Shown here: positions 1 through 64,000 of the stretch, piece by piece
How the letters are laid out: every line of letters begins with the position of its first letter
How positions within the stretch are numbered: position 1 is the stretch's first letter
From: Actinosynnema sp. ALI-1.44
GTDB lineage: Bacteria; Actinomycetota; Actinomycetes; Mycobacteriales; Pseudonocardiaceae
Assembly: GCF_001984155.1 (NCBI RefSeq)
Contig: NZ_MTQO01000052.1
Coordinates: 1 to 64,000, forward strand
DNA: 64,000 nucleotides
Direction: 5' to 3'
The notes under the pieces: generated by a model
Databases searched by the model: none
Told to the model about the DNA's origin: nothing
What the model saw: only the letters and a program-made list of their open reading frames with translations
Made by a program: the position numbers and the translations under genes

Positions 1-938
1 TGGACGAACCGGGTCAACCCGGGTGAGGCGAACCGTCGCCGAGACACTTCCAGCACCTGCCCGGTGGGGTCGGTGATCACCCGTCGCCAGGTGGCGTTCC
101 GCGCCAGTTCTCGCGCGTACTCGGCGGTGATGGGCCCGATCCCGCTGATCTCTCCGGGTTGCTGGTTCAATCCCATCAACGTGGTCATCGGCACGACCAC
201 GTGCACACTCACCGACGGCCGGTCGACCTGTTTGCCGCTGATCAGGTCCATGAACACATCAGCCCGCGCCGTCGCGAGGTTCCGGCTTGTTCCTGTGGCG
301 TGTCCGGCGAGCAGGTTGATGTGCTGGTACGCCAACTCCGCCTCGTGTGGCTGCAAGTGGACGGTGAGACTCGAGGTCCCGTCGGCCCGGTGCCATCGGG
401 TGACATCCCGCTGCGCTTTCACCGCCAACCGGCGCTGTTCAGCGCCCTGCGGGTCCGCCCGGATGACTTCCCGCCGCAGGACGTGCTTGAACCGGGTCAG
501 GTTCTCTTGCTTCCCGCCCGCCAACACCCGCTTCTCCACGTGTGCGGTCTGGTCGTCGTCCAATTCGGCGGTGTACTCCCGCACGGCCTTGGCCCGCATG
601 ACGTCGATCTCGCCGGTGGTCAGCGCTGACACCGTCCCCGGCAGGCGGGTCACCAATTCATGGGCCTCGTGCAGGTGTTTGGCGGTGGTGTTCGGGCTGA
701 GAGACAATTCCACCGCGATCTCTTCTGCCGCGCCGTCTCCGATCGTGATTCCGCTGCGTTGTGGCGGGGTTAGTTCCGCGAACCGGGCGTACGCTTGCAC
801 GATTTCGCCGTCGATTTGGTTACGTCGTCGGTGACGGTCCACCACATAGTCAAGAACTTGATCCCGTGTCATCTCGGCGAGTGGAATGTGTGGTGGTTGA
901 CCTACTGGGCGGAATGGAACAGCGAGCTGTTCGGGCAT
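1..938 (-). CDS. DUF222 (13E12-repeat) HNH endonuclease-like protein, partial
   Basis: The gene runs off the left edge without a stop; about 312 N-terminal residues are visible when the minus strand is translated from the ATG at 938. The product opens MPEQLAVPF and continues as the helical DUF222 body of actinobacterial HNH endonuclease-like proteins, with blocks such as LSLSPNTTAKHLHEAHELV, RLPGTVSALTTGEIDVMRAK and GTSSLTVHLQPHEAELAYQ. In this family a C-terminal HNH nuclease domain usually follows; it would lie beyond the edge, so nuclease activity cannot be judged here. Such genes are commonly multicopy in actinomycetes and of unclear role. A transposase remnant lies just upstream, which suggests a mobile-element-prone spot. 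Confidence 0.85.
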   Translation of the reverse strand, partial: MPEQLAVPFRPVGQPPHIPLAEMTRDQVLDYVVDRHRRRNQIDGEIVQAYARFAELTPPQRSGITIGDGAAEEIAVELSLSPNTTAKHLHEAHELVTRLPGTVSALTTGEIDVMRAKAVREYTAELDDDQTAHVEKRVLAGGKQENLTRFKHVLRREVIRADPQGAEQRRLAVKAQRDVTRWHRADGTSSLTVHLQPHEAELAYQHINLLAGHATGTSRNLATARADVFMDLISGKQVDRPSVSVHVVVPMTTLMGLNQQPGEISGIGPITAEYARELARNATWRRVITDPTGQVLEVSRRRFASPGLTRFV

Positions 939-1167
939 AGGTCCAGTTTATCGGAAACAGTGCTTTTTTTCCAGCGGTGGCCACGGTTGAGTTACGGTCT
1001 GCCTACTTGTGGCCTGCTTGTCGCTGGGGCTGGTTTTCACGGATAATGTCTGATTGCTTTGCGCTGTTGGTTGCGTTGGAGTGCGGTTTCCGGCCAGGGG
1101 TTCGGTTTCCGGCGCTGGGTGCACTGTGTTGGTTACCTACCAGCCGTTGTGCGTCACCATAGAGTTC
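939..1167. other. Intergenic stretch without a recognisable gene
   Basis: This is the upstream region of the DUF222 gene. I see no supported coding frame, RNA gene or clear repeat. It is less GC-rich than the surrounding genes and has a T7 run near 965. The promoter of the DUF222 gene should lie in the part nearest 938, but I cannot point to convincing -35/-10 elements. Confidence 0.4.
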
Positions 1168-1335
1168 TTAACAGTCGTAGGCACGGTCGGCGTAAAGCGC
1201 GTCGGGGCGGCGGCAAGTCGCCCCACGCGCATGCCGAGCTGTCGAACACCGCCCGCGACCAGTCCAGCCTCCCGGCCGCGTTCAGCCCGGCCACTAACGT
1301 CTCGTGCAACCGCTGCCACACCCCGGTGGCCCCGT
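1168..1335 (-). pseudogene. IS5-family transposase remnant
   Basis: On the minus strand one frame reads GVWQRLHETLVAGLNAAGRL followed by DWSRAVFDSSACAWG. This is the characteristic N-terminal segment of IS5-type transposases (family consensus: GVWQRLHE...LNAAGRLDWSRAVVDSSHVRA). Downstream, in a different frame, DALYADRAYDC followed by a stop resembles the later 'LYADRGYD' block. The intervening catalytic core is missing and the two pieces are out of frame, so this is a decayed fragment. No terminal inverted repeats were found. Assignment rests on recognition of the two blocks from memory. Confidence 0.65.
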
Positions 1336-1412
1336 CGCGAGGGGAACTTCAGGGGCCTCCGATGCCGGTCAAGTGGCCTTCACGGCACACCGTCGGATAC
1401 ACCGGCGCAGAA

Positions 1413-1994
1413 TCAACCGATCGGCCGCAAGGCGGCCCGAATCGTTTCCTCGGCGAAAGTCACCGCGGCCGCCGCCGTACCCGCTTTGCCCATAGCCGCA
1501 CCGTTGGCCTTCAAGCCGTCGATGATCAGCAGCAGCCGGTCGGCCAGGGTGCGGGGGTCGGCCGCGCCGGTACGCTTCGCGAGACCGAAAAGGCTCTCCC
1601 TGATCAGCTCCAGGTTCTCGGCCGCCGCCATGTTCACAGGGTGATCCGCTTCCGGAAACTCCGCGTAAGCGTTGTATATGAAGCAGCCGCGGAAGCCGGG
1701 CGTGGTCGACTCCTCGGCCACCTTCGCCACGAGGGCCACCAGTTGGTCCGCCGGGCCGCTGACCTGCCGCTCCGTTTCCTCGAGGTTGACCAGCCACTCG
1801 CGCCTGCCGCGCCGGATGTAGGCGGCCACCAGGTCGTCCTTGGTCTGGAACTCGCGGTACAGCAGGTTCTTGCCGCACCCGACCTCGTCGATGATCTGCT
1901 GCATCCCCACGGCGTGCACGCCGTGCGCGTTGAACAGCCGGCAGGCGGCGTCGAGGATGCGGTCCCGTGCCCCCGGATCTGACTTACGAGGCAT
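1413..1994 (-). CDS. TetR/AcrR-family transcriptional regulator
   Basis: A 193-residue one-component regulator. Residues about 8-55 form the TetR DNA-binding head (RILDAACRLFNAHGVHAVGM, then IIDEVGCGKNLLYREFQTKD); the rest is a helical ligand-binding region with FRGCFIYNAYAEFPEADHPV, a layout like the TetR_C subfamily with GCF/N motifs. It is transcribed divergently from the short-chain dehydrogenase at 2175. Two adjacent 14-bp palindromes lie between them, so it probably represses that gene and itself. The inducer is unknown. Confidence 0.9.
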   Translation of the reverse strand: MPRKSDPGARDRILDAACRLFNAHGVHAVGMQQIIDEVGCGKNLLYREFQTKDDLVAAYIRRGRREWLVNLEETERQVSGPADQLVALVAKVAEESTTPGFRGCFIYNAYAEFPEADHPVNMAAAENLELIRESLFGLAKRTGAADPRTLADRLLLIIDGLKANGAAMGKAGTAAAAVTFAEETIRAALRPIG

Positions 1995-2125
1995 GCTCGC
2001 ACCTTACCCGATCACGTTCCGGACCACCCAGTCCGACCGGGCACCCGTCGCACACCTCGCCGGTGACCGAAAACGGGAATACGCAGGGATCGGTTGACAT
2101 GAACTCGCCACCTCCAGCACGATAG

Positions 2126-2153
2126 GGACCGAACGGTCCGGACCGATCGGTCC
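2126..2153. promoter_or_regulatory. Tandem palindromic operator, probably for the adjacent TetR
   Basis: Two 14-bp palindromes lie back to back: GGACCGAACGGTCC at 2126-2139 (6-bp arms around AA) and GGACCGATCGGTCC at 2140-2153 (perfect). They sit between the divergent TetR (start 1994) and dehydrogenase (start 2175), ending about 20 bp before the latter. This is the usual position and form of a TetR operator binding two dimers. Binding is inferred. Confidence 0.75.
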
Positions 2154-2174
2154 GATACTTCTGGGAGGAACTCA

Positions 2175-2966
2175 GTGGATCTGCGGTTGTCAGGCAAGAC
2201 CGCCGTCGTCACCGGCGGCAGCAAGGGAATCGGGCTCGAGATCGTCCGGCTGCTGCTCGCCGAAGGGGTCGCGGTCGTCAGCGGCTCGCGGACCATCACC
2301 CCCGAGCTCAAGGAGACCGGCGCGCACGCGGTCACCGTCGATCTGTCCACTCCGGACGGTCCGAAGCGGCTGATCGACGAGGCGGCGGCCCTGCTCGGCG
2401 GGATCGACATCCTGGTCAACAACGTCGGTGTCGGTGACGCCGAGAGCCTGGTCGAAGGCGCGACGAACACGCTGCTCACGCTGCCGGACAGCGCCTGGGA
2501 AAGCGCGTTCGACCTGCACTTCTACAGCGCTCTGCGTGCCACGAGGGCGGCACTGCCGAGCCTGATCGAGCGCCGCGGCGTCGTGGTCAACGTGTCGTCG
2601 ATCGGGGCGCGGCTGGTCGGCGGCGGCCCGGTCAACTACAACGTCTCCAAGGTCGCGCTGAACGCGTTGACCAAGATCACCGCCGAGCAGTTCGGCAGCC
2701 AGGGCGTGCGGGCGATCACCGTCTCCCCCGGCCCGGTCAGCACCGGCGTCTGGGTCGACGACGACGGCTACATCGCCAAGGTCGCGCGCAGCGAAGGCAT
2801 CTCGCACCAGCAGTTCCAGGAGAACGCGCTCAACGGCATGGGCGTCTCCACCGGTCGCGTCAGCACACCGGTGGAAGTCGCCCAACTGGTCGTGTTCGCC
2901 GCGGCGCCGAACAACATCACCGGCGTCGACTACCTGATCGACGGCGGCGTCGTCAAGACCGCCTGA
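2175..2966 (+). CDS. Short-chain dehydrogenase/reductase
   Basis: A 263-residue classical SDR. The Rossmann cofactor motif TGGSKGIG lies at residues 13-20, NNVG follows the central strand, the catalytic Ser is in VVNVSSIGARL and the Tyr-Lys pair in YNVSK. The C-terminus has GVDYLIDGGVVKTA, typical of SDRs with the XDGG ending. It starts at GTG with a GGGAGG element about 8 nt upstream, and ends in a 14-bp convergent overlap with the HtaA-domain gene. The neighbouring TetR and operator suggest substrate-induced expression. The substrate cannot be inferred. Confidence 0.9.
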   Translation: MDLRLSGKTAVVTGGSKGIGLEIVRLLLAEGVAVVSGSRTITPELKETGAHAVTVDLSTPDGPKRLIDEAAALLGGIDILVNNVGVGDAESLVEGATNTLLTLPDSAWESAFDLHFYSALRATRAALPSLIERRGVVVNVSSIGARLVGGGPVNYNVSKVALNALTKITAEQFGSQGVRAITVSPGPVSTGVWVDDDGYIAKVARSEGISHQQFQENALNGMGVSTGRVSTPVEVAQLVVFAAAPNNITGVDYLIDGGVVKTA

Positions 2967-4737
2967 CCCTCCGTCCGAAGTGGACCAGCCAGGCCCCGGA
3001 CAGCACCAGCAGGACTCCCGTGGCCACCAGGCCGAACGGAGCCGATCCGGTGTTGGCCAACGGGGGCCGGAAGTTCAATGCGGGCACCAGGTCCTCCTGC
3101 GAACCTGACGCACCACCGCCGCTACCGCCCGACTGGCTCGCCGCGGCGGGCAGCGAGGAACACTCCGCTCCCAGCGTGACCGTCGCGTCATCGAGTTTCT
3201 CGCCTTTCGAGTAGTACCCGGCGAACGCGTCATCGCTGGCCAGCGTCGCCGCGACACCCGAAACCGTCAACACGCCGTCGGCCGACGACGTCTTCGCCGA
3301 CTCGAAGTTCAGCTTCGCCAGTTCGACACCGGTCTGCTTGGTCGGCTTGCCCTGCCCACCGGCGTTCGCCGTCAGCTCCACATCCGCGAACAGCGAACCG
3401 GCCTTGCCGTCCACGACGACGCGGGGATTGCCGATCTGGACGGTGAAGTCGTCGTGGGCCGGATAGCTGAAGGTGATCGTCCCGCCGAACGACGTGTCGA
3501 ACTTGGTCTCCGAGGTGAACTGGGCGGACCTGAACGGGTACTGGTGCAGACCGGTCGCCACCCCGTTCGGGTTCGCCTGCACGTCGATGTCGGTGATCAC
3601 GGCACCACCCGACGCCGTGATGCTGTTGCCCTTGCCACCGCCGACGTAGTTGCGGAAGCTGCGTTTGAAGCCCCACAGGAGGTTGCCCTTGGTGTAGACG
3701 CCGTTCGCCTCACAGGCTGACGGTATGTCGGCGGTGAACGCCAAGGTCCCCGTGTCGAGCGGAGTGCCCTTCTTGTAGCCCCCGGCCGCCAGTGTCGCGC
3801 CGCCCTCCTCGGTCAACACGGCCGATTTGATCTTGACCGTGACCTTTTTGCCGGACACCGCGGGCTTGCCGTCGAACTCCAGGTCCGCGAACGGGATCTG
3901 CTGGGGCCCGAACACGTCCTTCGGTTGCGTCTTGGTGCCGAACAGCGCGTAGTTGACCGTCGCGTACAGCACGCCCTTGCCGTCCGGGTTGATCACGACC
4001 TTCGGGTTGGCCAGACCGTAGTCCCAGATCGTGTGCGCCTCGTACGAGAAGTTGACCTTCCCGGTGAGCTGCACCTCGCCCCTGCCCGTACGCGGGTCGT
4101 AGCTGGCGGTCTTGAACGGCCAGAAATACGGGTAGGGCGCCTGACCGGAGGTGTCGTAGGTGGCGCCCTGGCTCGGCGTGATGGTGCCACCGCCAGTGAT
4201 GTAGGAGCGCCACGCCCCCTTGAACCCCCACGCCAACGCGCCATCGACCGGCGCGGGTGTGGTGATCCCCTTGAAGGTCAACGGGATCACGATGTCGCGG
4301 GACGTGTCGGGGTTGTCCCACGGGAAGATCATCAGGTAGATCTGCTCTTTCGCGGCACTGATCGCCTCGCCGTCGCCCGCGGTGTAGTTCGCCGCGGGTT
4401 TGATCGTGGCCTGCCAGGTGCCGTCCGGCTTCAGGGTGATGCCGGGTACCCAGTTCTCCTTGAGCAGCTTGCTGAACTGGGTGAACGGCGTCTTGTCCGT
4501 CCCGCGCCAGCCGGTTCGCCGCGGGCCGACGCGGACACCGTAGCCCTTGCCGTCGCCGAACTTCGGGTCGAAGGCGGCTCCGGTGACAGTGACCGGCTGC
4601 CCGGCCGGGTCGAGGTCGCTGCTGCTGGACAGCGAGACCCTGGGTGTCGGCGCGTCGGCGGCGGAGGCCGTGGGCGATGCCACGACGAGCAGCAACGCCC
4701 CCAGCGCTGCCGCACCCGCCCGCCTCAATCTACTCAT
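2953..4737 (-). CDS. Cell-wall-anchored heme-binding protein with two HtaA domains
   Basis: A 594-residue exported protein. I chose the ATG at 4737, preceded by AAGGAAAG, over an upstream start that reads far into the preceding gene. Order: signal peptide (1-27, ending ASPTASAADA), an Ig-like module (about 33-115, with SDLDPAGQPVTVTGAAFDP), HtaA domain 1 (about 165-320: LAWGFKGAWRSYITGGGTI, FSYEAHTIWDYGLANPKVV), HtaA domain 2 (about 350-510: LLWGFKRSFRNYV, FSYPAHDDF), linker, then LANTG (560-564), a membrane segment and RRVRRS. Both domains keep the Tyr and His positions linked to heme binding in corynebacterial HtaA. LANTG fits the LAxTG site of class E sortases. It is the last gene of the heme operon and overlaps its upstream neighbour by 8 nt, so it probably captures heme at the wall for HmuT. 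Confidence 0.88.
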   Translation of the reverse strand: MSRLRRAGAAALGALLLVVASPTASAADAPTPRVSLSSSSDLDPAGQPVTVTGAAFDPKFGDGKGYGVRVGPRRTGWRGTDKTPFTQFSKLLKENWVPGITLKPDGTWQATIKPAANYTAGDGEAISAAKEQIYLMIFPWDNPDTSRDIVIPLTFKGITTPAPVDGALAWGFKGAWRSYITGGGTITPSQGATYDTSGQAPYPYFWPFKTASYDPRTGRGEVQLTGKVNFSYEAHTIWDYGLANPKVVINPDGKGVLYATVNYALFGTKTQPKDVFGPQQIPFADLEFDGKPAVSGKKVTVKIKSAVLTEEGGATLAAGGYKKGTPLDTGTLAFTADIPSACEANGVYTKGNLLWGFKRSFRNYVGGGKGNSITASGGAVITDIDVQANPNGVATGLHQYPFRSAQFTSETKFDTSFGGTITFSYPAHDDFTVQIGNPRVVVDGKAGSLFADVELTANAGGQGKPTKQTGVELAKLNFESAKTSSADGVLTVSGVAATLASDDAFAGYYSKGEKLDDATVTLGAECSSLPAAASQSGGSGGGASGSQEDLVPALNFRPPLANTGSAPFGLVATGVLLVLSGAWLVHFGRRVRRS

Positions 4738-5593
4738 CGTTTGACTCTTTCCTTGCGGTGAGGCGCCGACGGGACACCACCAGGCCACCCACCGCCACCA
4801 GGACGAGCACCGGGATCCCGATGATCAGCCAGAGGTTCGGTCCGTCGCCGGAGCCGAGGGGTTGGCTCTGCGCGGCCGGTTGCGGTGTCTGGTCCGGACT
4901 CGTCGTTTCCACATTGGACGTTGTCACCGCCGTCGTCGACGTGGTCGTCGGTGGCGGTGTCGTCGTGGTGACGGCCGGTGGTGGTGTTGCCGGTGTCGTC
5001 GCCTTCTGAGGGGGTGGTGGTGCGGGCTGCTGGTTCGGGACAGCGAAACTCACCGGGGTGAAGGTCTCGTTGTTGGCGTTCACCACGCCGTGCGCGCCGA
5101 CCGTGATCACACCGCACCGCGTCCGCAGGCAATCCACTTCGGACACAGCGCCGGACCGGTCGGCGGTCTTGAACTTGGCGCCGGGGATGGTGAGCTTGGT
5201 ACTCCAAGTACCGTTGTCGGCGATCGTGCCGCCGTTGGCCGACGAAGCGGTGTCGCTGCCAGGGAAGGCGACGAAACGCTGGTATCCGTTGTTGTCCTTG
5301 GTTTCCTTGTCCTGCACGTACCGGAAGGTGACGCCGCTCGCGCCACCCTTGCTCGGCCGCCAGGCACCGCCTGCCGGATCCGAGACCCAGCCGAAGAACA
5401 CGTAGATCCCGCCGTGGCCGTTCCTGACCGACTGGAAACCCCGGCCCTGCACGGTCAGCGAGGTCGCGTACGCCGGGTCCGCGGCAGCGGGCGACACGGT
5501 CACGACCGCGCTCTGCGCCTCGGCAGGCCCAGCCATGACCAGGCCGAACACCGCCGTGCACGCCAAAGTCAGTGCTCCTGCTCGTGTTCTCAT
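4730..5593 (-). CDS. Exported, membrane-anchored neocarzinostatin-like protein of the heme operon
   Basis: A 287-residue protein with a signal peptide (1-26), an Ig-like domain (about 30-185) that contains a Cys pair in SEVDCLRTRCGVITVGAHG, a long Pro/Thr linker (about 190-240) and one C-terminal membrane helix (LWLIIGIPVLVLVAVGGLVV) followed by a basic tail. The C-x(4)-C pattern and beta-rich repeats resemble the neocarzinostatin apoprotein fold; that is recognition, not proof. There is no LPxTG-type motif. It abuts hmuV with no gap (stop TGA directly followed by ATG) and overlaps the HtaA-domain gene, so it belongs to the heme uptake operon. It probably relays or shields heme at the outer membrane face; direct heme binding is unproven. 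Confidence 0.75.
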   Translation of the reverse strand: MRTRAGALTLACTAVFGLVMAGPAEAQSAVVTVSPAAADPAYATSLTVQGRGFQSVRNGHGGIYVFFGWVSDPAGGAWRPSKGGASGVTFRYVQDKETKDNNGYQRFVAFPGSDTASSANGGTIADNGTWSTKLTIPGAKFKTADRSGAVSEVDCLRTRCGVITVGAHGVVNANNETFTPVSFAVPNQQPAPPPPQKATTPATPPPAVTTTTPPPTTTSTTAVTTSNVETTSPDQTPQPAAQSQPLGSGDGPNLWLIIGIPVLVLVAVGGLVVSRRRLTARKESNDE

Positions 5594-6409
5594 TCATCCC
5601 TCCCGATAGGGCATGACGACCGGTCGGCCGGTGCGCGGATGGCCGAACACCTCGACCCGGTGCTGGTAGACCTCGCTGAGCAGGCCCTCGGTCAACACCT
5701 CGGCAGGCTGCCCGTCCGCGACCACCCGGCCGTCCGACAGGACCGCTATCCGATCGGCGTGTGCGGCGGCGAAACCGAGGTCGTGCAGGACGACCAGGAC
5801 CGCGTCGCCCGCCGCCGCGCCCTGGTTGGCTATTGCCAGCACGGACTCGGCGTGTTTCAGGTCAAGCGCCGCCGTCGGTTCGTCCAGCAGCACGATCCCG
5901 GTCCGTTGGGCCAGGACACGCGCCAAGGCGGCACGAGCCTGCTCGCCGCCCGACAGCGAGTTGAAGTCACGCTCGACGAACGCGGTCGTCTCGGTCAGCG
6001 CCATGACCTCGTCGACGACCTTGTCGTCCTCGTCGTCGTCCGGACCCCACGGCGTGCGCCCCATCCGGACGACCTCGCCGACCGTGAACGGAAACGACAG
6101 CGTGATCCGTTGCGGCAACACCGCCCTGCGCCGCGCGAGCTCCACAGTGGACCAATCGGCGATCGTCCTGCCGCCGATCCAGACCCCGCCGCTGTCCGGC
6201 GTGACGTCCCCGGCCAGCACGCTGAGCAGCGTGGACTTCCCCGAGCCGTTCGGGCCGACGAGGGCGAGCACCTCACCGGCCCGCAACTGCAGCGCGACGT
6301 CCCTGAGCACCGGCTGGCCGCCCAACCGGACGCTCACGCCGTCGGCGCGCAGCGCTTCCTTGCCGTGCTCCAGCCGCTCCGGTACCTCGATGCGCTTGCC
6401 CATTCTCAT
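5594..6409 (-). CDS. hmuV: Heme ABC transporter ATP-binding protein HmuV
   Basis: A 271-residue ATPase of the iron/heme/B12 importer class. Walker A is GPNGSGKS, the Q-loop lies near AVLPQRITLSF, the signature is LSGGEQARAALARVLA, Walker B is GIVLLDEPTAALD and the H-loop is VVLHDLGF. The start ATG at 6409 overlaps the stop of the permease gene by 4 nt. It should energise the HmuU permease dimer at the cytoplasmic face. Identity as a heme system, rather than a siderophore system, comes from the co-transcribed HtaA-domain protein and the HmuT-like binding protein. Confidence 0.92.
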   Translation of the reverse strand: MRMGKRIEVPERLEHGKEALRADGVSVRLGGQPVLRDVALQLRAGEVLALVGPNGSGKSTLLSVLAGDVTPDSGGVWIGGRTIADWSTVELARRRAVLPQRITLSFPFTVGEVVRMGRTPWGPDDDEDDKVVDEVMALTETTAFVERDFNSLSGGEQARAALARVLAQRTGIVLLDEPTAALDLKHAESVLAIANQGAAAGDAVLVVLHDLGFAAAHADRIAVLSDGRVVADGQPAEVLTEGLLSEVYQHRVEVFGHPRTGRPVVMPYREG

Positions 6410-7419
6410 GCCCAGCCACCTGCCCGTCTTCTGGTGCGGCGCAGCAGGAAGAAGAACAACGGACCGCCCACCAGCGCGGTCAGCATCCCGATGGGCAGGT
6501 CGACGAACCGGATCAGGCCACGCGCCAGCAGGTCAGCCGAGACCAGCAGCAAAGCACCGCCCAACGCGCTGGCGGGCAGCAACACCCGGTGCCCTGGCCC
6601 GACGACCATGCGGATCGCGTGCGGCACGACCAGCCCGACGAACGCGATCACCCCGGTGAACGACACCGCCGCCGAGACCATCAGCGCGACGAGCACGATG
6701 GCCACCACCCGCAGCGCTTCGACGTTCACGCCGAGGTGCCGCGCGGAACGTTCGCCCAGCGACAGCAGGTCCATCCGGCGCGCCAACAGCATCGCGATCA
6801 CGAGCCCGGCGGCGGCCAGCGGGATCACCGTCCACACGTAGGGCCAGCGCGAACCGGCGATACTTCCCAGTTGCCAGAACACGATCTGCTCGCGTGCCTG
6901 CTGGTCGCCGAGGAACGTCAGGAAGGCGATGGCGGCACCGGCGACGGCGTTGACCGCGATCCCGGTCAGCAGCAAGGTGACGACTTCGGTCTTGCCGCGT
7001 GCACGAGACAGCGTGTACACCGCCATGGTCGTGGCGAGGCCGAACGTGAACGCGAAGGCCGGAGTGGTGAACTGGCCAAGGAAGCTGATCTGGAACACGA
7101 TCGTCAGGCACGCCCCGACCGCGGCACCCAACGACACCCCGACAACTCCGGGTTCGGCCAACGGATTGCCGAAGATTCCCTGCATCAGCGCGCCCGTGAC
7201 CCCGAGAACCGCGCCCACCAGCAGCGACATCAGCACGCGGGGGAACCGGATGTTCCACAGCGTCGACTGGGCGGCCGGATCGGCCGCGCCGCCGCCGAAC
7301 GCCGAGGCGATCACCTCGCGTAGCGGCACGGGGAACTGCCCGACGGACGCGGACACCAGTGCCATCACGACCACACCGACGACGAGCGCCGCGAACAACA
7401 CGACGACCCGGATCTTCAC
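6406..7419 (-). CDS. hmuU: Heme ABC transporter permease HmuU (FecCD family)
   Basis: A 337-residue polytopic protein of the FecCD/BtuC family. Visible landmarks include LWNIRFPRVLMSLLVGAVLG, GNPLAEPGVVGVSLGAAVG and, near the end, GVIAFVGLVVPHAIRMVVGP, all conserved in this family; about ten membrane segments are expected. The GTG at 7419 is the start because it overlaps the hmuT stop in GTGA and begins VKIRVVVLFAALVV. It forms the membrane channel for heme imported from HmuT and powered by HmuV. Confidence 0.92.
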   Translation of the reverse strand: MKIRVVVLFAALVVGVVVMALVSASVGQFPVPLREVIASAFGGGAADPAAQSTLWNIRFPRVLMSLLVGAVLGVTGALMQGIFGNPLAEPGVVGVSLGAAVGACLTIVFQISFLGQFTTPAFAFTFGLATTMAVYTLSRARGKTEVVTLLLTGIAVNAVAGAAIAFLTFLGDQQAREQIVFWQLGSIAGSRWPYVWTVIPLAAAGLVIAMLLARRMDLLSLGERSARHLGVNVEALRVVAIVLVALMVSAAVSFTGVIAFVGLVVPHAIRMVVGPGHRVLLPASALGGALLLVSADLLARGLIRFVDLPIGMLTALVGGPLFFFLLRRTRRRAGGWA

Positions 7420-8432
7420 TTGACGTCTCCGTAGAGCGCCGTGGCCAGCGCGTCGAGCACGTTCGCCGTCAGCGGGCCGAAGCCGAGTATCTGCGTGTCG
7501 TCCATGTCGACGACACGCCTGCGTTGCCCCGCAGGCGTTTGCGCGACGCCGGGGAGCTGCAGGATGCCGTCGACACCGCCGACGGACTGCAGCCCCTTCG
7601 TCATGACCAGGATCACGTCGGGGCGCGCGCCCGCCAGCGCTTCCGGGTTGACCGGCTTCATCCCGTCGAGGCCGACCTCGGAGGCGACGTCGACACCGCC
7701 GACCGCGTCGATCAACGAGTCCACTCCGCTGCCCCGGCCGAACATGTAGTAGACCCCCGCTTGGCCGCGCAGGTACAGGAAAACGATCCGCGGTTTGTGC
7801 TCCGGATTGGCGCGGTTGGCGATCGCGGCCTTGGCTTCGGTGATCTCCTTGGTGGTGCGCTCGACCAGCCGCGCGCCCGCGTCCGGCACGCCGAGCGCGG
7901 CGGCGACCTGGTGGGCGATGTCGTCGACGTTGTCGATCGTGCGCTTGGAATCCGTGACCACGACGGGGATTCCCGAATCGCGCAACTGCAGGACGACGTC
8001 CCACGGGCCGAGCGTGGTGTCCGTGATCACGACGGTCGGCCGGAGCGCCATGATCGCCTCGGCGTTGAGCTGGTGGCCGTTCGCCGTGATGACGGGCAGG
8101 TGCTTGGCTGCGGGGAAACCCGTCGACGTGTCGCGGCCGACGACCTTGTCGCCGAGGCCGAGGCCGAAGACCGTCGCGGCGAGCGTGCCGTACGTGTCGA
8201 AGGCGAGGGTGCGGTCCACGCTGGTCACGGTCACCTTCGTGCCTTGGTTGTCGGTGACCGTGACCGGCAGGTTCGGTTGCGGCGCGGGAGTGATCGGCAC
8301 GATGTCCGGCCGCGCGACAACCGCGGTGGTTGGTCCATTGCCCTCGGTGGGTGTCTGGGGTGAAGTGCTTGCCGGAGGCGCGGAACAGCCCGCTGCGACC
8401 AGGATCGCCAGCGCGAGGAGCCATCTGAACAC
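7416..8432 (-). CDS. hmuT: Heme-binding lipoprotein HmuT
   Basis: A 338-residue substrate-binding lipoprotein. The lipobox VAAGC ends a short signal peptide (mature Cys at 16) and is followed by a Thr/Pro-rich spacer. The periplasmic-binding fold runs from about 55 (VTVTDNQGTKVTV, then DRTLAFDTYGTLAATVFGLG) to the end, with the family segment ALRPTVVITDTTLGPWDVV. In HmuT proteins a Tyr/His pair binds heme; several candidates are present but I did not assign them. It is the first gene of the operon and sits 11 bp downstream of a DtxR/IdeR-type iron box. Confidence 0.9.
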   Translation of the reverse strand: MFRWLLALAILVAAGCSAPPASTSPQTPTEGNGPTTAVVARPDIVPITPAPQPNLPVTVTDNQGTKVTVTSVDRTLAFDTYGTLAATVFGLGLGDKVVGRDTSTGFPAAKHLPVITANGHQLNAEAIMALRPTVVITDTTLGPWDVVLQLRDSGIPVVVTDSKRTIDNVDDIAHQVAAALGVPDAGARLVERTTKEITEAKAAIANRANPEHKPRIVFLYLRGQAGVYYMFGRGSGVDSLIDAVGGVDVASEVGLDGMKPVNPEALAGARPDVILVMTKGLQSVGGVDGILQLPGVAQTPAGQRRRVVDMDDTQILGFGPLTANVLDALATALYGDVK

Positions 8433-8442
8433 GGACTCGACA

Positions 8443-8461
8443 TTAGCTTAGGCTTACCTAA
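8443..8461. promoter_or_regulatory. DtxR/IdeR-type iron box
   Basis: The 19-bp sequence TTAGCTTAGGCTTACCTAA matches the DtxR/IdeR consensus TTAGGTTAGGCTAACCTAA at 17 of 19 positions by direct alignment. It lies between the divergent hmuT and the small secreted protein gene at 8513. A single iron-loaded repressor site would therefore shut off both directions when iron is sufficient. The regulator gene itself is not in the window. Confidence 0.9.
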
Positions 8462-8512
8462 TAATCTAGCCCGGCTCCCACCACGGTCCGACTGCCTCAA
8501 GAAGGGCTGTTC

Positions 8513-9010
8513 ATGGTTCGCAAGTCACTCACCCTGGCAACCACGGCGTTCGCCGTCCTGGCGCTGGCGACCCCGGCGTCAGCGGCCCCGGGTTCGGGTT
8601 CGCACAACGGCAGAACCCTGTCCGCGTCCAACGCCACCGACCTCGACCCGGCAGGCGAGACGATCACCGTGACCGGCACGGGCTACGACCCGAAGAAGGG
8701 CTACTACGTCGCGCTCTGCCAGGTGCCCGACGACTTCCGCTACGGCGACAACCCCACGCCATGCCAAGGTGGCGACGGACAGGGCGGGAGCGGAGTCGGG
8801 CCGTCGGCCTGGGTCACCAACACCCCGATCGGCACCAACCCGTCCACCCCGATCGCGGCGGACGGCAGCTTCACCACCCAGATCAGGATCACCCAGTCCG
8901 GCTCGCGGCTCGACTGCACCCAGGTGACCTGCGCGATCGTCAGCAAGCGCGACCACATCGGTCTGGGGGACCGCAGCTTCGACGTGTTCATCCCGGTCTC
9001 CTGGAGCTGA
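8513..9010 (+). CDS. Secreted neocarzinostatin-like protein, iron-box controlled
   Basis: A 165-residue protein with a clear signal peptide (cleavage after ATPASAA, about residue 24) and a single beta-rich domain. It contains ATDLDPAGETITVTGTGYDP, almost the same element as in the HtaA-domain protein of the divergent operon, and a C-terminal pair of cysteines in SRLDCTQVTCAIV like the disulfide of neocarzinostatin-fold proteins. There is no membrane anchor, so it is probably released. Its promoter shares the DtxR/IdeR box with hmuT, which links it to heme or iron acquisition. A diffusible heme carrier is a reasonable inference but untested. A strong hairpin follows the stop. Confidence 0.78.
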   Translation: MVRKSLTLATTAFAVLALATPASAAPGSGSHNGRTLSASNATDLDPAGETITVTGTGYDPKKGYYVALCQVPDDFRYGDNPTPCQGGDGQGGSGVGPSAWVTNTPIGTNPSTPIAADGSFTTQIRITQSGSRLDCTQVTCAIVSKRDHIGLGDRSFDVFIPVSWS

Positions 9011-9027
9011 CCGGCTGAACACCCCTC

Positions 9028-9065
9028 CGCGGCCGCCACGCATGGTCAAGGGCGTGGCGGCCGCG
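9028..9065 (+). terminator. Strong hairpin terminator
   Basis: A perfect 14-bp inverted repeat, CGCGGCCGCCACGC at 9028-9041 and GCGTGGCGGCCGCG at 9052-9065, with a 10-nt loop, begins 17 bp after the stop of the secreted protein gene. No U-tract follows, as is usual in actinomycetes. It may also stop the convergent amidohydrolase transcript. Confidence 0.8.
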
Positions 9066-9165
9066 CCCGCGGGTCGCAAGTCTGAAGTAGACGGTTGAAA
9101 TGAACCTGTTCCCCTCGGCTGGCGGGCGAGGTCTTACTTGGTCTCCACAAGGCGTTCAGCCTTCT

Positions 9166-10455
9166 TCAGCGAGTGATCGGCGCGCCGTTCTTCCACACCT
9201 CCGCGACACCCCGCAGCGCGGTGATGTCCTTCGTCGGGTCGCCGTCGACCAGCACGAGGTCGGCGCGCAGGCCCTGGCGGATCCGGCCGCGGTCAGCGAA
9301 CCCGTAGATCGACGCGGGTGTCGTGGTGGCCGCCGTCAAGGCCTCGCACGGCGTCAGTCCCGCGCGGACGAGCAGTTCCAACTCGACCAGCAGGCTGACG
9401 CCGTGCGCGATGCCGGGGATCCCGGAGTCCGTGCCCGCGGTGATCGGTACGCCCGCGTCGTGCAGGATCTTGACGTTGCGCGACGCGGTGGCCAAGCCGG
9501 GACGTTCGAAACCCCAAGGCGCGTCGAGGAACGCGCGCTGCCGGGCGGAGATGTACGGCGCGACACGCTGGTCCTTGACCACCGCGTTGGTCGCCGGGTT
9601 GGCCGCCGATTCGAACGCGCTCCACAGCGTCAGCGTGGGATTGACGAACGCGCCCGTCCGGCGTGCCAACGCGACCGTCTCATCCGACACGACCTCGTCA
9701 GCGAACAAGTGCACGAGACCGGTCACTCCGGCCCGCAACCCGACCTGGGCCATGCGCTGCGCGGTCGCGTGTGCCACGGCGGGCATGCCGAGTTTCCTGG
9801 CCGCGGCAACGAGTTTGGTGGTCTGCTCGGCCGTCAGTACGGGGATCTGTTCCTGTGTCGCCAGATTCCTGTCCTCCAGGGCGAGCTTCAGGTGGTCCGA
9901 GCCCTCGGACCGGCGCGCCGCCACGAACTCGGCGAGGTCGGTGCCCGGCTCGACCAAGGGGAACACAGTTCCGGTTCCCGTGCCGTGGCCGCCCGGCACG
10001 GTCGCCCACCAGCCCGCCGTCCACAGGTCCGAATTCGCCGTCGCCGCGTAGGACCTGCGCTGCTGCTTGAACCGACCGTGCACGGTCGGGTCGCTGACCA
10101 TGTCCAGTTCGGTGGTGACGCCGAACCGCGGCGCGTCGGTGCGGTTCGCGTCAGTGTGGTGCACGTGCCCGTCGATGAAGCCCGGCACCAGCGTTTTGCC
10201 TCTGCCGTCGTGCACCCGCAGTCCCGCGGGCACCCCGCCGCGGTCGAGCACCGACACGATCCGGCCCGCGGACACCACCACGTGACCGCGGTCGATCACC
10301 CGTTTGCCGTCGAAGATCCGCACGTTGGCGACGACGAACGCGTCCTGCGCGGCCGTCGCCTCCGTCCCGGCAAGCGCGACGGGGACCGCCAGCCCCGCCG
10401 CGAGCGCGGTCCGGCGGCTGACGGCCGATGTCGGGACAACATGGGACAAGCACAT
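9166..10455 (-). CDS. Exported amidohydrolase-family metal-dependent hydrolase
   Basis: A 429-residue enzyme of the amidohydrolase superfamily. The N-terminus SAVSRRTALAAGLAVPVALA looks like a twin-arginine signal, so it is probably exported folded. Metal-site landmarks are GFIDGHVHHTD (HxH), a Lys in DHLKLALED, His in PAVAHATAQ and LVHLFADE, and the Asp in TAGTDSGIPGI; the C-terminal ILVDGDP-like segment is ADLVLVDGDPTKDI. The set resembles prolidase/imidazolonepropionase-type relatives, but the substrate is unknown. It stands alone between the secreted protein terminator and the signalling operon. Confidence 0.85.
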   Translation of the reverse strand: MCLSHVVPTSAVSRRTALAAGLAVPVALAGTEATAAQDAFVVANVRIFDGKRVIDRGHVVVSAGRIVSVLDRGGVPAGLRVHDGRGKTLVPGFIDGHVHHTDANRTDAPRFGVTTELDMVSDPTVHGRFKQQRRSYAATANSDLWTAGWWATVPGGHGTGTGTVFPLVEPGTDLAEFVAARRSEGSDHLKLALEDRNLATQEQIPVLTAEQTTKLVAAARKLGMPAVAHATAQRMAQVGLRAGVTGLVHLFADEVVSDETVALARRTGAFVNPTLTLWSAFESAANPATNAVVKDQRVAPYISARQRAFLDAPWGFERPGLATASRNVKILHDAGVPITAGTDSGIPGIAHGVSLLVELELLVRAGLTPCEALTAATTTPASIYGFADRGRIRQGLRADLVLVDGDPTKDITALRGVAEVWKNGAPITR

Positions 10456-10495
10456 TTCGATCCCCCAAGAACAGTTCGGTGGACCTCCACGCTAC

Positions 10496-10936
10496 TCACG
10501 TGTGCGGCAACTTGACCACCGTGAGGAAGAAGTCGTCGATCTGGCGGACCGCGGCGACGAACTGTTCGAAGTCGACCGGTTTGGTGACGTACGCGTTCGC
10601 GTGCAGCTGATAGCTGCGCAGGACGTCCTCCTCCGCTTCGGAGGTGGTCAGGATCACCACCGGAATCGTCCGCAGGTCGTCGCTGCTTTTCAGCTCCGCC
10701 AGCACTTCCTGCCCGTTGCGGCGCGGCAGGTTGAGGTCGAGCAGGATCAGGCCCGGCCTCGGCACGTCCTCATAAGGCGGTTGCCTGCGCACGAACCGCA
10801 TGGCCTCGACGCCGTCGTTGACCACGTGCAGCGTGTTGTGGACTTTGTTGTCAGCCAGCGCCTCACGGGTCATCAGCACGTCACCCGGGTCGTCCTCGAC
10901 GAGCAGGATGTCGATCGGGCGCAGCTGTTCAGGCAT
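10496..10936 (-). CDS. Single-domain response regulator
   Basis: A 146-residue receiver domain without an output domain. The acidic pair is in [11 protein letters not shown], the phosphoacceptor Asp in [13 protein letters not shown], the Thr in [12 protein letters not shown] and the Lys in [12 protein letters not shown]. The sequence resembles Rcp1-like receivers that pair with phytochrome-type or CHASE3-type kinases. It overlaps the histidine kinase gene upstream by 8 nt and is the last gene of the three-gene operon, so it is the likely phosphoacceptor of that kinase. Confidence 0.9.
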
Positions 10937-12404
10937 CGTTGTTCTCCCTGACGGGCAGTGTGAAACGGAAGGTCGTGCGCTCGTCGGCGGCCGAGGTGTC
11001 CAGCCAGATCCGGCCGTCGTGGTCCTCGATGATCCTGCGGGCCATCGCCAGGCCGATTCCGGTGCCCGGATAGGCGGTACGCGGGTGCAGCCGTTGGAAG
11101 ATCACGAAGATCCGGTCGGCGTACTCGGCCTCGATGCCGATCCCGTTGTCGCTGACCGAGAAGACCCACTCGTCGCCTTGCCTTGCCGCTTCGACGGCGA
11201 TCCGCGGCGGCTGGTGGCCGCGGAACTTGATGGCGTTGCCGACGAGGTTCTGGACCACTGTGGTCAGCAGCGAGGCCTCGCCGCGGACCACCGGCAGCCC
11301 GGCGAACGCCACCTCGGTCCCGGTTTCCTCGATCGGCTGCTCCAGGTTGTCCAGCGCGGCGCGGACCACGTCGGCCATGTCGACGTCGGTGGGCTCGGCG
11401 GTGTGCCTGCCGACGCCGGAGAACGCGAGCAAGTCGTTGATCAGCACCTGCATCCGCCGGGCACCGTCCACGGCGAACTCGATGTACTGCTCGCCGCGTT
11501 CGTCCAGCTGGCCCTGGTAGCGGCGCTGGATCAGCTGGCAGAAGCTGGTGACCTTGCGCAGCGGCTCCTGCAGGTCGTGCGACGCCACGTAGGCGAACTG
11601 TTCGAGGTCCGAATTGGACTGCTGCAGCTCCCGCGTCCGCGTGGCGAGCGACGCGACCTCGGTGACCAGCCGTTGCCGCAACGCTTCCACGTCACTGGCC
11701 AGTTCCTTGAGCTCGCTCGGGCCGTCTCCCGGTGGGATGACGTGGTCGATGTCGTCGGTCGCGGCCCGGATCTGTTCGGCCAGCGAGAACACCGGGCGGG
11801 CGACCCGGCGGTGGAAACCGAACGCCAGCACCACGAACAGGATCACGAGCAACAGCACGATGACGGCGAACACGACCGGCAGCAGGACGGCCGAACGCTG
11901 CAACGTCTGGCGGTCCGCCGCTCGTGCGGCGGTCAGATTGGTTCGCTGGGTGTTCAGCGCCGCACGTACCTCGTCGAACTGCGCCTTCCCCGTCTCGACC
12001 GCCGCCGGGTCGCCGGGAGTCGTGATCATCCGCTCGGCCGTCGCCCGCCACTCGGCCACCTTGGCCAGCACGACGGCGAGGTCCGTGCCCGCCGGTGTCC
12101 GGTCGGTCGCACCCAGCCTGCGCATCTCGGCCACGGCCCTGTCCTGCTGGACGCGGCCTTCGCGGTACGGCGTGAGGAAATCGGGCCGCCCGGTCAGCAG
12201 GAAACCGCGCAGGCCGGTTTCCTGTTCGAGCAGCGAGGTCTCCAGCTCGCGCTGCTCGATCAGCTCCGGGTCGATCTGGTCGACCACCCGGCTGCGCGCC
12301 TCGCCGAGCTGGGTCAGGCCGACCACGCCACCGACGACCGCCGCCGCGAGCACGACCGCCTCCAGCACGATCAGCAGCACCACCCAGCGGCGCAGGGTGT
12401 TCAT
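10929..12404 (-). CDS. Membrane sensor histidine kinase, CHASE3-like
   Basis: A 491-residue kinase. TM1 lies at about 8-30 and TM2 at about 172-195. The extracytoplasmic part between them carries [20 protein letters not shown], the hallmark of CHASE3 sensors. A HAMP-like linker and coiled coil lead to the H-box [16 protein letters not shown]. The catalytic domain follows with N-box [10 protein letters not shown] and G-boxes VSDNGIGIE and [12 protein letters not shown]. It overlaps the downstream receiver gene and the upstream phosphatase gene, which indicates a single phosphorelay module. The signal is unknown. Confidence 0.9.
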
Positions 12405-13594
12405 CGGAGGTCGTGGTGGCTGAGCAGGGCCAGCGCCACGTCGTCGTCGAGCGGGCCGTCGTTGAGGTCGACGACCGCCGCGATCAACCGGTCGAGCACG
12501 GCTTCCGGCCGCGTGCGCCAGTCAGGGTTGGCCCGCAGGTCGGTCAGCACCAGCCGCGCCATGTTCTCGTGGCCGAGCCGATCCGTCTGGCCCCTTACCT
12601 TGCCCTCGAACACGCCATCGGTGTACAGCAACAACGACCACGCTTCGGGCAGGTCGACGTCGACCGCCTGCCACGAGGCGTCCTGCAGCAGCCCGAGCGG
12701 GACCCCGAGGCGGTCCAACGGCAGCAGTTCGCCGTCGTCACCGTCGATCAGCAGCGGCGGCGGGTGGCCGGCCAGCCGCATCCGCAGCGACCTCCTGTCC
12801 GGGGCGATGCTGATCGCGCACACCGTGACGAAGCTGTGCTTGATCCGCTCATGCCGCAACACGATCTCGATCGCGCGCAGCATCTCGTTGGTCGGCAGGC
12901 CCGCGACCACCAGCGACCGCCACGCGATGCGCACCGCGACACCGAGCGCGGCCTCGTCCGGGCCGTGCCCGCTGACGTCGCCGATGACCACGTGCAACGT
13001 GCCGTCCGGCAGTTCCACGGCGTCGTAGAAATCCCCGCCCAGCACGGATTCGCCACGGCCGGGACGGTAACGCGCGACCAGCGTGACACGGGGGTCGGTC
13101 AGCAGCGGAGCGGGCAGCAACCCACGCTCAAGGCGGCGGTTCTCGTCAGCCACCAACCGCTGCTGCCACAACTGCCGCTCGGCCTCTTCGGCACGCTTGC
13201 GTTCCCAGGCGTACCGCAGCGCCTTGACCAGCAGCCGACCGTCGACCTGGTCCTTCACCAGGTAGTCCTGTGCGCCCGCGGCCACGGCCGCGATCCCGAC
13301 GGCCTCGTCGTGCTGCCCGGTCAGCACGACCACCGCTGTCCCCGGCGCGTGCTGGCGCAGCCTGGTCACGGCCGTGAGCCCCACCGCGTCGGGCAGTTGC
13401 AGGTCCAGCAGGACGCAGTCGACGCGCACCGGCGAGCCGAGCGCGTGGGCCAGGGTCTCGACCCGGTGCATCACGATCTGGTCGGACCGCTCCGCGAGCA
13501 GTTCGGCGACCAGGAAGGCGTCGGCGTCGTCGTCCTCGACGAGGAGCACCCGCATCGGCTGGCCCGCTCCCGGCGGCGCGTCCAGAACGTCCAC
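12401..13594 (-). CDS. Receiver-PP2C (RsbU-type) serine phosphatase
   Basis: A 397-residue protein with a receiver domain (about 13-130; Asp in VLLDLQLPDAVG, Lys in DYLVKDQVDG), a short coiled-coil linker and a PP2C/SpoIIE phosphatase domain (about 190-395; GGDFYDAVELPDG, VIGDVSGHGPDEAA, LLLYTDGVFE). Proteins of this layout dephosphorylate anti-anti-sigma factors when their receiver is phosphorylated. The GTG at 13594 is taken as start; an internal ATG at 13555 directly before RVLLVEDDD is possible. It is the first gene of the operon with the CHASE3 kinase and single receiver, and overlaps the kinase gene by 4 nt. Confidence 0.9.
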   Translation of the reverse strand: MDVLDAPPGAGQPMRVLLVEDDDADAFLVAELLAERSDQIVMHRVETLAHALGSPVRVDCVLLDLQLPDAVGLTAVTRLRQHAPGTAVVVLTGQHDEAVGIAAVAAGAQDYLVKDQVDGRLLVKALRYAWERKRAEEAERQLWQQRLVADENRRLERGLLPAPLLTDPRVTLVARYRPGRGESVLGGDFYDAVELPDGTLHVVIGDVSGHGPDEAALGVAVRIAWRSLVVAGLPTNEMLRAIEIVLRHERIKHSFVTVCAISIAPDRRSLRMRLAGHPPPLLIDGDDGELLPLDRLGVPLGLLQDASWQAVDVDLPEAWSLLLYTDGVFEGKVRGQTDRLGHENMARLVLTDLRANPDWRTRPEAVLDRLIAAVVDLNDGPLDDDVALALLSHHDLR

Positions 13595-13672
13595 ACGGCC
13601 CCCTGGTCTCTGACCCGAATCGAACCGGCGATCATCTTACGGGTCGGTCATGCCCACACTAAGGTCGATCCG

Positions 13673-14281
13673 GTGGAGTCGCTCGCGATGCGAACCGAAC
13701 GTGTTCCCGGTGTCCGCGCACTGATCTTCGACCTGGACGGCACACTCGTCGACACCAAGGCGAACAACCGCCGCGCCCTGTTCGCGACGTTCGAAACCCA
13801 AGGCATCCATCCGGGGGACATGCCGTCCGCGCCGGAGGGCACGGGGTTCGTCGACTGGTGCGCTTTGCTGGTCGCCGAAGGACTCCTCGACCCCGACGTG
13901 CCCGTCGGGTCGCTGCGGGAGATCTGCGAACGGGAAACGCTGGCCGGGATCCACCAGGTGCGTGAGATCCAGGTGGTGGCGTCGTTCGCCCGTTGGGCGC
14001 AGGGCCGGTTCCCGCTGGCGGTCGCGACGGGGAGTTCGCGTCCGGTCGTGGATCCCCTGCTGGCGGCGACCGGATTGCGGCCGCTGTTCGACGTAGTGGT
14101 GACACGCGACGAGGTCACACACGGCAAACCCGCGCCCGAGCTGTTCCTGCGCGCGGCCGAGCTGCTCGACGTCCCACCTGCGGCGTGTCTGGTCCTCGAG
14201 GACACCGACGTGGGCATGACGGCCGCCGAACGCGCCGGGATGGCGGCGTTGGACGTGCGACCGTACCGGCCGAAGGCCTAG
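13673..14281 (+). CDS. HAD-superfamily phosphatase (beta-phosphoglucomutase-like)
   Basis: A 202-residue HAD hydrolase. Motif I is FDLDGTLVDT, motif II lies in VATGSSRP, motif III Lys in THGKPAPELF and motif IV in VLEDTDVGM. A cap domain lies between I and II. It should remove phosphate from a small phosphorylated metabolite; specificity is unknown. The GTG at 13673 follows a possible extended -10 (TAAGGT) by 7 nt, fitting a leaderless mRNA; the ATG at 13688 is an alternative. Its stop overlaps that of the convergent TetR gene. Confidence 0.85.
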   Translation: MESLAMRTERVPGVRALIFDLDGTLVDTKANNRRALFATFETQGIHPGDMPSAPEGTGFVDWCALLVAEGLLDPDVPVGSLREICERETLAGIHQVREIQVVASFARWAQGRFPLAVATGSSRPVVDPLLAATGLRPLFDVVVTRDEVTHGKPAPELFLRAAELLDVPPAACLVLEDTDVGMTAAERAGMAALDVRPYRPKA

Positions 14282-14913
14282 CGACGTACGACTTCGCGGA
14301 CGACCTGCGCGGTTTCCTTGTCGTAGTTCGCGGTTGCCGAGATCATCGCCATAAGCTGGTCCACGAGCCAGTTCTCCAGGTCCGCACGCGGCAGGTTGCG
14401 CTCCTGCAGCCAGGTCAACGTCGTTCCCTCGACGACCGCGGTCCAGCAGTTCAGCGTGAGCAGCCCGAGCGGTGAGGGGTGCTCCACCCCGGTGCGGGCC
14501 AGGATCTCGGCGACCGCGTGCCTGCGTACGTCGTCGACGACCGCGCCGGTCTCGGCCGTCGCGACCACCGAGCCGCCCCTGAGCAGGGCGACGAAGGCCG
14601 CGGCGTGTGTCTCGGCGAACGAGATGAACTCGCCGATCAGCGACCGGAGCTGGTCCAGCAGCGGGCCTTCCGCCGGGGCGGCGAAGCGGGCGATCAGGCT
14701 GTCGGCGGCGGACCGCAGCGCCGCGACGTAGATCTCCGTCGGGCTGGAGAAGTAGCGGTAGAACAACGCGCGGGAGACGTCCGCCGCCGCCGCGATGTCG
14801 TCGATCGAGACCTGTTCATACGGCCGGGTGCCGTACAACTGGATCGCCGCGTCGAGCAGCTGCATGCGCCGCTGCTCCGGCGCCATCCGCCGCGAAGTCT
14901 TCATCAGGCTCAT
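14278..14913 (-). CDS. TetR-family regulator of the diiron enzyme operon
   Basis: A 211-residue regulator. The HTH covers about 15-60 (QLLDAAIQLYGTRPYEQVSI, IAAAADVSRALFYRYFSS). The C-terminal domain resembles KstR/FadR-like TetR proteins of actinobacteria. It is the last gene in an operon behind the reductase (7-nt gap) and the putative diiron enzyme. A TGTCATGATAGACA palindrome in front of that operon is the likely operator, so the gene would be autoregulated. Confidence 0.88.
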   Translation of the reverse strand: MSLMKTSRRMAPEQRRMQLLDAAIQLYGTRPYEQVSIDDIAAAADVSRALFYRYFSSPTEIYVAALRSAADSLIARFAAPAEGPLLDQLRSLIGEFISFAETHAAAFVALLRGGSVVATAETGAVVDDVRRHAVAEILARTGVEHPSPLGLLTLNCWTAVVEGTTLTWLQERNLPRADLENWLVDQLMAMISATANYDKETAQVVREVVRR

Positions 14914-14920
14914 TGTGGCA

Positions 14921-15958
14921 TCACAGGTCCAGCACGATTCGACCGTTGCCCCGTGACACGCAGATCGCCATCTTCTCGCGCCGTTCGTCGTCGGTCAGCA
15001 CGCGGTCGTGGTGCACCACCTCGCCACCGGCCACTTTCAGGGTGCACGTGCCGCAGAAACCCTGCCTGCACGAGTAGCCGACGCCGGGCACGGCCTCCCT
15101 GATGACGTCGAGCGCGGACCGGTCCGCCGGGACCTCCAGCACAGTCCCGCGACGGCTCAGCTCGATCTCGAACGGACGGCCGCCGACGATCGGCGGCGGG
15201 GAGAACCGCTCGAAGTGCAGTCCGGTCCGCCGGTCGACGCGGACACCGGCGATCATCTTCGGCGGACCGCAGCAGTAGACGTGCGTGCTGGGCAGCGCCC
15301 ACGTCAGCAACTCCTTGCCGCTCACGGGAACGCCGTACTCCTCGTCCGGCCGGATCCACACCCGCGCCGGGTCGAGGTCCGCGATCTCGTCGAGAAACGG
15401 CATCGACTCCCTGGTTCGTCCACAGTAGACCAGGTGCCAGTCCTTGTCCCGCACGGCCTTGACCATCGGCAGGATCGGCGTGATCCCGATGCCGCCCGCG
15501 ATGAACAGGTACCTCGGCACCTGGATGAACGGGAACGCGTTGCGCGGGCCCCGGACCGTGACGACGTCGCCTTCGCCGAGAGCGTGCACCTCCCGGGAAC
15601 CCGAGCCCAGCTTGCGCACGGCGATCCGGTAGGTCGACCTGTCGTCGGGATCGCCGCACAGCGAGTACTGACGCCGGGTTCCCGACGGCAGGATCAGGTC
15701 AAGGTGGCACCCGGGCTGCCACGCGGGCAGCGGCGACCAGTCCGGCGCGGACAGCGTCACGCTGACGACGTCCTCGGCCTCGGGGGTGACCTTGCGCACG
15801 ACCACGGTCGTGCTCAGGCTGACGACCGGCTTCGGCGGCGGCTCCTCGCCACCCGCGAGCTTTCTCGTGACGGCTTCGAAAGCGTCGACGGCACGCGCGG
15901 CGAAGGCCCACATCCGGTCCTTCGACCGTCTGCCGTACAGGTCAGGCGGGGCACTCAT
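14921..15958 (-). CDS. Flavin- and [2Fe-2S]-containing oxidoreductase (phthalate dioxygenase reductase type)
   Basis: A 345-residue electron-transfer protein. Flavin contacts are in RRQYSLCGDP, the NAD(P)H site has AGGIGITPILPMV and VYCCGPPKM, and the C-terminal plant-type ferredoxin has CRQGFCGTC plus a fourth Cys in MAICVSRG. The order flavin, NAD, ferredoxin is that of phthalate dioxygenase reductase. It overlaps the upstream putative diiron oxygenase gene by 4 nt (ATGA), so it probably feeds electrons to that enzyme. The N-terminal 50 residues are a low-complexity extension. Confidence 0.92.
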   Translation of the reverse strand: MSAPPDLYGRRSKDRMWAFAARAVDAFEAVTRKLAGGEEPPPKPVVSLSTTVVVRKVTPEAEDVVSVTLSAPDWSPLPAWQPGCHLDLILPSGTRRQYSLCGDPDDRSTYRIAVRKLGSGSREVHALGEGDVVTVRGPRNAFPFIQVPRYLFIAGGIGITPILPMVKAVRDKDWHLVYCGRTRESMPFLDEIADLDPARVWIRPDEEYGVPVSGKELLTWALPSTHVYCCGPPKMIAGVRVDRRTGLHFERFSPPPIVGGRPFEIELSRRGTVLEVPADRSALDVIREAVPGVGYSCRQGFCGTCTLKVAGGEVVHHDRVLTDDERREKMAICVSRGNGRIVLDL

Positions 15959-16800
15959 TGCTCGGCCGCCAGCGCGGCGGGCGAACTGGCCAGGTACGCG
16001 ACGGCCTGGCTCGTGGAGCCCTCCTGCGACGGGTGGTAGCCCGGCTTGAAGTACCGGAGGATGGAGGCCACCAGGTACGGCACGGTCGGCAGGAGCCCCT
16101 TGCGACCGGCCCGCACCAGGTCACGCCACCGCGCCTTGCCCTTGCACCGCGGGTCGACGGTCATCAGGTAGCGCACGCCGCGGATCCACAGCCAGACCAG
16201 TGCGGGGAAGCCGATCGCCATGGCCGCGACCCGGTTGACGAAGCCGCCGTCGACGTGCGCGAACAGGTCGTAGGCCACGGCGCGGTGCTCGACTTCCTCG
16301 GCGCCGTGCCAGCGCAGCAGGTCCAGCATCGTCGCGTCCGCCCCGGCCTCGTCGAGCTTGGGCGAGTTGAGCACCCAGTGCCCGAGGAACGCCGTCATGT
16401 GCTCCACCGCGGCGATCACCGCCAGCCTCGCCACCAGCCAGCGCCTGCCGCCGTCCGGCCGGTCGAGTCGTTCGCGGAAGAACCATTCGAGTTGCCGGAC
16501 GTACGGCGCCGGGTCGATGCCGTGCTGGAGGAGGTGGTCCTGCGCGCCCTGGTGCGCGGAAGCGTGCATCGCCTCCTGGCCGATGAAGCCGACGACGTCC
16601 TCGCGGAGGCGCTCGTCGGTGATCAGCGGCAGCGCCTCCTTGAAGACCTCGACGAACCAGCGCTCGCCTTCCGGCAGCAGCAGGTGCATCACGTTGAACA
16701 TGTGCGTGGCGAACGGCTCGCCCGGAATCCAGTGCGCGGGCAGCGCGGCCCAGTCGAACCGCACGTCACGCGGCCTGAGCGCGAGGTTTTCCGGTTCCAT
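15955..16800 (-). CDS. PF10118-type 'metal-dependent hydrolase', probably a ferritin-like diiron oxygenase
   Basis: A 281-residue protein. I chose the ATG at 16800, 7 nt after a GGAGG, over two upstream ATGs. Databases call this family (COG3687) a predicted metal-dependent hydrolase, but the visible ligand set is E44 or E46, E76xxH79, E133, H165 and E169xxH172. That order and spacing closely match the diiron N-oxygenase AurF (E101, E136xxH139, E196, H223, E227xxH230, from memory). The next gene is a flavin/[2Fe-2S] reductase, the partner expected of an oxygenase rather than a hydrolase. I therefore infer an O2-activating diiron enzyme; the substrate is unknown. Confidence 0.8.
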   Translation of the reverse strand: MEPENLALRPRDVRFDWAALPAHWIPGEPFATHMFNVMHLLLPEGERWFVEVFKEALPLITDERLREDVVGFIGQEAMHASAHQGAQDHLLQHGIDPAPYVRQLEWFFRERLDRPDGGRRWLVARLAVIAAVEHMTAFLGHWVLNSPKLDEAGADATMLDLLRWHGAEEVEHRAVAYDLFAHVDGGFVNRVAAMAIGFPALVWLWIRGVRYLMTVDPRCKGKARWRDLVRAGRKGLLPTVPYLVASILRYFKPGYHPSQEGSTSQAVAYLASSPAALAAEQ

Positions 16801-16836
16801 CGTGACCTCCAGACCGAGCTCGCCAATGAGACTGGA

Positions 16837-16850
16837 TGTCATGATAGACA
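16837..16850. promoter_or_regulatory. Possible TetR operator upstream of the diiron enzyme operon
   Basis: TGTCATGATAGACA is an inverted repeat with TGTC/GACA ends, located 37 bp before the start of the PF10118 gene and 27 bp beyond the end of the next gene. It resembles operators of TetR proteins controlling lipid or steroid genes. The cognate regulator would be the TetR at the end of the same operon. Confidence 0.4.
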
Positions 16851-16876
16851 GATCGTCAACAAGCGTGGAAGAGCTT

Positions 16877-17785
16877 CTACAACGCCGTGACGAGAGCCGC
16901 CAGCTCGCGCCACTCACGCAGCGGGAGCTCACCCGGCGTGGCCGTCATGACCTGCAGGCACACGTGGTCCGCGCCCGCATCGAAGTGGTCACGCACGCGC
17001 TGGGCGATCACGTCGAGGTCGCCGCCCGCGATCACCGCGTCGAGCAGCCTGTCACTGCCGCCGTCGGCGAAGTCGCCGTCGCCGAAGCCAAGGCGGCGCA
17101 GGTTGTTCAGCTGATGCGGAGCCAGCATGTACGGGCCGATATGGGCGCGCTGGACCTCACGCACGCGATCGGCGTCCGTCTCAAGAACCACCCCTTGCTC
17201 GACCGCCAGGTAGGCCTCGGCTCCCATGCGTTGCCTGGCCATCTCGGTATGCGACACCGGCACGAAGTAGGTATGCGCACCCCAGGTCCGCTCCGCCGCC
17301 AGGTCCAGCATCTTCGGCCCCAACGCCGCCAGCACCCGGCGAGGACGGACGGCCGCCACCCCGCTCAACGGGACCTCGTCGAGTTCGTCGAGGTAGTCAC
17401 GCACTCCCGACACGGGCTTGCCGCTGAAGGGGATGCGATAGCCGCCCAGCGACAGCGGCGGCCCCGGCACCCGGTGACCCCCGAGCCCCAGCACGAACCG
17501 GCCGGGGTGCTGCTCCCCCAGCGACCGCTCCGCGGCCGCCATCGCCATCGGATGGCGCACGTACATGTTGGCGATACCGCTTGCCACCACGATGCGTTTC
17601 GTGGCGTCGAGCAGCAGAGCGCCCTGGGATATCGCGTCCCGGCCGAACGCCTCGCCGTACCAGAGTGCGCCGTAGCCCAGCTCGTCGAGTTCCCCCGCCG
17701 CGGCACGGACCGCCGCGGCCGGATGGGCGTCCAACGCCATCGTCCAGATTCCAAGCTTGCCCAGGTCGTGCTGGGTTTCAGTCAC
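16877..17785 (-). CDS. LLM-class, probably F420-dependent oxidoreductase
   Basis: A 302-residue luciferase-like monooxygenase-fold enzyme. It starts KLGIWTMALD and has ELGYGALWYGEAFGRDAIS, VVASGIANMYVRHPMAMAAA and GRFVLGLGGH, typical of actinobacterial F420-dependent members of the 'TIGR03620' type. The GTG at 17785 is preceded by GGGAG. The partner cofactor F420 is family knowledge; flavin use cannot be excluded. It faces a divergent TetR gene with a palindromic operator in the gap, so expression is probably induced by a ligand of that repressor. Confidence 0.88.
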   Translation of the reverse strand: MTETQHDLGKLGIWTMALDAHPAAAVRAAAGELDELGYGALWYGEAFGRDAISQGALLLDATKRIVVASGIANMYVRHPMAMAAAERSLGEQHPGRFVLGLGGHRVPGPPLSLGGYRIPFSGKPVSGVRDYLDELDEVPLSGVAAVRPRRVLAALGPKMLDLAAERTWGAHTYFVPVSHTEMARQRMGAEAYLAVEQGVVLETDADRVREVQRAHIGPYMLAPHQLNNLRRLGFGDGDFADGGSDRLLDAVIAGGDLDVIAQRVRDHFDAGADHVCLQVMTATPGELPLREWRELAALVTAL

Positions 17786-17833
17786 CGCGTACTCCCAATA
17801 AGGTGAGGATGCCTCCGGTTGTGCCGACCTTAC

Positions 17834-17848
17834 GGAGGCTGCCTCCGT
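17834..17848. promoter_or_regulatory. Palindromic operator for the TetR at 17875
   Basis: CGGAGGCTGCCTCCG is a perfect 7-bp-arm palindrome around a central T. A related half-site, ATGCCTCCGG, lies about 25 bp to the left. Both sit between the LLM-class gene and the divergent TetR gene, so the regulator probably binds here and controls both. Confidence 0.65.
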
Positions 17849-17874
17849 TTGGCAAATGTGATTGAGTAGGGCGA

Positions 17875-18411
17875 ATGCGAGCAGATGCGCGCCGGAACTA
17901 CGAACGACTCCTCGCGGAAGCCGAAGAGTCCTTCCGCACACGCGGCATCGACGCGTCGCTTGAGGACATCGCACGCAACGCGGGCGTCGGCATCGGGACC
18001 CTCTACCGGCACTTCCCCACCCGGGAAGCACTGCTGGAGGCCCTGCTGCACGACAGGTTCGCGGCACTGGACGAACTCAGCGCCGGACTGCTCGACGCCG
18101 AATCGCCGCGCGCGGCCCTGATCGAGTGGCTCAGGGAGTTCGTGAAGTCGTCGAACCGGTACCAGGGCCTGCCCGCGTCCGTGGTGGCGACGTTGCGCAA
18201 CGAGCAGTCCCGCCTGTACGCGTCCTGCCACGCCATGCGGGAGGCGGGCGGACGCCTCCTGGCACGAGCCCAACAGGCCGGAACCGTCCGCGCGGACCTC
18301 GAGCCCGACGAACTCCTGCTGCTGACCGCGTCCATCTCGTGGGCGAACGAACACGGCCCGGACAACGTGGACAGGTTCATAACTCTGCTGGTCGAAGGCA
18401 TCAACCCCTGA
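17875..18411 (+). CDS. TetR-family regulator
   Basis: A 178-residue regulator whose HTH (about 8-50) contains ERLLAEAEESFRTRGIDASL and IARNAGVGIGTLYRHFPTRE. The ligand domain is short and of the TetR_C type common in actinobacterial repressors (SBT1051-like, with LRNEQSRLY and WANEHGPDNVDRFITLLVEG). It is transcribed away from the LLM-class gene and is separated from it by the palindromic operator. Confidence 0.9.
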   Translation: MRADARRNYERLLAEAEESFRTRGIDASLEDIARNAGVGIGTLYRHFPTREALLEALLHDRFAALDELSAGLLDAESPRAALIEWLREFVKSSNRYQGLPASVVATLRNEQSRLYASCHAMREAGGRLLARAQQAGTVRADLEPDELLLLTASISWANEHGPDNVDRFITLLVEGINP

Positions 18412-18473
18412 AACTGTCGTACCCACTCGGTACGGTCGGCCCAAGGAACCAACGAGATCCACAGAGGACGACA

Positions 18474-18977
18474 ATGACAAGCACGGACCTGCTCGTCGAC
18501 GCGTTCGGCCGAGTGCGCGAGGAGGTGCACGCGGCGCTGGACGGGCTGACCCCGGACGACCTCGCCCACCGCGTGAACGACAAGGCGAACTCGATCGGGT
18601 GGCTGATCTGGCACCTGACCCGCGTCCAGGACGACCACATCGCCGACGCGGCGGGCACCGCCCAGGTGTGGATCGAGGAAGGCTGGGCCGAGCGCCTCGG
18701 CCTGCCGCTGGCGGAGACCGACACCGGCTACGGCCACACGGCCGATCAAGTGGCGAAAGTCCGGTCCACGGCGGACCTCCTGGCCGGTTACCACGACGCC
18801 ACCCACGAGCAGACCGTCGGCTACCTCGAAACACTGACCGACGAGGACCACGCCCGAGTCGTCGACACCGCGTGGGATCCGCCGGTCACGCTGGCCGTGC
18901 GGCTGATCAGCGTGATCTCCGACGACCTCCAGCACGTCGGCCAGGCCGCGTTCCTGCGTGGACTGCTGGGCCGTTAG
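18474..18977 (+). CDS. DinB-like (DUF664) mycothiol-type protein
   Basis: A 167-residue four-helix-bundle protein of the DinB/DUF664 family. The metal-site histidines are visible in IGWLIWHLTRVQDDHIAD and SDDLQHVGQAAFLRG, and the family start is FGRVREEVHAALDGLTPDDL. Relatives are mycothiol-dependent transferases or isomerases in actinobacteria; the reaction here is unknown. The ATG at 18474 follows an AGAGGA element. The 3' end overlaps the convergent LuxR gene by 4 bp. Confidence 0.85.
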   Translation: MTSTDLLVDAFGRVREEVHAALDGLTPDDLAHRVNDKANSIGWLIWHLTRVQDDHIADAAGTAQVWIEEGWAERLGLPLAETDTGYGHTADQVAKVRSTADLLAGYHDATHEQTVGYLETLTDEDHARVVDTAWDPPVTLAVRLISVISDDLQHVGQAAFLRGLLGR

Positions 18978-19966
18978 CCGAACACGGCCGCCAGTTCGTC
19001 CCGCCCGCGGACGCCGAGCTTCCGGTAGATCGCCTTGAAGTGGTCGTTGACGGTGTGCGCGGACAGTTCCAGCCTGCGGGCGATCTGCTTCATGGGCAAC
19101 CCGGCCAAGGCGTGGCCGATGACCGTCTCCTCCCGCCGCGTGACGTCGAACCACCTCGACACGACCGGCAGCCGCTCGTCGACCGACGCGGCCCGCAAAG
19201 TGATCACAGCCCCGCCGTCGGGAAGGATCTCGGTGTGACAGCAGGCCCACCCCGCTGAGGTCGGCTGGCGGTTCGAAGCGTGCCCGCCCATCAGGCGGGC
19301 GACGGCGATCTCGCTCAACGCCCACCCGGACCGGACTTCCGGATCCGTCGCGACATCGGCGTACAGCAATTCCATCCACCGGTAGGCGCTGGGCGAGCAG
19401 ACGGTGATCTCGTCGCGCGCGTCGACCACCACCACCCCTGGCGGCAGCGGAGCCCGCAGTGCGCCGATCGGCTGTCCCATGACGAACCGTTGCAACGCCC
19501 CACCCAAAGCCCCGGTCATCGCCCGGGCCGCGGCGATGTCGCCCGCGCTGAACGGCGCGCGGCCGGACTCGCGAACCATGATCAGGAAGCCGGATGTCCG
19601 GCGCCCCTGCTTCAAGGCGACGCGCAACTCCGCGCCGATGCCGTCGTCGGCCAACGTGCGCAACCGATTCCGCTGCCCCGGAGCGGCGTCCTGGCCGCCG
19701 ACAGCGCTGACCACCTTGGACCGCACGAACAAACTGACAAGGCTGTGCTCGTCGCGGCTGTCGCTCTCGTTGGACAACCATTTCCGGTACGTGCCGGGGC
19801 GGTAGCCGTCCCGACCGGTGTAGAGGCTGATCGCGTGGTCGACCGGATCCGTCGCGACGAGCATGTACCCGTCGTGGCGGATGTGTTTGCCGACGGCAGC
19901 GGTCACGATCTCCCCCAGATCGGCGATCGACTCCGCGTCAGGGTCGAGTCCCCCGAGCTCGCGCAT
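18974..19966 (-). CDS. LuxR-family transcriptional regulator with GAF-like sensor region
   Basis: About 330 residues. The last 60 form a LuxR HTH (RREETVIGHALAGLPMKQIA, RRLELSAHTVNDHFKAIYRK). The preceding 250 residues look like a GAF-type ligand region (DGYMLVATDP, ELRVALKQGRRTSGFLIMV) followed by a PAS-like segment (GVVVVDARDEITVCSPSAYRW). There is no receiver domain. The start is uncertain: the ATG at 19966 is used, and an in-frame GTG at 20020 would add 18 residues. It is divergent from the atypical response regulator at 20059. Confidence 0.82.
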   Translation of the reverse strand: MRELGGLDPDAESIADLGEIVTAAVGKHIRHDGYMLVATDPVDHAISLYTGRDGYRPGTYRKWLSNESDSRDEHSLVSLFVRSKVVSAVGGQDAAPGQRNRLRTLADDGIGAELRVALKQGRRTSGFLIMVRESGRAPFSAGDIAAARAMTGALGGALQRFVMGQPIGALRAPLPPGVVVVDARDEITVCSPSAYRWMELLYADVATDPEVRSGWALSEIAVARLMGGHASNRQPTSAGWACCHTEILPDGGAVITLRAASVDERLPVVSRWFDVTRREETVIGHALAGLPMKQIARRLELSAHTVNDHFKAIYRKLGVRGRDELAAVFG

Positions 19967-20058
19967 GACTCGATCGTATGTGCGGTCAATCCCTTGTTGC
20001 AGGGATGGTTCCCGCCCCACGCGCCCGTGACACTCAGTCAGTGCGCGAAGGGGATCCG

Positions 20059-20688
20059 ATGCTGCGAATCTTGTTGGCCGACCGCGATCCGGTCATGCGG
20101 ACAGGCCTGGCCGTGCTCGTCACGCAAGCGGGCATGACCGTTGCCGGGCAGGTCAACGGCTCGTCGGAGCTGGTCCACGCGGCTCTCACGTGTTGTCCGG
20201 ACGTCGTGGTCGGCGAGTTCGACGGGCTCGCCGCCGTCGAGCAGGTCGCCAGGGCCGTGCCTGGCGCCGCGCTGCTGATGTTCACAACCCGTGACGACGA
20301 CGAATCCGTGCGCGCCGCGGTCAACGCGGGAGTGCGCGGATATCTGCACAAAAGTGCCTCCCCGACGAGCGTGGTGCGCGCCATCGAGTCGGTGGCCGCG
20401 GGTGAAGCGGTTCTCGGGCCGCGGATCGCGGCGCGGTTGCCCGCGTTGGCGTCGGTCGTCGTGGGAGAACCCGACGACGGGCTGACCGACCGGCAACAGG
20501 ACATCCTGCGGCTGCTCGGCGAAGGCTGCGGCAACGCCGTGATCGCGGCACGCCTGGGCATCGCCGCGAAGACCGTCGGCAACCAGATCCCTTTGATACT
20601 GGCCAAGCTGGGAGTACCGGACCGGGCCGCGGCGATCGACTACGCGCGCCGCAAGCGACCACCCACACACCTCATGGCGGCCTGTTGA
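20059..20688 (+). CDS. NarL-family response regulator with Asp-to-Glu receiver
   Basis: A 209-residue protein with a receiver domain (1-120) and a LuxR HTH (about 150-205, DGLTDRQQDILRLLGEG). The acidic pair is present (LLADRD) and so are the later Thr (LMFTTRDDD) and Lys (GYLHKSAS), but the phosphoacceptor position reads PDVVVGEFDGL, where related proteins have PDVVLMDL. Glu in place of Asp suggests a permanently active or phosphorylation-independent regulator. The ATG at 20059 follows GAAGGGG. No kinase gene is adjacent. Confidence 0.85.
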   Translation: MLRILLADRDPVMRTGLAVLVTQAGMTVAGQVNGSSELVHAALTCCPDVVVGEFDGLAAVEQVARAVPGAALLMFTTRDDDESVRAAVNAGVRGYLHKSASPTSVVRAIESVAAGEAVLGPRIAARLPALASVVVGEPDDGLTDRQQDILRLLGEGCGNAVIAARLGIAAKTVGNQIPLILAKLGVPDRAAAIDYARRKRPPTHLMAAC

Positions 20689-20711
20689 AGCCGGTTGTCC
20701 GAACAGGACAA

Positions 20712-21314
20712 TCAGGACGGCGCCCGCGGACGCAGGCCGTCGAGGATGAACCCCAGCACCCGCCGGGAAGCCTGGTCGTCGACGGTGATGGTCGCCTGCA
20801 CAGCCGCCGACAGCAGTGTCATGTCCCGCGCCTCGAAGTCGGCACGCAGCTCACCGGCCTGCTTGGCGCGGCGCACGAGCTTGTCCAGGTGCGCACCCAT
20901 GACCTTGTGGTTGTCCGCGAACAACTGCGCCAGCCTGGTCGGCGGTGTGCCGCGCGCCCAGCCCAACGACTGGTTGAAGCCGCCCGTGGTCAGCTCCCAC
21001 AGGCCGCGGTCGGCCGCCAGGTCACGGATGGACCGCTCGAAGAACCGCACGAACCCCGACCAGACGTCGTCGGCCTCGCTGGCATCACGGGCGAGTTCCG
21101 TGGCGCGCACGAGCGGCCCGCGGTAGACCTCGTAGATCAGCTCGTCCTTGTTGGCGAACCGCCGGTAGACCGTGCCCACGCCGACGCCCGCGTGCCCGGC
21201 CACGTCGGCGAGCGTCGCGTCGAGCCCACGGCCTGCGAACACTTCGGCCGCGGCGTCGAGCACCCTGCGCAGGTTGGTCTCGGCGTCCCGGCGCATCCGA
21301 TCGCTTGACGGCAC
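20712..21314 (-). CDS. TetR-family regulator
   Basis: A 200-residue regulator with HTH at about 12-60 (RRVLDAAAEVFAGRGLDATL, VAGHAGVGVGTVYRRFANKD). The C-terminal domain with RPRAPS end is unremarkable. The GTG at 21314 (VPSSDRMRRDAETN) is used; an ATG six codons further in is possible. It is monocistronic and the neighbouring gene is the SUKH protein read in the same direction from further upstream. Its target is not evident. Confidence 0.88.
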   Translation of the reverse strand: MPSSDRMRRDAETNLRRVLDAAAEVFAGRGLDATLADVAGHAGVGVGTVYRRFANKDELIYEVYRGPLVRATELARDASEADDVWSGFVRFFERSIRDLAADRGLWELTTGGFNQSLGWARGTPPTRLAQLFADNHKVMGAHLDKLVRRAKQAGELRADFEARDMTLLSAAVQATITVDDQASRRVLGFILDGLRPRAPS

Positions 21315-21366
21315 CCGGTCACCGTACCCGCATTCACGTCCCGCTGACCGGCACAGCGGTGCTGTC

Positions 21367-22185
21367 TCACGGAATGATGTCCCACTCGAGAACCTCACCG
21401 TCGACCACCTTGGGGCGGTAGTGCTTGAGCACGACGCCACCGGTCTCCAGCGAAGTCGCCGTCATCTCCAGCAGCTCGGTCAACGTGCGCGGATACGTGT
21501 CGAAGCGCATCTCCGACTCCTCGGAGTGGTCACCGAGCCAGCCGTCGCGCCCCGGTCGTTGGTCGAGCAGCAGGTTGCCGCCGCCGCCATCGTGCGCGAA
21601 CGGCACAACCTGGCCGTGCCACCACCAACCGACGCTCTCGTCGTGTCCGCTCTTGCTCAGCACGTCGCACATCATCTTGGCTTCCTCGCCGATGTACCTC
21701 GTCGACAGCAGCCGGTAGAACGGCGGCAACGCGAAGCCCGCTCGCATGTCCGTGCCCGCACCGTCGTGCCGCCGCAGGAACGCGACCAGTTCGGCGGGGA
21801 AGGGCACACCGATCTGCCGCTGCGTCTCGGCGATCAGCCCGGGGTCGGCGGGCGGGGCGAGCGTCGCGGCGGTCGCGGGCGCGTTGGCCGCGAGCCACTT
21901 CTCGATCCGCTCCCACGCCCTGTTCATCCGGCCGGTCACCCGCTGGGGCACTTTCACCAGTTCCTTCGGCCCCTGCCCGATCCGGCATCCCGAGTCGACG
22001 GTCAGCGTCGGCCGCGGAGGTGGCGGCGGGGGCGTTGTCGTCTTCCTGGTGGTGCTCGTCGCCGAGACCCGTGGGCCCGCACCAGGTTCGGTGTTGGACG
22101 CCAGCAACACCGTCACCACGCCGACCGTCACGACAGCGACGACGATGCCGACAACCGCGAGAACCTGCCCCCTGTGTGGTTTCAC
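21367..22185 (-). CDS. Membrane-anchored SMI1/KNR4 (SUKH) family protein
   Basis: A 272-residue protein with an N-terminal membrane helix (about 9-29), a Thr/Pro linker (about 45-60) and a SUKH domain (about 95-260). Family landmarks are IGVPFPAELVAFLRRHDG, ESVGWWWHGQVVPFAHDGGG and NLLLDQRPGRDGWLGDHSEE. SUKH proteins include immunity proteins of polymorphic toxins, but also chromosomal members of unknown role. No toxin gene is visible nearby. The domain should face the outside of the cell because the short N-terminus is basic. It is divergent from the amide-ligase operon. Confidence 0.85.
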   Translation of the reverse strand: MKPHRGQVLAVVGIVVAVVTVGVVTVLLASNTEPGAGPRVSATSTTRKTTTPPPPPPRPTLTVDSGCRIGQGPKELVKVPQRVTGRMNRAWERIEKWLAANAPATAATLAPPADPGLIAETQRQIGVPFPAELVAFLRRHDGAGTDMRAGFALPPFYRLLSTRYIGEEAKMMCDVLSKSGHDESVGWWWHGQVVPFAHDGGGGNLLLDQRPGRDGWLGDHSEESEMRFDTYPRTLTELLEMTATSLETGGVVLKHYRPKVVDGEVLEWDIIP

Positions 22186-22235
22186 GGCGACGCACTATTC
22201 CACGGATCCCGCGCGGCCGTGAGAGTGTGATCGGT

Positions 22236-23258
22236 GTGGACGAAACGACCGTCGAAGCCGGACCGCTGGTCACGGCGAGCTCGGTGAGGTTCCGGCTGCC
22301 TGACACCGGCCCTGTCCTCGCCGGGGTCAGGCTGCTGCCCGCCCTGTCGCTGCCCGGCGCGGCACTGGAGTTCACGCACGCGGACGGCTGCTGGACGCTG
22401 CCGCTGAACCGCCCGCCGGTCTGGCGGATGGAATACCGCCTGCAGTTGCGGCACCGCGACGGCCGGGTCGAGGAGATCTGCGACCCCGGCAACGAACTGC
22501 GCGCGCCCGGAGCGTTCGGCGACAAGTCCGTTGTCCAGTTCCCGGACTACGCCGCCCCGCGTTGGCTCGACACGCCCCCGGCAGGTGAGGTCGTCGACCT
22601 GGACGTCCCGGGGATCAAGGCCCAGCTGTGGTCGCCCGGCGAGGGCCCGATGCCGTTGCTGGTGGCCAACGACGGCCCGGAGTACGACCGGCTCGCCGGG
22701 TTGACGCGGTTCGCCGCCTGGTTCGACATCCCGCACCGGGTCGCGTTGCTCCAGCCGGGTGATCGTGATGACGAGTACTCCGGCAATCCGGAGTACGTCC
22801 GCACCCTCGCGCGTGACCTGCTGCCCGCGATCCGAAACCGCGTCCCGGTGGAGAAACCCGTGGTCGGGATGGGCGCGAGCCTCGGCGGGCTGGCCATGCT
22901 GCACGCGCACCGGCGCAGGCCGAGCCTGTTCGGCGGGTTGTTCCTGCAGTCGGGTTCGTTCTTCGACCGGCGGTTGGATCCGCAGGAGTCGGGGTACAGC
23001 CGGTTCGGGCGGATCACCAGGTTCGTCGGCGGTGTCGTACGCGGGACGGGAAAGGGCAGGCCGATCCCGGTGACGATCACGTGCGGTCTCGCCGAGGAGA
23101 ACCTGGCGAACAACCGCCAGCTGGCCGCGGCCCTGGTGGCGCTGGGATACCCGACAGGACTGGTGGAGGTGCCGGACGCGCACAACTATGTGGGGTGGCG
23201 CGACGCGTTCGACCCCGCGCTGGCCGACCTGCTGCGCACGGTGTGGGAGGGATCTTGA
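22236..23258 (+). CDS. Enterochelin-esterase-like alpha/beta hydrolase of the ligase operon
   Basis: A 340-residue hydrolase. An N-terminal beta domain (about 10-110, with RMEYRLQLRHRDGRVEEICD) precedes an esterase D/Fes-type catalytic domain. The nucleophile Ser215 lies in GMGASLGGLAM, and a His in PDAHNYVGWRDAF is the likely catalytic base. There is no signal peptide. Start choice is between GTG 22236 and GTG 22227. It is the first gene of a four-gene operon and overlaps the next gene by 4 nt at a TTGA junction. It may hydrolyse an ester or amide in the product or precursor of the two ligases downstream. Confidence 0.8.
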   Translation: MDETTVEAGPLVTASSVRFRLPDTGPVLAGVRLLPALSLPGAALEFTHADGCWTLPLNRPPVWRMEYRLQLRHRDGRVEEICDPGNELRAPGAFGDKSVVQFPDYAAPRWLDTPPAGEVVDLDVPGIKAQLWSPGEGPMPLLVANDGPEYDRLAGLTRFAAWFDIPHRVALLQPGDRDDEYSGNPEYVRTLARDLLPAIRNRVPVEKPVVGMGASLGGLAMLHAHRRRPSLFGGLFLQSGSFFDRRLDPQESGYSRFGRITRFVGGVVRGTGKGRPIPVTITCGLAEENLANNRQLAAALVALGYPTGLVEVPDAHNYVGWRDAFDPALADLLRTVWEGS

Positions 23259-23980
23259 GACGTGACCAGGTGGACGTGGCCGGCGGGACGGTGATCGCGT
23301 ACGGCCACTACGGCAAGCCGTTGCTGGTGTTCCCGTCCGAGCAGGGCCGCGCGTGGGACTGGGAGAGCAACGGGATGATCGACGCGGTCCGGCCGTTGCT
23401 CGAGGACGGTCGGGTCAAGCTCTACTGCGTCGACTCCCACGACGGCGCGTCGTGGTCCAATCGGTCGATCCCGTTGGAAGAACGCGCGAGGCACCATGGC
23501 ACGTACGAGGCGTGGGTCCTTGATCACGTGCTGCCGATGATCCACGCTGACTGTGGTGGACCGCAGGAGGTGACCACGATGGGATGTTCGCTCGGCGCGT
23601 TCCACGCGGTCCTCTTCGCCTTGCGCCGCGCCGACTTGTTCCCCCTCGCCATCGGCCTGTCCGGCAACTACGACGCGTCCTCCTGGCACGGCTGGGGTGA
23701 GCGCGGCGACGCGACGTACTTCGCCAACCCGGTCGACTTCGTGCCGAACCTGGACGGTGATCACCTGGAGTGGTTGCGGTCCAGGCTGTCGGTACTGCTG
23801 GTGGTCGGCCAGGGCCAGTGGGAGGACACGACCGGCTCGCTGCCGTCCACCCGGCACATGGCCAATGTGCTGCGGGACAAGGGCCTGCGCTGCGAACTCG
23901 ACGTATGGGGGCACGACGTGCCGCACGACTGGCCGTCGTGGCGCGCCCAGGTCGCCCACCACCTGCCCAGGTTCTGCTGA
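23255..23980 (+). CDS. COG4947-like alpha/beta hydrolase of the ligase operon
   Basis: A 241-residue esterase-fold protein. The nucleophile elbow is MGCSLGAFHAV (Ser112), with VDSHDGASWSNRSIP earlier and a late His in WGHDVPHDWPSW. The start appears to be TTG at 23255 because it overlaps the preceding stop (TTGA), follows GGGAGG by about 6 nt, and yields the full fold. It differs from the first hydrolase in length and domain content, so this is not a recent duplication. Its coupling to the ATP-grasp and GCS2 genes suggests a role in processing the same compound. Confidence 0.8.
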   Translation: MRRDQVDVAGGTVIAYGHYGKPLLVFPSEQGRAWDWESNGMIDAVRPLLEDGRVKLYCVDSHDGASWSNRSIPLEERARHHGTYEAWVLDHVLPMIHADCGGPQEVTTMGCSLGAFHAVLFALRRADLFPLAIGLSGNYDASSWHGWGERGDATYFANPVDFVPNLDGDHLEWLRSRLSVLLVVGQGQWEDTTGSLPSTRHMANVLRDKGLRCELDVWGHDVPHDWPSWRAQVAHHLPRFC

Positions 23981-23996
23981 GGAAGAGAGGCCGCGC

Positions 23997-25229
23997 ATGC
24001 CGGACAGCACAAAGCACTTGCTCGGACTGCTGCTGGGCACCGAGGAGGACTGGCCGCGCGCGTTCGAGACGCTGGTGGCGCGGCTCGGGCCGGTGCGCGG
24101 TCCGTCGGGTGCCGACCACTCGTTGAGCACCGAGCGGATCACCATCGAGCCGTTCGACCTGCGTGCGAAACCGCGTTACGACCTGGTGATCGACCGGCTC
24201 GCGTACTGGTACTACGTGCCGCGTGAGTGGTTGAAGAAGGTCGCGCTGATGGACGACGTGTACCTGCTCAACAGCCCGTTCACGTTCCAGTCCATGGAGA
24301 AGCACGCCGCCTACTGCGCGATGATGCGGCTGGGGTTGAAAGTTCCGCCGACTTGGCTTGTGCCGTACAAGAATCCGGTCGACCACGCGAAGTACGCCTT
24401 CACCGCGGCGAAGTACAACAAGCCGTTCGACCTGGACGCCGTGGCCGACGAGGTCGGTTATCCCCTGTTCATGAAGCCCTACGACGGCGGCGCGTGGCGC
24501 GGTGTCTCGCGGATCACCGACCCGAAGGCGCTGCACGAGGCGTACGACTCGTCCGGTGAGATGCTGATGCACCTGCAGGCGTCGGTGGAGGGCTACGACT
24601 CGTTCGCCCGGTCGCTGACCATCGGCCCGGAGACCATGGTCATGCGGTTCCAGCCGGAGAAACCGATGCACGAGCGCTACGCCGTGCAGCACGGGTTCCT
24701 GTCCGACCAGGCCGGTTCCGAGGTCGTCACGATCTCCCGGCTGATCAACGCGTTCTTCCGGTGGGAGTTCAACTCGTGCGAGAGCCTGGTGGTCGGCCAG
24801 GAGATCTACCCGATCGACTACGCCAACGCGTGCCCGGACATCTCGATCACCTCGCTGCACTACTACTTCCCGTGGGCGATCGGCGCGCTGCTGAAGTGGT
24901 CGGTGTTCTGCGCGGTGACCGGCCGCAGGCCCCGGCTGGATCTGGACACCCGCAAGTACTTCGAGGTCGCCGACTCCGAGCTGGACTACGGCGCCAAGCT
25001 CGCCGAGTACGGCAAGCTGGCCGACAAGTACTTCGACACGGCCGCCTACCACGAGTTCTGCGCGACCTCGTTGCCCAATGTGGACACGATGGTCCGGGAC
25101 TGGGTGTCGTCGCCCGACTTCGACTCGTTGCTCGTCGACACAGTGCGGGCGACGTATCCACCGGCCGAGCATGATCGGTTCGTCGCGCACTTCCGCGGCC
25201 TGATCGGACTCTGGATCCAGGAGGGCTGA
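23997..25229 (+). CDS. ATP-grasp carboxylate-amine ligase
   Basis: A 410-residue ATP-grasp-fold enzyme. Visible elements are LLNSPFTFQSMEKHAAY (residues about 90-106), the nucleotide-binding Lys160 in YPLFMKPYDGGAWRGV, and a Mg/ATP-side segment SLVVGQEIYPIDYANACPDI. The family joins a carboxylate to an amine through an acyl-phosphate. It is not obviously RimK, glutathione synthetase or D-Ala ligase; length and sequence fit the uncharacterised ATP-grasp proteins found next to GCS2 ligases. It starts 16 nt after the second hydrolase and ends 3 nt before the GCS2 gene, so translation is probably coordinated. Confidence 0.82.
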   Translation: MPDSTKHLLGLLLGTEEDWPRAFETLVARLGPVRGPSGADHSLSTERITIEPFDLRAKPRYDLVIDRLAYWYYVPREWLKKVALMDDVYLLNSPFTFQSMEKHAAYCAMMRLGLKVPPTWLVPYKNPVDHAKYAFTAAKYNKPFDLDAVADEVGYPLFMKPYDGGAWRGVSRITDPKALHEAYDSSGEMLMHLQASVEGYDSFARSLTIGPETMVMRFQPEKPMHERYAVQHGFLSDQAGSEVVTISRLINAFFRWEFNSCESLVVGQEIYPIDYANACPDISITSLHYYFPWAIGALLKWSVFCAVTGRRPRLDLDTRKYFEVADSELDYGAKLAEYGKLADKYFDTAAYHEFCATSLPNVDTMVRDWVSSPDFDSLLVDTVRATYPPAEHDRFVAHFRGLIGLWIQEG

Positions 25230-25232
25230 GCG

Positions 25233-26711
25233 ATGGGTCAGGAAGTCGAGCGGCGGACCTTCAGCCGCGAGGACAGAACCCGCTACCGGCACAAGGTGCG
25301 GCGCTGTCTTGACGCGTTCGCCCGGATGCTGCAGGAGGCCCGGTTCGACTTCGAGCGGCCGATGACCGGGCTGGAGATCGAGCTGAACCTGGTCAACAAC
25401 CAGACCGAACCGGCGATGCGCAACGAGGAGGTGCTGTCCGCGATCGCCGACCCGGACTTCGTCACCGAACTCGGCCAGTTCAACATCGAGATCAACGTCC
25501 AGCCGCGCGAACTGTCCGGCGGCGGCGTCACCGCGTTCGAGAAGCAGGTCCGCGACAGTCTCAACGCGGCGGAGCACAAGGCCCGCACGAAAGGCGCGCA
25601 CATGGTGACGGTCGGCATCCTGCCGACGTTGCGCGCCACGGACCTCACGCGGGACAGCCTGTCGGCAAACCCGCGCTACGCCCTGCTCAACGACCAGATC
25701 TTCACCGCGCGCGGCGAGGACATGCACATCTCGATCGAAGGCACCGAACGCCTCGAGGTCACGTGCGACTCGATCGCGCCGGAGGCCGCGTGCACGAGCA
25801 CGCAACTGCACCTGCAGGTCAGCCCGGCGCAGTTCTCGGCGTACTGGAACGCCGCGCAGGCCATCGCGGGCGTGCAGCTCGCGCTGGCCGCGAACTCGCC
25901 CTACCTGTTCGGGCAACACCTCTGGCAGGAAACCAGGGTGCCGTTGTTCGAGCAGGCGACCGACACCCGGTCCGACGAACTGAAGGCGCAGGGCGTGCGG
26001 CCGAGGGTGTGGTTCGGCGAGCGGTGGATCACCTCGGTGTTCGACCTGTTCGAGGAGAACGTCCGGCTGTACCCGGCCCTGCTGCCCATTGTGGACGACG
26101 AGGACCCGTTCGAGGAGCTGGAATCCGGAAACATCCCGTCACTGGGTGAACTGCGGTTGCACAACGGGACGATCTACCGCTGGAACCGCCCGGTGTACGA
26201 CGTCGTCGACGGAACTCCGCACCTGCGGGTGGAGAACCGGGTCCTGCCAGCCGGGCCGACCGTCGTGGACACGCTGGCCAACGCGGCGTTCTACTTCGGT
26301 GTGGTCCGGATGCTCGCCGAGGCCGACCGGCCGATCTGGTCACAGATGTCCTTCAGCGCGGCCGAGGAGAACTTCCACCTCGGCGCCCGCCAGGGCATCG
26401 AAGCCCAGCTGTACTGGCCGGGCGTCGGCTTCGTGCCCGCCGCGGAACTCGTGCTGCGCCGGTTGCTGCCGTTGGCGTACGAGGGTCTGGATCGCTGGGG
26501 TGTGCATCCCGATGAGCGGGACCGGCTGCTCGGCATCATCCAGGACCGCTGCCTGACCGGCCGCAACGGCGCCACCTGGCAGGTCAGCGAGGTCACGCGG
26601 ATCGAGGAGCGGGACAACACCGACCGCTACACGGCACTGCGCACGATGTTGAACCTCTACATCACCAACATGCACTCCAACACGCCCGTGCACTCGTGGC
26701 CGATCGACTGA
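25233..26711 (+). CDS. GCS2-family (glutamate-cysteine ligase-like) carboxylate-amine ligase
   Basis: A 492-residue ligase of the GCS2/YbdK group. It shows the acidic ATP/Mg motif MTGLEIELNLVNN (E48, E50), GQFNIEINVQPRELSGGGV, SCTSTQLHLQV-like ACTSTQLHLQVSPA and LRVENRVLPAGPT, all typical of glutamine-synthetase-fold gamma-glutamyl ligases. True glutathione or mycothiol ligases in actinobacteria differ (EgtA, MshC), so the substrate is probably something else. As the last gene of the operon with two esterases and an ATP-grasp ligase, it may form one of two amide bonds in an unknown metabolite or peptide modification. Confidence 0.85.
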   Translation: MGQEVERRTFSREDRTRYRHKVRRCLDAFARMLQEARFDFERPMTGLEIELNLVNNQTEPAMRNEEVLSAIADPDFVTELGQFNIEINVQPRELSGGGVTAFEKQVRDSLNAAEHKARTKGAHMVTVGILPTLRATDLTRDSLSANPRYALLNDQIFTARGEDMHISIEGTERLEVTCDSIAPEAACTSTQLHLQVSPAQFSAYWNAAQAIAGVQLALAANSPYLFGQHLWQETRVPLFEQATDTRSDELKAQGVRPRVWFGERWITSVFDLFEENVRLYPALLPIVDDEDPFEELESGNIPSLGELRLHNGTIYRWNRPVYDVVDGTPHLRVENRVLPAGPTVVDTLANAAFYFGVVRMLAEADRPIWSQMSFSAAEENFHLGARQGIEAQLYWPGVGFVPAAELVLRRLLPLAYEGLDRWGVHPDERDRLLGIIQDRCLTGRNGATWQVSEVTRIEERDNTDRYTALRTMLNLYITNMHSNTPVHSWPID

Positions 26712-26717
26712 AGGAAG

Positions 26718-27494
26718 TCATCCCCGCCGGAACAGCACACGCCCAAGGGCCTTGATGACAACCGAAAAGAGTAGTCCCGCCACGAACGGAAGCACGAAGT
26801 GTTTCCTGTCGACGGCAGGCGATGCGGGCCCCCGAACCCCTGGGGCATGAGCCACACGCGGCGGGGCCACGATTGGCCGATGTTCAGCAGCGCGATAAGC
26901 CTGGTCAATGATTTCATAGAATCGGCGATCGCGGCGGGTGGGCGCCGTTTTCATTCGCCGCGGTCCCACCTTCTGCCAATAAGTCCGTCCTGGCATCGCC
27001 GAAAAAATCTCGCCACACGCGACCGACAGGGTCGCATCATCGACCTCGCCGAGATCGTAGACCGAACGCCAGTAGGAGACAATCAAATTGACGTATGTGA
27101 ATTGACGTTCAGCCGCAAAGCTGTCGGTGGCGTACTCTCCCCAGCACTCCATGTAGACCGGATCATCCATGGCCGTTCGCAGGAGATCGACATGCAGCCC
27201 GCGAAGCGCACTCGCCCGGGTCGCTTTCGCCTCGCGACTCTGAATGATCAACGAGACGACGACACCGATGAGCGCGATAGCCGCGACCAGAGCCGATACC
27301 GCGCCATAAGTCTGACCAACATTACTGAGCAGCTGCCAATCCGAATTGGTCCCATATCGTCCGATCAGCCACACAGCAAAAGGAGAGAAGACCACCGCAA
27401 TGACGGCGAATACCGCCAGAAGTACTACCGGCAGTGTACGACGCCTCTTACCCAGCCCGCCTGTCACCCGCATCCGTCGTACCGCTCGAGCCAT
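26718..27494 (-). CDS. Membrane protein, DUF6082-like
   Basis: A 258-residue protein with two N-terminal membrane segments (about 22-45 and 63-85), then a cytoplasmic domain with RASALRGLHVDLLRTAMDDP, VYMECWGEY and VNLIVSYWRSVYDLGEVDD. This pattern is that of the actinobacterial DUF6082 family, whose function is unknown. A third hydrophobic segment near 235-250 is followed by FRRG. Codon use is less GC-biased than in the flanking operon. A TACAAT box six bases before the ATG suggests a leaderless transcript. It converges with the GCS2 gene. Confidence 0.72.
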   Translation of the reverse strand: MARAVRRMRVTGGLGKRRRTLPVVLLAVFAVIAVVFSPFAVWLIGRYGTNSDWQLLSNVGQTYGAVSALVAAIALIGVVVSLIIQSREAKATRASALRGLHVDLLRTAMDDPVYMECWGEYATDSFAAERQFTYVNLIVSYWRSVYDLGEVDDATLSVACGEIFSAMPGRTYWQKVGPRRMKTAPTRRDRRFYEIIDQAYRAAEHRPIVAPPRVAHAPGVRGPASPAVDRKHFVLPFVAGLLFSVVIKALGRVLFRRG

Positions 27495-27500
27495 TCGCGG

Positions 27501-27506
27501 ATTGTA
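27501..27506 (-). promoter_or_regulatory. Probable -10 element of a leaderless promoter
   Basis: On the minus strand TACAAT is followed by six bases and then the ATG of the DUF6082-like gene. That spacing places the transcription start at or next to the initiator codon, the usual form of leaderless mRNAs in actinobacteria. No convincing -35 was identified. Confidence 0.45.
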
Positions 27507-27542
27507 TCAGCCCGCCCTCTCGACAGATCGACGAAACAGGGA

Positions 27543-28163
27543 CTAGCTCGGCAGCCGACTGACGTCAGGCGGTGGAAGACGCACCAGTTCCCGCTCGTAG
27601 AAATCGGCAATATCCTCACCCATCGAGTACAGTCGCTCGATCTCCCCTCGACTTGCCGACACAACACTCTCGTCCGTTATTCTGCGACTGCCGAACGGGA
27701 CACCCCGCTCATCGTAAAGTATCTCGTACATCACTCTCGAACCAAGGACAAGGACCTCAGGTATCTGATTTTCGCCTTCATAGTCACGCACAGCGGAAGC
27801 GGTCACCACCCTGATCTTCTCACCGCACTCCGCACGAACCTTCAGCGCATTCATTTCCCATTGCACATAAGGCGTGATCGGAAATTCCACGACCCGCACG
27901 CGCTGGAAAACGACACCGCGAGCAGCCTGGTCGGAAAAGTAGCCGAGAAGGTCAGTTCGGTCGGCTTCGTTGAACCGGACGGCGGAGTCCCAGTCACCTG
28001 CCGTGAACGCCAGCCAACTCGGATCGTCCCCCTCGTCGAAATACTGCCTGCGTTCAATCTTGTTCACGACATCGGCCAACCCCTTCCGCTCCCTCGGCGC
28101 TTCAGCCAGATAGTCGTCCAGCGGAAGAAATACACCCGGCTCCCGCCGGACACTCTCAAGCAT
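27543..28163 (-). CDS. DUF6879 family protein
   Basis: A 206-residue protein. Internal segments such as PSWLAFTAGDWDSAVRFNEA, VRVVEFPITPYVQWEMNALK and RVMYEILYDERGVPFGSRRI are typical of the actinobacterial DUF6879 family, of unknown function but often located beside small regulators. I chose the ATG at 28163, which overlaps the stop of the upstream small gene by 8 nt; an upstream ATG would read through that gene. The DNA is visibly less GC-rich than the flanks, so the pair may have been acquired. Confidence 0.75.
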   Translation of the reverse strand: MLESVRREPGVFLPLDDYLAEAPRERKGLADVVNKIERRQYFDEGDDPSWLAFTAGDWDSAVRFNEADRTDLLGYFSDQAARGVVFQRVRVVEFPITPYVQWEMNALKVRAECGEKIRVVTASAVRDYEGENQIPEVLVLGSRVMYEILYDERGVPFGSRRITDESVVSASRGEIERLYSMGEDIADFYERELVRLPPPDVSRLPS

Positions 28164-28470
28164 CCGGAATGTCCCCTTTGGCGGCGACCATTGTTTCCCT
28201 CGGAACGACAACCACACGTTCATCCTCGGCCAGCTTGACACCATCAGGAAGACGCCCGCGGTACACGTCGGTCAGGTCGCGACCGATCACGGCGACGTCC
28301 CCGTTGGTCAACTCCCAGACGTCCGGACAGACTTCCGTGGTCTTACTCAGCTCATCGTCGTCGCCGCCCGCGGTGATATATGTCAACTCTTTGGCCGATT
28401 TTCCCCATCGCCGCTCGAATGCCGCCGCCGGATCCGCTTCCCATCCACGTTCACTGCTCTTGCTGCCCAT
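28156..28470 (-). CDS. Small hypothetical protein co-transcribed with DUF6879
   Basis: A 104-residue protein that I do not recognise. It starts at ATG 28470 with GGGAGG seven bases upstream. It is acidic, has no membrane segment, and contains AFERRWGKSAKELTYITAGG and DVWELTNGDVAVIGRDLT, suggesting a small beta-rich domain. Its coding end overlaps the DUF6879 start, so the two products probably act together. Confidence 0.7.
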   Translation of the reverse strand: MGSKSSERGWEADPAAAFERRWGKSAKELTYITAGGDDDELSKTTEVCPDVWELTNGDVAVIGRDLTDVYRGRLPDGVKLAEDERVVVVPRETMVAAKGDIPDA

Positions 28471-28723
28471 AATCAACCTCCCACCGGAATGCGAAACAAA
28501 CAAACAGTATCGAGCGACCTGTGAAACCACACCAAGAAGCTGCCCTCGTCACCCGTACAGGTCAATAGTCGATCTCACAGAGGCCATGCAGATGAGGCAT
28601 ACCGCGAACCGTCGAAGCCAGCAGTGGGATGTTCACCCTCCACACGGACGGCACCAACAACCTGCGAACGCAACCGGTCTGCGAGCACTTGACGACGGGT
28701 GACCATGCGTACAGTGTGTCGCC

Positions 28724-29131
28724 ATGTCCGACGGAACTGGTACAAAAGGCGCGTTGCTGGTCGTCAACATCGTGCTGTGGCTGTTGCAGATCGCGCTGGC
28801 CGCCTACTTCCTCTACAGCGCCTACATGCTGTTCTTCGAGACCGGCATGGTGAAGAAGTTCGACAACATCGGTTTCGGCCAGTGGCTGCGGTACGTCACC
28901 GGTGTGCTGGAGGCGGCGGGCGCGATCGGCCTGCTGATCCCTGGTCTGTCGGGACTGGCCGGGCTCGGGCTGGCGCTGGTCATGGTGGGCGCCTCCGGTA
29001 CCGAGTTGTTCATCCTCGACAACGGAGACGCCACTCTGCCCCTGATCCTGCTGCTCGCCTCGGTGATCGTCGCCATCTTCCGTCGCGGCGACATCACCGC
29101 CTTCTTCAGCCGACTGAGGCCCGGTCGCTGA
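28724..29131 (+). CDS. DoxX-family membrane protein
   Basis: A 135-residue protein with four membrane helices and the DoxX pattern (LYSAYMLFFETG, VTGVLEAAGAIGLLIPG, LILLLASVIVAIFRRGD). The family is associated with redox and respiratory membrane functions, but this member's role is unknown. The gene stands alone and overlaps the convergent phosphatase gene by 26 bp. Confidence 0.88.
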   Translation: MSDGTGTKGALLVVNIVLWLLQIALAAYFLYSAYMLFFETGMVKKFDNIGFGQWLRYVTGVLEAAGAIGLLIPGLSGLAGLGLALVMVGASGTELFILDNGDATLPLILLLASVIVAIFRRGDITAFFSRLRPGR

Positions 29132-29561
29132 ACCGCAGGACCCACTTGCGCTGCCACGGGGTTTCCACAGCCCGGTGGTTGTAGTGCTCACGCACCCACG
29201 GGATGGCGTCGGCGGGAGCGACCCCCGCGAGGATCGCCAGGCAGGACATCACTGTGCCGGTCCTGCCGACGCCACCCCCACACGCGACTTCGACGTGCTT
29301 GCCCGAACTCGCCGTGTCGTACAGCTCGCGGATCGCGCGGACGGCGTCCGCAGTGTCCTTCGGCAGCAGGAAGTCCGGCCATTCGAGCCAGTCGTGCGGC
29401 CAGTCGATTCCGTCGCCGTGTTTGCGCCGCAACTTGGCTGTCCCCAGGTACAGCCCGTACTCCGGCTTGCCGCCGGGCGGCTCGGGGTTGCGCAGGCCCC
29501 GGCCGCGGATCCAGGTCCCGTTCGGCAACTGGATCGCGCCTTCAAGGTGGGAACCGGTCAT
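29106..29561 (-). CDS. Dual-specificity-type protein phosphatase
   Basis: A 151-residue protein with the Cys-based P-loop VACGGGVGRTGTVMS (CX5R) and an acidic loop upstream (WPDFLLPKDTADA). A long helix, ELYDTASSGKHVEV, leads into the active site. It lacks the usual His before Cys (Ala instead), which may lower activity. The family removes phosphate from Tyr, Ser/Thr, or nucleic-acid or lipid substrates. It lies 8 nt downstream of the sialidase gene and may be co-transcribed with it, although no functional link is evident. Confidence 0.82.
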   Translation of the reverse strand: MTGSHLEGAIQLPNGTWIRGRGLRNPEPPGGKPEYGLYLGTAKLRRKHGDGIDWPHDWLEWPDFLLPKDTADAVRAIRELYDTASSGKHVEVACGGGVGRTGTVMSCLAILAGVAPADAIPWVREHYNHRAVETPWQRKWVLRFSDRASVG

Positions 29562-29569
29562 ACGCCTTT

Positions 29570-30787
29570 CTACTCCACGCAGTTCGGTTCCCGCACCCCA
29601 CCCTGGATCCACGGCAGGTTCACCTTGCGGAACGCGATGGACCGGTGGGACGTGGAACTGCTGCCGGTGTTCTCGTTGACCTCGATCAGTGCGCCCACGT
29701 GGTAGTCGGCGGTCTTGACGATGCTGGAGTAGCCGCCTTCCTTGTACGTCGAGCTCTCGCCGGGCAGCGGCGCGTCCGAGAACGGACGGCTGTAGCTCCA
29801 GGTCCTGCCCTCGTCCTCGCTCATCCGGATCCGCATCTTGGTCCGTGTCGTCGTGCTCGCGGAGTTCACGAACGCCAGACGGGCGGGCGTGTCGGCGTTG
29901 TAGCGCATGGTCGATGCCTCGTTGAGCGGGTCGAGCAGGCAGTCCGCGCCGGAGAACGGCGTGAAGCCGGACTCGATCGTGCCCCTGGCCACCCAGCGGC
30001 GTTTGACGTTCGCCCAGTTGGCCGACGTCGGCCGGTCGTTGCGGTACAGCCTGCCGTCGGCCAGTTCGAGCACAGTGGACTCGCCGGTCTGTTCCATCGC
30101 CGCGCCGGTTGTCGTCTCGAGGACCTGCACCTTCCAGGTCGTGCCGTGGTCGTCGCTGTAGATGTTGCGGTGCTGTGCCGGGATCACGAGCCTGCCGGGA
30201 TTGCGCACCGTGGTCTGGATGCCGACTCCGGGCCCGACGGCGTCCCAGTTCCAGCTCTTGCCGGTGGCGAGGTTCCTGGGTTTGAGGCTGGCGGACAGAT
30301 TGACCGGCGCCTGCCAGGTGACGCCGTCGTCGGCGCTGGACGAGAGCCACACCTGCCGGTCGTCCCACGAGTCGACCGGGTGGTGACCGTCCGGCTGGTG
30401 GTTCATGAACAGCCAGATCCGGCCGGTCGACCGGTCGACGACCGGGGTGGGGTTGCCCCACACCCCCTGGCCGGAGCCGACGACCTCGGCCAGCTTGGAC
30501 CAGGTGGCGCCGTTGTCGGTAGACCGTTTGTACAACAGGTTGATGTTGCCGTAGTCGCCGTTGCCCGCGGCCCTGCCCTCGGCGAACGCGATCAGGGTGT
30601 TGGCGTTCGTGCGGATCAGGGCAGGGATCCGGAAGGAGTGGTACCGGATGCCGTTGAGCGTGTCGTCGCCCCCGCCGTCGAAGATGATCCGCTCGGAGTG
30701 GGACTCGGCGGCGGCCGCCGCGGTGGCCGGGAGCGCGGTGGTCATGACGGTGGTGGCTGCCAGGAGCAGTCTTGCCCAATGCTTCAC
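29570..30787 (-). CDS. Secreted sialidase (GH33-like exo-alpha-sialidase)
   Basis: A 405-residue enzyme with a signal peptide (1-27) and a six-bladed beta-propeller. The FRIP arginine motif is in YHSFRIPALIRT. Four Asp-box (SxDxGxTW) repeats are visible as STDNGATW, SADDGVTW, SDDHGTTW and SEDEGRTW. These are the hallmarks of bacterial sialidases that cleave terminal sialic acids from glycans. The nucleophile Tyr and acid pair were not assigned. No sialic acid catabolic genes are nearby, so the role could be scavenging or surface processing. Confidence 0.9.
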   Translation of the reverse strand: MKHWARLLLAATTVMTTALPATAAAAAESHSERIIFDGGGDDTLNGIRYHSFRIPALIRTNANTLIAFAEGRAAGNGDYGNINLLYKRSTDNGATWSKLAEVVGSGQGVWGNPTPVVDRSTGRIWLFMNHQPDGHHPVDSWDDRQVWLSSSADDGVTWQAPVNLSASLKPRNLATGKSWNWDAVGPGVGIQTTVRNPGRLVIPAQHRNIYSDDHGTTWKVQVLETTTGAAMEQTGESTVLELADGRLYRNDRPTSANWANVKRRWVARGTIESGFTPFSGADCLLDPLNEASTMRYNADTPARLAFVNSASTTTRTKMRIRMSEDEGRTWSYSRPFSDAPLPGESSTYKEGGYSSIVKTADYHVGALIEVNENTGSSSTSHRSIAFRKVNLPWIQGGVREPNCVE

Positions 30788-30862
30788 GGGACCCGATCCT
30801 CACCGACCGGGGTACAAGCGAGCTACAAAGCACTTCGTCACGGTCGTCGTTATTGTCTCGGC

Positions 30863-31537
30863 ATGAAGACTCGTTGGGTATTAACCAGTGTTGTCGCGCT
30901 TGCGGCCTCGGTGCTCGCCGCGGCACCGGCCCAGGCAGCGCCGACCGGCCAGCACAAGCCGATTGTCCGCTGCGAGTTCACCCCGACGCCGGAGAACCCG
31001 TCTCCGAAGCCCGTCCTGCGCCCGCTGCCGTTCGCGCTGACCATCGGCACGCAGAAGGTCACCTTCAGGACCAACTACGGCCCGATAGTGATCGAGCTCA
31101 ACCGGGCCGGTGCCGCGCCGTGCGCCGCGCACAACATGGCCAGCCTGGTCGTGCAGCGCTTCTACGACAACAGCCAGTGCTGGCGGCTGACCGACAACGC
31201 CCGGCTCGGCGTGCTGCAGTGCGGCGACCTGATCAAGGCCGAGGTCGGCGGGCCGGGGTACAAGTTCGCCGACGAGGTCACCGGCAAGGAGACCTACCCG
31301 CGCGGCACCGTGGCGATGGGCAACCAGGGCCCCGGCACCAACGGGAGCGAATTCTTCATCGTGCACTCCTTCGCCAAGATCGCCCCCAACTACTCGGTGT
31401 TCGGCCGGGTCGTGCGGGGCATGGACGTGCTCGACAGGATCGTCGCCAACGGCATCGTCGACACGGACCCGAAGGTCCCGGGCGACGGGCTGCCCGCGAA
31501 GCCGGTGAAGATCGTAAAGGCGGCGCTCACCTTCTAG
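30863..31537 (+). CDS. Secreted cyclophilin-type peptidyl-prolyl isomerase
   Basis: A 224-residue protein with a signal peptide (cleavage after APAQAA, about residue 23), a short Pro-rich region and a cyclophilin domain (about 65-222). Core segments are FRTNYGPIVIELN, YKFADEVTGKETYPRGTVAM, GNQGPGTNGSEFFIVHS and YSVFGRVVRGMDVLDRI. It catalyses cis-trans isomerisation of X-Pro bonds outside the membrane. The start ATG at 30863 opens a normal signal peptide MKTRWVLTSVV. It is divergent from the sialidase gene. Confidence 0.92.
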   Translation: MKTRWVLTSVVALAASVLAAAPAQAAPTGQHKPIVRCEFTPTPENPSPKPVLRPLPFALTIGTQKVTFRTNYGPIVIELNRAGAAPCAAHNMASLVVQRFYDNSQCWRLTDNARLGVLQCGDLIKAEVGGPGYKFADEVTGKETYPRGTVAMGNQGPGTNGSEFFIVHSFAKIAPNYSVFGRVVRGMDVLDRIVANGIVDTDPKVPGDGLPAKPVKIVKAALTF

Positions 31538-31623
31538 GCCGGTCGCGGGCACGGCCGCGCGAAGTCTTAGGCTTTGTACGCGGATTATGCGGGACGTGTG
31601 CGCGTGCCCGTCACTATCCAGCC

Positions 31624-31941
31624 GTGCCCGCACCGAAGAAGTATCCAGATGACCTCCGAGTCAGAGCAGTCCGGCAGGTGTTCGACACCCGGCGTGCCCG
31701 TGGGAACTCCTACGGCGTGATCGCCGAGGTCGCCGCCAACCTGGGCATCGGTGACCAGTCACTACGCGGCTGGGTCCGGCAGGCCGAACTGCACGGCGAG
31801 ACGCCCGGTGAGCACGTCTCCGCCGAACGCCGGATCACCGAGCTGACCAAGGAAGTTCAGCAGCTGCGCCGGTCCAACGAGATCCTCAAGGCGGCGTCGG
31901 CTTTTTTCGCGCGGGAGCTCGACCCGCGACCGACCAGCTGA
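31624..31941 (+). CDS. IS3-family transposase OrfA
   Basis: A 105-residue DNA-binding OrfA: YPDDLRVRAVRQVFDTRRAR, a HTH with IADV-type IAEVAANLGIGDQSLRGWV, and the leucine-zipper-like tail EVQQLRRSNEILKAASAFFA. It starts at GTG 31624. A run of six T at 31902-31907 near its end fits programmed -1 frameshifting into OrfB, as in many IS3 elements. OrfA looks intact, but the partner OrfB does not. Confidence 0.85.
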   Translation: MPAPKKYPDDLRVRAVRQVFDTRRARGNSYGVIAEVAANLGIGDQSLRGWVRQAELHGETPGEHVSAERRITELTKEVQQLRRSNEILKAASAFFARELDPRPTS

Positions 31942-32543
31942 TCAAGTTCGTCAGCGAGCACAAGCGCACGTTCGGAGTCGAGCCGATCTGCCGGGTTCTG
32001 GGGATCGCTCCGTCCACCTACTACGCGGCGGCTGTCCGGCCGCCGTCGCTGCGCTCGCGCCGGGACGAGGACATCAAACGGGAGATCCTCCGCGTCTTCG
32101 CCGAGACCTCGTCGGGCTCGCGGCGGATCTGGCGGCGGCTCAACGAGGAAGGCATCCAGGTCGCTCGCTGCACTGTCGAACGGCTGATGCGTGACCTGCG
32201 GATCTCCGGCGGGCCGCGACCAGCCGACAGCGGCCCGGGGGTCCGGCGGTGGTTCGTCGACTTCATCGGCGGCGCGCTGTACGTCGTCGACGAGTCCGCG
32301 CACCGGATCCTGGCCTACGAACGGTCCCCCGTGGTCACGACCGACCTGGTGCTCAACGCGTTGGAGAGCGCGCTGTGGGGCGGCACCTGGCATCCCGGGC
32401 ACACCGTCATCCGCTACGGGGAGCGGCTGGCCGCGTCCGGTGTGGACATCTCGACGGGCACCGTCGGGGTGAGCCCGACGGCCCACTCGATCATCCAGTG
32501 GTACAACCGGCAGCTGACCGCGCCGGTCGTCCAGACGGCTTAG
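31899..32543 (+). pseudogene. IS3-family transposase OrfB, open but catalytically broken
   Basis: Following the T6 run, the -1 frame stays open to a TAG at 32543. It begins DQLIKFVSEHKRTFGVEPIC as in normal OrfB, then DEDIKREILRVFAETSSGSR (HTH_21), then the start of the rve integrase core. That core is shortened: LYVVDESAHRILAYERSPVV corresponds to the usual YVAFVIDVFSRRIVGW, and the second catalytic Asp (SDxGxQY) and the final Glu (AExF) regions are missing or replaced (VSPTAHSIIQWYNRQL). The frame thus lost its DDE triad by deletions that kept it open. Terminal inverted repeats were not identified. Confidence 0.75.
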
Positions 32544-32547
32544 CCGT

Positions 32548-33447
32548 CTAGCCGCGTGTCGGCTGCCTGCGGGGTTTGAGGCGGAGGTTCGGCAGGATCG
32601 GGGCGGGGATCCTGTCGGACCCGTGGCCGGCGACCGCGCCGAAGCGCCCGCGTTCGGCGTTGGCCTCCCAGTCCGCTCGGGCGGCCGCGATCTCGTCGTG
32701 GTCGCGGCCGACGAAGTTCCACCACATCACCAGGTCGTCGGGGAACGGTTCGCCGCCGAGCAGGACCGCGCGCGCCGGACCGGTCATCGTGAGCGAATCC
32801 CGGCCAGTGCCCAGGTACAGCAACGGGCCCGGCTTGACCTCCACTCCCGCGACCCGCACGGCACCGTCGAGCACGAGCAGCCCGTACTCGAAGTCCGGCC
32901 GCAGCGGCACCGTCGCCTCGGTGATCTCCAATTGTGCGCCGACCAGCGGTGTGTACGTGGTGGCCGGGGACTCGACGTCACCGAGCGCGCCCATGAACAC
33001 CAGGGCGTCGATGCCGTCGTCCTGGTAGTGCGGCAGGGACGGGTGGTGTTCGAACGCGGCGGGCATACCCGTCGCCTCCGCGGGCAGTGCCACCCACAGT
33101 TGGAGCGCGTGCAGCGGACCTGTGCCGACCGACACCTCCGAATGCGACACCCCACGTCCGCTGGTCATCAGGTTGAGCTGACCGGGCCGCAGGATCACGT
33201 CGCTGCCCACGCTGTCGCGGTGGCGAATCTCGCCGGACAGCGGCCACGTGACCGTCTGCAGGCCGATGTGTGGATGGGGCAGGACGACCATCTTGGCCAC
33301 GTCCGGGCCGAACTGGTCGAGGAAGCACCAGGCCCCCAGGGTCGGCAGCTCGCGCTGCGGCAGGATCCTGTCCACCTGGACGCCGCGCACCCCGCCGAGG
33401 GGCACCTCGCGGGCCTCGAAGTACTCCGGGCCGGTGAGATCGCTCAT
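32548..33447 (-). CDS. Pirin family protein
   Basis: A 299-residue two-cupin protein. Metal-site residues in the N-terminal cupin are in LPHPHIGLQTVTW (two His) and GRGVSHSEVSVG (His, Glu). The C-terminal cupin contains MWWNFVGRDHDEI, a conserved pirin segment. Bacterial pirins act as redox-sensitive or quercetinase-like proteins; the role here is unknown. The ATG at 33447 overlaps the stop of the upstream GNAT gene (ATGA), so the two are co-translated. Confidence 0.92.
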   Translation of the reverse strand: MSDLTGPEYFEAREVPLGGVRGVQVDRILPQRELPTLGAWCFLDQFGPDVAKMVVLPHPHIGLQTVTWPLSGEIRHRDSVGSDVILRPGQLNLMTSGRGVSHSEVSVGTGPLHALQLWVALPAEATGMPAAFEHHPSLPHYQDDGIDALVFMGALGDVESPATTYTPLVGAQLEITEATVPLRPDFEYGLLVLDGAVRVAGVEVKPGPLLYLGTGRDSLTMTGPARAVLLGGEPFPDDLVMWWNFVGRDHDEIAAARADWEANAERGRFGAVAGHGSDRIPAPILPNLRLKPRRQPTRG

Positions 33448-33740
33448 CCCAACCACTTGACGTAGTCGTCGTACTGGTCGGTCTTGCGCACGAAGGACGC
33501 GATGAACGGGCAGACCGGCACGATCACCTTGCCCCGGCCGACGACGTCGTCCAGCGCGCCACCGGCAAGGACCTTGCCGAGGCCCTTGCCCGCGAAGGCG
33601 CCGTCGATCTCGGTGTGGGTGAAGACGACCTGGTCGCCTTCCTCGGTGTACGCCGCGAATCCGGCCAGCTCACCGCCGTGCAGCACGTCGTAGCGGCTCT
33701 TGTCCGCGTTGCGCACGACCTGGGTCGTTTCGTCAGTCAT
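33444..33740 (-). CDS. GNAT-like acetyltransferase (COG2388, YidJ type)
   Basis: A 98-residue small GNAT-fold protein. It has VVFTHTEIDGAFAGKGLGKV followed by VIVPVCPFIASFVRKTDQYD, the signature of the COG2388 group, whose short members bind acetyl-CoA but lack defined substrates. ATG 33740 follows GAAGGACA. It is co-transcribed with the pirin gene. Confidence 0.88.
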   Translation of the reverse strand: MTDETTQVVRNADKSRYDVLHGGELAGFAAYTEEGDQVVFTHTEIDGAFAGKGLGKVLAGGALDDVVGRGKVIVPVCPFIASFVRKTDQYDDYVKWLG

Positions 33741-33872
33741 CTTGTCCTTCTCGGCTGAGAACGGTTTGTCGTGTCCATAGTGACGCATTCCGGCGATCCC
33801 GCATTCCGCCGGCACCCTCGCGCAGGTTGCGACGACCGGGCCTGACTGAACGCGGGATCGATCCACTACGTT

Positions 33873-34442
33873 GTGGTAACTGTGAGGCCTGAGGACACCG
33901 AGATCACCCAGCTTGCGTTCGCGGCCCGACGTGGCGACCGCGGCGCGTTGGAGCGGTTCATCCGTGCCACTCAGCGGGACGTGTGGCGGTTCGTGGCACA
34001 CCTCGCGGACCCGAAGCTGGCCGACGACCTGGCGCAGGAGACCTACCTGCGCGCGTTGGGCAGCATCGGCCGGTTCGAGGGTCGCTCGTCGGCGCGGACG
34101 TGGCTGCTGTCGATCGCGCGCCGGGTGGTCGTCGACCAGATCAGGGCGGCGCAGGTGCGACCGCGGCACGCGGACATGCCGGACTGGCAGACGGCGGCCG
34201 AACGGGTCCAGCAGGCCCCCGGCTTCGAGGAGGGCGTCGTCCTCGAGGAGCTGGTCCGCTCGCTCGACGCGGAGCGCCGGGAGGCCTTCGTGCTCACCCA
34301 GACCCTGGGGCTGTCGTACGCGGACGCCGCCGAGGTATGCGGCTGCCCGGTCGGCACGATCCGGTCGCGGGTCGCCAGGGCCCGCGACGACCTGATCACG
34401 TCCATGAAGGACACCGACACGCCTCGGCGGCGGTTCGCCTAG
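33873..34442 (+). CDS. sigC: SigC-like ECF RNA polymerase sigma factor
   Basis: A 189-residue ECF sigma factor. Region 2 has [20 protein letters not shown] and [20 protein letters not shown]; region 4 has [20 protein letters not shown]. These two blocks closely resemble mycobacterial SigC ([21 protein letters not shown], from memory). No anti-sigma gene follows, in line with SigC having no adjacent anti-sigma. GTG 33873 is taken as start; GTG 33882 is possible and would fit a leaderless transcript. It is divergent from the GNAT-pirin pair. Confidence 0.88.
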   Translation: [189 protein letters not shown]

Positions 34443-34494
34443 TGCTGTGACCGGCTATGTCCACCGGGGCGCATCCCATGCACCTGCATGAAAC

Positions 34495-34547
34495 GCAACC
34501 AATGTGGCCTTGGTTGCGCCAGGCGCACCGAAGGCCACATTGGTTGC
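34495..34547. repeat. Nested inverted repeat with AATGTGGCCTT arms
   Basis: A perfect 17-bp inverted repeat, GCAACCAATGTGGCCTT at 34495-34511 and AAGGCCACATTGGTTGC at 34531-34547, encloses a second perfect palindrome TGCGCCAGGCGCA at 34515-34527. The whole can fold into a very stable hairpin. It lies 52 bp after the sigma factor stop and before the operator of the monooxygenase. It may be a terminator, but the motif also recalls dispersed intergenic repeats of Amycolatopsis-type genomes (memory, unverified). Confidence 0.85.
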
Positions 34548-34598
34548 ACCCCCACACGGCCGACCCGCTGCCGCCCGTCGCCGCTCATACGCGGTAAA

Positions 34599-34624
34599 CT
34601 TACTCGGTAAGCTTATTGAGTAAG
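34599..34624. promoter_or_regulatory. Tandem 13-bp operator upstream of the monooxygenase
   Basis: Two 13-bp inverted repeats are contiguous: CTTACTCGGTAAG (34599-34611) and CTTATTGAGTAAG (34612-34624). They end 29 bp before the ATG of the FAD monooxygenase. A related sequence stands before the TetR gene at the other end of the pair, so this is the probable TetR binding site. Confidence 0.7.
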
Positions 34625-34653
34625 TGTCAGTCGCGTCGGAGGGAATCGGTGTC

Positions 34654-35949
34654 ATGACATCCGCATCCGGAAAACACCGCTTGAAAGTTCTCGTGTGCGG
34701 CGGTGGTATCGCAGGGCAGGCGACGGCCTACTGGCTCGCGCGGGGTGGTCATCGAGTAGTCGTGGTCGAGCGTTTCCCGGCGTTGCGAGCCACGGGCGCC
34801 CAGGTCGATCTCCGCGGTCAAGGCATCGAGGCGGTCGAGGCCATGGGCCTTCTCGACGTCGTGAAGAGCAAGCTCGTGGACGAAGCCGGCGTCGCCTTCG
34901 TGAATGCCCAGGGCAAGGCGAGAGCGACGATCATGGCCAACACGTCCGGCCAGGGCCGCCAGACCCTGACGTCCGAGTACGAGATCATGCGCGGCGACCT
35001 CGTGCGCATACTCCACGATGCGACGAAGAACGACGTCGACTACGTCTTCGGGATGGGCATCGACCGCTTCGAACAGGATGAGAACAAGGTCGTCGCGCAC
35101 TTCTCCGACGGCTCGTCCGACGAGTTCGACCTGCTGATCGGTGCCGACGGGCAGGGATCGCGCGTCCGTCGAGCCATCCTGCCCGCCGGGAGTCCGGAGC
35201 CGTACTGGCGGATGGGGATGCACATGTCGTACTGGTTCGTTCCGCGCATCGCGTCGGACAGCAACATCCGCGACACCTACCTCGCCCCCGGCGGCCGGAT
35301 GATCATGCGCAGGAGTCACGCCCCAGACGAGACCCAGGTGTATTTCGTGCTTCGGGAAACGTCGGAGGAAGCCTCGGCCGTCCACCGCGAGCCGGTCGAA
35401 CGCCAGAAGGAGTTCTGGGTCGAGCGGTTCCGGGACGCGGGATGGCAGACCGACAGGTTCATCGAAGGCATGCGGACGACCGCGAGCTTCTACTCCCAGG
35501 AGGTCGTGCAGGTCCGCACGGACTCCTGGTCCCGCGGCCGCGTGGCCCTTGTCGGGGATGCCGCGTACTGCGCCTCCCCCTACAGCGGTATGGGGGTCTC
35601 CGGCGGTCTGGTCGGCGCCTACGTCCTGGCTGGTGAGATCAACCGACACCCCACTGAACTGCCTCGGGCGCTGGCGAACTACGACACCACACTTCGCCCG
35701 TTCGTCGACGAGATCCAGGCCGCGGTGAACCCGCGCCTGCTGCGCCTCGGCATGCCCATCAGCCGGTTCGGGATCAACGCCTTCCTCACCGTCTCGGGAC
35801 TGGCCGCCTTCCTGCGCGTCCCCGACCTCGTCGCGCGGTTCTCCCAGGAGGACCGGGGCGGCGCTTGGCAGCTGCCCGACAGGCCGGACCTCCGTGCCGG
35901 TCAGAAACGGCCGCCCGACATGCCTTACCGTATAACCTTACTGGATTAA
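34654..35949 (+). CDS. FAD-dependent monooxygenase (TetX / PHBH-like)
   Basis: A 431-residue flavoprotein. The FAD site has VLVCGGGIAGQATAYWLARG with Glu in VVVVERFPALR; the middle motif is FDLLIGADGQGSRVR and the third is GRVALVGDAAYCASPYSGMG. This pattern is that of class A flavin monooxygenases related to TetX and rifampicin monooxygenases, using NAD(P)H and O2. The ATG at 34654 was chosen; a GGAGG lies 12 nt upstream. It is paired with the downstream TetR gene and preceded by a tandem operator, so it is probably induced by its own substrate, possibly an antibiotic or aromatic compound. Confidence 0.88.
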   Translation: MTSASGKHRLKVLVCGGGIAGQATAYWLARGGHRVVVVERFPALRATGAQVDLRGQGIEAVEAMGLLDVVKSKLVDEAGVAFVNAQGKARATIMANTSGQGRQTLTSEYEIMRGDLVRILHDATKNDVDYVFGMGIDRFEQDENKVVAHFSDGSSDEFDLLIGADGQGSRVRRAILPAGSPEPYWRMGMHMSYWFVPRIASDSNIRDTYLAPGGRMIMRRSHAPDETQVYFVLRETSEEASAVHREPVERQKEFWVERFRDAGWQTDRFIEGMRTTASFYSQEVVQVRTDSWSRGRVALVGDAAYCASPYSGMGVSGGLVGAYVLAGEINRHPTELPRALANYDTTLRPFVDEIQAAVNPRLLRLGMPISRFGINAFLTVSGLAAFLRVPDLVARFSQEDRGGAWQLPDRPDLRAGQKRPPDMPYRITLLD

Positions 35950-35950
35950 G
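35937..35950. promoter_or_regulatory. Operator-like motif before the TetR gene
   Basis: CTTACTGGATTAAG at 35937-35950 resembles the CTTACTnnGTAAG units found upstream of the monooxygenase. It overlaps the monooxygenase stop codon and lies 18 bp before the TetR ATG. It may let the regulator control itself. Confidence 0.45.
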
Positions 35951-35967
35951 TGAGGGAGCCTTTTCAC

Positions 35968-36594
35968 ATGCCGAACCGAGGAGATCGCGGCGGGTCGAAG
36001 ACGCGAGCGCGCATCGCTGAGGTCGCGAATGAGCTGTTCGTGGAGCGCGGCTTCGACGACGTCACGATCGCCGAGGTCGCCGCGGCCGCCGGCGTGTCCA
36101 AGGTGACGGTGTTCTCGCACTTCGAACGGAAGGAAGACCTCCTGCTCGATCGTCTTCCCGACGTGGTCGACATCGTGCGAACCGCACTCCGTGAACGGAC
36201 CGACGACATCAGCGCCGTCGAGTCGTTCCGTCAGGCCGCCCTCGCACTGGCGGAGGAGCGGCATGTGCTCTCAGGCCTGAACGGGGACATCGAACCGATG
36301 ATGCGGACCATCACGGCTTCGCCCGCCTTGATCGCGCGGCTCCGCGCGTTCGCGTACGAGATCGAGACAGAGCTGGCCGCCGAGCTCGACACGGACACGA
36401 CGTTCTCCGGCGACAGCACGTTGGCCGCGGCCCTGCTCGTCGCCGCATACCGGACAGTCGCCGTCGAGACGGTACGACGCCGACTCGCCGGAGACGACCT
36501 CACCGACATCGCCACAACGCACCGCCAGCGGCTGAACCAGGCGTTCGACGCGGTCGAACACGGCATCTCCGGCCATACCCGCCAACGCTCTTGA
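35968..36594 (+). CDS. TetR-family regulator of the monooxygenase
   Basis: A 208-residue regulator. The HTH covers about 14-58 (RIAEVANELFVERGFDDVTI, VAAAAGVSKVTVFSHFERKE). The C-terminal domain with LAAALLVAAYRTVAVETVRR is of the common TetR_C type. ATG 35968 is preceded by GGGAG at ten bases. It follows the monooxygenase gene by 18 bp and shares CTTACT...GTAAG motifs with its upstream region, so it probably represses the pair. Confidence 0.9.
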   Translation: MPNRGDRGGSKTRARIAEVANELFVERGFDDVTIAEVAAAAGVSKVTVFSHFERKEDLLLDRLPDVVDIVRTALRERTDDISAVESFRQAALALAEERHVLSGLNGDIEPMMRTITASPALIARLRAFAYEIETELAAELDTDTTFSGDSTLAAALLVAAYRTVAVETVRRRLAGDDLTDIATTHRQRLNQAFDAVEHGISGHTRQRS

Positions 36595-36610
36595 TCATTG
36601 CGGGGCAGTC

Positions 36611-37504
36611 TCAGTCGATGTCGAGCACGGCCTTGCCGGAGATCCGGCGGCCGAGCAGTTCGGCCGCGGCCTCGTCGAACCGGGTCCACGAGCCGCGCCA
36701 GCCGACGTCGACCGTGAGCTTGCCGTCCGCGACCAGTTTCAGCAGGTAGGCCAGGTCCGGCGCGTATCCGTCGCCGGACTCGAACGACACGAGCGACTTC
36801 GCCGGGCCGACAGTGGCGTACGGCGGGAACACCGCGGGCTCCATCGACGTCCAGCCGATGCTCTGCAGCACGCCGCCCGCCTTGACCAGTTCCCACGCCC
36901 GCACGAGCGTCGGGCCGCCCACGTTCTCCAGCACGATGTCGACCGGCCCGACCGCGTCCAGGTCCGCCACGATCTCGGTCGCGCCCAGTTCGGCCAGCCC
37001 GTCGCCACGCCGGGCCAACGCGACGACCTCCGCGCCTTCCAGAGCCGCGAGTTGAACGCCGTACCGGCCGACTCCGCCGGACGCCCCGGTGATCAGCACG
37101 CGCTTGCCGGTCAGTTCACCGGACCGCCGCAGCGCCCTGAGCGCGGCGACACCGGCGATCGGCAGCGCGGACGCGTCCGCCATGTCCACTCCGTCCGGGA
37201 TGACGGCGAGTTCCCCGACGGACACCGCGCGCTTCTCCGCCCATCCCCCGCTGCCGCCGAACGTCAGGACGTTCGCGCCGACCTCCGGTCCTTCGCCGTT
37301 CGCCGCGGCCTGGACCACGACACCCGCCGCGTCCCAGCCCATCACCTTGTCCGGTTTGGCACCGCCCGCCGCGGACACGTCCCCGTGGTTGAGTGAGGAG
37401 TTGCGCACCTCGATCAGGACCTGGCCGGGCTTCGGCGCCGGGTCCGGGGCCTCCCGCAACCGCACCCCGAACTCGGTGCCAGGGGTCGTGACCATGGCGC
37501 GCAT
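36611..37504 (-). CDS. Quinone oxidoreductase-like MDR-family dehydrogenase
   Basis: A 297-residue zinc-independent medium-chain dehydrogenase. The substrate domain has SSLNHGDVSAAGG and VMGWDAAGVV; the NADPH Rossmann motif is VLITGASGGVGRYGVQLAAL. No structural zinc cysteines are seen, which fits the QOR/crotonyl reductase-like branch. The ATG at 37504 follows GGAGG by 6-7 nt and is preferred to an upstream ATG. The gene is isolated. Its substrate is unknown. Confidence 0.9.
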   Translation of the reverse strand: MRAMVTTPGTEFGVRLREAPDPAPKPGQVLIEVRNSSLNHGDVSAAGGAKPDKVMGWDAAGVVVQAAANGEGPEVGANVLTFGGSGGWAEKRAVSVGELAVIPDGVDMADASALPIAGVAALRALRRSGELTGKRVLITGASGGVGRYGVQLAALEGAEVVALARRGDGLAELGATEIVADLDAVGPVDIVLENVGGPTLVRAWELVKAGGVLQSIGWTSMEPAVFPPYATVGPAKSLVSFESGDGYAPDLAYLLKLVADGKLTVDVGWRGSWTRFDEAAAELLGRRISGKAVLDID

Positions 37505-37753
37505 CGATGCCTCCACAAGCGAGTCGAACAGGTCCGTCAGGTGCGTCAACCACCTTGGTGCACCACCGTATTCCGATGATCTTGGAACCCGCCACTGGAG
37601 TCCCTTGTGGACCTGGGCGGGTACGCGGATTTGCGTACGAATAGATCCGTACCGGCGCGGACGCTCGTCTCGCCGAGTCCGGCGACGATTTCAGTCATGG
37701 AACCCGACGTGCGTCCCCCGCCGAGAAGCCCGGCTCCGGCGCGGGGAAGACCG

Positions 37754-38233
37754 ATGAAACTGGGCAAGAACACGCGGAAGGTGTGGCTGATCGTCCACAT
37801 CGCGTCCGGGGGCACGTGGCTGGGGATGGACCTGGTGCTGGGTGTCCTGGTCGTCACCGCCATGAGCGCGTCCGATCCGCTGACCGTCTCGGTGGCGTTG
37901 CAGGCAGTCGAACTGTTCGCGGTGTGGCCGTTGATCATCGCCGGGCTCGCGAGCCTGGTCAGCGGGATCGTTCTCGGCCTCGGCACCAGGTACGGCCTGG
38001 TCAGGTACTGGTGGGTGTTCGTCAAGCTGGTGATGAGCGTCGTGCTGATCCTGCTGGTCGTCTTCGCGCTGCGGCCCGGTGTGCACGAGGCCGCCGAGAT
38101 GGGCCGGTCGCTGAGCGGCGCGGTTCCCGGCGACATGCTCTTCCCGCCGATCGTGTCCACCGCCGCCGTTCTGTTCGCCACCGTCATCTCCGTGCTCAAA
38201 CCGTGGGGACGGCTCAGGAAGGACAAGTCATGA
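37754..38233 (+). CDS. DUF2269-like four-helix membrane protein
   Basis: A 159-residue membrane protein with about four helices (KVWLIVHIASGGTWLGMDLV, then AVWPLIIAGLASLVSGIVLG, YWWVFVKLVMSVVLILLVVF and FPPIVSTAAVLFATVISVL). The pattern matches the DUF2269 family, of unknown function. ATG 37754 follows GGGGAAG. It overlaps the ABC ATPase gene by 4 nt, so it is the first gene of the exporter/two-component operon and could be a sensor partner or resistance component. Confidence 0.78.
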   Translation: MKLGKNTRKVWLIVHIASGGTWLGMDLVLGVLVVTAMSASDPLTVSVALQAVELFAVWPLIIAGLASLVSGIVLGLGTRYGLVRYWWVFVKLVMSVVLILLVVFALRPGVHEAAEMGRSLSGAVPGDMLFPPIVSTAAVLFATVISVLKPWGRLRKDKS

Positions 38234-39126
38234 ACCCGGTCGAGACGACTGGCCTCAGCAAGAAGTTCGGCGACGTCACCGCGGTCAAGGACGTGAGCCT
38301 GACCGTGCACCGAGGTGAGGTCTACGGATTCCTGGGTCCGAACGGCGCAGGCAAGACAACTACGTTGCGCATGCTGCTCGGCCTGATCCGGCCCACCTCG
38401 GGCGGTGTCCGGCTGTTGGGCAAGCCACCTGGTCACGGATACCTGGATCGGGTCGGCGCGCTGATCGAAGGGCCCGCGTTCTACCCGTACCTGTCCGGCC
38501 GCAAGAACCTCCTTGTTCTCGCGGACCACGCGGGCGTGGCGCGGACCAGGGTGGACGCGGTGCTCGGCACGGTCGGCCTGACCGGCCGCGCGGGCGACAG
38601 GTACGGGACGTACTCCCTGGGCATGAAGCAGCGCCTCGGCCTGGCCGCGGCGCTGCTCAAGGAGCCCGAACTGCTGATCCTCGACGAGCCCACCAACGGG
38701 CTCGACCCGGCTGGCATGGCCGACATGCGGGTGACCATCCGCGAGCTGGCCGCGAACGGGTGCACGGTGTTGCTGTCCAGCCACCTGCTGGCCGAGGTCG
38801 AGCAGATCTGCGACCGGGTCGGCGTGATCACGCGCGGCGAACTCGTCGCCGAGACGACCGTGGCCGAATTGCGCGCGGGCGGGACGCTGCGGGTCGTGGC
38901 GCACCCGTTCGATCAGGCGCGGACCGTGCTCACCACGCTGCTCGGCGAGGCGCACGTGGCAGTCGACGACCGGGTGTTCGACCTGGAGGTCGAACCGGGC
39001 CGGGCCGCGGAGATCAACTCCGAGCTGGTCGGCGCCGGGCTGGCGGTCAGCGAGGTGCGGTGGCGCGAGCCCGACCTCGAACGGGCATTCCTCGAACTGA
39101 CAGGAGGCGGGAACGGTGTTGACTGA
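38230..39126 (+). CDS. ABC exporter ATP-binding protein
   Basis: A 298-residue ATPase of the DrrA/bacitracin-type drug exporter group. Walker A is GPNGAGKTT, the signature is YSLGMKQRLGLAAALL, Walker B is LLILDEPTNGLD and the H-loop is VLLSSHLLAEVEQ. A C-terminal extension (about 220-298) is usual for this group. It overlaps both neighbours and probably powers the permease at 39116 to export a drug or lipid. Confidence 0.92.
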   Translation: MNPVETTGLSKKFGDVTAVKDVSLTVHRGEVYGFLGPNGAGKTTTLRMLLGLIRPTSGGVRLLGKPPGHGYLDRVGALIEGPAFYPYLSGRKNLLVLADHAGVARTRVDAVLGTVGLTGRAGDRYGTYSLGMKQRLGLAAALLKEPELLILDEPTNGLDPAGMADMRVTIRELAANGCTVLLSSHLLAEVEQICDRVGVITRGELVAETTVAELRAGGTLRVVAHPFDQARTVLTTLLGEAHVAVDDRVFDLEVEPGRAAEINSELVGAGLAVSEVRWREPDLERAFLELTGGGNGVD

Positions 39127-39934
39127 CATCAGGGCCGAGATCACCAAGCAGGTCCGCAGGCCGGCGATGTGGCTGTTGCTGGGCATCGCGGTGCTGCAGA
39201 CCCTCACGTTCGCCTACGTCATCCCGTACGCGGGCTACACCGGTACCGCGGCGGGCGGGATCAACCGGGGGCTCGCGGCGATGCTGCCCGGCCAGTTCGT
39301 GTCCAGCGCGATCGGCGGCCTCCCGCTGTTCGCAGGCGCACTGGCGTTGATCTTCGGCGTGCTGGTCGCGGGCAGCGAGTACGGCTGGGAGACGTGGAAA
39401 ACCGTGCTCTCCCAACGGCCTTCGCGGCTCCGGGCGTACTCGGCGAAGTTGACCGTGGTCGCTGTGGGCGTGGCCGTGCTCGTGCTGGTGCTGCTGGTCT
39501 TCGCGGCGTTGGCCAGTGTCGTGGTCGCCGCGCTCGCCGACCAGCCGCTGGCCTGGCCGTCCGTTGTGGACATCGTGACCGGGTTCGGCGCGGGCTGGCT
39601 GGTGACGATGATGTGGGGCGCGCTCGGCGTCCTGCTCGGCATCGTGTTCCGCGGGGTCGCGCTGCCGATCGGGCTCGGCCTGGTGTGGATGCTGGCGGTC
39701 CAGAACCTGCTGTCCGCCATCGCGGCACCGCTGCTGACCTGGGTCAACGAGATGCAGAAAGGCCTGCCGGGGCCGAACGCGGGCGCGCTGGTGGCCTCGC
39801 TGATCGGCGGCGCGGGCCCGCCGGGGGTCGAACCGATCGTCGGCGGCGCGCACGCCGCCGTGGTCATCGCGGCCTACCTGCTGGCATTCTCCGTGCTGGG
39901 CGGCTGGCTGCTGCAACGCCGCGACATCAAGTGA
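39116..39934 (+). CDS. ABC-2 type permease
   Basis: A 272-residue permease with six expected helices and the typical LAGEVYYGWET-like motif FGVLVAGSEYGWETWKTVLS. Other helices include LTVVAVGVAVLVLVLLVFAA and WMLAVQNLLSAIAAPLLTW. The GTG at 39116 follows AGGAGGCGGG and overlaps the ATPase gene by 11 nt. With the ATPase it forms the exporter, presumably controlled by the two-component system directly downstream. Confidence 0.9.
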   Translation: MLTDIRAEITKQVRRPAMWLLLGIAVLQTLTFAYVIPYAGYTGTAAGGINRGLAAMLPGQFVSSAIGGLPLFAGALALIFGVLVAGSEYGWETWKTVLSQRPSRLRAYSAKLTVVAVGVAVLVLVLLVFAALASVVVAALADQPLAWPSVVDIVTGFGAGWLVTMMWGALGVLLGIVFRGVALPIGLGLVWMLAVQNLLSAIAAPLLTWVNEMQKGLPGPNAGALVASLIGGAGPPGVEPIVGGAHAAVVIAAYLLAFSVLGGWLLQRRDIK

Positions 39935-39948
39935 AACCGGAGCAGAGG

Positions 39949-41088
39949 ATGAAGGTCGGCGACATCGCGTTGGCGGTCGCGCTCGCGGTCGTCAGCGTGG
40001 TGACGACCGCGACACTGCACTGGCAGACCGGTGTGGACCTGCCACCCGACGTACTGGGTTTCGCACTGGCGGCGAGCGCGGCACTCGCGCTCGCCGCCAG
40101 ACGGCGGTGGCCGCTGCCGACACTGCTGGCGAACACGGTCCTGCTCACGACCTACCTGTTGCTGAGCTACCCGTACGGGCCTGTCATGTTCACCTTCTCG
40201 GTGGCGACCTACACCGTCGGCCGCCACCTCCCGTTGCACCGCGCCGCGACAGGAACCGGGATCGCGTTGGTGGTGCTCGTGTCGCACCTGTTGGTCCACC
40301 CGTCCTCGGCCAGCGGCGCGTACGGGCTGATCCCGGCGGCCGGTTTCGCGATCGTTCCGCTGGCCATCGGCGTGCTCGTGCGCGTCAACCGGGAGTCGGT
40401 CGAACGCACCAGAGCCGAGATGATCAGGGAACGGGTCTCCGACGAGCGGCTGCGCGTCGCGCAGGAGGTGCACGACGTCGTCGGCCACGGGCTCGCGGCG
40501 ATCAAGATGCAGGCGGACATCGCATTGCACGTACTGGCCAAGAAACCCGAGCAGGCCGAAATAGCGCTGCGAGCCATCAGCGAGACCAGCACCGGGGCGT
40601 TGGACGAACTGCGCGCGACCCTGACCGTCGTGCGCGGCCGAGCCCCCACACCGGGTCTGGGCCTGCTGAGCGACCTGGCCGACCGGATGAACCACGCCGG
40701 GGTCGAAGTCGATCTCCACGTCGCAGGCGCGGAACGCGCACTGCCCGCCGCCGTGGACCTGGCGGGGTACCGCGTCGTACAGGAGTCACTGACGAACGTG
40801 CTCAAGCACGGCCCGGTCAAACAGGCGTCCGTAAAGATCGACTACGACGACGACGCCGTGCGCATCGTGGTGTCCAACCCGGCCGACGAGGTCGCGGTGG
40901 GCGACGGGTTCGGCATTCCCGGCATGCGTGAGAGAGTCACGTCGCTGGGCGGGGACTTCAGCGCCGGGCCGACCGGTCTCGGCGTGTTCGAGGTACGGGC
41001 GCGGTTGCCGACTGTGCCGCATTCCCTCGAGCCGAACTCCGTGCGGTCGAATTCCGTGCGGTCGAATTTCCTGGAGGGGGACGCATGA
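39949..41088 (+). CDS. DesK-family (HisKA_3) sensor histidine kinase
   Basis: A 379-residue kinase with several N-terminal membrane helices (about 5-145) and no large extracellular domain, so it may sense the membrane or the exporter itself. The phosphorylated His is in VAQEVHDVVGHGLAAIKM; the ATPase domain has YRVVQESLTNVLKHG and GFGIPGMRERV. ATG 39949 has GGAG eight bases upstream; a coupled GTG at 39931 is the alternative. The tail carries a 15-bp tandem duplication (SNSVRSNSVR). Confidence 0.88.
   Translation: MKVGDIALAVALAVVSVVTTATLHWQTGVDLPPDVLGFALAASAALALAARRRWPLPTLLANTVLLTTYLLLSYPYGPVMFTFSVATYTVGRHLPLHRAATGTGIALVVLVSHLLVHPSSASGAYGLIPAAGFAIVPLAIGVLVRVNRESVERTRAEMIRERVSDERLRVAQEVHDVVGHGLAAIKMQADIALHVLAKKPEQAEIALRAISETSTGALDELRATLTVVRGRAPTPGLGLLSDLADRMNHAGVEVDLHVAGAERALPAAVDLAGYRVVQESLTNVLKHGPVKQASVKIDYDDDAVRIVVSNPADEVAVGDGFGIPGMRERVTSLGGDFSAGPTGLGVFEVRARLPTVPHSLEPNSVRSNSVRSNFLEGDA
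41041..41070 (+). repeat. 15-bp tandem duplication in the kinase C-terminus
   Basis: GTGCGGTCGAATTCC at 41041-41055 is followed by an almost identical copy at 41056-41070. It adds five residues (SVRSN) to the kinase tail without breaking the frame. It probably arose by slippage. Confidence 0.7.
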
Positions 41089-41735
41089 TCCGGGTGCTGA
41101 TCGTCGACGACCAGGACCTGATCCGCTTCGGCCTGCGCACGCTGCTGGAGAACGAGGACGGCCTCGAGTACGCGGGCGAGGCGGCGGACGGTCTCGCCGC
41201 GGTGGCCCGGGCGCAGGAGATCAGGCCGGACGTGGTGCTGATGGACATCAGGATGCCGGGCATCGACGGCATCGAGGCCACCCGGCGGATCGTCGCGTCC
41301 CCCGCGCTGGACCACACCAAGATCATCGTGCTGACCACGTTCGAACTCGACGAGTACGTCTTCGACGCGCTGCGGTACGGCGCGAGCGGGTTCCTGCTCA
41401 AGGACACCAAGCCGGACGAGCTGGTGTCGGCGATCAAGCTGGTCGCGGGCGGCGCCGCGCTGCTGTCGCCGTCGGTGACCCGCCGGGTGATCAGCGAGTT
41501 CGCCTCGGGACCGTCCCGTGCCGTGAAACCCCACCCGCGGCTGGGCACCCTGACCCAGCGCGAGCTGGAGATTGTCGGCCTGGTCGGCCAGGGCCTGACC
41601 AACGACGAGATCGCCGAGCGACTCGTGGTCAGCCCGGCGACGGCCCGCACCCACGTCAGCCGGGCGATGATCAAGCTGGGCGCGCGGGACCGCGCCCAGC
41701 TCGTCGTGTTCGCCTACCAGTCAGGTCTCACCTAA
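41085..41735 (+). CDS. NarL/FixJ-family response regulator
   Basis: A 216-residue regulator. The receiver has VLIVDDQDLI, phosphoacceptor Asp in PDVVLMDIRMPGIDG, Thr in IIVLTTFELDEY and Lys in GFLLKDTKPDEL. The LuxR HTH is in LTQRELEIVGLVGQGLTND and ATARTHVSRAMIKLGARDRA. Its ATG overlaps the kinase stop (ATGA). It is the partner of the DesK-type kinase and probably controls the exporter operon. Confidence 0.92.
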   Translation: MIRVLIVDDQDLIRFGLRTLLENEDGLEYAGEAADGLAAVARAQEIRPDVVLMDIRMPGIDGIEATRRIVASPALDHTKIIVLTTFELDEYVFDALRYGASGFLLKDTKPDELVSAIKLVAGGAALLSPSVTRRVISEFASGPSRAVKPHPRLGTLTQRELEIVGLVGQGLTNDEIAERLVVSPATARTHVSRAMIKLGARDRAQLVVFAYQSGLT

Positions 41736-41737
41736 GG

Positions 41738-42868
41738 TCACGTTTCGACCTGTAGCCCGGCGAAGAACTCCTTGATGTCACCGGCCAGGGCCTCCGGCTC
41801 CTCCATGGCCGCGAAGTGCCCGCCGCGGTCGACGTCGGTCCACCGCACGATCGTGTGCTCGGCTTCGAGGTAACGCCGGACGCCCGCGTCGTGCGCGAAC
41901 ACGATCATCGCGGTCGGCACACCGGAGTTCTTGGCGACCTCTCCCCACGAGGTGTCCTGTGCGTAGCCGACGTAGGCGGCCGACCCGGCCGTCCCGGTGA
42001 GCCAGTAGATCATCGCGTTGGTCAGCAGCCAGTCCCGGTCGACGATCTCGTCCGGGTTCACCGTGCGCGGATGGGTCCACTCGCGGAACTTGTCCATGAT
42101 CCACCCGAGCTGGCCGACCGGGGAGTCGACGAGGCCGTACGCCAGCGTCTGCGGGCGCGTCGACTGGATCGCGATGTAGCCCATCTCCTCGCGCAGGAAC
42201 GCCTCGGTCCGGTTGAGCCGGTCGCGCTCCACCTCGGTGAACGTGGCCCACTCGTCCTCGGGGATGGGGAACTCCGGGATCGTCAACGGACCGTTCATGT
42301 GCACGCCGATCACGCGGTCCGGCGCGACTCGCGCCACCTCGGGGCTCACCGCCGCGCCGATGTCGCCGCCCTGCACGCCGAACCTCTCGTAGCCGAGCCG
42401 GTCCATCAACGTCACCCACGCCCGTGCGATCCGGCTCGTGTCCCAGCCGGGCTCACTGGTGGGGCCGGAGAACCCGAAGCCGGGCAGTGCCGGGATGACG
42501 AGGTGGAACTCGTCGGTGAGCAGCGGGATCACGCCGAGGAACTCCGCGACCGAGCCGGGCCAGCCGTGCGTGAGCAGCAGGGGCGTGGCGTTCTCGTTGG
42601 CCGACCGGACGTGCATGAAGTAGATCCGCTGGCCGTCGATCGTGGTGGTGAACTGCGGGTACGCGTTCAGTTTCGCCTCCGCGTCGCGCCACGAGTAGCC
42701 GGTGCGCCAGTACTCGACCAGGTCACGCAGCCACGAGACGGGCACGCCGGTGTCCCAGGAGTCGCCGGGCAGCGCGGCGGGCCAGACGGTGTTCGCCAGG
42801 CGCGACCGCAGGTCGTCCAGCCGGGCCTGGGGGATCTCGATGCGGAACTCGGTGATCTCTTCGCTCAT
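41738..42868 (-). CDS. Epoxide hydrolase with EHN domain
   Basis: A 376-residue enzyme with the N-terminal epoxide hydrolase domain (about 5-110; FRIEIPQARLDDLRSRLANT) and an alpha/beta hydrolase domain. The oxyanion motif is THGWPGS, the nucleophile Asp is in VQGGDIGAAVSPE, and the catalytic His is in DRGGHFAAMEEP. It opens epoxides to vicinal diols, with the natural substrate unknown. The start MSEEITEF at 42868 is preferred to an ATG at 42889 that falls in the operator. It is divergent from the WYL-type regulator. Confidence 0.9.
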   Translation of the reverse strand: MSEEITEFRIEIPQARLDDLRSRLANTVWPAALPGDSWDTGVPVSWLRDLVEYWRTGYSWRDAEAKLNAYPQFTTTIDGQRIYFMHVRSANENATPLLLTHGWPGSVAEFLGVIPLLTDEFHLVIPALPGFGFSGPTSEPGWDTSRIARAWVTLMDRLGYERFGVQGGDIGAAVSPEVARVAPDRVIGVHMNGPLTIPEFPIPEDEWATFTEVERDRLNRTEAFLREEMGYIAIQSTRPQTLAYGLVDSPVGQLGWIMDKFREWTHPRTVNPDEIVDRDWLLTNAMIYWLTGTAGSAAYVGYAQDTSWGEVAKNSGVPTAMIVFAHDAGVRRYLEAEHTIVRWTDVDRGGHFAAMEEPEALAGDIKEFFAGLQVET

Positions 42869-42888
42869 GAGAACAACACTAGAAGCCA

Positions 42889-42911
42889 CTTAGGGCAGTT
42901 TCGGTCCTAAG
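42889..42911. promoter_or_regulatory. Inverted repeat between epoxide hydrolase and WYL regulator
   Basis: CTTAGG and CCTAAG form a perfect 6-bp inverted repeat separated by 11 bases. It sits in the 51-bp gap between the divergent genes and ends 9 bp before the regulator start. It is the likely binding site of the regulator. Confidence 0.6.
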
Positions 42912-42919
42912 CTGGAACC

Positions 42920-43855
42920 ATGCGACTTCTTCGGCTGTTGTCCCTGCTCCAGACCTCGCGTGACTGGAGCGGCGCCGACCTGGCGCAGCGCCTGGAGGTC
43001 GACGTACGGACCGTCCGCCGCGACATCGAACGCCTGCGTGACCTGGGGTATCCCGTGCTGGCGTCGCAGGGACTGGCCGGATACCGGCTGGGCGCGGGCG
43101 CGAAGCTCCCTCCCCTGCTGCTCGACGACGAGGAGGCGATCGCGGTGGCGATCGGCCTGCGCACGGCGGCGAGCGGCACGATCTCGGGCATCGAGGAAAG
43201 CTCGCTGCGCGCGCTGGCCAAACTGGAACAAGTGCTGCCGTCACGGCTGCGACACCGGGTGAACCTGGTGCACTCGGTCACCGAGACCCTGCCGTCACGC
43301 GGACCCACGGTCGACCCGGACACGTTGACCGCGATCGCGACGGCCTGCCGTGCCCACGAAGTCCTGCGGTTCGACTACGAGTCCCACGACGGCACGCTGT
43401 CGACGCGCCGGACCGAACCGCACCGGGTCGTCCACACGGGACGGCGGTGGTACCTGGTCGGCTGGGACATCGACCGCGCCGACTGGCGGACCTACCGGGT
43501 GGACCGGCTACGACCGAAGATCCCGACCGGTCCGCGCTTCGCGCCGAGGGAGATCCCGGAACTGGCGGGATACGTGTCCCGTGGGGTGTCCACTTCGGCC
43601 TACCGATACCACGCGAAGATCACTCTCGGCGTGCCGACCGAGGTCGCCGCGGAACGGGTTTCGCCCACCACGGGAATGCTCGAGGCGATCGACGACCGCA
43701 GCTGCGTGCTGCACACGGGGGCCAATTCGCTCGACGAGATCGTGTTGTACGTCGGGTTGTTCGACTTCCCTTTCACCGTGCAGGAACCGCCGGAGCTCGT
43801 GGCGCGGGTCCGTGAGCTCGCCGAGAGGCTCACTCAGGCCAGCGACTCGCGGTAG
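42920..43855 (+). CDS. YafY-type HTH / WYL-domain transcriptional regulator
   Basis: A 311-residue regulator with an N-terminal winged HTH (about 1-60; LQTSRDWSGADLAQRLEVDV, RTVRRDIERLRDLGYPV) and a WYL domain (about 135-210; RWYLVGWDIDRADWRTYRV) followed by a WCX region. WYL proteins bind nucleic acid or small ligands. It is divergent from the epoxide hydrolase with a shared operator and probably controls it. Its end overlaps the convergent MarR gene by 22 bp. Confidence 0.9.
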   Translation: MRLLRLLSLLQTSRDWSGADLAQRLEVDVRTVRRDIERLRDLGYPVLASQGLAGYRLGAGAKLPPLLLDDEEAIAVAIGLRTAASGTISGIEESSLRALAKLEQVLPSRLRHRVNLVHSVTETLPSRGPTVDPDTLTAIATACRAHEVLRFDYESHDGTLSTRRTEPHRVVHTGRRWYLVGWDIDRADWRTYRVDRLRPKIPTGPRFAPREIPELAGYVSRGVSTSAYRYHAKITLGVPTEVAAERVSPTTGMLEAIDDRSCVLHTGANSLDEIVLYVGLFDFPFTVQEPPELVARVRELAERLTQASDSR

Positions 43856-44274
43856 GCGTTCACCGAGGCCGTCAGCCGGTCGAGGTCGGTTCGCATCCGG
43901 GCGAGGCCGTCGCCGTCGAGACCCATCGCCTCGCCGATGATGCCGGGGATCCGCTCGGCCCGCTCGCACAGCGCTTTGCCTTTGTCAGTCAGCGCGGCCC
44001 GTACGGCGCGCTCGTCGTCGGTCTGGCGCACGCGCTCGATGAGCCCGGCCGCCGCGAGGCGCTTGAGCAACGGCGACAACGTGCCGGAGTCGAGGCTCAG
44101 CTCAGAGCCGAGCTCCTTGACCAGGCGGTTGTCCTGCTCCCACAGCGCCAGCATGACCAGGTACTGCGGATACGTCAGGTCCATGTCCTCGAGCAGGGCG
44201 CGGTAGAGGGCGGTCACCGCTCGGGACGCGGAGTACAGCCCGAAGCACACCTGGTCGTCGAGTCGCAGTGACAT
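43834..44274 (-). CDS. OhrR-type MarR-family redox regulator
   Basis: A 146-residue MarR protein. Its start, RLDDQVCFGLYSASRAVTAL, contains the peroxide-sensing Cys10 conserved in OhrR. The winged HTH is in LVKELGSELSLDSGTLSPLL and RLAAAGLIERVRQTDDERAV. The ATG at 44274 is used. It faces a lipase-type hydrolase, not an ohr peroxidase gene. Palindromes CAACTnAGTTG in the gap are the probable operator. It likely derepresses the hydrolase on organic peroxide stress. Confidence 0.88.
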   Translation of the reverse strand: MSLRLDDQVCFGLYSASRAVTALYRALLEDMDLTYPQYLVMLALWEQDNRLVKELGSELSLDSGTLSPLLKRLAAAGLIERVRQTDDERAVRAALTDKGKALCERAERIPGIIGEAMGLDGDGLARMRTDLDRLTASVNAYRESLA

Positions 44275-44336
44275 CACCCGATAGTGACGCACAACTCGGT
44301 AACAGGCAACTCAAGTGCCTCAGGCCTCATTTTGTC

Positions 44337-44362
44337 CAACTAAGTTGTGTACAACTCAGTTG
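44337..44362. promoter_or_regulatory. Double CAACTnAGTTG operator of the OhrR-type regulator
   Basis: CAACTAAGTTG (44337-44347) and CAACTCAGTTG (44352-44362) are two perfect 5-bp-arm palindromes separated by four bases. A partial copy (ACAACTCGGT) lies further left near the MarR start. They sit between the two divergent genes, where OhrR-type boxes normally lie. Confidence 0.78.
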
Positions 44363-44407
44363 CGGGCTACCTTCATGACATCGGCTCAACCACCCCAGGA
44401 GGACGAA

Positions 44408-45358
44408 ATGACCGCCAACCCCCGCGGAATCGCACTCGAACCGGCAGCGCAGGCTTTCGTCGAAGCGACCGCGAAGCCGCCGTTCCTCTTCGAACTGCCG
44501 CCCGCCGAAGGCCGCATCGCCGTCGACGGCGTGCAGGACGGCCCGGTGGACCTGCCGCCCGCCGACATCGAGACCCTGACCGACGTCCCCGGGGTCCCCG
44601 AGGTCCGGATCGTCCGCCCGCGGGACGCGACCGGCACGCTGCCGGTGATCGTCTACATCCACGGCGCCGGCTGGGTGTTCGGCGACTTCCACACCCACGA
44701 GCGCCTCGTCCGCGAACTCGCCGTCGGCACCGGCGCGGCCGTGGTGTTCCCCGAGTACGACCGGTCGCCCGAAGCCCGCTACCCCGTGGCGATCGAGCAG
44801 AACTACGCCGCGGCCAAGTGGGTCGCCGAGCACGGCGCCGAGAAGAACCTGGACACCACCCGGATCGCCATCGCGGGCGACTCGGTCGGCGGCAACATGA
44901 CCGCGGCCCTGACCCTGATGGCCAAACAGCGCGGCGACGTGACCTTCAAGCAGCAGGTGCTGTTCTACCCGGTCACCGACGCGAACTTCGACACCGGTTC
45001 GTACGCGGAGTTCGCCGAGGGCTACTTCCTGCGCCGCGACGGCATGCAGTGGTTCTGGGACCAGTACACCACCGACCCGGCGCAGCGCGCCGAGATCACC
45101 GCGTCCCCGCTGCGGGCCACGCTCGAGCAGCTCGCGGACCTGCCGCCCGCGTTGGTCATCACCGGCGAGGCCGACGTTCTGCGCGACGAAGGCGAGGCGT
45201 ACGCGGCGAAGCTGCGTCAGGCGGGCGTACCGGTGACGGCCGTGCGCTACCAGGGCATCGTGCACGACTTCGTGATGGTCAACGCGCTGCGCGAGACACA
45301 CGCCGCCGAAGCCGCGATCAGCCAGGCGATCGCCGTGCTCCGCAAGGCACTGGACTGA
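44408..45358 (+). CDS. Hormone-sensitive-lipase-family alpha/beta hydrolase
   Basis: A 316-residue esterase. The oxyanion motif is IHGAGWVFGD (HGGGW type), the nucleophile Ser is in IAGDSVGGNMTAAL, the Asp lies in VITGEADVLRDEGE and the His in GIVHDFVMV. ATG 44408 follows AGGAGGACGAA. It hydrolyses small acyl esters by family knowledge. The divergent OhrR-type repressor suggests peroxide-inducible expression. Confidence 0.9.
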   Translation: MTANPRGIALEPAAQAFVEATAKPPFLFELPPAEGRIAVDGVQDGPVDLPPADIETLTDVPGVPEVRIVRPRDATGTLPVIVYIHGAGWVFGDFHTHERLVRELAVGTGAAVVFPEYDRSPEARYPVAIEQNYAAAKWVAEHGAEKNLDTTRIAIAGDSVGGNMTAALTLMAKQRGDVTFKQQVLFYPVTDANFDTGSYAEFAEGYFLRRDGMQWFWDQYTTDPAQRAEITASPLRATLEQLADLPPALVITGEADVLRDEGEAYAAKLRQAGVPVTAVRYQGIVHDFVMVNALRETHAAEAAISQAIAVLRKALD

Positions 45359-45372
45359 TCATTCCGGGCTGA

Positions 45373-46602
45373 TCACGTCGGACTGAGCAGGCGCTGAGTC
45401 AGCTCGTTGGTGAACTTGCCCGCCGGGTCGAGTCTGCTCGCCAGATCCGCGAAGTCCTGCAGCCGCGTGTACCGCGACCGCAGGACTTCGGGCGTTGTGG
45501 TGAAAACCTTCGCCCAGTGCGGGCGCGCACTGAACTGCGCCAGCCGCTCCCCCACCAGGTCGACGACGGGCATCACCGCGGCGGCGTCCGCGATCCACGT
45601 GAAGTGGATGCACACGGTGTCGCGTTCGTAGTACGGGCTGAGCCACAGCCGATCCGCTGCGACAGCCCGGATTTCGCTGATCTGCAGCACCGGGTGGACG
45701 CGCTCGCGGATCTCGTCGACCGCGCGCAGTGCGGCGACGGCGTCGTCGCGGGCGACCATGAACTCGGTCTGCAGTTCGTCGCCTGCGCTCGGCGTGAACT
45801 CGGGCCGGAAATGCGGGAGCCGGTCGGCCGACCGGCCGGGGACACCCAGCTGCCGCGTGCAGTTGCGCGTGGCCATGCCGGGAACGGGGTGTCGCGGCCC
45901 GTCCGCCCTCGTGGTCCCGTCCGGCACGAACTCGAGGTCGCCGGTGCGGTGTTTCACCCACACCTGGTTGATGGTGTCGCCGGACCAGTCGGTGAACAGG
46001 CTGACGCTGTACGCGCCGTCGAGCACGGCGAGGATGTCCGAGTCCAGCGGGAGTCCTTCGTGGACGGACTGGCTGACCTCGAAGGCGGGCACCAGGTCCA
46101 GCGTCAGACTGGACACGATCCCCAGCACACCGAGGTTCACGACGGCGCCGTCGAAGTCCTCGTCGCCGCGCCGCAACGCGACAACGTCTCCGTCGGCGGT
46201 GACGATCTCCAGTCCGGCAACGGAAGTCGACAGACTCCCGTTGCCGGACCCCGACCCGTGGGTCGCGGTGGCGGTGGCGCCCGCGACCGAGATGTGCGGC
46301 AGCGAGGCGAGGTTGGGCAGCGCGAACCCCTTGGCGTCCAGGTCTTCGGTGAACTCCGCGTACCGCATGCCGCCGCCCACCTTGACCTGCCGCGCTTCGG
46401 AGTCGACCTCGACCAGCCGGGGCATCCGCGCGAGGCAGACGAGCTCACCCCCAGTGTCAGCGAGCTCGTTGAACGCGTGCCTCGTGCCCAACGCCCTTGC
46501 CCGGCCGGCCTTCGCCGTCATGTGGCGCAGCTCGGCGAGGGACCGCGGGTAGTGGAACGCGGTGGCGCGGTAGATGACGTTTCCGGCCCAGTTCTTCTCC
46601 AC
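45373..46602 (-). CDS. aldO: Alditol oxidase (AldO-like)
   Basis: A 409-residue flavoenzyme of the vanillyl-alcohol-oxidase fold. The start KNWAGNVIYRA and GTRHAFNELADTGG match streptomycete AldO, where the His in this motif carries the covalent FAD. Further FAD contacts are in LPHISVAGATATATHGSGSG, and the end DPAGKFTNELTQRLL also matches. AldO oxidises polyols such as xylitol or sorbitol to aldoses with H2O2 release. It is the last gene of a four-gene operon behind DUF899, 15 nt downstream. Assignment by memory alignment is strong. Confidence 0.88.
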   Translation of the reverse strand: MEKNWAGNVIYRATAFHYPRSLAELRHMTAKAGRARALGTRHAFNELADTGGELVCLARMPRLVEVDSEARQVKVGGGMRYAEFTEDLDAKGFALPNLASLPHISVAGATATATHGSGSGNGSLSTSVAGLEIVTADGDVVALRRGDEDFDGAVVNLGVLGIVSSLTLDLVPAFEVSQSVHEGLPLDSDILAVLDGAYSVSLFTDWSGDTINQVWVKHRTGDLEFVPDGTTRADGPRHPVPGMATRNCTRQLGVPGRSADRLPHFRPEFTPSAGDELQTEFMVARDDAVAALRAVDEIRERVHPVLQISEIRAVAADRLWLSPYYERDTVCIHFTWIADAAAVMPVVDLVGERLAQFSARPHWAKVFTTTPEVLRSRYTRLQDFADLASRLDPAGKFTNELTQRLLSPT

Positions 46603-46617
46603 CGAGCCAGTCTCGCA

Positions 46618-47379
46618 TCAGTACTCGTCGCGGTACTTCACCTCGGGGCTGCCGGCCTTCGCACCGAGACCGGTGGTGCGCCCCTTGGGCTCCTCCCACT
46701 CCTCCTGACGGCCGAGCGCGGTGATGTCGAGCAGGGCGGTGGTGCTGGTCAGCAGCTCGGAGCCCCGGCCGTAGGTGGAGTACGTGTGGAACACGCGGTC
46801 GCCGTCCCGCAGGAACGCGCTCACCCCGGGCAGTTCGAACGGCTGGTCAGCGCCTTCGAAGTAGTACCCGGTTCCGGCCGCGACGTGCTCGTCCTTGGAG
46901 CGGAAGTTGTAGACGAGCGGATTGACGGACTCGTCAAGGGTCACGTTGAAGTCGTAGTTGAAATCGCTGCCGTACGACGAATACCACGGCACCTGCCAGC
47001 CCATCCGAGCCTTGAACCTGGTGATCTTGTCGATCGGCGCACGGGACACCGCGGCGAACGTGGTGCCACGGACGTTGAGGTGCGTGACGTGCCCCATGTC
47101 GTCGAGGAACCCGGAGCAGCTCTTGCACCCGGCGTCCCAGTCCGGGTCGAACATGAAGTGGTACACCACCAGCTGCAGCCGGTCCTCGAACAGGTCGAGC
47201 AGGCTCGCCTTGCCTTCGGGGCCCTCGAAGACGTAGTCCTCGGTGATCTCGACCATCGGCAGTCGTCGCCGGTCGGCGTTGAGCTCGTCGCGTGCCCTGG
47301 TCTGCGCCTTCTCCTTGGCGAGCAGGGCCCGCCGAGCCGCCAACCACTCGTCCCGGGAGACGATCTCGGGAAGACTCAT
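46618..47379 (-). CDS. DUF899 thioredoxin-like protein
   Basis: A 253-residue protein with the DUF899 fold: VSRDEWLAARRALLAKEKAQ, then LPMVEITEDYVFEGPEGKAS, a CxxC pair in DAGCKSCSGFLDDMGH and KARMGWQVPWYSSYGSDFNY. The family is thioredoxin-like and of unknown function. Its start overlaps the upstream membrane protein stop by 4 nt. It could reduce disulfides or peroxide near AldO, which generates H2O2; this is inference. Confidence 0.88.
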   Translation of the reverse strand: MSLPEIVSRDEWLAARRALLAKEKAQTRARDELNADRRRLPMVEITEDYVFEGPEGKASLLDLFEDRLQLVVYHFMFDPDWDAGCKSCSGFLDDMGHVTHLNVRGTTFAAVSRAPIDKITRFKARMGWQVPWYSSYGSDFNYDFNVTLDESVNPLVYNFRSKDEHVAAGTGYYFEGADQPFELPGVSAFLRDGDRVFHTYSTYGRGSELLTSTTALLDITALGRQEEWEEPKGRTTGLGAKAGSPEVKYRDEY

Positions 47380-47972
47380 GTGCTCACTCCCTTTGTCGCT
47401 GGGTGTTCACATGTACTGACTCGGCTCGCTCCCGAAACTCGTCGGCCGGGCGCGGATGATTTTTCTCTTTCTGCGAGCGCGCCGACCAGTGCGCCGAACA
47501 ACACGTGGTCCAGCCACTGCGGCAACCTCGGCAGCGCTCGGATGCCGGGGTGGCGCCGGGCGATCAGTTCCAGGCCGATCGCCGCGATCACGAGTCCGGC
47601 GGCCGCTCCGCCCGCCACGGCGCTGCGCCGGGTCCGCACAGCACCCGTCGTCTTCGCACCCGTCGATTTCGCGGCCTTCGTCATCGCCGCCTCGATGACG
47701 GCCGACCAGAACGCTGACACCGCAAGGTGAACAGCCGCGCCGGCCGAAACTGTCAGACCCCTTTGATACCGTGAAAACAAGGGATCCCCTTGGGGGAATT
47801 GCTGTTGTGGTGGTGCATGGCCTGGGGCGGGCGCTGTGCCGGAGAACCCGGATATCAGTGTCGCCGCGACCCGGGTGGCGGCCAAGGGATCCCGCCCGGT
47901 GAGCAGGGCGTGCACTGTGGACGGGAGCCCGCTCACCGCGGCGGCGACGACAACCCGGACGGCCCACCGCAT
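47376..47972 (-). CDS. Membrane protein of unknown function
   Basis: A 198-residue protein with perhaps four membrane helices (MRWAVRVVVAAAVSGLPSTV, SAGAAVHLAVSAFWSAVIEA, VAGGAAAGLVIAAIGLELIA and WLDHVLFGALVGALAE) and a Pro/Gln-rich loop near residues 50-70. I do not recognise the family. Its ATG overlaps the GNAT stop by one base (TGATG) and its end overlaps the DUF899 start, so it belongs to that operon. Confidence 0.75.
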   Translation of the reverse strand: MRWAVRVVVAAAVSGLPSTVHALLTGRDPLAATRVAATLISGFSGTAPAPGHAPPQQQFPQGDPLFSRYQRGLTVSAGAAVHLAVSAFWSAVIEAAMTKAAKSTGAKTTGAVRTRRSAVAGGAAAGLVIAAIGLELIARRHPGIRALPRLPQWLDHVLFGALVGALAEREKSSAPGRRVSGASRVSTCEHPATKGVST

Positions 47973-48502
47973 CACGTTCGGGCGCCGAAGATCGCGCTTT
48001 CCGAGGCCGCGACCTCGTAGACGACCTCCACCCCGTCCTCCTCGTCCCACTGCTCCCCCACCTCGACGAACCCGTACTGCGAAGCCAGCCGGTACGAAGC
48101 CTCATTGTCCGGGGCGATGGTCACCCGCACCACTCGCACCGCCTGCTCCGCCACGGCACGCCGCAGCAGGAATTCCAGGGCCGCCCGCGCGTAGCCGCGC
48201 CTGCGTCGGTCCGGGTCGACGGCGTACCCGATCTCGACCATCCCGGCCGAGTCCGGCGGGCCGTGAAAACCCGCCCGGCCGACCGCCGCCCTCTCCTCCG
48301 AGTCCCAGATCACGCCGGTCACCCATGCGGCAGTCGCCGGGTCTTCCTCGAACTGCCTGCTTCGGCGTTGCCACACTCCCCGTGACTCGGGTCCTGCGAG
48401 GTATTCCGACACGGGCACCGGGCTGACCTTGTTCGCCGTGTCGAGATCGCCTGCGGCGAGGGCGCGGAAGGTGAGGCCGTTGAGGTGGACGACTTGGATC
48501 AC
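47972..48502 (-). CDS. GNAT-family N-acetyltransferase (RimJ/RimL type)
   Basis: A 176-residue acetyltransferase. The acetyl-CoA site is in EIGYAVDPDRRRRGYARAAL, and IAPDNEASYRLASQYGFVEV is the usual RimJ/RimL-like end motif. The acceptor is unknown. It is the first gene of the operon with the membrane protein, DUF899 and AldO. Confidence 0.9.
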   Translation of the reverse strand: MIQVVHLNGLTFRALAAGDLDTANKVSPVPVSEYLAGPESRGVWQRRSRQFEEDPATAAWVTGVIWDSEERAAVGRAGFHGPPDSAGMVEIGYAVDPDRRRRGYARAALEFLLRRAVAEQAVRVVRVTIAPDNEASYRLASQYGFVEVGEQWDEEDGVEVVYEVAASESAIFGART

Positions 48503-48609
48503 CGGCTCAGCGTGCCATCTGCCGTTGGTCGCCGTGAAACGAATATAGGCATCTCCTATGCCGTCGGCTGCCTTTTCGTCTTTGCCCGCATGGCTTTCCC
48601 GAACGTAGC

Positions 48610-49362
48610 GTGAAACGCGTGAACAATTACAGCAGTAGTCATGCGGTTGTCACTGGCGGCGGCAGCGGAATGGGTTTCGCGATCGCCAAGCTGCTGGTGG
48701 ACGGCGGCGCCCGCGTGGTGATCACCGGCCGTTCACAGGCCACGCTCGACGCGGCACGGGAACGGCTCGGCGAGAACGCGATCGCCGTCCGGGGCGACGT
48801 GGCCTCGTTGTCCGATCTTGATGCTCTGGCTGACCGCGTGAAGGGCGAACTCGGCACGCTCGATGCCTTGTTCGTCAACGCCGGTGTCGCCCGCACCACG
48901 CCCTTCGAATCAGTGACCGAGGAGGCATACGACGAACTGTTCGCGATCAACGTCAAGGGCGCCTTCTTCACCGTGCAGAAACTCGCTCCGCTGCTGAACA
49001 CGGGCGCCGGTGTCGTTCTCACCACCTCGAACGCGAATGTCATCGGGCTGCCGGAGACCAGTGTCTACGCGGCCGGAAAAGCCGCGTTGCGCTCGTTGGC
49101 GCGCACTCTTTCCGGTGATCTGCTCCCGCGCGGAATCCGGGTCAACGCGATCAGCCCTGGTCCGATCGACACGGGCATCCTGGAGAACACGATGTCCGCC
49201 GCGGAGGCGGAGCGGTTCAAGGCACAGATGGTCGCGAACAACCCCATGCGGCGTTTCGGCCGCCCCGACGAGATCGCCAGGGCGGCCGCGTTCCTCGCCT
49301 TCGACGCCACGTACACCACCGGCACCGAGCTGGTCGTGGACGGCGGCGCCACCCAGCTTTAG
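48610..49362 (+). CDS. Short-chain dehydrogenase/reductase
   Basis: A 250-residue SDR. The cofactor motif is TGGGSGMG near residue 15, followed by VITGRS, and NAGVA after strand 4. The catalytic Ser is in LTTSNANVIGL and Tyr-Lys in YAAGK. SPGPIDTGIL and ELVVDGGATQL are typical of SDRs with the C-terminal DGG motif. The GTG at 48610 is taken as start; GTG 48619 is possible. It converges with the LysR gene, stops overlapping by 4 bp. Confidence 0.9.
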   Translation: MKRVNNYSSSHAVVTGGGSGMGFAIAKLLVDGGARVVITGRSQATLDAARERLGENAIAVRGDVASLSDLDALADRVKGELGTLDALFVNAGVARTTPFESVTEEAYDELFAINVKGAFFTVQKLAPLLNTGAGVVLTTSNANVIGLPETSVYAAGKAALRSLARTLSGDLLPRGIRVNAISPGPIDTGILENTMSAAEAERFKAQMVANNPMRRFGRPDEIARAAAFLAFDATYTTGTELVVDGGATQL

Positions 49363-50258
49363 GTCACGGGCGCGTAGAAGGCGGACTTGTGCCAGGTCTC
49401 CTGCAGCAGGAGTTCGAGCAGGGCTGTCTCCGCTGGGCCCGCGCCACGCCGGATCGCGGCGACGACGGGCTGGGACACCACCGGGGACACCGGGCGGGCG
49501 AGGTGCTCGTGGCCGTGGGGCACCGCGGAGGCGGGGACGAGCGTCACCCCCAGGCCGTGGGAGGCCCAGCGCACGGCCGTCGCCGCCTGGGACACGCGGG
49601 CGATCGTGGTCGGGGTCAGCCCGTGGTCACGCAGCACGTCCCGCAGCACGGCGTCCAACGCGCTGTCCCTGTCGAACCGCACCCACGGCTCCCCCTCCAG
49701 TTCGCGCAGGTCGACCTGGTCCTTGGCGAGCAGTCGGTGCCCGGCGCCCAGCACGACGACGAACTCCTCGTCGCCGAGGTGGTGGGCGGCGACACCGTTC
49801 TCCTCGCACGGCAGGGCCACCAGGGCCAGGTCGACCACGTCCCGGCGGCCCAGCCGCTCCAACTCGGCGGGGTTCGGCTCCTCGAACACGGTGACCTCCA
49901 GCCGTGGGAAGTGGCGGCGCAGCGCGCCCAGCGCGGCCGGTAGCTGCCGCGTGCCCAGGCCCATCTGGACCGCGACCACCAGTTCGCCCACCAGTTCGTC
50001 GGCGCCTGCCCGTGCCGTCGCCCGTGCCCGCCGCGACGCGCTCACCGCGACCTCCGCCTCCCGCAGGAACGCACGGCCGATCTTGGTCGGCACGAGTCCG
50101 GTCGGCGTGCGGGTGAACAGCTTCACGCCGAGCTCCCGCTCCAAGCTCCTGATCTGCTGGGACACCGACGGCTGAGCGACGCGCAACAGTTCCGCGGCCG
50201 CCGTCACCGAACCCTCCTCGGCAACAGCCAGTGCGTACTCGTACTGACGAAGGCTCAT
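49359..50258 (-). CDS. LysR-family transcriptional regulator
   Basis: A 299-residue LTTR. The HTH is at the N-terminus (MSLRQYEYALAVAEEGSVTA, LLRVAQPSVSQQIRSLEREL) and the effector domain follows (FPRLEVTVFEEPNPAELER, VDLALVALPCEENGV). ATG 50258 is used. No divergent gene lies directly upstream; the sugar operon ends 36 bp away in the same direction, so it may regulate that operon or the convergent dehydrogenase. A target is not evident. Confidence 0.9.
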   Translation of the reverse strand: MSLRQYEYALAVAEEGSVTAAAELLRVAQPSVSQQIRSLERELGVKLFTRTPTGLVPTKIGRAFLREAEVAVSASRRARATARAGADELVGELVVAVQMGLGTRQLPAALGALRRHFPRLEVTVFEEPNPAELERLGRRDVVDLALVALPCEENGVAAHHLGDEEFVVVLGAGHRLLAKDQVDLRELEGEPWVRFDRDSALDAVLRDVLRDHGLTPTTIARVSQAATAVRWASHGLGVTLVPASAVPHGHEHLARPVSPVVSQPVVAAIRRGAGPAETALLELLLQETWHKSAFYAPVT

Positions 50259-50293
50259 CTGTTCCCGTCCTGTCCCGGCGTGATCATCAGGTG

Positions 50294-51310
50294 CTACAAC
50301 GCGGGACGCGTCGCGTTTACTCCAGCCCACCGGACCACCGCGTCCAAGACGATCTTGTCCTCGCCGGGTTGCAGCGTCTGCGGGTTCAGGGCGATCGTCT
50401 GCTCGTCGAGCAGGCCGACCATGATCGGCGGGTCGTGGGCACGCAACGCGGCCACGAGGTCCAGGCACCGGTCACCGGCGTGGACGAGCGCGCGGCTGTG
50501 GGGCTGACCTGCCTCGCTCGGGTAGCCGCGCACGGCCCTGATCCCCGGGCAGTCGCGCAGACCGTCGAGCCACCGCGCCACGGTTTCCTCGTACCCCGCG
50601 ATGATCGCGTTCTCGTCCTGCTCCAGGTTCCACTCCACCGCGGCGAGCAGGCCGAGCAACTCCTCCTTGCCCACTTTCATCCCCCGGCCGACCCCGTGGT
50701 GGGGTGCGCCGTTGGCGCGGCAGCCCTCGACGATGTGCCCGCGCCCCAGCACCAAGCCGGTGCTCTGCGGGCCGCGCAGACCTTTGCCACCGCTGACCAG
50801 GACAGCGTCCGCACCCATGTCCACGGTGAACCGCCACAGCGTCGCGATCGGCGGGATCTGCGCGGCGGCGTCCACGATCACCGGCACGCCCAGTCCCAGC
50901 ACCGACGACAGCTCCCGGGTGCCGAACCTCGACCCGGCGTACCAGAGCACGCACGCGGTTCGCGGCCCGATCCGCGTGGTCAGCCGCGCACCGGTGAACT
51001 GCACGGCTTCCTCGTAGCCCAGGCGTTGCTCGGGGAAGACGACGACCTCGTCACGGTCGGGCCGCACACACGCCGAGACGGCCTGGATGGTGCCCGCCCA
51101 GGCGCCACAGGAGACGTATCCGGCTTCGTTGCCAGTCAGCTCGGCGAGCCGGGCACCGACCTTCTCCTGCAGTTCGACCAGGTTGACGAAGTGCCCCGCC
51201 GCGGCCACCATGGCGGCGACCACGGGTGGGGCGAGGATCGAGCCACCCAACGCGGTCAAGGTCGCGGAGGCGTTGATGACGGGCCGGACCCCCAGGTCCT
51301 CGTAGGTCAT
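50294..51310 (-). CDS. SelA/DgaE-like PLP-dependent enzyme
   Basis: A 338-residue fold-type I PLP enzyme of COG1921. The probable PLP Lys is in AVLVSGGKGLRGPQSTGL, with GVPVIVDAAAQIPP upstream and MTYEDLGVRPVINASATLTA at the start, the family's opening motif. Relatives are selenocysteine synthase SelA and D-glucosaminate-6-phosphate ammonia-lyase DgaE. No selenium genes are nearby, and the gene ends a sugar uptake operon. The latter function, ammonia removal from an amino-sugar acid or amino acid, is therefore more likely. ATG 51310 overlaps the preceding stop. Confidence 0.82.
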   Translation of the reverse strand: MTYEDLGVRPVINASATLTALGGSILAPPVVAAMVAAAGHFVNLVELQEKVGARLAELTGNEAGYVSCGAWAGTIQAVSACVRPDRDEVVVFPEQRLGYEEAVQFTGARLTTRIGPRTACVLWYAGSRFGTRELSSVLGLGVPVIVDAAAQIPPIATLWRFTVDMGADAVLVSGGKGLRGPQSTGLVLGRGHIVEGCRANGAPHHGVGRGMKVGKEELLGLLAAVEWNLEQDENAIIAGYEETVARWLDGLRDCPGIRAVRGYPSEAGQPHSRALVHAGDRCLDLVAALRAHDPPIMVGLLDEQTIALNPQTLQPGEDKIVLDAVVRWAGVNATRPAL

Positions 51311-52041
51311 GATGGCATCAGGTCGAATTTCCGGATCGGGCTGACGCCCAGTTCCCGCGCGAGCCACGTGTCGAGCACTTCGTCGTCGGCCGAATCCTCG
51401 TGTGTCAGCTCGTAGTCCGTGCCGACCCGGAACGTTCTGGCACTGCACGGGTGCCGCGCGACGTCGAGGAACTCGATCGCCCTGGGCGAGCCGGTGACCT
51501 CCGTCAACGCCTCCAGCGGCCCGTTGGACCGGGCGGCGCGAAAGCCAGGTCGCCGGGACGCCGTGATCAGGGCCAGGTCGTCGCCCGTGACACCGACCCG
51601 TGCCGGGTCGACGAGGTCGTGCCCGAGCAGGAACTCCGCGCCGCGCAGGCAGTCGGCCACTATCGCGCGGTAGACGTACGTCGCCGGGTCCTCGATCCCC
51701 AGCGTGGCCAGGCCCGGGTAGGCGGCCTGGAACGGCACGTCGGCCAGGCGCTGGCCACGGTGCATCACTGTGAACGTGATGTACCGCAAACGATCGCGGT
51801 AGTGCGGCGCCAGGTTGACGCTGCCGTAACGCGGCGTCTCCAGCACAGCGGGGAACGGGCCGTCCCCGGCGGGGACGCTGAGGTAGCCGAAGATCCGGTA
51901 CGGCCCGATGCTGGTCAGCCGGACGTCGTAGGCCGTGAACCGGTCGGTCGACCTGGCCGGGACGTGGTCGGCCACCGGCCTGGCGGGCAACGCCGCGAGC
52001 TCGTCGTCCACCGCACGCCAGTACTCGTCGAACTCCGTCAT
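51307..52041 (-). CDS. Acetylxylan-esterase-like protein lacking the catalytic serine
   Basis: A 244-residue relative of acetyl xylan esterase/cephalosporin-C deacetylase, with YDVRLTSIGPYRIFGYLSVP and PAVLETPRYGSVNLAPHY. The nucleophile elbow, GLQGSSQGGGL in the upstream paralogue, reads GVTGDDLALITA here, so the Ser is replaced by Asp, and the C-terminal third with the Asp and His is shortened. It is unlikely to be a standard esterase; it may be a partner or a drifting duplicate. The gene overlaps both neighbours in the operon. Confidence 0.75.
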   Translation of the reverse strand: MTEFDEYWRAVDDELAALPARPVADHVPARSTDRFTAYDVRLTSIGPYRIFGYLSVPAGDGPFPAVLETPRYGSVNLAPHYRDRLRYITFTVMHRGQRLADVPFQAAYPGLATLGIEDPATYVYRAIVADCLRGAEFLLGHDLVDPARVGVTGDDLALITASRRPGFRAARSNGPLEALTEVTGSPRAIEFLDVARHPCSARTFRVGTDYELTHEDSADDEVLDTWLARELGVSPIRKFDLMPS

Positions 52042-52960
52042 CGCGATCCTCCGTGCACCAGGTGCTTGTCGAGGAAATCCGCCACCTTGGGCATCACCCA
52101 GTGCAGTCCCGCCTGGTGCGCGCTGCGCGGATACGTGTGCATCTCCTTGGGGCCGTTGAGGGCCTTGTACACCGCGAACCCGGTTTCCGGCGGGCACACG
52201 TCGTCCTCGAGGCCGATGTAGACGAAAGCGGGCGCCTTGACCTTCGGGGCGAAGTTCATGCCGTCGTAGTAGGCGACGCTCTGCCGGATCAGCTCGCTGT
52301 GGCCGGGGTGGACGCGCACGTACTCGTTGATCTCCTCGTACGGGTAGGAATGCGTCAGCTTGGCCGAGTCCCAGATCCCGCAGAGGTACGGCGCCCCGGC
52401 GGCGAAACACGACACCGCGTCCGGGCGCAGCGCCGCCGTCACGATCCCCAGTCCGCCGCCCTGGCTCGAACCTTGCAGGCCGACTCGGGAACTGTCGACC
52501 TCAGTGCGTTCGGCGAGCACGTCCAGCGCGCGAACCACGTCCACGTAGAACCCGCGGTAGCCGTACGTGTGATGGTCGACGATGTTGTGCGTCAGCAGGC
52601 CCGGGTAGCCGGGGTTGAAGTGGCTGTTGGACCGCAGTTTCCCGCGTGGCGCCACCGCCAGGGCCGCGTAGCCGCGCCGCGCCCACTGGACCGGCGGGAG
52701 CGGCTCGGAGATGTAGCCCGGGATGTTCACCAGGCCCGGAAACGGCCCGCCGGTGCGTGGCGTCGCGTACCACGCGGCGACCCGGACGTTCTCATAACTG
52801 GTGTAGCGCACGTCGTACACCGCGACCTCGTCGGTGGACAGGCGCTCCACGTAGGTCAGCGATGTGTCCAGTTCCGGCACGGACTTCAGGGTCTCCGCCC
52901 AGAACGAGTCGAAGTCCTCCGGCAACGGAACGGTTATGACGGCGTTCTCCGGATCCCTCA

Positions 52961-52964
<4 letters not shown>
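52038..52964 (-). CDS. Acetyl xylan esterase / cephalosporin-C deacetylase family hydrolase
   Basis: A 308-residue carbohydrate esterase (CE7 type). The nucleophile Ser is in VGLQGSSQGGGLGIV, the catalytic Asp in YIGLEDDVCPPETG and the His in PRSAHQAGLHW; HTYGYRGFYVDVVRALDVL precedes the elbow as in CE7 enzymes. It should remove acetyl groups from xylo-oligosaccharides or related sugars in the cytoplasm, as there is no signal peptide. It is co-translated with the ABC importer genes and with a shorter paralogue lacking the Ser. Confidence 0.88.
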
Positions 52965-54043
<1,079 letters not shown>

Positions 54044-54047
54044 CGCC

Positions 54048-54932
54048 CTACCCCTTCACCGATCCGGCGGCCATGCCCTGCACGATCAGCCGCTGGAAGA
54101 TCAACACCAACACGAGTGGCGGCAGCACCGCCAGCACGCCGGACGCCGCCATCACCGTGAACTGAGTGTTGATGTCGGTCGCGAAGTTCGCCGCGATCAC
54201 CGGCATCGTCTTCGACGCCGCCGTGCTGGTCAGGAACAGCGCGAACATGAACTCGTTCCACGCGGTCATGAACGCGAAGACGGCCGCGGCGACCAGGCCG
54301 GGCGCGGACACCGGCAGCACGACCGACCACATCATCCGAAACCAGCCGCACCGATCCACCTTCGCGGCGTCCTCCAGTTCCCTCGGCACGGCGCGGAAGA
54401 AGTCCTTGAGCACCCAGATCGTCACCGGCAGGGCGAACGTCGTGTACGACAGGATCAGCGCCCAGTACGTGTCCAGCAGGTCCAGTTCCCGCATCAGCAG
54501 GTAGTACGGGATGATGATGGCGATCCCCGGCACCATCCTGGTCAGCAGGTACACCATCAGCAGCACCTGGCTGCCCCGGAACCTGATCCGGGAGAACGAG
54601 TACGCGGCGAACACGCCGAGCACCAGGTTCAGCACCGCGGTCAGCAACGCCACGAGCAGGCTGTTGCCCAGCGCGAACGGCGTCTCCCGCACAGCACGGG
54701 AACCGACCATCGCCTGCGCGCCGGTCGGGTCGACGAACGCGGTGTAGTTCTCCAGCGTCGGGTGCTGCGGGATCCACTGCGGCGGCACGGAGTTCGCGTC
54801 GACCTCGGGCATGAAGCTCATCGCCACGATCCAGTAGAACGGCAGCACCAGGTACAACGCGAACACCACGGCCAGCGCGTAGACAGCGATCTTCTTCCAC
54901 GGCACGCGGTACCGGAGCGGAATGGTCGTCAT
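54048..54932 (-). CDS. Sugar ABC importer permease (MalG type)
   Basis: A 294-residue permease with six helices. The EAA loop is in VPRELEDAAKVDRCGWFRMM; the start YALAVVFALYLVLPFYWIVA is the usual first helix. ATG 54932 overlaps the upstream permease stop by 4 nt. It pairs with the MalF-type permease. Confidence 0.92.
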   Translation of the reverse strand: MTTIPLRYRVPWKKIAVYALAVVFALYLVLPFYWIVAMSFMPEVDANSVPPQWIPQHPTLENYTAFVDPTGAQAMVGSRAVRETPFALGNSLLVALLTAVLNLVLGVFAAYSFSRIRFRGSQVLLMVYLLTRMVPGIAIIIPYYLLMRELDLLDTYWALILSYTTFALPVTIWVLKDFFRAVPRELEDAAKVDRCGWFRMMWSVVLPVSAPGLVAAAVFAFMTAWNEFMFALFLTSTAASKTMPVIAANFATDINTQFTVMAASGVLAVLPPLVLVLIFQRLIVQGMAAGSVKG

Positions 54933-55831
54933 ACCTCGAAACTCCCCCTCCGGTAGAGCAGGCCGACATACGCGACGGAGATGACCAACGTGATGAGCGT
55001 GATCACCCAGGCGTACGCGCTGCCGAGGCCGACATCGGTGTAGGTGAGGACACGTTGAACGGTCAGCAGCGCGACCGTGGTCGTCGCGTCGCCCGGCCCT
55101 CCGCCGGTCAGGACGTAGATCGTGTCGAACGCGCGGAACGCGTTCATCGTCTCCAGGATGAGCACGATCAGCAACGGGTGCAGCAGCCACGGCACCGTGA
55201 CCTGCCGGAAGCGTTGCACCACACCGGCCCGGTCGACCGTGGCGGCGTCGTACAGCTCACGGGGGATGGTCGAGAGCCCGGCGAGCAGGATGATCACGGT
55301 GAACGGCAACGTGTTCCAGACCTGCGCGAACGCCGTGAAGAAGAACGCACCGGACTCGGAAGCCAGCCAGGCCTGGTACGAGTCGATCCACCCGAGTTCG
55401 GTCAGCACACCGTTCAGCGCGCCTGTCTTGGCGTCGAACACCGTCCGCCACATCAGACCGTTGACCACGCCCGGCATCGCCCACGGCAGCAGCACCAGGC
55501 TGCGCAGCACTCCCCTGCCCATGAACGTCTCGTTGAGCACCAACGCCAACACGAGCCCGAGCACAACTGTGACCACAAGGACGACCAGCACGAACAACGC
55601 CGAGACCCGCAGCGACGCCAGGAATGCCGGGTCGTCCACGAGCGACAGGTAGTTGTCCAGGCCGATCAGCTTGCGGGCAGCCGGTTGTGCCAGGTTGTCA
55701 CGGTGCAGGCTGACCCAGAAGGAGTACCCGATCGGATACGCCACCAGCAGCAGGATCGCGATCAACGCGGGCGCGTTCATGGCGTAGCCGCGCGTGTTGT
55801 CGCTCCACTGCCGTACCGTGCTGGTGGTCAT
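54929..55831 (-). CDS. Sugar ABC importer permease (MalF type)
   Basis: A 300-residue permease with six helices (APALIAILLLVAYPIGYSFW at the start). The EAA loop is in IPRELYDAATVDRAGVVQRF. ATG 55831 overlaps the substrate-binding protein stop. It forms the membrane channel with the MalG-type subunit. Confidence 0.92.
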   Translation of the reverse strand: MTTSTVRQWSDNTRGYAMNAPALIAILLLVAYPIGYSFWVSLHRDNLAQPAARKLIGLDNYLSLVDDPAFLASLRVSALFVLVVLVVTVVLGLVLALVLNETFMGRGVLRSLVLLPWAMPGVVNGLMWRTVFDAKTGALNGVLTELGWIDSYQAWLASESGAFFFTAFAQVWNTLPFTVIILLAGLSTIPRELYDAATVDRAGVVQRFRQVTVPWLLHPLLIVLILETMNAFRAFDTIYVLTGGGPGDATTTVALLTVQRVLTYTDVGLGSAYAWVITLITLVISVAYVGLLYRRGSFEV

Positions 55832-57123
55832 GAGTACTTCTTGGCCAGCGAGATCGCGGTCTCGGACAAGCTCGACACCGCGGCTGATGCGTCCGTCTGG
55901 TTGGTCAGCAGTTGCTGCACGGTTTTCTGCTGCGCGGACTCGTACTCGCCGTACCACGGCGCGCCGAGGAGGTTACGCGGCTTGGCGACCGCGGAGAGCT
56001 TGGTGTAGGTCTCCGGGTCCGTGAACTTCGCCAGCGTGGTCCTGATGTCCGGATCGTCGGCGAGCTGTCGGAACGGGAAGCCGAGGCCGCGTTGGTCGAA
56101 CCAGAACCGCGCGGTGGACGGTTTCCCGTCCGAGCCGTAGCCACCGAGGAAGTTCAGCAGTTTCACGGCCTTGTCCTTGACCGCTGTCTTCGCGGCCAGG
56201 CAGTACATCCGGGTGCTGCTGACAGTTCCTCGCGCGGTCCCGTCGAGGCTGGGGACGGCCGCGAGCTTCAACGCCCCGGCCTGCTTGGACTTCGCCGGGT
56301 CGTTGTACGTCCGCAGCGCATACCGTGGTCCGATCGTGAAGGCGTACTGGCCTGCCATCATCGCGTTGTCCAACGGCACGGGCGTCAGCTGCAGCGACGC
56401 CGGGTCGATCACCTTGCTGACGGTGGCGGCCTTGTGGATCCAGTCGAAGATGGGTCGCGCCTTGTCCATGGTCGGCTTGAAGTCGTCGGAGAACAAGGCC
56501 GCGTCGCTGCCGTAGACCAAGGTCCACACCCAGCTGCTCCACGTGTCCGCGAGCTGGGCGGCGAGCCCGATCGGATACTCGAGCACACCGGCGTTCTTGA
56601 CCTTCAGCGCCTGCTGTTCCAGCTCGTCGAGGCTCTTGGGCGGGGTCTTGATGCCCGCCTTGTCCAGCAGCGCCGCGTTGTAGGTCAGACCGTGGCAGTC
56701 GGTGTAGTACGGCAGACCATAGCGTTTTCCCTGGAACGTCATGGCTTTCGCGTTGGACTCGTAGATGCCGCTGTAGACCTCGTCGACGCCGGGCAGGCCG
56801 TCCAGCGGCTGCAGGTACCCGGCCTGCACCCAGCTGACCATCGAGTCGTCGTAGCTGTACAGCACGTCCGGGCCGTTGTTGCCGGTGAACTCCGCGACGA
56901 TCTTGCGGACGTACTGCGCACTGGTGATCGGTGTGTACGCGACCTTGATGTCGGCGTTGGCCGCGGTGAAACGATCCAGGTTCTGCTGCACCAACTGGGA
57001 TTCGTAGTCCCAGCCCTCGAATCGGACGGCACCGGCGCCTGCCGAGCCCGCGCCGCAGGCCGACAACAGCGGCAGTGCCACCGCGGAGCCCAGTAGCGTT
57101 CGACGGTTGACCAGGGTGCTCAT
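55828..57123 (-). CDS. Sugar ABC importer substrate-binding lipoprotein
   Basis: A 431-residue binding protein of cluster 1 (sugar) type. A twin-arginine-like NRRTLLGSAVALPLLSACG start includes the lipobox LLSAC. The body has YSYDDSMVSWVQAGYLQPLD, YGLPYYTDCHGLTYN and TLVYGSDAALFSDDFKP, typical of oligosaccharide-binding proteins. It captures the sugar outside the membrane. Its start overlaps the regulator stop. Confidence 0.9.
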   Translation of the reverse strand: MSTLVNRRTLLGSAVALPLLSACGAGSAGAGAVRFEGWDYESQLVQQNLDRFTAANADIKVAYTPITSAQYVRKIVAEFTGNNGPDVLYSYDDSMVSWVQAGYLQPLDGLPGVDEVYSGIYESNAKAMTFQGKRYGLPYYTDCHGLTYNAALLDKAGIKTPPKSLDELEQQALKVKNAGVLEYPIGLAAQLADTWSSWVWTLVYGSDAALFSDDFKPTMDKARPIFDWIHKAATVSKVIDPASLQLTPVPLDNAMMAGQYAFTIGPRYALRTYNDPAKSKQAGALKLAAVPSLDGTARGTVSSTRMYCLAAKTAVKDKAVKLLNFLGGYGSDGKPSTARFWFDQRGLGFPFRQLADDPDIRTTLAKFTDPETYTKLSAVAKPRNLLGAPWYGEYESAQQKTVQQLLTNQTDASAAVSSLSETAISLAKKYS

Positions 57124-58436
57124 GTCAGGTCCTTCCTGGCGTCGACGGCGTTGTCGATAGAGAGCCGGTACAGACGAGTCGGTCGCCCTTTCCTGTTCGT
57201 CTGCGTCGTCCCCTCCTGGCTGACCAGCCCGCTGGCCACGAGCTTGCGGATCAGCCTGCGGCCGCTGGGATCGGTGATGCCGAGCGAGTCGGCGAGGTCG
57301 CTCGGCGCGATGGGCCTGCCGTGCAGGCCGCGTTCCAGCGCGGCCAGCCTGGCCAGGGTCACCGCCGACAGGCCCGCGTCGCGGGCGAGCGCCTCCAGTT
57401 CGGCCGTGTGCTCCCGGTACTCGAAACTCAGCGGCGGCCGTGCCGAGCTCATCGGGCCGATCATCAGCCCGCTGTCCTCGATCAGGTACCCGCACGGCAC
57501 CGCCTCCTGGTCCGCGCGGGCAGCGGCCCGTTCGGCCAGCAGGACGCAGTTGCGCGCCGAGGCACCCACGCCGAACCCGGCCACCACGCGCTGCCCGATC
57601 ACGTCCTCGGCCTGCGCCAACGCGGGCACCGACACCCAGTTGTCCGTGATCCGTTCGAACAACGCCTTGTGGGCGAACACGACCACACCGCGGCGGCCGC
57701 GGTTCTCGATCCAGGCGTCGCCGAACTCCGGCGTCTCCACGAGCAGGTTCATCAGCCGCACCCTGGCCCTGTCCAGGTCAACTCCCCCGTCCTGTTTGGA
57801 CACGAAGAAGACGCCGGCAGCGAACCGCTGCGCGTTGGCCCGTTCGGACCGGATGCGCAGGGCCAGTTCGTGCAGTTCGGCGCGGACCGTGGAGACGACC
57901 TTCTCCGTGGTCATCACCCGGCAGGTGAGCTCACGGGCGACGGCGGTCCGCATGGTGATCACGTAGGCGTCCGGGTTGCGGGCCAGGAAGTCGTTGTGGA
58001 ACCGAAGGACCTCGGCCGCCGACTGGTCGGGCGAGTACGGCAGACGCGCGATGTCCGCCGTGTCGAGGCCCAGTTGCCCGGCGACCTCGTCGACGATGCC
58101 GGGCTCGAACGTGTCGATGCTGACCGGTGTCATCGGCCAGCCGCGGCCCGCCGCCCGGTTGATCATCAGCGCGAGGTCGAGCGGGGCCGGCCTGGTGACC
58201 GTGACCTGCAGGTCCGGGGGCAGCAGGGCGCGGCACTCGGCGTACGGCATGAGCCCGAGCAGCAGACCGTCCACATGCGTGGACCCGAGCAGGCGCTCGA
58301 CGTTCGCCCGGATCTCCCGCTCGTACTCGTAGGTGACCCATTCCAGTGCGACGCCGGACAGCGTGCTGGCCGCCGTCTGGAACGTCTCGCGGCCTCTTTC
58401 GTGGATCACCAGGCCGATCACGATCGCCATCCGCAC
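57120..58436 (-). CDS. Winged-helix transcriptional regulator with PrpR-like and GGDEF-like regions
   Basis: A 438-residue protein heading the sugar operon. N-terminal residues 1-190 (IVIGLVIHERGRETFQTAAS, VDGLLLGLMPYAECRALLPP) look like a PrpR_N/racemase-type sensor. The middle (about 210-330) contains GAGxSA-type VVAGFGVGASARNCVLLAER, like the degenerate GGDEF region of CdaR-type regulators. The end has a winged HTH (SDLADSLGITDPSGRRLIRK, LVASGLVSQEGTTQTNRKGR). It probably senses the imported sugar and controls the operon. Domain calls are tentative. Confidence 0.68.
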   Translation of the reverse strand: MRMAIVIGLVIHERGRETFQTAASTLSGVALEWVTYEYEREIRANVERLLGSTHVDGLLLGLMPYAECRALLPPDLQVTVTRPAPLDLALMINRAAGRGWPMTPVSIDTFEPGIVDEVAGQLGLDTADIARLPYSPDQSAAEVLRFHNDFLARNPDAYVITMRTAVARELTCRVMTTEKVVSTVRAELHELALRIRSERANAQRFAAGVFFVSKQDGGVDLDRARVRLMNLLVETPEFGDAWIENRGRRGVVVFAHKALFERITDNWVSVPALAQAEDVIGQRVVAGFGVGASARNCVLLAERAAARADQEAVPCGYLIEDSGLMIGPMSSARPPLSFEYREHTAELEALARDAGLSAVTLARLAALERGLHGRPIAPSDLADSLGITDPSGRRLIRKLVASGLVSQEGTTQTNRKGRPTRLYRLSIDNAVDARKDLT

Positions 58437-58585
58437 CGCCGGTCAATTAGGAACCAGGTTCGGAAATAGTCCGTTTGTCGTGGTAGTGGGACTGTAACCA
58501 CAAACCCGCGTGGTACGGAAGAGGGCACCGAAGATCGCCCGATCGCGCATTCACCGCCCCGGCAAGCACTGTGCACGCTGTGTGC

Positions 58586-61500
58586 ATGAGGTTCATGCCC
58601 TTGCTCGCCATGGTCGCGATCGTCGCGGGCGCGGTCGTACCCGCCGAGGCCGCCCCGGCTATGCCGCAGTCACCACGGCCCTATTTCGCGCCTGGCGAGT
58701 CGTTCGGCGAAGTGCGCTACGTCCTGCGGTTCGGCCAGCCCGACAAAGGCACCGAAAGCCTTGCCGGAAGCGGAATGCAGGCGCACGACGCGTACGGTTC
58801 GGGCAAGAGCAGACGACAGTTCAGCACGTCGTCCCGCGGCCAGTACAACATCGCCTACAAGACGACGTGCTGCGGCGAACGCGTGGACAAGCACGTACGC
58901 AACGGCATTCCTACGCCAGGTGCCAACCTCGGGGACCTCAGCTGGCACGACGGCACGTCGCTGTGGCTGTCGCACAGCAGGTTCAAGGCAGGCTCGGCGC
59001 CGAAGACCGGTGCGGACAGTCCACCGGGAACCGGCATCCGCGAGGACGGCACGACCGGGCCCGCCGACACCGGCACGGGTGTGCGTGCCGACAACGACCA
59101 TCTGGTAGCGGTCCCAGTCGTGCGCGGCACCGAGACGAAGCGGAGCTTCCTGGTTTCCGCCAACGTATTCGTACCGGCACATCCAGGCGCCAAGTACTCG
59201 TTGCGTGCCCAGCCCTATGTGGACCGCGGCGGGCTCGGCCTGACCAGCCCCGGTGGCCTCGGCAGCCGGACCGTCGACCTGGCCGCGGTGACCAACCAGT
59301 TCGCCATCCTCCAGGTCCGTGCGGACGTGGTGACCAACGGCGGCGCGCTCGCCGACACCAGCGACGACACCGGGAAGGTCACCTACCGGTACTTCGTGAA
59401 CAACGCGGAAGTCGGCCAGGCCGACGCGATCGACTTCGCGCCGACAGCCATGCGCACCGGCCAGGGCGACGTCCGGTTCGGCCCCGCGTTCGGGCTGGCC
59501 CGCGGCTGGCAGGGCGACGCGCCGGAGGCGTTCGTCGACAACGTCGCCGTCTACGACATCCAGAACATCCCGTACCGGACGTCGTGGATCGGCGAGACGA
59601 TCTCACCGGAGGACGCGGCGAAGTACGCCAAGGACAACCTGCCGGTGCAGGGTCGGCACGTCGGCCAGAACGTGCACGCGATCTGGGTCGACCCCGTCCC
59701 GGTCGACGGCAGGACACTCGTCTACACCAACACCCAGTGGGACGAGGCCGCGCGGGCGATGGGCGTCTACTCGGCGGATTCGACGACGATCCGGCCGTAC
59801 AGCAGCCTGGGCAGCACCCACGGCCGCAACCTCGGCGGCTTCGCGATCACCGGTGACGCGGAGTCGATCTACGCGAGCTACCCCCGGATGATCGACGTGG
59901 TCGGCCCCACCGGGAAGACGACCAAGGTCGTCGACGCTTCCTGCGTCACCAGGATCCCGAAGATCGCGGTCAAACCGGATGTCGGCGTTCCGCCAACGGG
60001 AACGGATCTGTGCCTGCCGGACAAGCCGTCCGCGAGCGAACCGCAGCCGCAGAGCATCCGTGGCCTCGCCGCGAGCCCGGACTTCCTCTTCGTCGCGCAC
60101 CGGCAACTCGGCGAGATCCAGGTGTACCGCAAGAACCAGCTGACCACACCGGTCAGCAAGCTGGCCGTGCCGCAGCCGCGAGGAATGGCGTACGCACCGG
60201 ACGGCACGCTGTGGGCGATCGTCGACGGCGCGGTGCAGCAGTACACGGTCAGTCCTGCCGGGGTGCTGACACCCGGTCGTCGCCTGACCGGCATGATTCC
60301 CAGCGCACTGACCGTCGACAAGGACAACAGGCTGTACGTGGCGGACGACGCCAGGTTCGAGCAGCTGATCCGGGTGTTCGGCAGCGATCTGGTGGAGATC
60401 CAGGCGAAGAGGCTCGGCGACCCGGGAGGCGTGACCAACCACGGCGGCGAGTACGCGCCGAACCGCTTCGACGGGATAGCCGGTGTGGGCGTGGACGGCG
60501 CGGGCAACTACTACGTCGCCGGCAACGGGATCGGCGTGTCGGCGGCCCGTTCACCGAACTTCTTCGACCTGCGCAGGTTCAACGGCACCACCAAGGCACT
60601 GGAAGCGCAGGCGCTGAGCTACCCCAGTACGACGATCGTGTCCCCCGACCCGACGGCGCCGAACATGCTGTACTCGCCCACGCGGCAGTACACCGTGAAC
60701 CTGGACGCCGCGGTCCCGGGAACGGAGTGGTCGCCGCGGAACTCGACCCTGATGACCGACCGCTACCGGTGCCCAGAAGACGCGAGGGTGGGCGGGATCC
60801 AGGGCCAGCAGGCATCCATCGCGGTCCGCCGGATGGGGCCGGACAAGTACATGTTCGTGACCGGCCAGGGTGACCTCAGCAGGCTGGGCGTCTACCGGCT
60901 CACGGACGACGGCAAACGCTCCCAGCCGACGGTGGTGTTCACCGAGAACGCGGACAACGCGGTCTGGCCGGCGAACGAACCGCACGACTACAACGTGCCG
61001 GGCCGGGACGACGACTGGATGTGGAGCTGGCGGGACAAGAACGGCAACTGCCAGTTCGACACGGGCGAGTACGACGCGCCGATGTACATCAGCAACTCGT
61101 CGAACTGGAGCGTGACGGAGAAGGACGACCTGCCCGACCACCGAGCGGGTGACCTGTGGCTGTCCGGATACGCGAACAACAGGTGGAACCTGAAACGGGT
61201 CCGTTTCACCGGCACCTTCGAGTCCGGCAGTCCGGTGTACGACACGAAGAACGTGGAGCTGATGCCGATCCCGGGGCAGTTCGGCTTCGTCGAGGGGATC
61301 GTCTACCAGTCCACAACGGACACCCTGTACCTGATGGGCAGGCCGCAGCAGCAGGTGGACCAGTGGAAGCTGGCCCGCTACGACACCTTCTACGCGAAGC
61401 ACAAGGCGGGAACGACGCAGGCCCCGGCCTGGCTGAAGGACCTGCCGGACGACATCTCCTTCTGCCCGTACGACGAGCACAAGTCCTGCCGGATCTACTC

Positions 61501-61759
61501 GATGACAGTGGCAGGAGACCGCGTCCACGTCGGGAACCTGGCCCCGGCGACGAGCATGATAGCGGGAAGGATCCGGATGTACGACACGGCAACCGGGACC
61601 TTCAAGGGCTCACTGTCAGCGGGCCCGGAAGTCGCCCACAGGTCAGGCTGGCAGGACATGCGGCACGCGGTGACGGCGATGCAACTGCCCGACGGCAGGC
61701 GCTACGCCTTCGCCGAGGAGAACTTCACCGGCAGAATCCTGATGTACAAAGACTTCTGA
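58586..61759 (+). CDS. Large secreted protein with NHL/beta-propeller-like repeats
   Basis: A 1057-residue protein with a signal peptide (MRFMPLLAMVAIVAGAVVPA, cleavage near AEAAP). Middle segments such as IRGLAASPDFLFVAHRQLGE, RGMAYAPDGTLWAIVDGAVQ and ALTVDKDNRLYVADDARFEQ repeat every 40-60 residues like NHL or WD-type propeller blades. There are several Cys (KTTCCGER, DASCVTRI, SFCPYDEHKSCRIYS), fitting an oxidised exported protein. The ATG at 58586 is preferred to a GTG at 58571. No catalytic signature was recognised. It is divergent from the sugar operon regulator and may act on extracellular polysaccharide, but this is only context. Confidence 0.72.
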   Translation: MRFMPLLAMVAIVAGAVVPAEAAPAMPQSPRPYFAPGESFGEVRYVLRFGQPDKGTESLAGSGMQAHDAYGSGKSRRQFSTSSRGQYNIAYKTTCCGERVDKHVRNGIPTPGANLGDLSWHDGTSLWLSHSRFKAGSAPKTGADSPPGTGIREDGTTGPADTGTGVRADNDHLVAVPVVRGTETKRSFLVSANVFVPAHPGAKYSLRAQPYVDRGGLGLTSPGGLGSRTVDLAAVTNQFAILQVRADVVTNGGALADTSDDTGKVTYRYFVNNAEVGQADAIDFAPTAMRTGQGDVRFGPAFGLARGWQGDAPEAFVDNVAVYDIQNIPYRTSWIGETISPEDAAKYAKDNLPVQGRHVGQNVHAIWVDPVPVDGRTLVYTNTQWDEAARAMGVYSADSTTIRPYSSLGSTHGRNLGGFAITGDAESIYASYPRMIDVVGPTGKTTKVVDASCVTRIPKIAVKPDVGVPPTGTDLCLPDKPSASEPQPQSIRGLAASPDFLFVAHRQLGEIQVYRKNQLTTPVSKLAVPQPRGMAYAPDGTLWAIVDGAVQQYTVSPAGVLTPGRRLTGMIPSALTVDKDNRLYVADDARFEQLIRVFGSDLVEIQAKRLGDPGGVTNHGGEYAPNRFDGIAGVGVDGAGNYYVAGNGIGVSAARSPNFFDLRRFNGTTKALEAQALSYPSTTIVSPDPTAPNMLYSPTRQYTVNLDAAVPGTEWSPRNSTLMTDRYRCPEDARVGGIQGQQASIAVRRMGPDKYMFVTGQGDLSRLGVYRLTDDGKRSQPTVVFTENADNAVWPANEPHDYNVPGRDDDWMWSWRDKNGNCQFDTGEYDAPMYISNSSNWSVTEKDDLPDHRAGDLWLSGYANNRWNLKRVRFTGTFESGSPVYDTKNVELMPIPGQFGFVEGIVYQSTTDTLYLMGRPQQQVDQWKLARYDTFYAKHKAGTTQAPAWLKDLPDDISFCPYDEHKSCRIYSMTVAGDRVHVGNLAPATSMIAGRIRMYDTATGTFKGSLSAGPEVAHRSGWQDMRHAVTAMQLPDGRRYAFAEENFTGRILMYKDF

Positions 61760-61874
61760 GCAACTCAGGGGTCGGTGCGCGGCCGTTCTGGCGACCAGGC
61801 ACGACCTCCGGAGACCACGCGCTGGCGCTGACCTGCACCTCGGTCTTCCCGTCGACCAGGGCAGCCGGTTCCTG

Positions 61875-62189
61875 ACCGCACAACCGATGACGGCCATCCC
61901 CGAGCGGCTGAACGAACTGGCCGCTACCGCGTCCGAGCCCAACAGCGTGAGCGGAATCGCCCTCAACCGAAGGCGTGGGTCATCGGATTCCACGCGGCCT
62001 CGGACATCCATCCGGTACTGGGCGTGCGTGTTCGGCCACAGTGGAGCAGGCGGACAGCGGGCATTGGTGGATCCCCGCAACGAAGTGTCGTACGCGTTCC
62101 TGCGCCACCGCTTCCTGTTGCCCGCCCAGGCGGACGCCGACCACGGACGACTGCTGAAAGCCCTGCTCACCGCCGTGCACACCGTCTGA
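61875..62189 (+). pseudogene. Frameshifted remnant of a serine hydrolase (beta-lactamase family)
   Basis: The C-terminal part of a class C beta-lactamase/esterase-type protein is recognisable. One frame reads KAWVIGFHAASDIHPVLGVR and the next continues FGHSGAGGQRALVDPRNEVS, then YAFLRHRF to a stop at 62189. The 'FGHxGxGG' segment is the family's third active-site motif region. At least one frameshift separates the pieces and the catalytic SxxK part is absent, so this is a decayed gene. The stretch before it (61760-61874) shows nothing I can assign. Confidence 0.6.
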
Positions 62190-62241
62190 TCGACCCGGGT
62201 ATGCCGAGATCCGGTACAGGCAAACGCTTCCCCGCCCGGGA

Positions 62242-62287
62242 GCACGAACGCGGTGCCCCGGCTCTGGGCGGGACACCGCGTTCGTGC
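62242..62287. terminator. Bidirectional hairpin terminator
   Basis: A perfect 14-bp inverted repeat, GCACGAACGCGGTG (62242-62255) and CACCGCGTTCGTGC (62274-62287), with an 18-nt loop, lies between the serine hydrolase remnant and the stop of the VWA gene. It is placed to end transcripts from both sides. Confidence 0.75.
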
Positions 62288-62299
62288 GGTGTTTGCCTT

Positions 62300-64000
62300 C
62301 TACCTCTTCCAGAAGGCTTTTCGTTGGGGGCGGAGGGATTCAAGGGTTGCCATGGTGTGGTGCCAGCGGCGTTCGAGTTCGTCGAGGTCGGTTGTGGGCA
62401 CGGTCAGTTCTGTGTGCAGGGTAAGGAGGGTGGCTCGGGCTTCTGCGGGTTCGTTGGCTGCTGCCCAGTCACTCAGGTTGGCGAGGATCGTCTGGGCCAG
62501 GATGTCCAGCAGCGATGCTCGGGCCAGGGTCGGCTCGTTCTCCGCCGCGCGCAAGGCTTTCAGTTGCTCTGCCACGAAGTCGGCCAGCGTTGGTGTCGTG
62601 GTCGCCGTCGGGTCTGCTCCCGGCGCTGCCTCGGCTCGGTCCCCGCGGCGGGCTTTCCTGAGACTTCGCGGGTTTCGCTCGGGCTGGTTCGGTGACTCAG
62701 GTGGGTTCATCACGTGCGGCGGGCAACCGGGTCCTGAGAGCGGTGCGCCACCGGGCTGAGGTGCGGCCGGTCGAGGTGCGGGTGGCGGGGGTGAGCCGTA
62801 CGGCGCCGAAGGTGCGCTGCCTGGGGCCGTGCTGCCGAACTGGCTGCCGTAGGCGCCTTGGTCGTACGAGGCGTTCTGATACGACGGACCTCCTTGGTTG
62901 CCGTACCCGCCCGAGTACGCGGTGCCTCCGCCCTGCTGGGGCTGGGCTCCGCCGACCGCGCTGCCCGGGGCCGACATTCGGCTGTACATGGGTGCGGCCG
63001 CCATCGGGGCCGATGCCGGCGCCGCGAAGCCGTAGCCGCCGTCCATCTGCCAGCCGCTGGGGAGTTCCACCGGTTGCGTTACCTTGTGGACCGTTCCCGC
63101 TTCGTTGACCACTCGCTGGTCGACTGCCACGAAGGCCGTGAAGCGGGAGAGCACGCCGAACTTCAGCGACGTGTCCACGATCTGCTGCTCCAGGCCGGGG
63201 AGATCACCCGAGCCGACCACATAACGATCTTCCAGGTCCCGGATCCATGCCCTTGCCCACAGCGCGCCGAGGCTGGGGTTGTCGCTGGCGGTCGATGTCA
63301 CGTCGGACTTCCAGCCGTCCGCGCTGCTCACCGTGACCGTTCCGCTTGCTTGGCCGGTGAAGCGGCCGGTCACCACGATCGGCGCGCCAGGGAACAGGTC
63401 GGGCAACGGGCTGGGGGCCAGGGTGCTCTCGTCCACCGCCAGCCCGGCCGGGGTCAGCCGCAGGCCCACTGCCACGGGTGATCCGATGCGCCGGTGGATG
63501 TTCTGCATCGCGTCGTCGAGACGGTCCTCGGACTCCACGAGTTCACACCGGCCTGCCGTGCCTGCCAGCCTGCGCAGGAAGGACTCGTTGACCGCGCGGT
63601 CGATGCCGACGGTGTGCACCCGGACACCGCTCAGCACGGGGCTCAACTCACGCAGTAGCTGGTCCTCGTTGCCGATCTGGCCGTCGGTGACCAGAACGAG
63701 CACACGGTCGCGTTCGGCTGACTCGCTCAGTAACCCGGCGGCGCTTTGCAGCGGCACCGACATCTCGGTACCGCCGCGGGCGTCCAGGCCGGAGAGGAAC
63801 TCGACAGCACGGAACCTGTTGCGGTCACTGGCCTCCACGAAGCCCGTGGCCAACGAGGGCGGCGTTTGCACCTCGTGGTCGAAGGCGATCACGGCGAACC
63901 TGTCCGACGAACCGAGGGTGTCCACGATCCGGCCCGCGGCGCGCCGGGCGGCGACCATCTTCCAGCCGCCCATGGAGCCCGACCGGTCGATCAACAACAC
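62300..64000 (-). CDS. VWA-domain protein (VIT/VWA type), partial
   Basis: At least 566 residues are visible; the N-terminus lies beyond the right edge. The VWA domain has an intact MIDAS motif: DRSGSMGG (DxSxS), Thr in RGGTEMSVPL and Asp in LVTDGQIGNED. It is followed by a beta-rich region (about 180-290), a low-complexity Gly/Pro/Tyr/Gln linker (about 325-440) and a helical C-terminus (LADFVAEQLKALRAAENEPT). This resembles inter-alpha-trypsin-inhibitor-like VIT-VWA proteins of actinobacteria; the VIT domain would precede the visible part. Function is unknown. Confidence 0.85.
   Translation of the reverse strand: MLLIDRSGSMGGWKMVAARRAAGRIVDTLGSSDRFAVIAFDHEVQTPPSLATGFVEASDRNRFRAVEFLSGLDARGGTEMSVPLQSAAGLLSESAERDRVLVLVTDGQIGNEDQLLRELSPVLSGVRVHTVGIDRAVNESFLRRLAGTAGRCELVESEDRLDDAMQNIHRRIGSPVAVGLRLTPAGLAVDESTLAPSPLPDLFPGAPIVVTGRFTGQASGTVTVSSADGWKSDVTSTASDNPSLGALWARAWIRDLEDRYVVGSGDLPGLEQQIVDTSLKFGVLSRFTAFVAVDQRVVNEAGTVHKVTQPVELPSGWQMDGGYGFAAPASAPMAAAPMYSRMSAPGSAVGGAQPQQGGGTAYSGGYGNQGGPSYQNASYDQGAYGSQFGSTAPGSAPSAPYGSPPPPAPRPAAPQPGGAPLSGPGCPPHVMNPPESPNQPERNPRSLRKARRGDRAEAAPGADPTATTTPTLADFVAEQLKALRAAENEPTLARASLLDILAQTILANLSDWAAANEPAEARATLLTLHTELTVPTTDLDELERRWHHTMATLESLRPQRKAFWKR

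Follow-up and report, generated by a model that had tools for sequence, protein, structure and literature searches.

The locus occupies positions 22,236 to 26,711 of the window (the whole 64,000-nt stretch of DNA analysed here) and consists of four genes, all on the plus strand, in the order EST1, EST2, GRASP and GCS2. EST1 (22236..23258, GTG start) encodes a Fes-like (enterochelin-esterase-like) alpha/beta hydrolase of 340 aa, and EST2 (23255..23980, TTG start) encodes a small hydrolase of 241 aa. GRASP (23997..25229, ATG start) encodes a 410-aa member of a divergent ATP-grasp ligase family, recognized by predicted fold and invariant residues, and GCS2 (25233..26711, ATG start) encodes a carboxylate-amine ligase of 492 aa with a glutamate-cysteine-ligase fold. 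EST1 and EST2 overlap by 4 nt, and the following gaps are 16 nt (EST2-GRASP) and 3 nt (GRASP-GCS2). An in-frame GTG at 23270 is an alternative to the TTG start of EST2. The pN/pS values ranged from 0.08 to 0.26 across 16 comparisons (four genes against four relatives), which means that the four genes are under purifying selection.

Both hydrolases belong to the putative esterase family PF00756 (EST1, 34.1 bits, 3.1e-8; EST2, 27.3 bits, 3.8e-6; gathering cut-off 22). In EST1, S215 of the GASLGG elbow, E287 and H316 were conserved in 61/61 sequences; in EST2, S112 of the GCSLGA elbow and H224 were found in all 87 EST2/EST2b sequences and E190 in 83 of them. Ser215/Glu287/His316 of EST1 and Ser112/Glu190/His224 of EST2 are therefore candidate triads. 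EST1 matched the enterochelin esterase 3mga in the PDB (9e-5) and aligned with the C-terminal esterase part of Fes, but its score against the Fes equivalog NF007758 was 44.6 bits, far under the cut-off of 222.

In an hmmscan of the GRASP protein no Pfam family reached its cut-off. The score was 12.7 bits against the D-Ala-D-Ala ligase family PF07478 (gathering cut-off 24) and 20.3 bits against the RimK family TIGR00768 (NCBIfam cut-off 143.4). The AlphaFold model (pLDDT 90) was matched by Foldseek to the ATP-grasp ligases ArgX (E 3.1e-10), Ddl, RimK and LysX, and K160, E262, D274 and N277 were invariant in 35 GRASP sequences. On the modelled fold and these residues, GRASP belongs to the ATP-grasp superfamily, and the acidic and Asn residues may serve as the metal site. 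The four ligases are the nearest solved folds and have ATP-grasp-type residues in common with GRASP, but GRASP stays under both the RimK and the Ddl family cut-offs, and DSSP of the model gave only helices from residue 284 to 410, a helical C-terminal region. Identity among the aligned genera was 45-77 %, and that of a distant form, GRASPd, was 25 %.

GCS2 matched PF04107 by hmmscan (33.8 bits, gathering cut-off 21; 3.1e-8), and its fold matched YbdK (1r8g, E 9.9e-13) and plant GCL (2gwc, 1.2e-10) and, less strongly, PafA and Dop. A search of the GCS2 profile against solved structures gave no match at E 0.1. The GLEIEL residues G46, E48 and E50 were invariant in 43 GCS2 sequences. So GCS2, about 490 aa long, has the fold and the conserved acidic motif of the PF04107 enzymes YbdK, EgtA and plant GCL, but it is not a member of the EgtA or YbdK families: it scored 18.9 bits against the ergothioneine gamma-GC ligase equivalog TIGR03444 (cut-off 370.8) and 27.1 bits against TIGR02050 (cut-off 176.4). 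A PF04107 search of the window's own genome returned seven matches, and the GCS2 gene was not among these despite passing hmmscan.

The original prediction had described four genes overlapping or at most 16 nt apart, two different esterase-fold proteins with GASLGG and GCSLGA elbows, and two unrelated amide-forming folds unlike the actinobacterial glutathione-type, mycothiol and ergothioneine ligases, with no marker of a known pathway. This description agrees with the gene coordinates, with the PF00756 matches and invariant elbow Ser of both hydrolases, with an ATP-grasp GRASP (K160) beside a PF04107-type GCS2 (GLEIEL), and with scores of the ligases below the cut-offs of the EgtA, YbdK, RimK and Ddl families.

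Conservation of gene order was analysed in 80 loci retained from named genomes, and presence or absence in 296 Actinomycetota genomes. EST1-EST2-GRASP occurred in this order on one strand in 40/80 loci; among 20 wider regions, taken from 19 genomes of the phylum, the three genes were contiguous in 11. Eight genomes with GRASP were sampled within the window's genus, and seven of them retained the four-gene order, while the three-gene core was retained in 5/5 genomes of two other genera of the family. Such recurrence in different genera, and in further classes of the phylum, exceeds chance. GRASP and EST2 were each present in 24 of the 296 genomes and together in 21 (Fisher 5e-26, shared ancestry ignored), and they were co-present even when distant from each other (G085) or on separate contigs (G183). 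In two EST2 genomes without GRASP (G077 and G153), a P-type ATP-grasp gene lay about 0.7 kb from EST2. EST2 is not obligate for GRASP: 28 of the 32 GRASP loci without EST2 were followed up in their 28 genomes, and EST2 was found elsewhere in 14 of these genomes and not at all in the other 14 (E 1e-8). Neither esterase was seen at 14/80 loci, in some of them because the contig is short there.

GCS2 lay within 10 kb of GRASP in 18/80 loci (6 downstream on the same strand, 11 convergent and 1 divergent), and its tree requires at least five changes of the adjacency label. It was present in 47 of the 296 genomes, 35 of which had no GRASP, and at the thresholds used it was absent from 12 of the 24 GRASP genomes, so GCS2 was rejected as an obligate partner. 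Thus, the system is modular and centred on GRASP, with EST1-EST2-GRASP as its core and GCS2 as an optional partner. The four-gene unit of the original prediction holds as a conserved order, which the order in relatives bears out, but not as a fixed four-gene pathway. Of the two outcomes that would have refuted the prediction, close homology of both ligases to known-pathway enzymes and an unconserved gene order in relatives, neither arose in these tests.

Related loci hold up to three additional ATP-grasp genes and an S51-type peptidase (in locus L198, PF03575 at 1.9e-6, above cut-off). In another lineage, GRASPd adjoins a protein with a weak, under-cut-off match to circularly permuted ATP-grasp type 2 (PF14403). 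The window's own genome gave only weak P-type ATP-grasp matches (24-28 %) and no match at 1e-60 to Q, a second gene sought there; an S51 search of this genome had no hit, which by itself is uninformative. Pairs of EST2 and ATP-grasp were also found in Peptoclostridium, Pararhizobium and Sinorhizobium.

Neighbours of the 80 loci were clustered from ORFs of at least 80 aa. With clusters overlapping the module in other frames set aside, no further ORF cluster occurred in more than 18/80 loci. The eight annotated clusters (a kinase, TPR_20, phosphomannomutase, an ABC ATPase in 15/80 loci, and four without Pfam match) included no pathway marker, so conserved neighbours that would reveal the pathway were rejected, and the flanks of the four-gene unit differ within the genus. 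A shared neighbourhood of non-adjacent GCS2 copies was rejected as well; no neighbour occurred in more than 3 of 14 GCS2 regions (heuristic gene calling), and EST1, EST2 or GRASP were not found in 15 other GCS2 regions.

Operons that link distinct ATP-grasp ligases, or these and COOH-NH2 ligases, are a described kind (Iyer et al. 2009, Mol Biosyst 5:1636, as cited in a passage of PMC4431377), and the operonic linkage of ligases is shared by our set. The set is real and conserved, and is a variant of this known kind of multi-amidoligase gene cluster. No description of EST1-EST2-GRASP-GCS2 was recognised in the literature searched, with Iyer et al. 2009 outside that search. The Streptomyces pseudouridimycin (pum/sap) cluster is likewise actinobacterial and has two carboxylate-amine ligases, PumK and PumM, which add units successively (passages on the cluster in PMC6586884). 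However, PumK and PumM are both ATP-grasp-like by description (compared by description, not sequence), and the gene table in those passages has pseudouridine synthase, oxidoreductases and aminotransferase without an esterase pair.

Because two amide-forming and two ester-cleaving enzymes are combined and their relatives recur in many soil actinobacteria, the set probably makes and processes a small peptide-like compound. We give about even chances to the gene set being the compact form of a modular system in which a small peptide-like, possibly gamma-glutamyl, metabolite is built and processed independently of an NRPS. Four other explanations were weighed against it. Protein or peptide tagging, with GRASP (RimK/LysX-like fold) and GCS2 (superfamily of PafA/Dop) putting amino acids on a protein or carrier and the esterases taking them off, would fit the ArgX, RimK and LysX folds nearest GRASP, the weaker PafA and Dop matches of GCS2 and the PF14403-like neighbour of GRASPd. 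But GRASP is under the RimK cut-off, neither a carrier gene nor a tag gene would fit into the operon's gaps of 16 and 3 nt, and the clustering showed no conserved small neighbour among ORFs of at least 80 aa, so we regard tagging as unlikely. Glutamylated-amine catabolism is a precedent for ligation followed by release, and a catabolic or detoxifying cycle, in which GCS2 and GRASP mask an amine or acid by gamma-glutamylation or amidation and EST1 and EST2 release it later, would account for ligases paired with hydrolases, including the EST2 and ATP-grasp pairs in Peptoclostridium, Pararhizobium and Sinorhizobium. It seems likewise unlikely, since no oxidoreductase is among the eight annotated neighbour clusters and the ligases of the extended form exceed the needs of a simple mask-unmask cycle.

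A role related to siderophores or depsipeptides, in which both esterases would cleave siderophores that the ligases help to build, is very improbable: EST1 is similar to enterochelin esterase, and EST1b matches Enterochelin_N at 1.6e-4 (under cut-off), but EST1 is far below the enterochelin esterase cut-off and the annotated neighbour clusters hold no siderophore gene. Extremely improbable is a graspetide-type RiPP, in which GRASP cyclises a ribosomal precursor peptide. An ATP-grasp enzyme close to hydrolases and the macrocyclase 7m4s among the GRASP fold matches speak for it, as do the alpha/beta hydrolases of some graspetide loci (a passage of PMC8939145). Against it, the intergenic gaps are too short for a precursor gene, none appeared among the clustered neighbours of at least 80 aa, and the flanking sequence differs within the genus.

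In the preferred reading, a modular small-metabolite system, GCS2 would convert a carboxylate to an acyl phosphate and join it to an amine; precedent in its family points to glutamate and its gamma-carboxyl. GRASP would likewise activate a second carboxylate and add a further unit. The serine hydrolases EST1 and EST2, both with Fes-like motifs, may act on an ester or amide in a precursor, intermediate or product, either hydrolysing or transferring it. In other lineages, the chain could be lengthened by up to three more ATP-grasps, and the S51-type peptidase may trim or recycle it. We infer the substrates, the reaction order, the hydrolase roles, the small product size and a cytosolic location. 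More tentatively, the set may make a widespread and hitherto undescribed actinobacterial low-molecular-weight peptide-like compound without NRPS or ribosome, e.g. an osmolyte, redox buffer or signal that contains a gamma-glutamyl group, with its chain length set by the ATP-grasp modules of each lineage; this is possible but somewhat doubtful. If true, the window's genus would have a minimal GRASP/GCS2 product, and lineages with extra ATP-grasps and the S51 peptidase would have longer ones. The conservation of GRASP, the purifying selection on it within the window's genus and its usual company of dedicated hydrolases suggest a small molecule of physiological use. Standard cluster finders may miss the set because it carries no NRPS, PKS or RiPP signature. 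The compact, extended and GRASP-only variants offer a natural comparison for the reaction order. A plasmid location of GRASP was rejected after a plasmid search without match, and 3 of the 9 EST2-like plasmid loci that were opened have an adjoining ATP-grasp gene.

The four genes of the window lie on the + strand and encode a Fes-like esterase (EST1, 22236-23258), a small hydrolase (EST2, 23255-23980), a divergent ATP-grasp ligase (GRASP, 23997-25229) and a GCS2 ligase (25233-26711), with a 4-nt overlap followed by gaps of 16 nt and 3 nt, which bore out the operon layout of the original prediction. EST1 and EST2 passed the PF00756 cut-off and GCS2 passed that of PF04107, GRASP passed no Pfam cut-off, and NCBIfam cut-offs were reached by none of the four proteins (for GRASP, among the best 25 of 30 families). 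The pN/pS values were 0.08-0.26 for the four genes (16 comparisons, four relatives). AlphaFold models of GRASP (pLDDT 90.0) and GCS2 (pLDDT 92.8) were compared by Foldseek, and the closest structures were ArgX (3vpc, E 3.1e-10, TM 0.51 by query length), Ddl and RimK for GRASP, and YbdK (1r8g, 9.9e-13) and plant glutamate-cysteine ligase for GCS2. The elbow serine and the histidine were invariant in both hydrolases, namely S215 and H316 in 61 EST1 sequences and S112 and H224 in 87 sequences of EST2 and the EST2-type protein EST2b.

Within the family, GRASP was present in 13 of 200 genomes, eight of the window's genus (window included) and five of two other genera, and all 12 non-window regions were opened for comparison. 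Of the other seven genomes of the genus, six kept the order EST1-EST2-GRASP-GCS2, so the gene order that the original prediction depended on is conserved in relatives; GCS2 was absent from the region of the seventh (L224). The other two genera kept EST1-EST2-GRASP in 5/5 regions, from which GCS2 was absent. Across the genus the unit forms a discrete block whose flanks vary in part. Directly after the operon, genes for DUF6082 and DUF6879 proteins occupy a stretch of about 2 kb (26718-28684) which had no counterpart when six genus relatives were compared over 19-kb regions, and in the relative L217 the two matches flanking it (to 26716 and from 28685) were only 13 nt apart. Just upstream, in opposite orientation, is a gene for a SUKH-1 (SMI1/KNR4) protein (21367-22185, -), a family frequently encountered as immunity proteins. 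Two of the twelve regions were also among the 80 named loci described below (L221 = L036, L223 = L037). The species label of L036/L221, Rhodococcus rhodnii NRRL B-16535, looks wrong because this record (12.4 Mb genome, GRASP 90 %) groups in the window's genus.

In an even sample of 296 Actinomycetota genomes, GRASP was found in 24 (E 1e-10; including G256, whose sole match is the distant homologue GRASPd), EST2 in 24 (1e-10) and GCS2 in 47 (1e-30). With ancestry ignored (n=296), GRASP and GCS2 occurred together in 12 genomes (p 4.3e-5), and GRASP and EST2 in 21 (Fisher 5.3e-26); G013, G157 and G279 had GRASP without EST2, and G077, G153 and G287 had EST2 without GRASP (in G287 a 55-residue fragment). 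Nineteen of these genomes provided 20 wider regions, and in 11 of those regions EST1-EST2-GRASP was contiguous. A pattern scan of named genomes gave at least 588 stretches; among the matches listed 562 were relatives, and the best 80 of these at least 562 were retained. These 80 loci contained EST1 or the EST1-type EST1b in 63 and EST2 or EST2b in 48, and both esterases were missing in 14; at least 3 kb of upstream sequence was available in 73, so some gene absences are contig ends. EST1-EST2-GRASP stood in order in 40 of the 80 loci, and GCS2 was in 18 of the 80. For EST2-less GRASP loci, 28 genomes were searched (a 29th, L049, had a local copy, and four more such loci lay outside the search); EST2 was elsewhere in 14 and not found at E 1e-8 in 14, which counts against tight GRASP-EST2 coupling.

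GCS2 is an optional partner of the GRASP system. All 49 genomes searched for it among those that supplied the 80 loci, most of them isolates, had GCS2, though it is common in actinobacteria anyway. Near GRASP it lay downstream on the same strand in 6 cases, convergent in 11 and divergent in 1, at 5 to 9507 nt. GCS2 copies away from GRASP, picked as non-adjacent copies or from GRASP-less genomes, had no EST1, EST2 or GRASP alongside in 14 + 15 regions (L155, a GRASP region, was set apart), and none was beside the second GCS2 of the window's genome (G000:C45:157989-159476, 60 % identity). On the GCS2 tree (63 rows, adjacent rows taken from GRASP loci, partial copies dropped), the label "adjacent to GRASP" required at least 5 changes, and therefore adjacency was gained or lost repeatedly.

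The simplest account would be NRPS-independent assembly of a peptide-like molecule by the ligases; en route, the hydrolases would process an ester or amide. By family precedent, the window's GCS2 may use the glutamate gamma-carboxyl. Pseudouridimycin (PMC6586884) shows that the use of two carboxylate-amine ligases one after the other is an established design for an actinobacterial cluster, and operonic linkage of ATP-grasp and COOH-NH2 ligases was noted earlier (PMC4431377); the window's set is therefore a variant on an established theme.

An extended form, in which GRASP or its genome has the extra ATP-grasps P-like, Q and P (only Q and P-like in L197), was found in Pseudonocardia (L043, L048), Geodermatophilaceae (L071, L076), an unclassified actinomycete (L092) and the phylum genomes G075 (L198), G177 (L202), G183 (L259) and G279 (L197). 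The extra ATP-grasps matched Pfam ATP-grasp families, some only below cut-off (Q of L043), and their matches to LAL_C2 (L-amino-acid-ligase C-terminal) were below cut-off. Every extended locus or genome except L197 had an S51-like peptidase, whose PF03575 match was 1.9e-6 in L198 (over cut-off) and 8e-4 in L076 (below cut-off). EST1b was missing only in L197 and in L048, whose contig stops at that point, and EST2b only in L197, L043 and L048; L043 and L048 had plain EST2 immediately before GRASP. The extended block was on a different contig from GRASP in G183, and in G085 a P-S51-EST1b-EST2b block lay 1.8 Mb from GRASP on the same contig. Q was found in 4 of the 296 genomes (1e-60), every one with GRASP. 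In a third arrangement, possibly a separate system, the neighbour of GRASPd was a protein with a weak match to circularly permuted ATP-grasp type 2 (PF14403, under the cut-off); EST2 accompanied them in L204 (6564-9485), and EST2-EST1 on the other strand did so in L203 (9345-14638).

Beyond Actinomycetota, EST2 relatives (28-38 %) were found on 14 plasmid records, on which GRASP had no match. An ATP-grasp lay directly upstream of the EST2 relative in three of nine opened regions, from Peptoclostridium (L176), Pararhizobium (L177) and Sinorhizobium (L229), and with the queries used none was beside it in L178, L179 and L230-L233. The Peptoclostridium ATP-grasp had no significant BLASTP similarity to GRASP, but was identical to actinobacterial P at 28 % of 347 positions (E 4e-40). 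Small Fes-like hydrolases thus partner at least two kinds of ATP-grasp. On this Peptoclostridium acidaminophilum plasmid (L176, 2506-12672) the pair is flanked by two DAHP synthase genes, and hutP and hutH follow after a few more genes; this setting could be a clue that the substrate at that locus is aromatic or histidine-linked.
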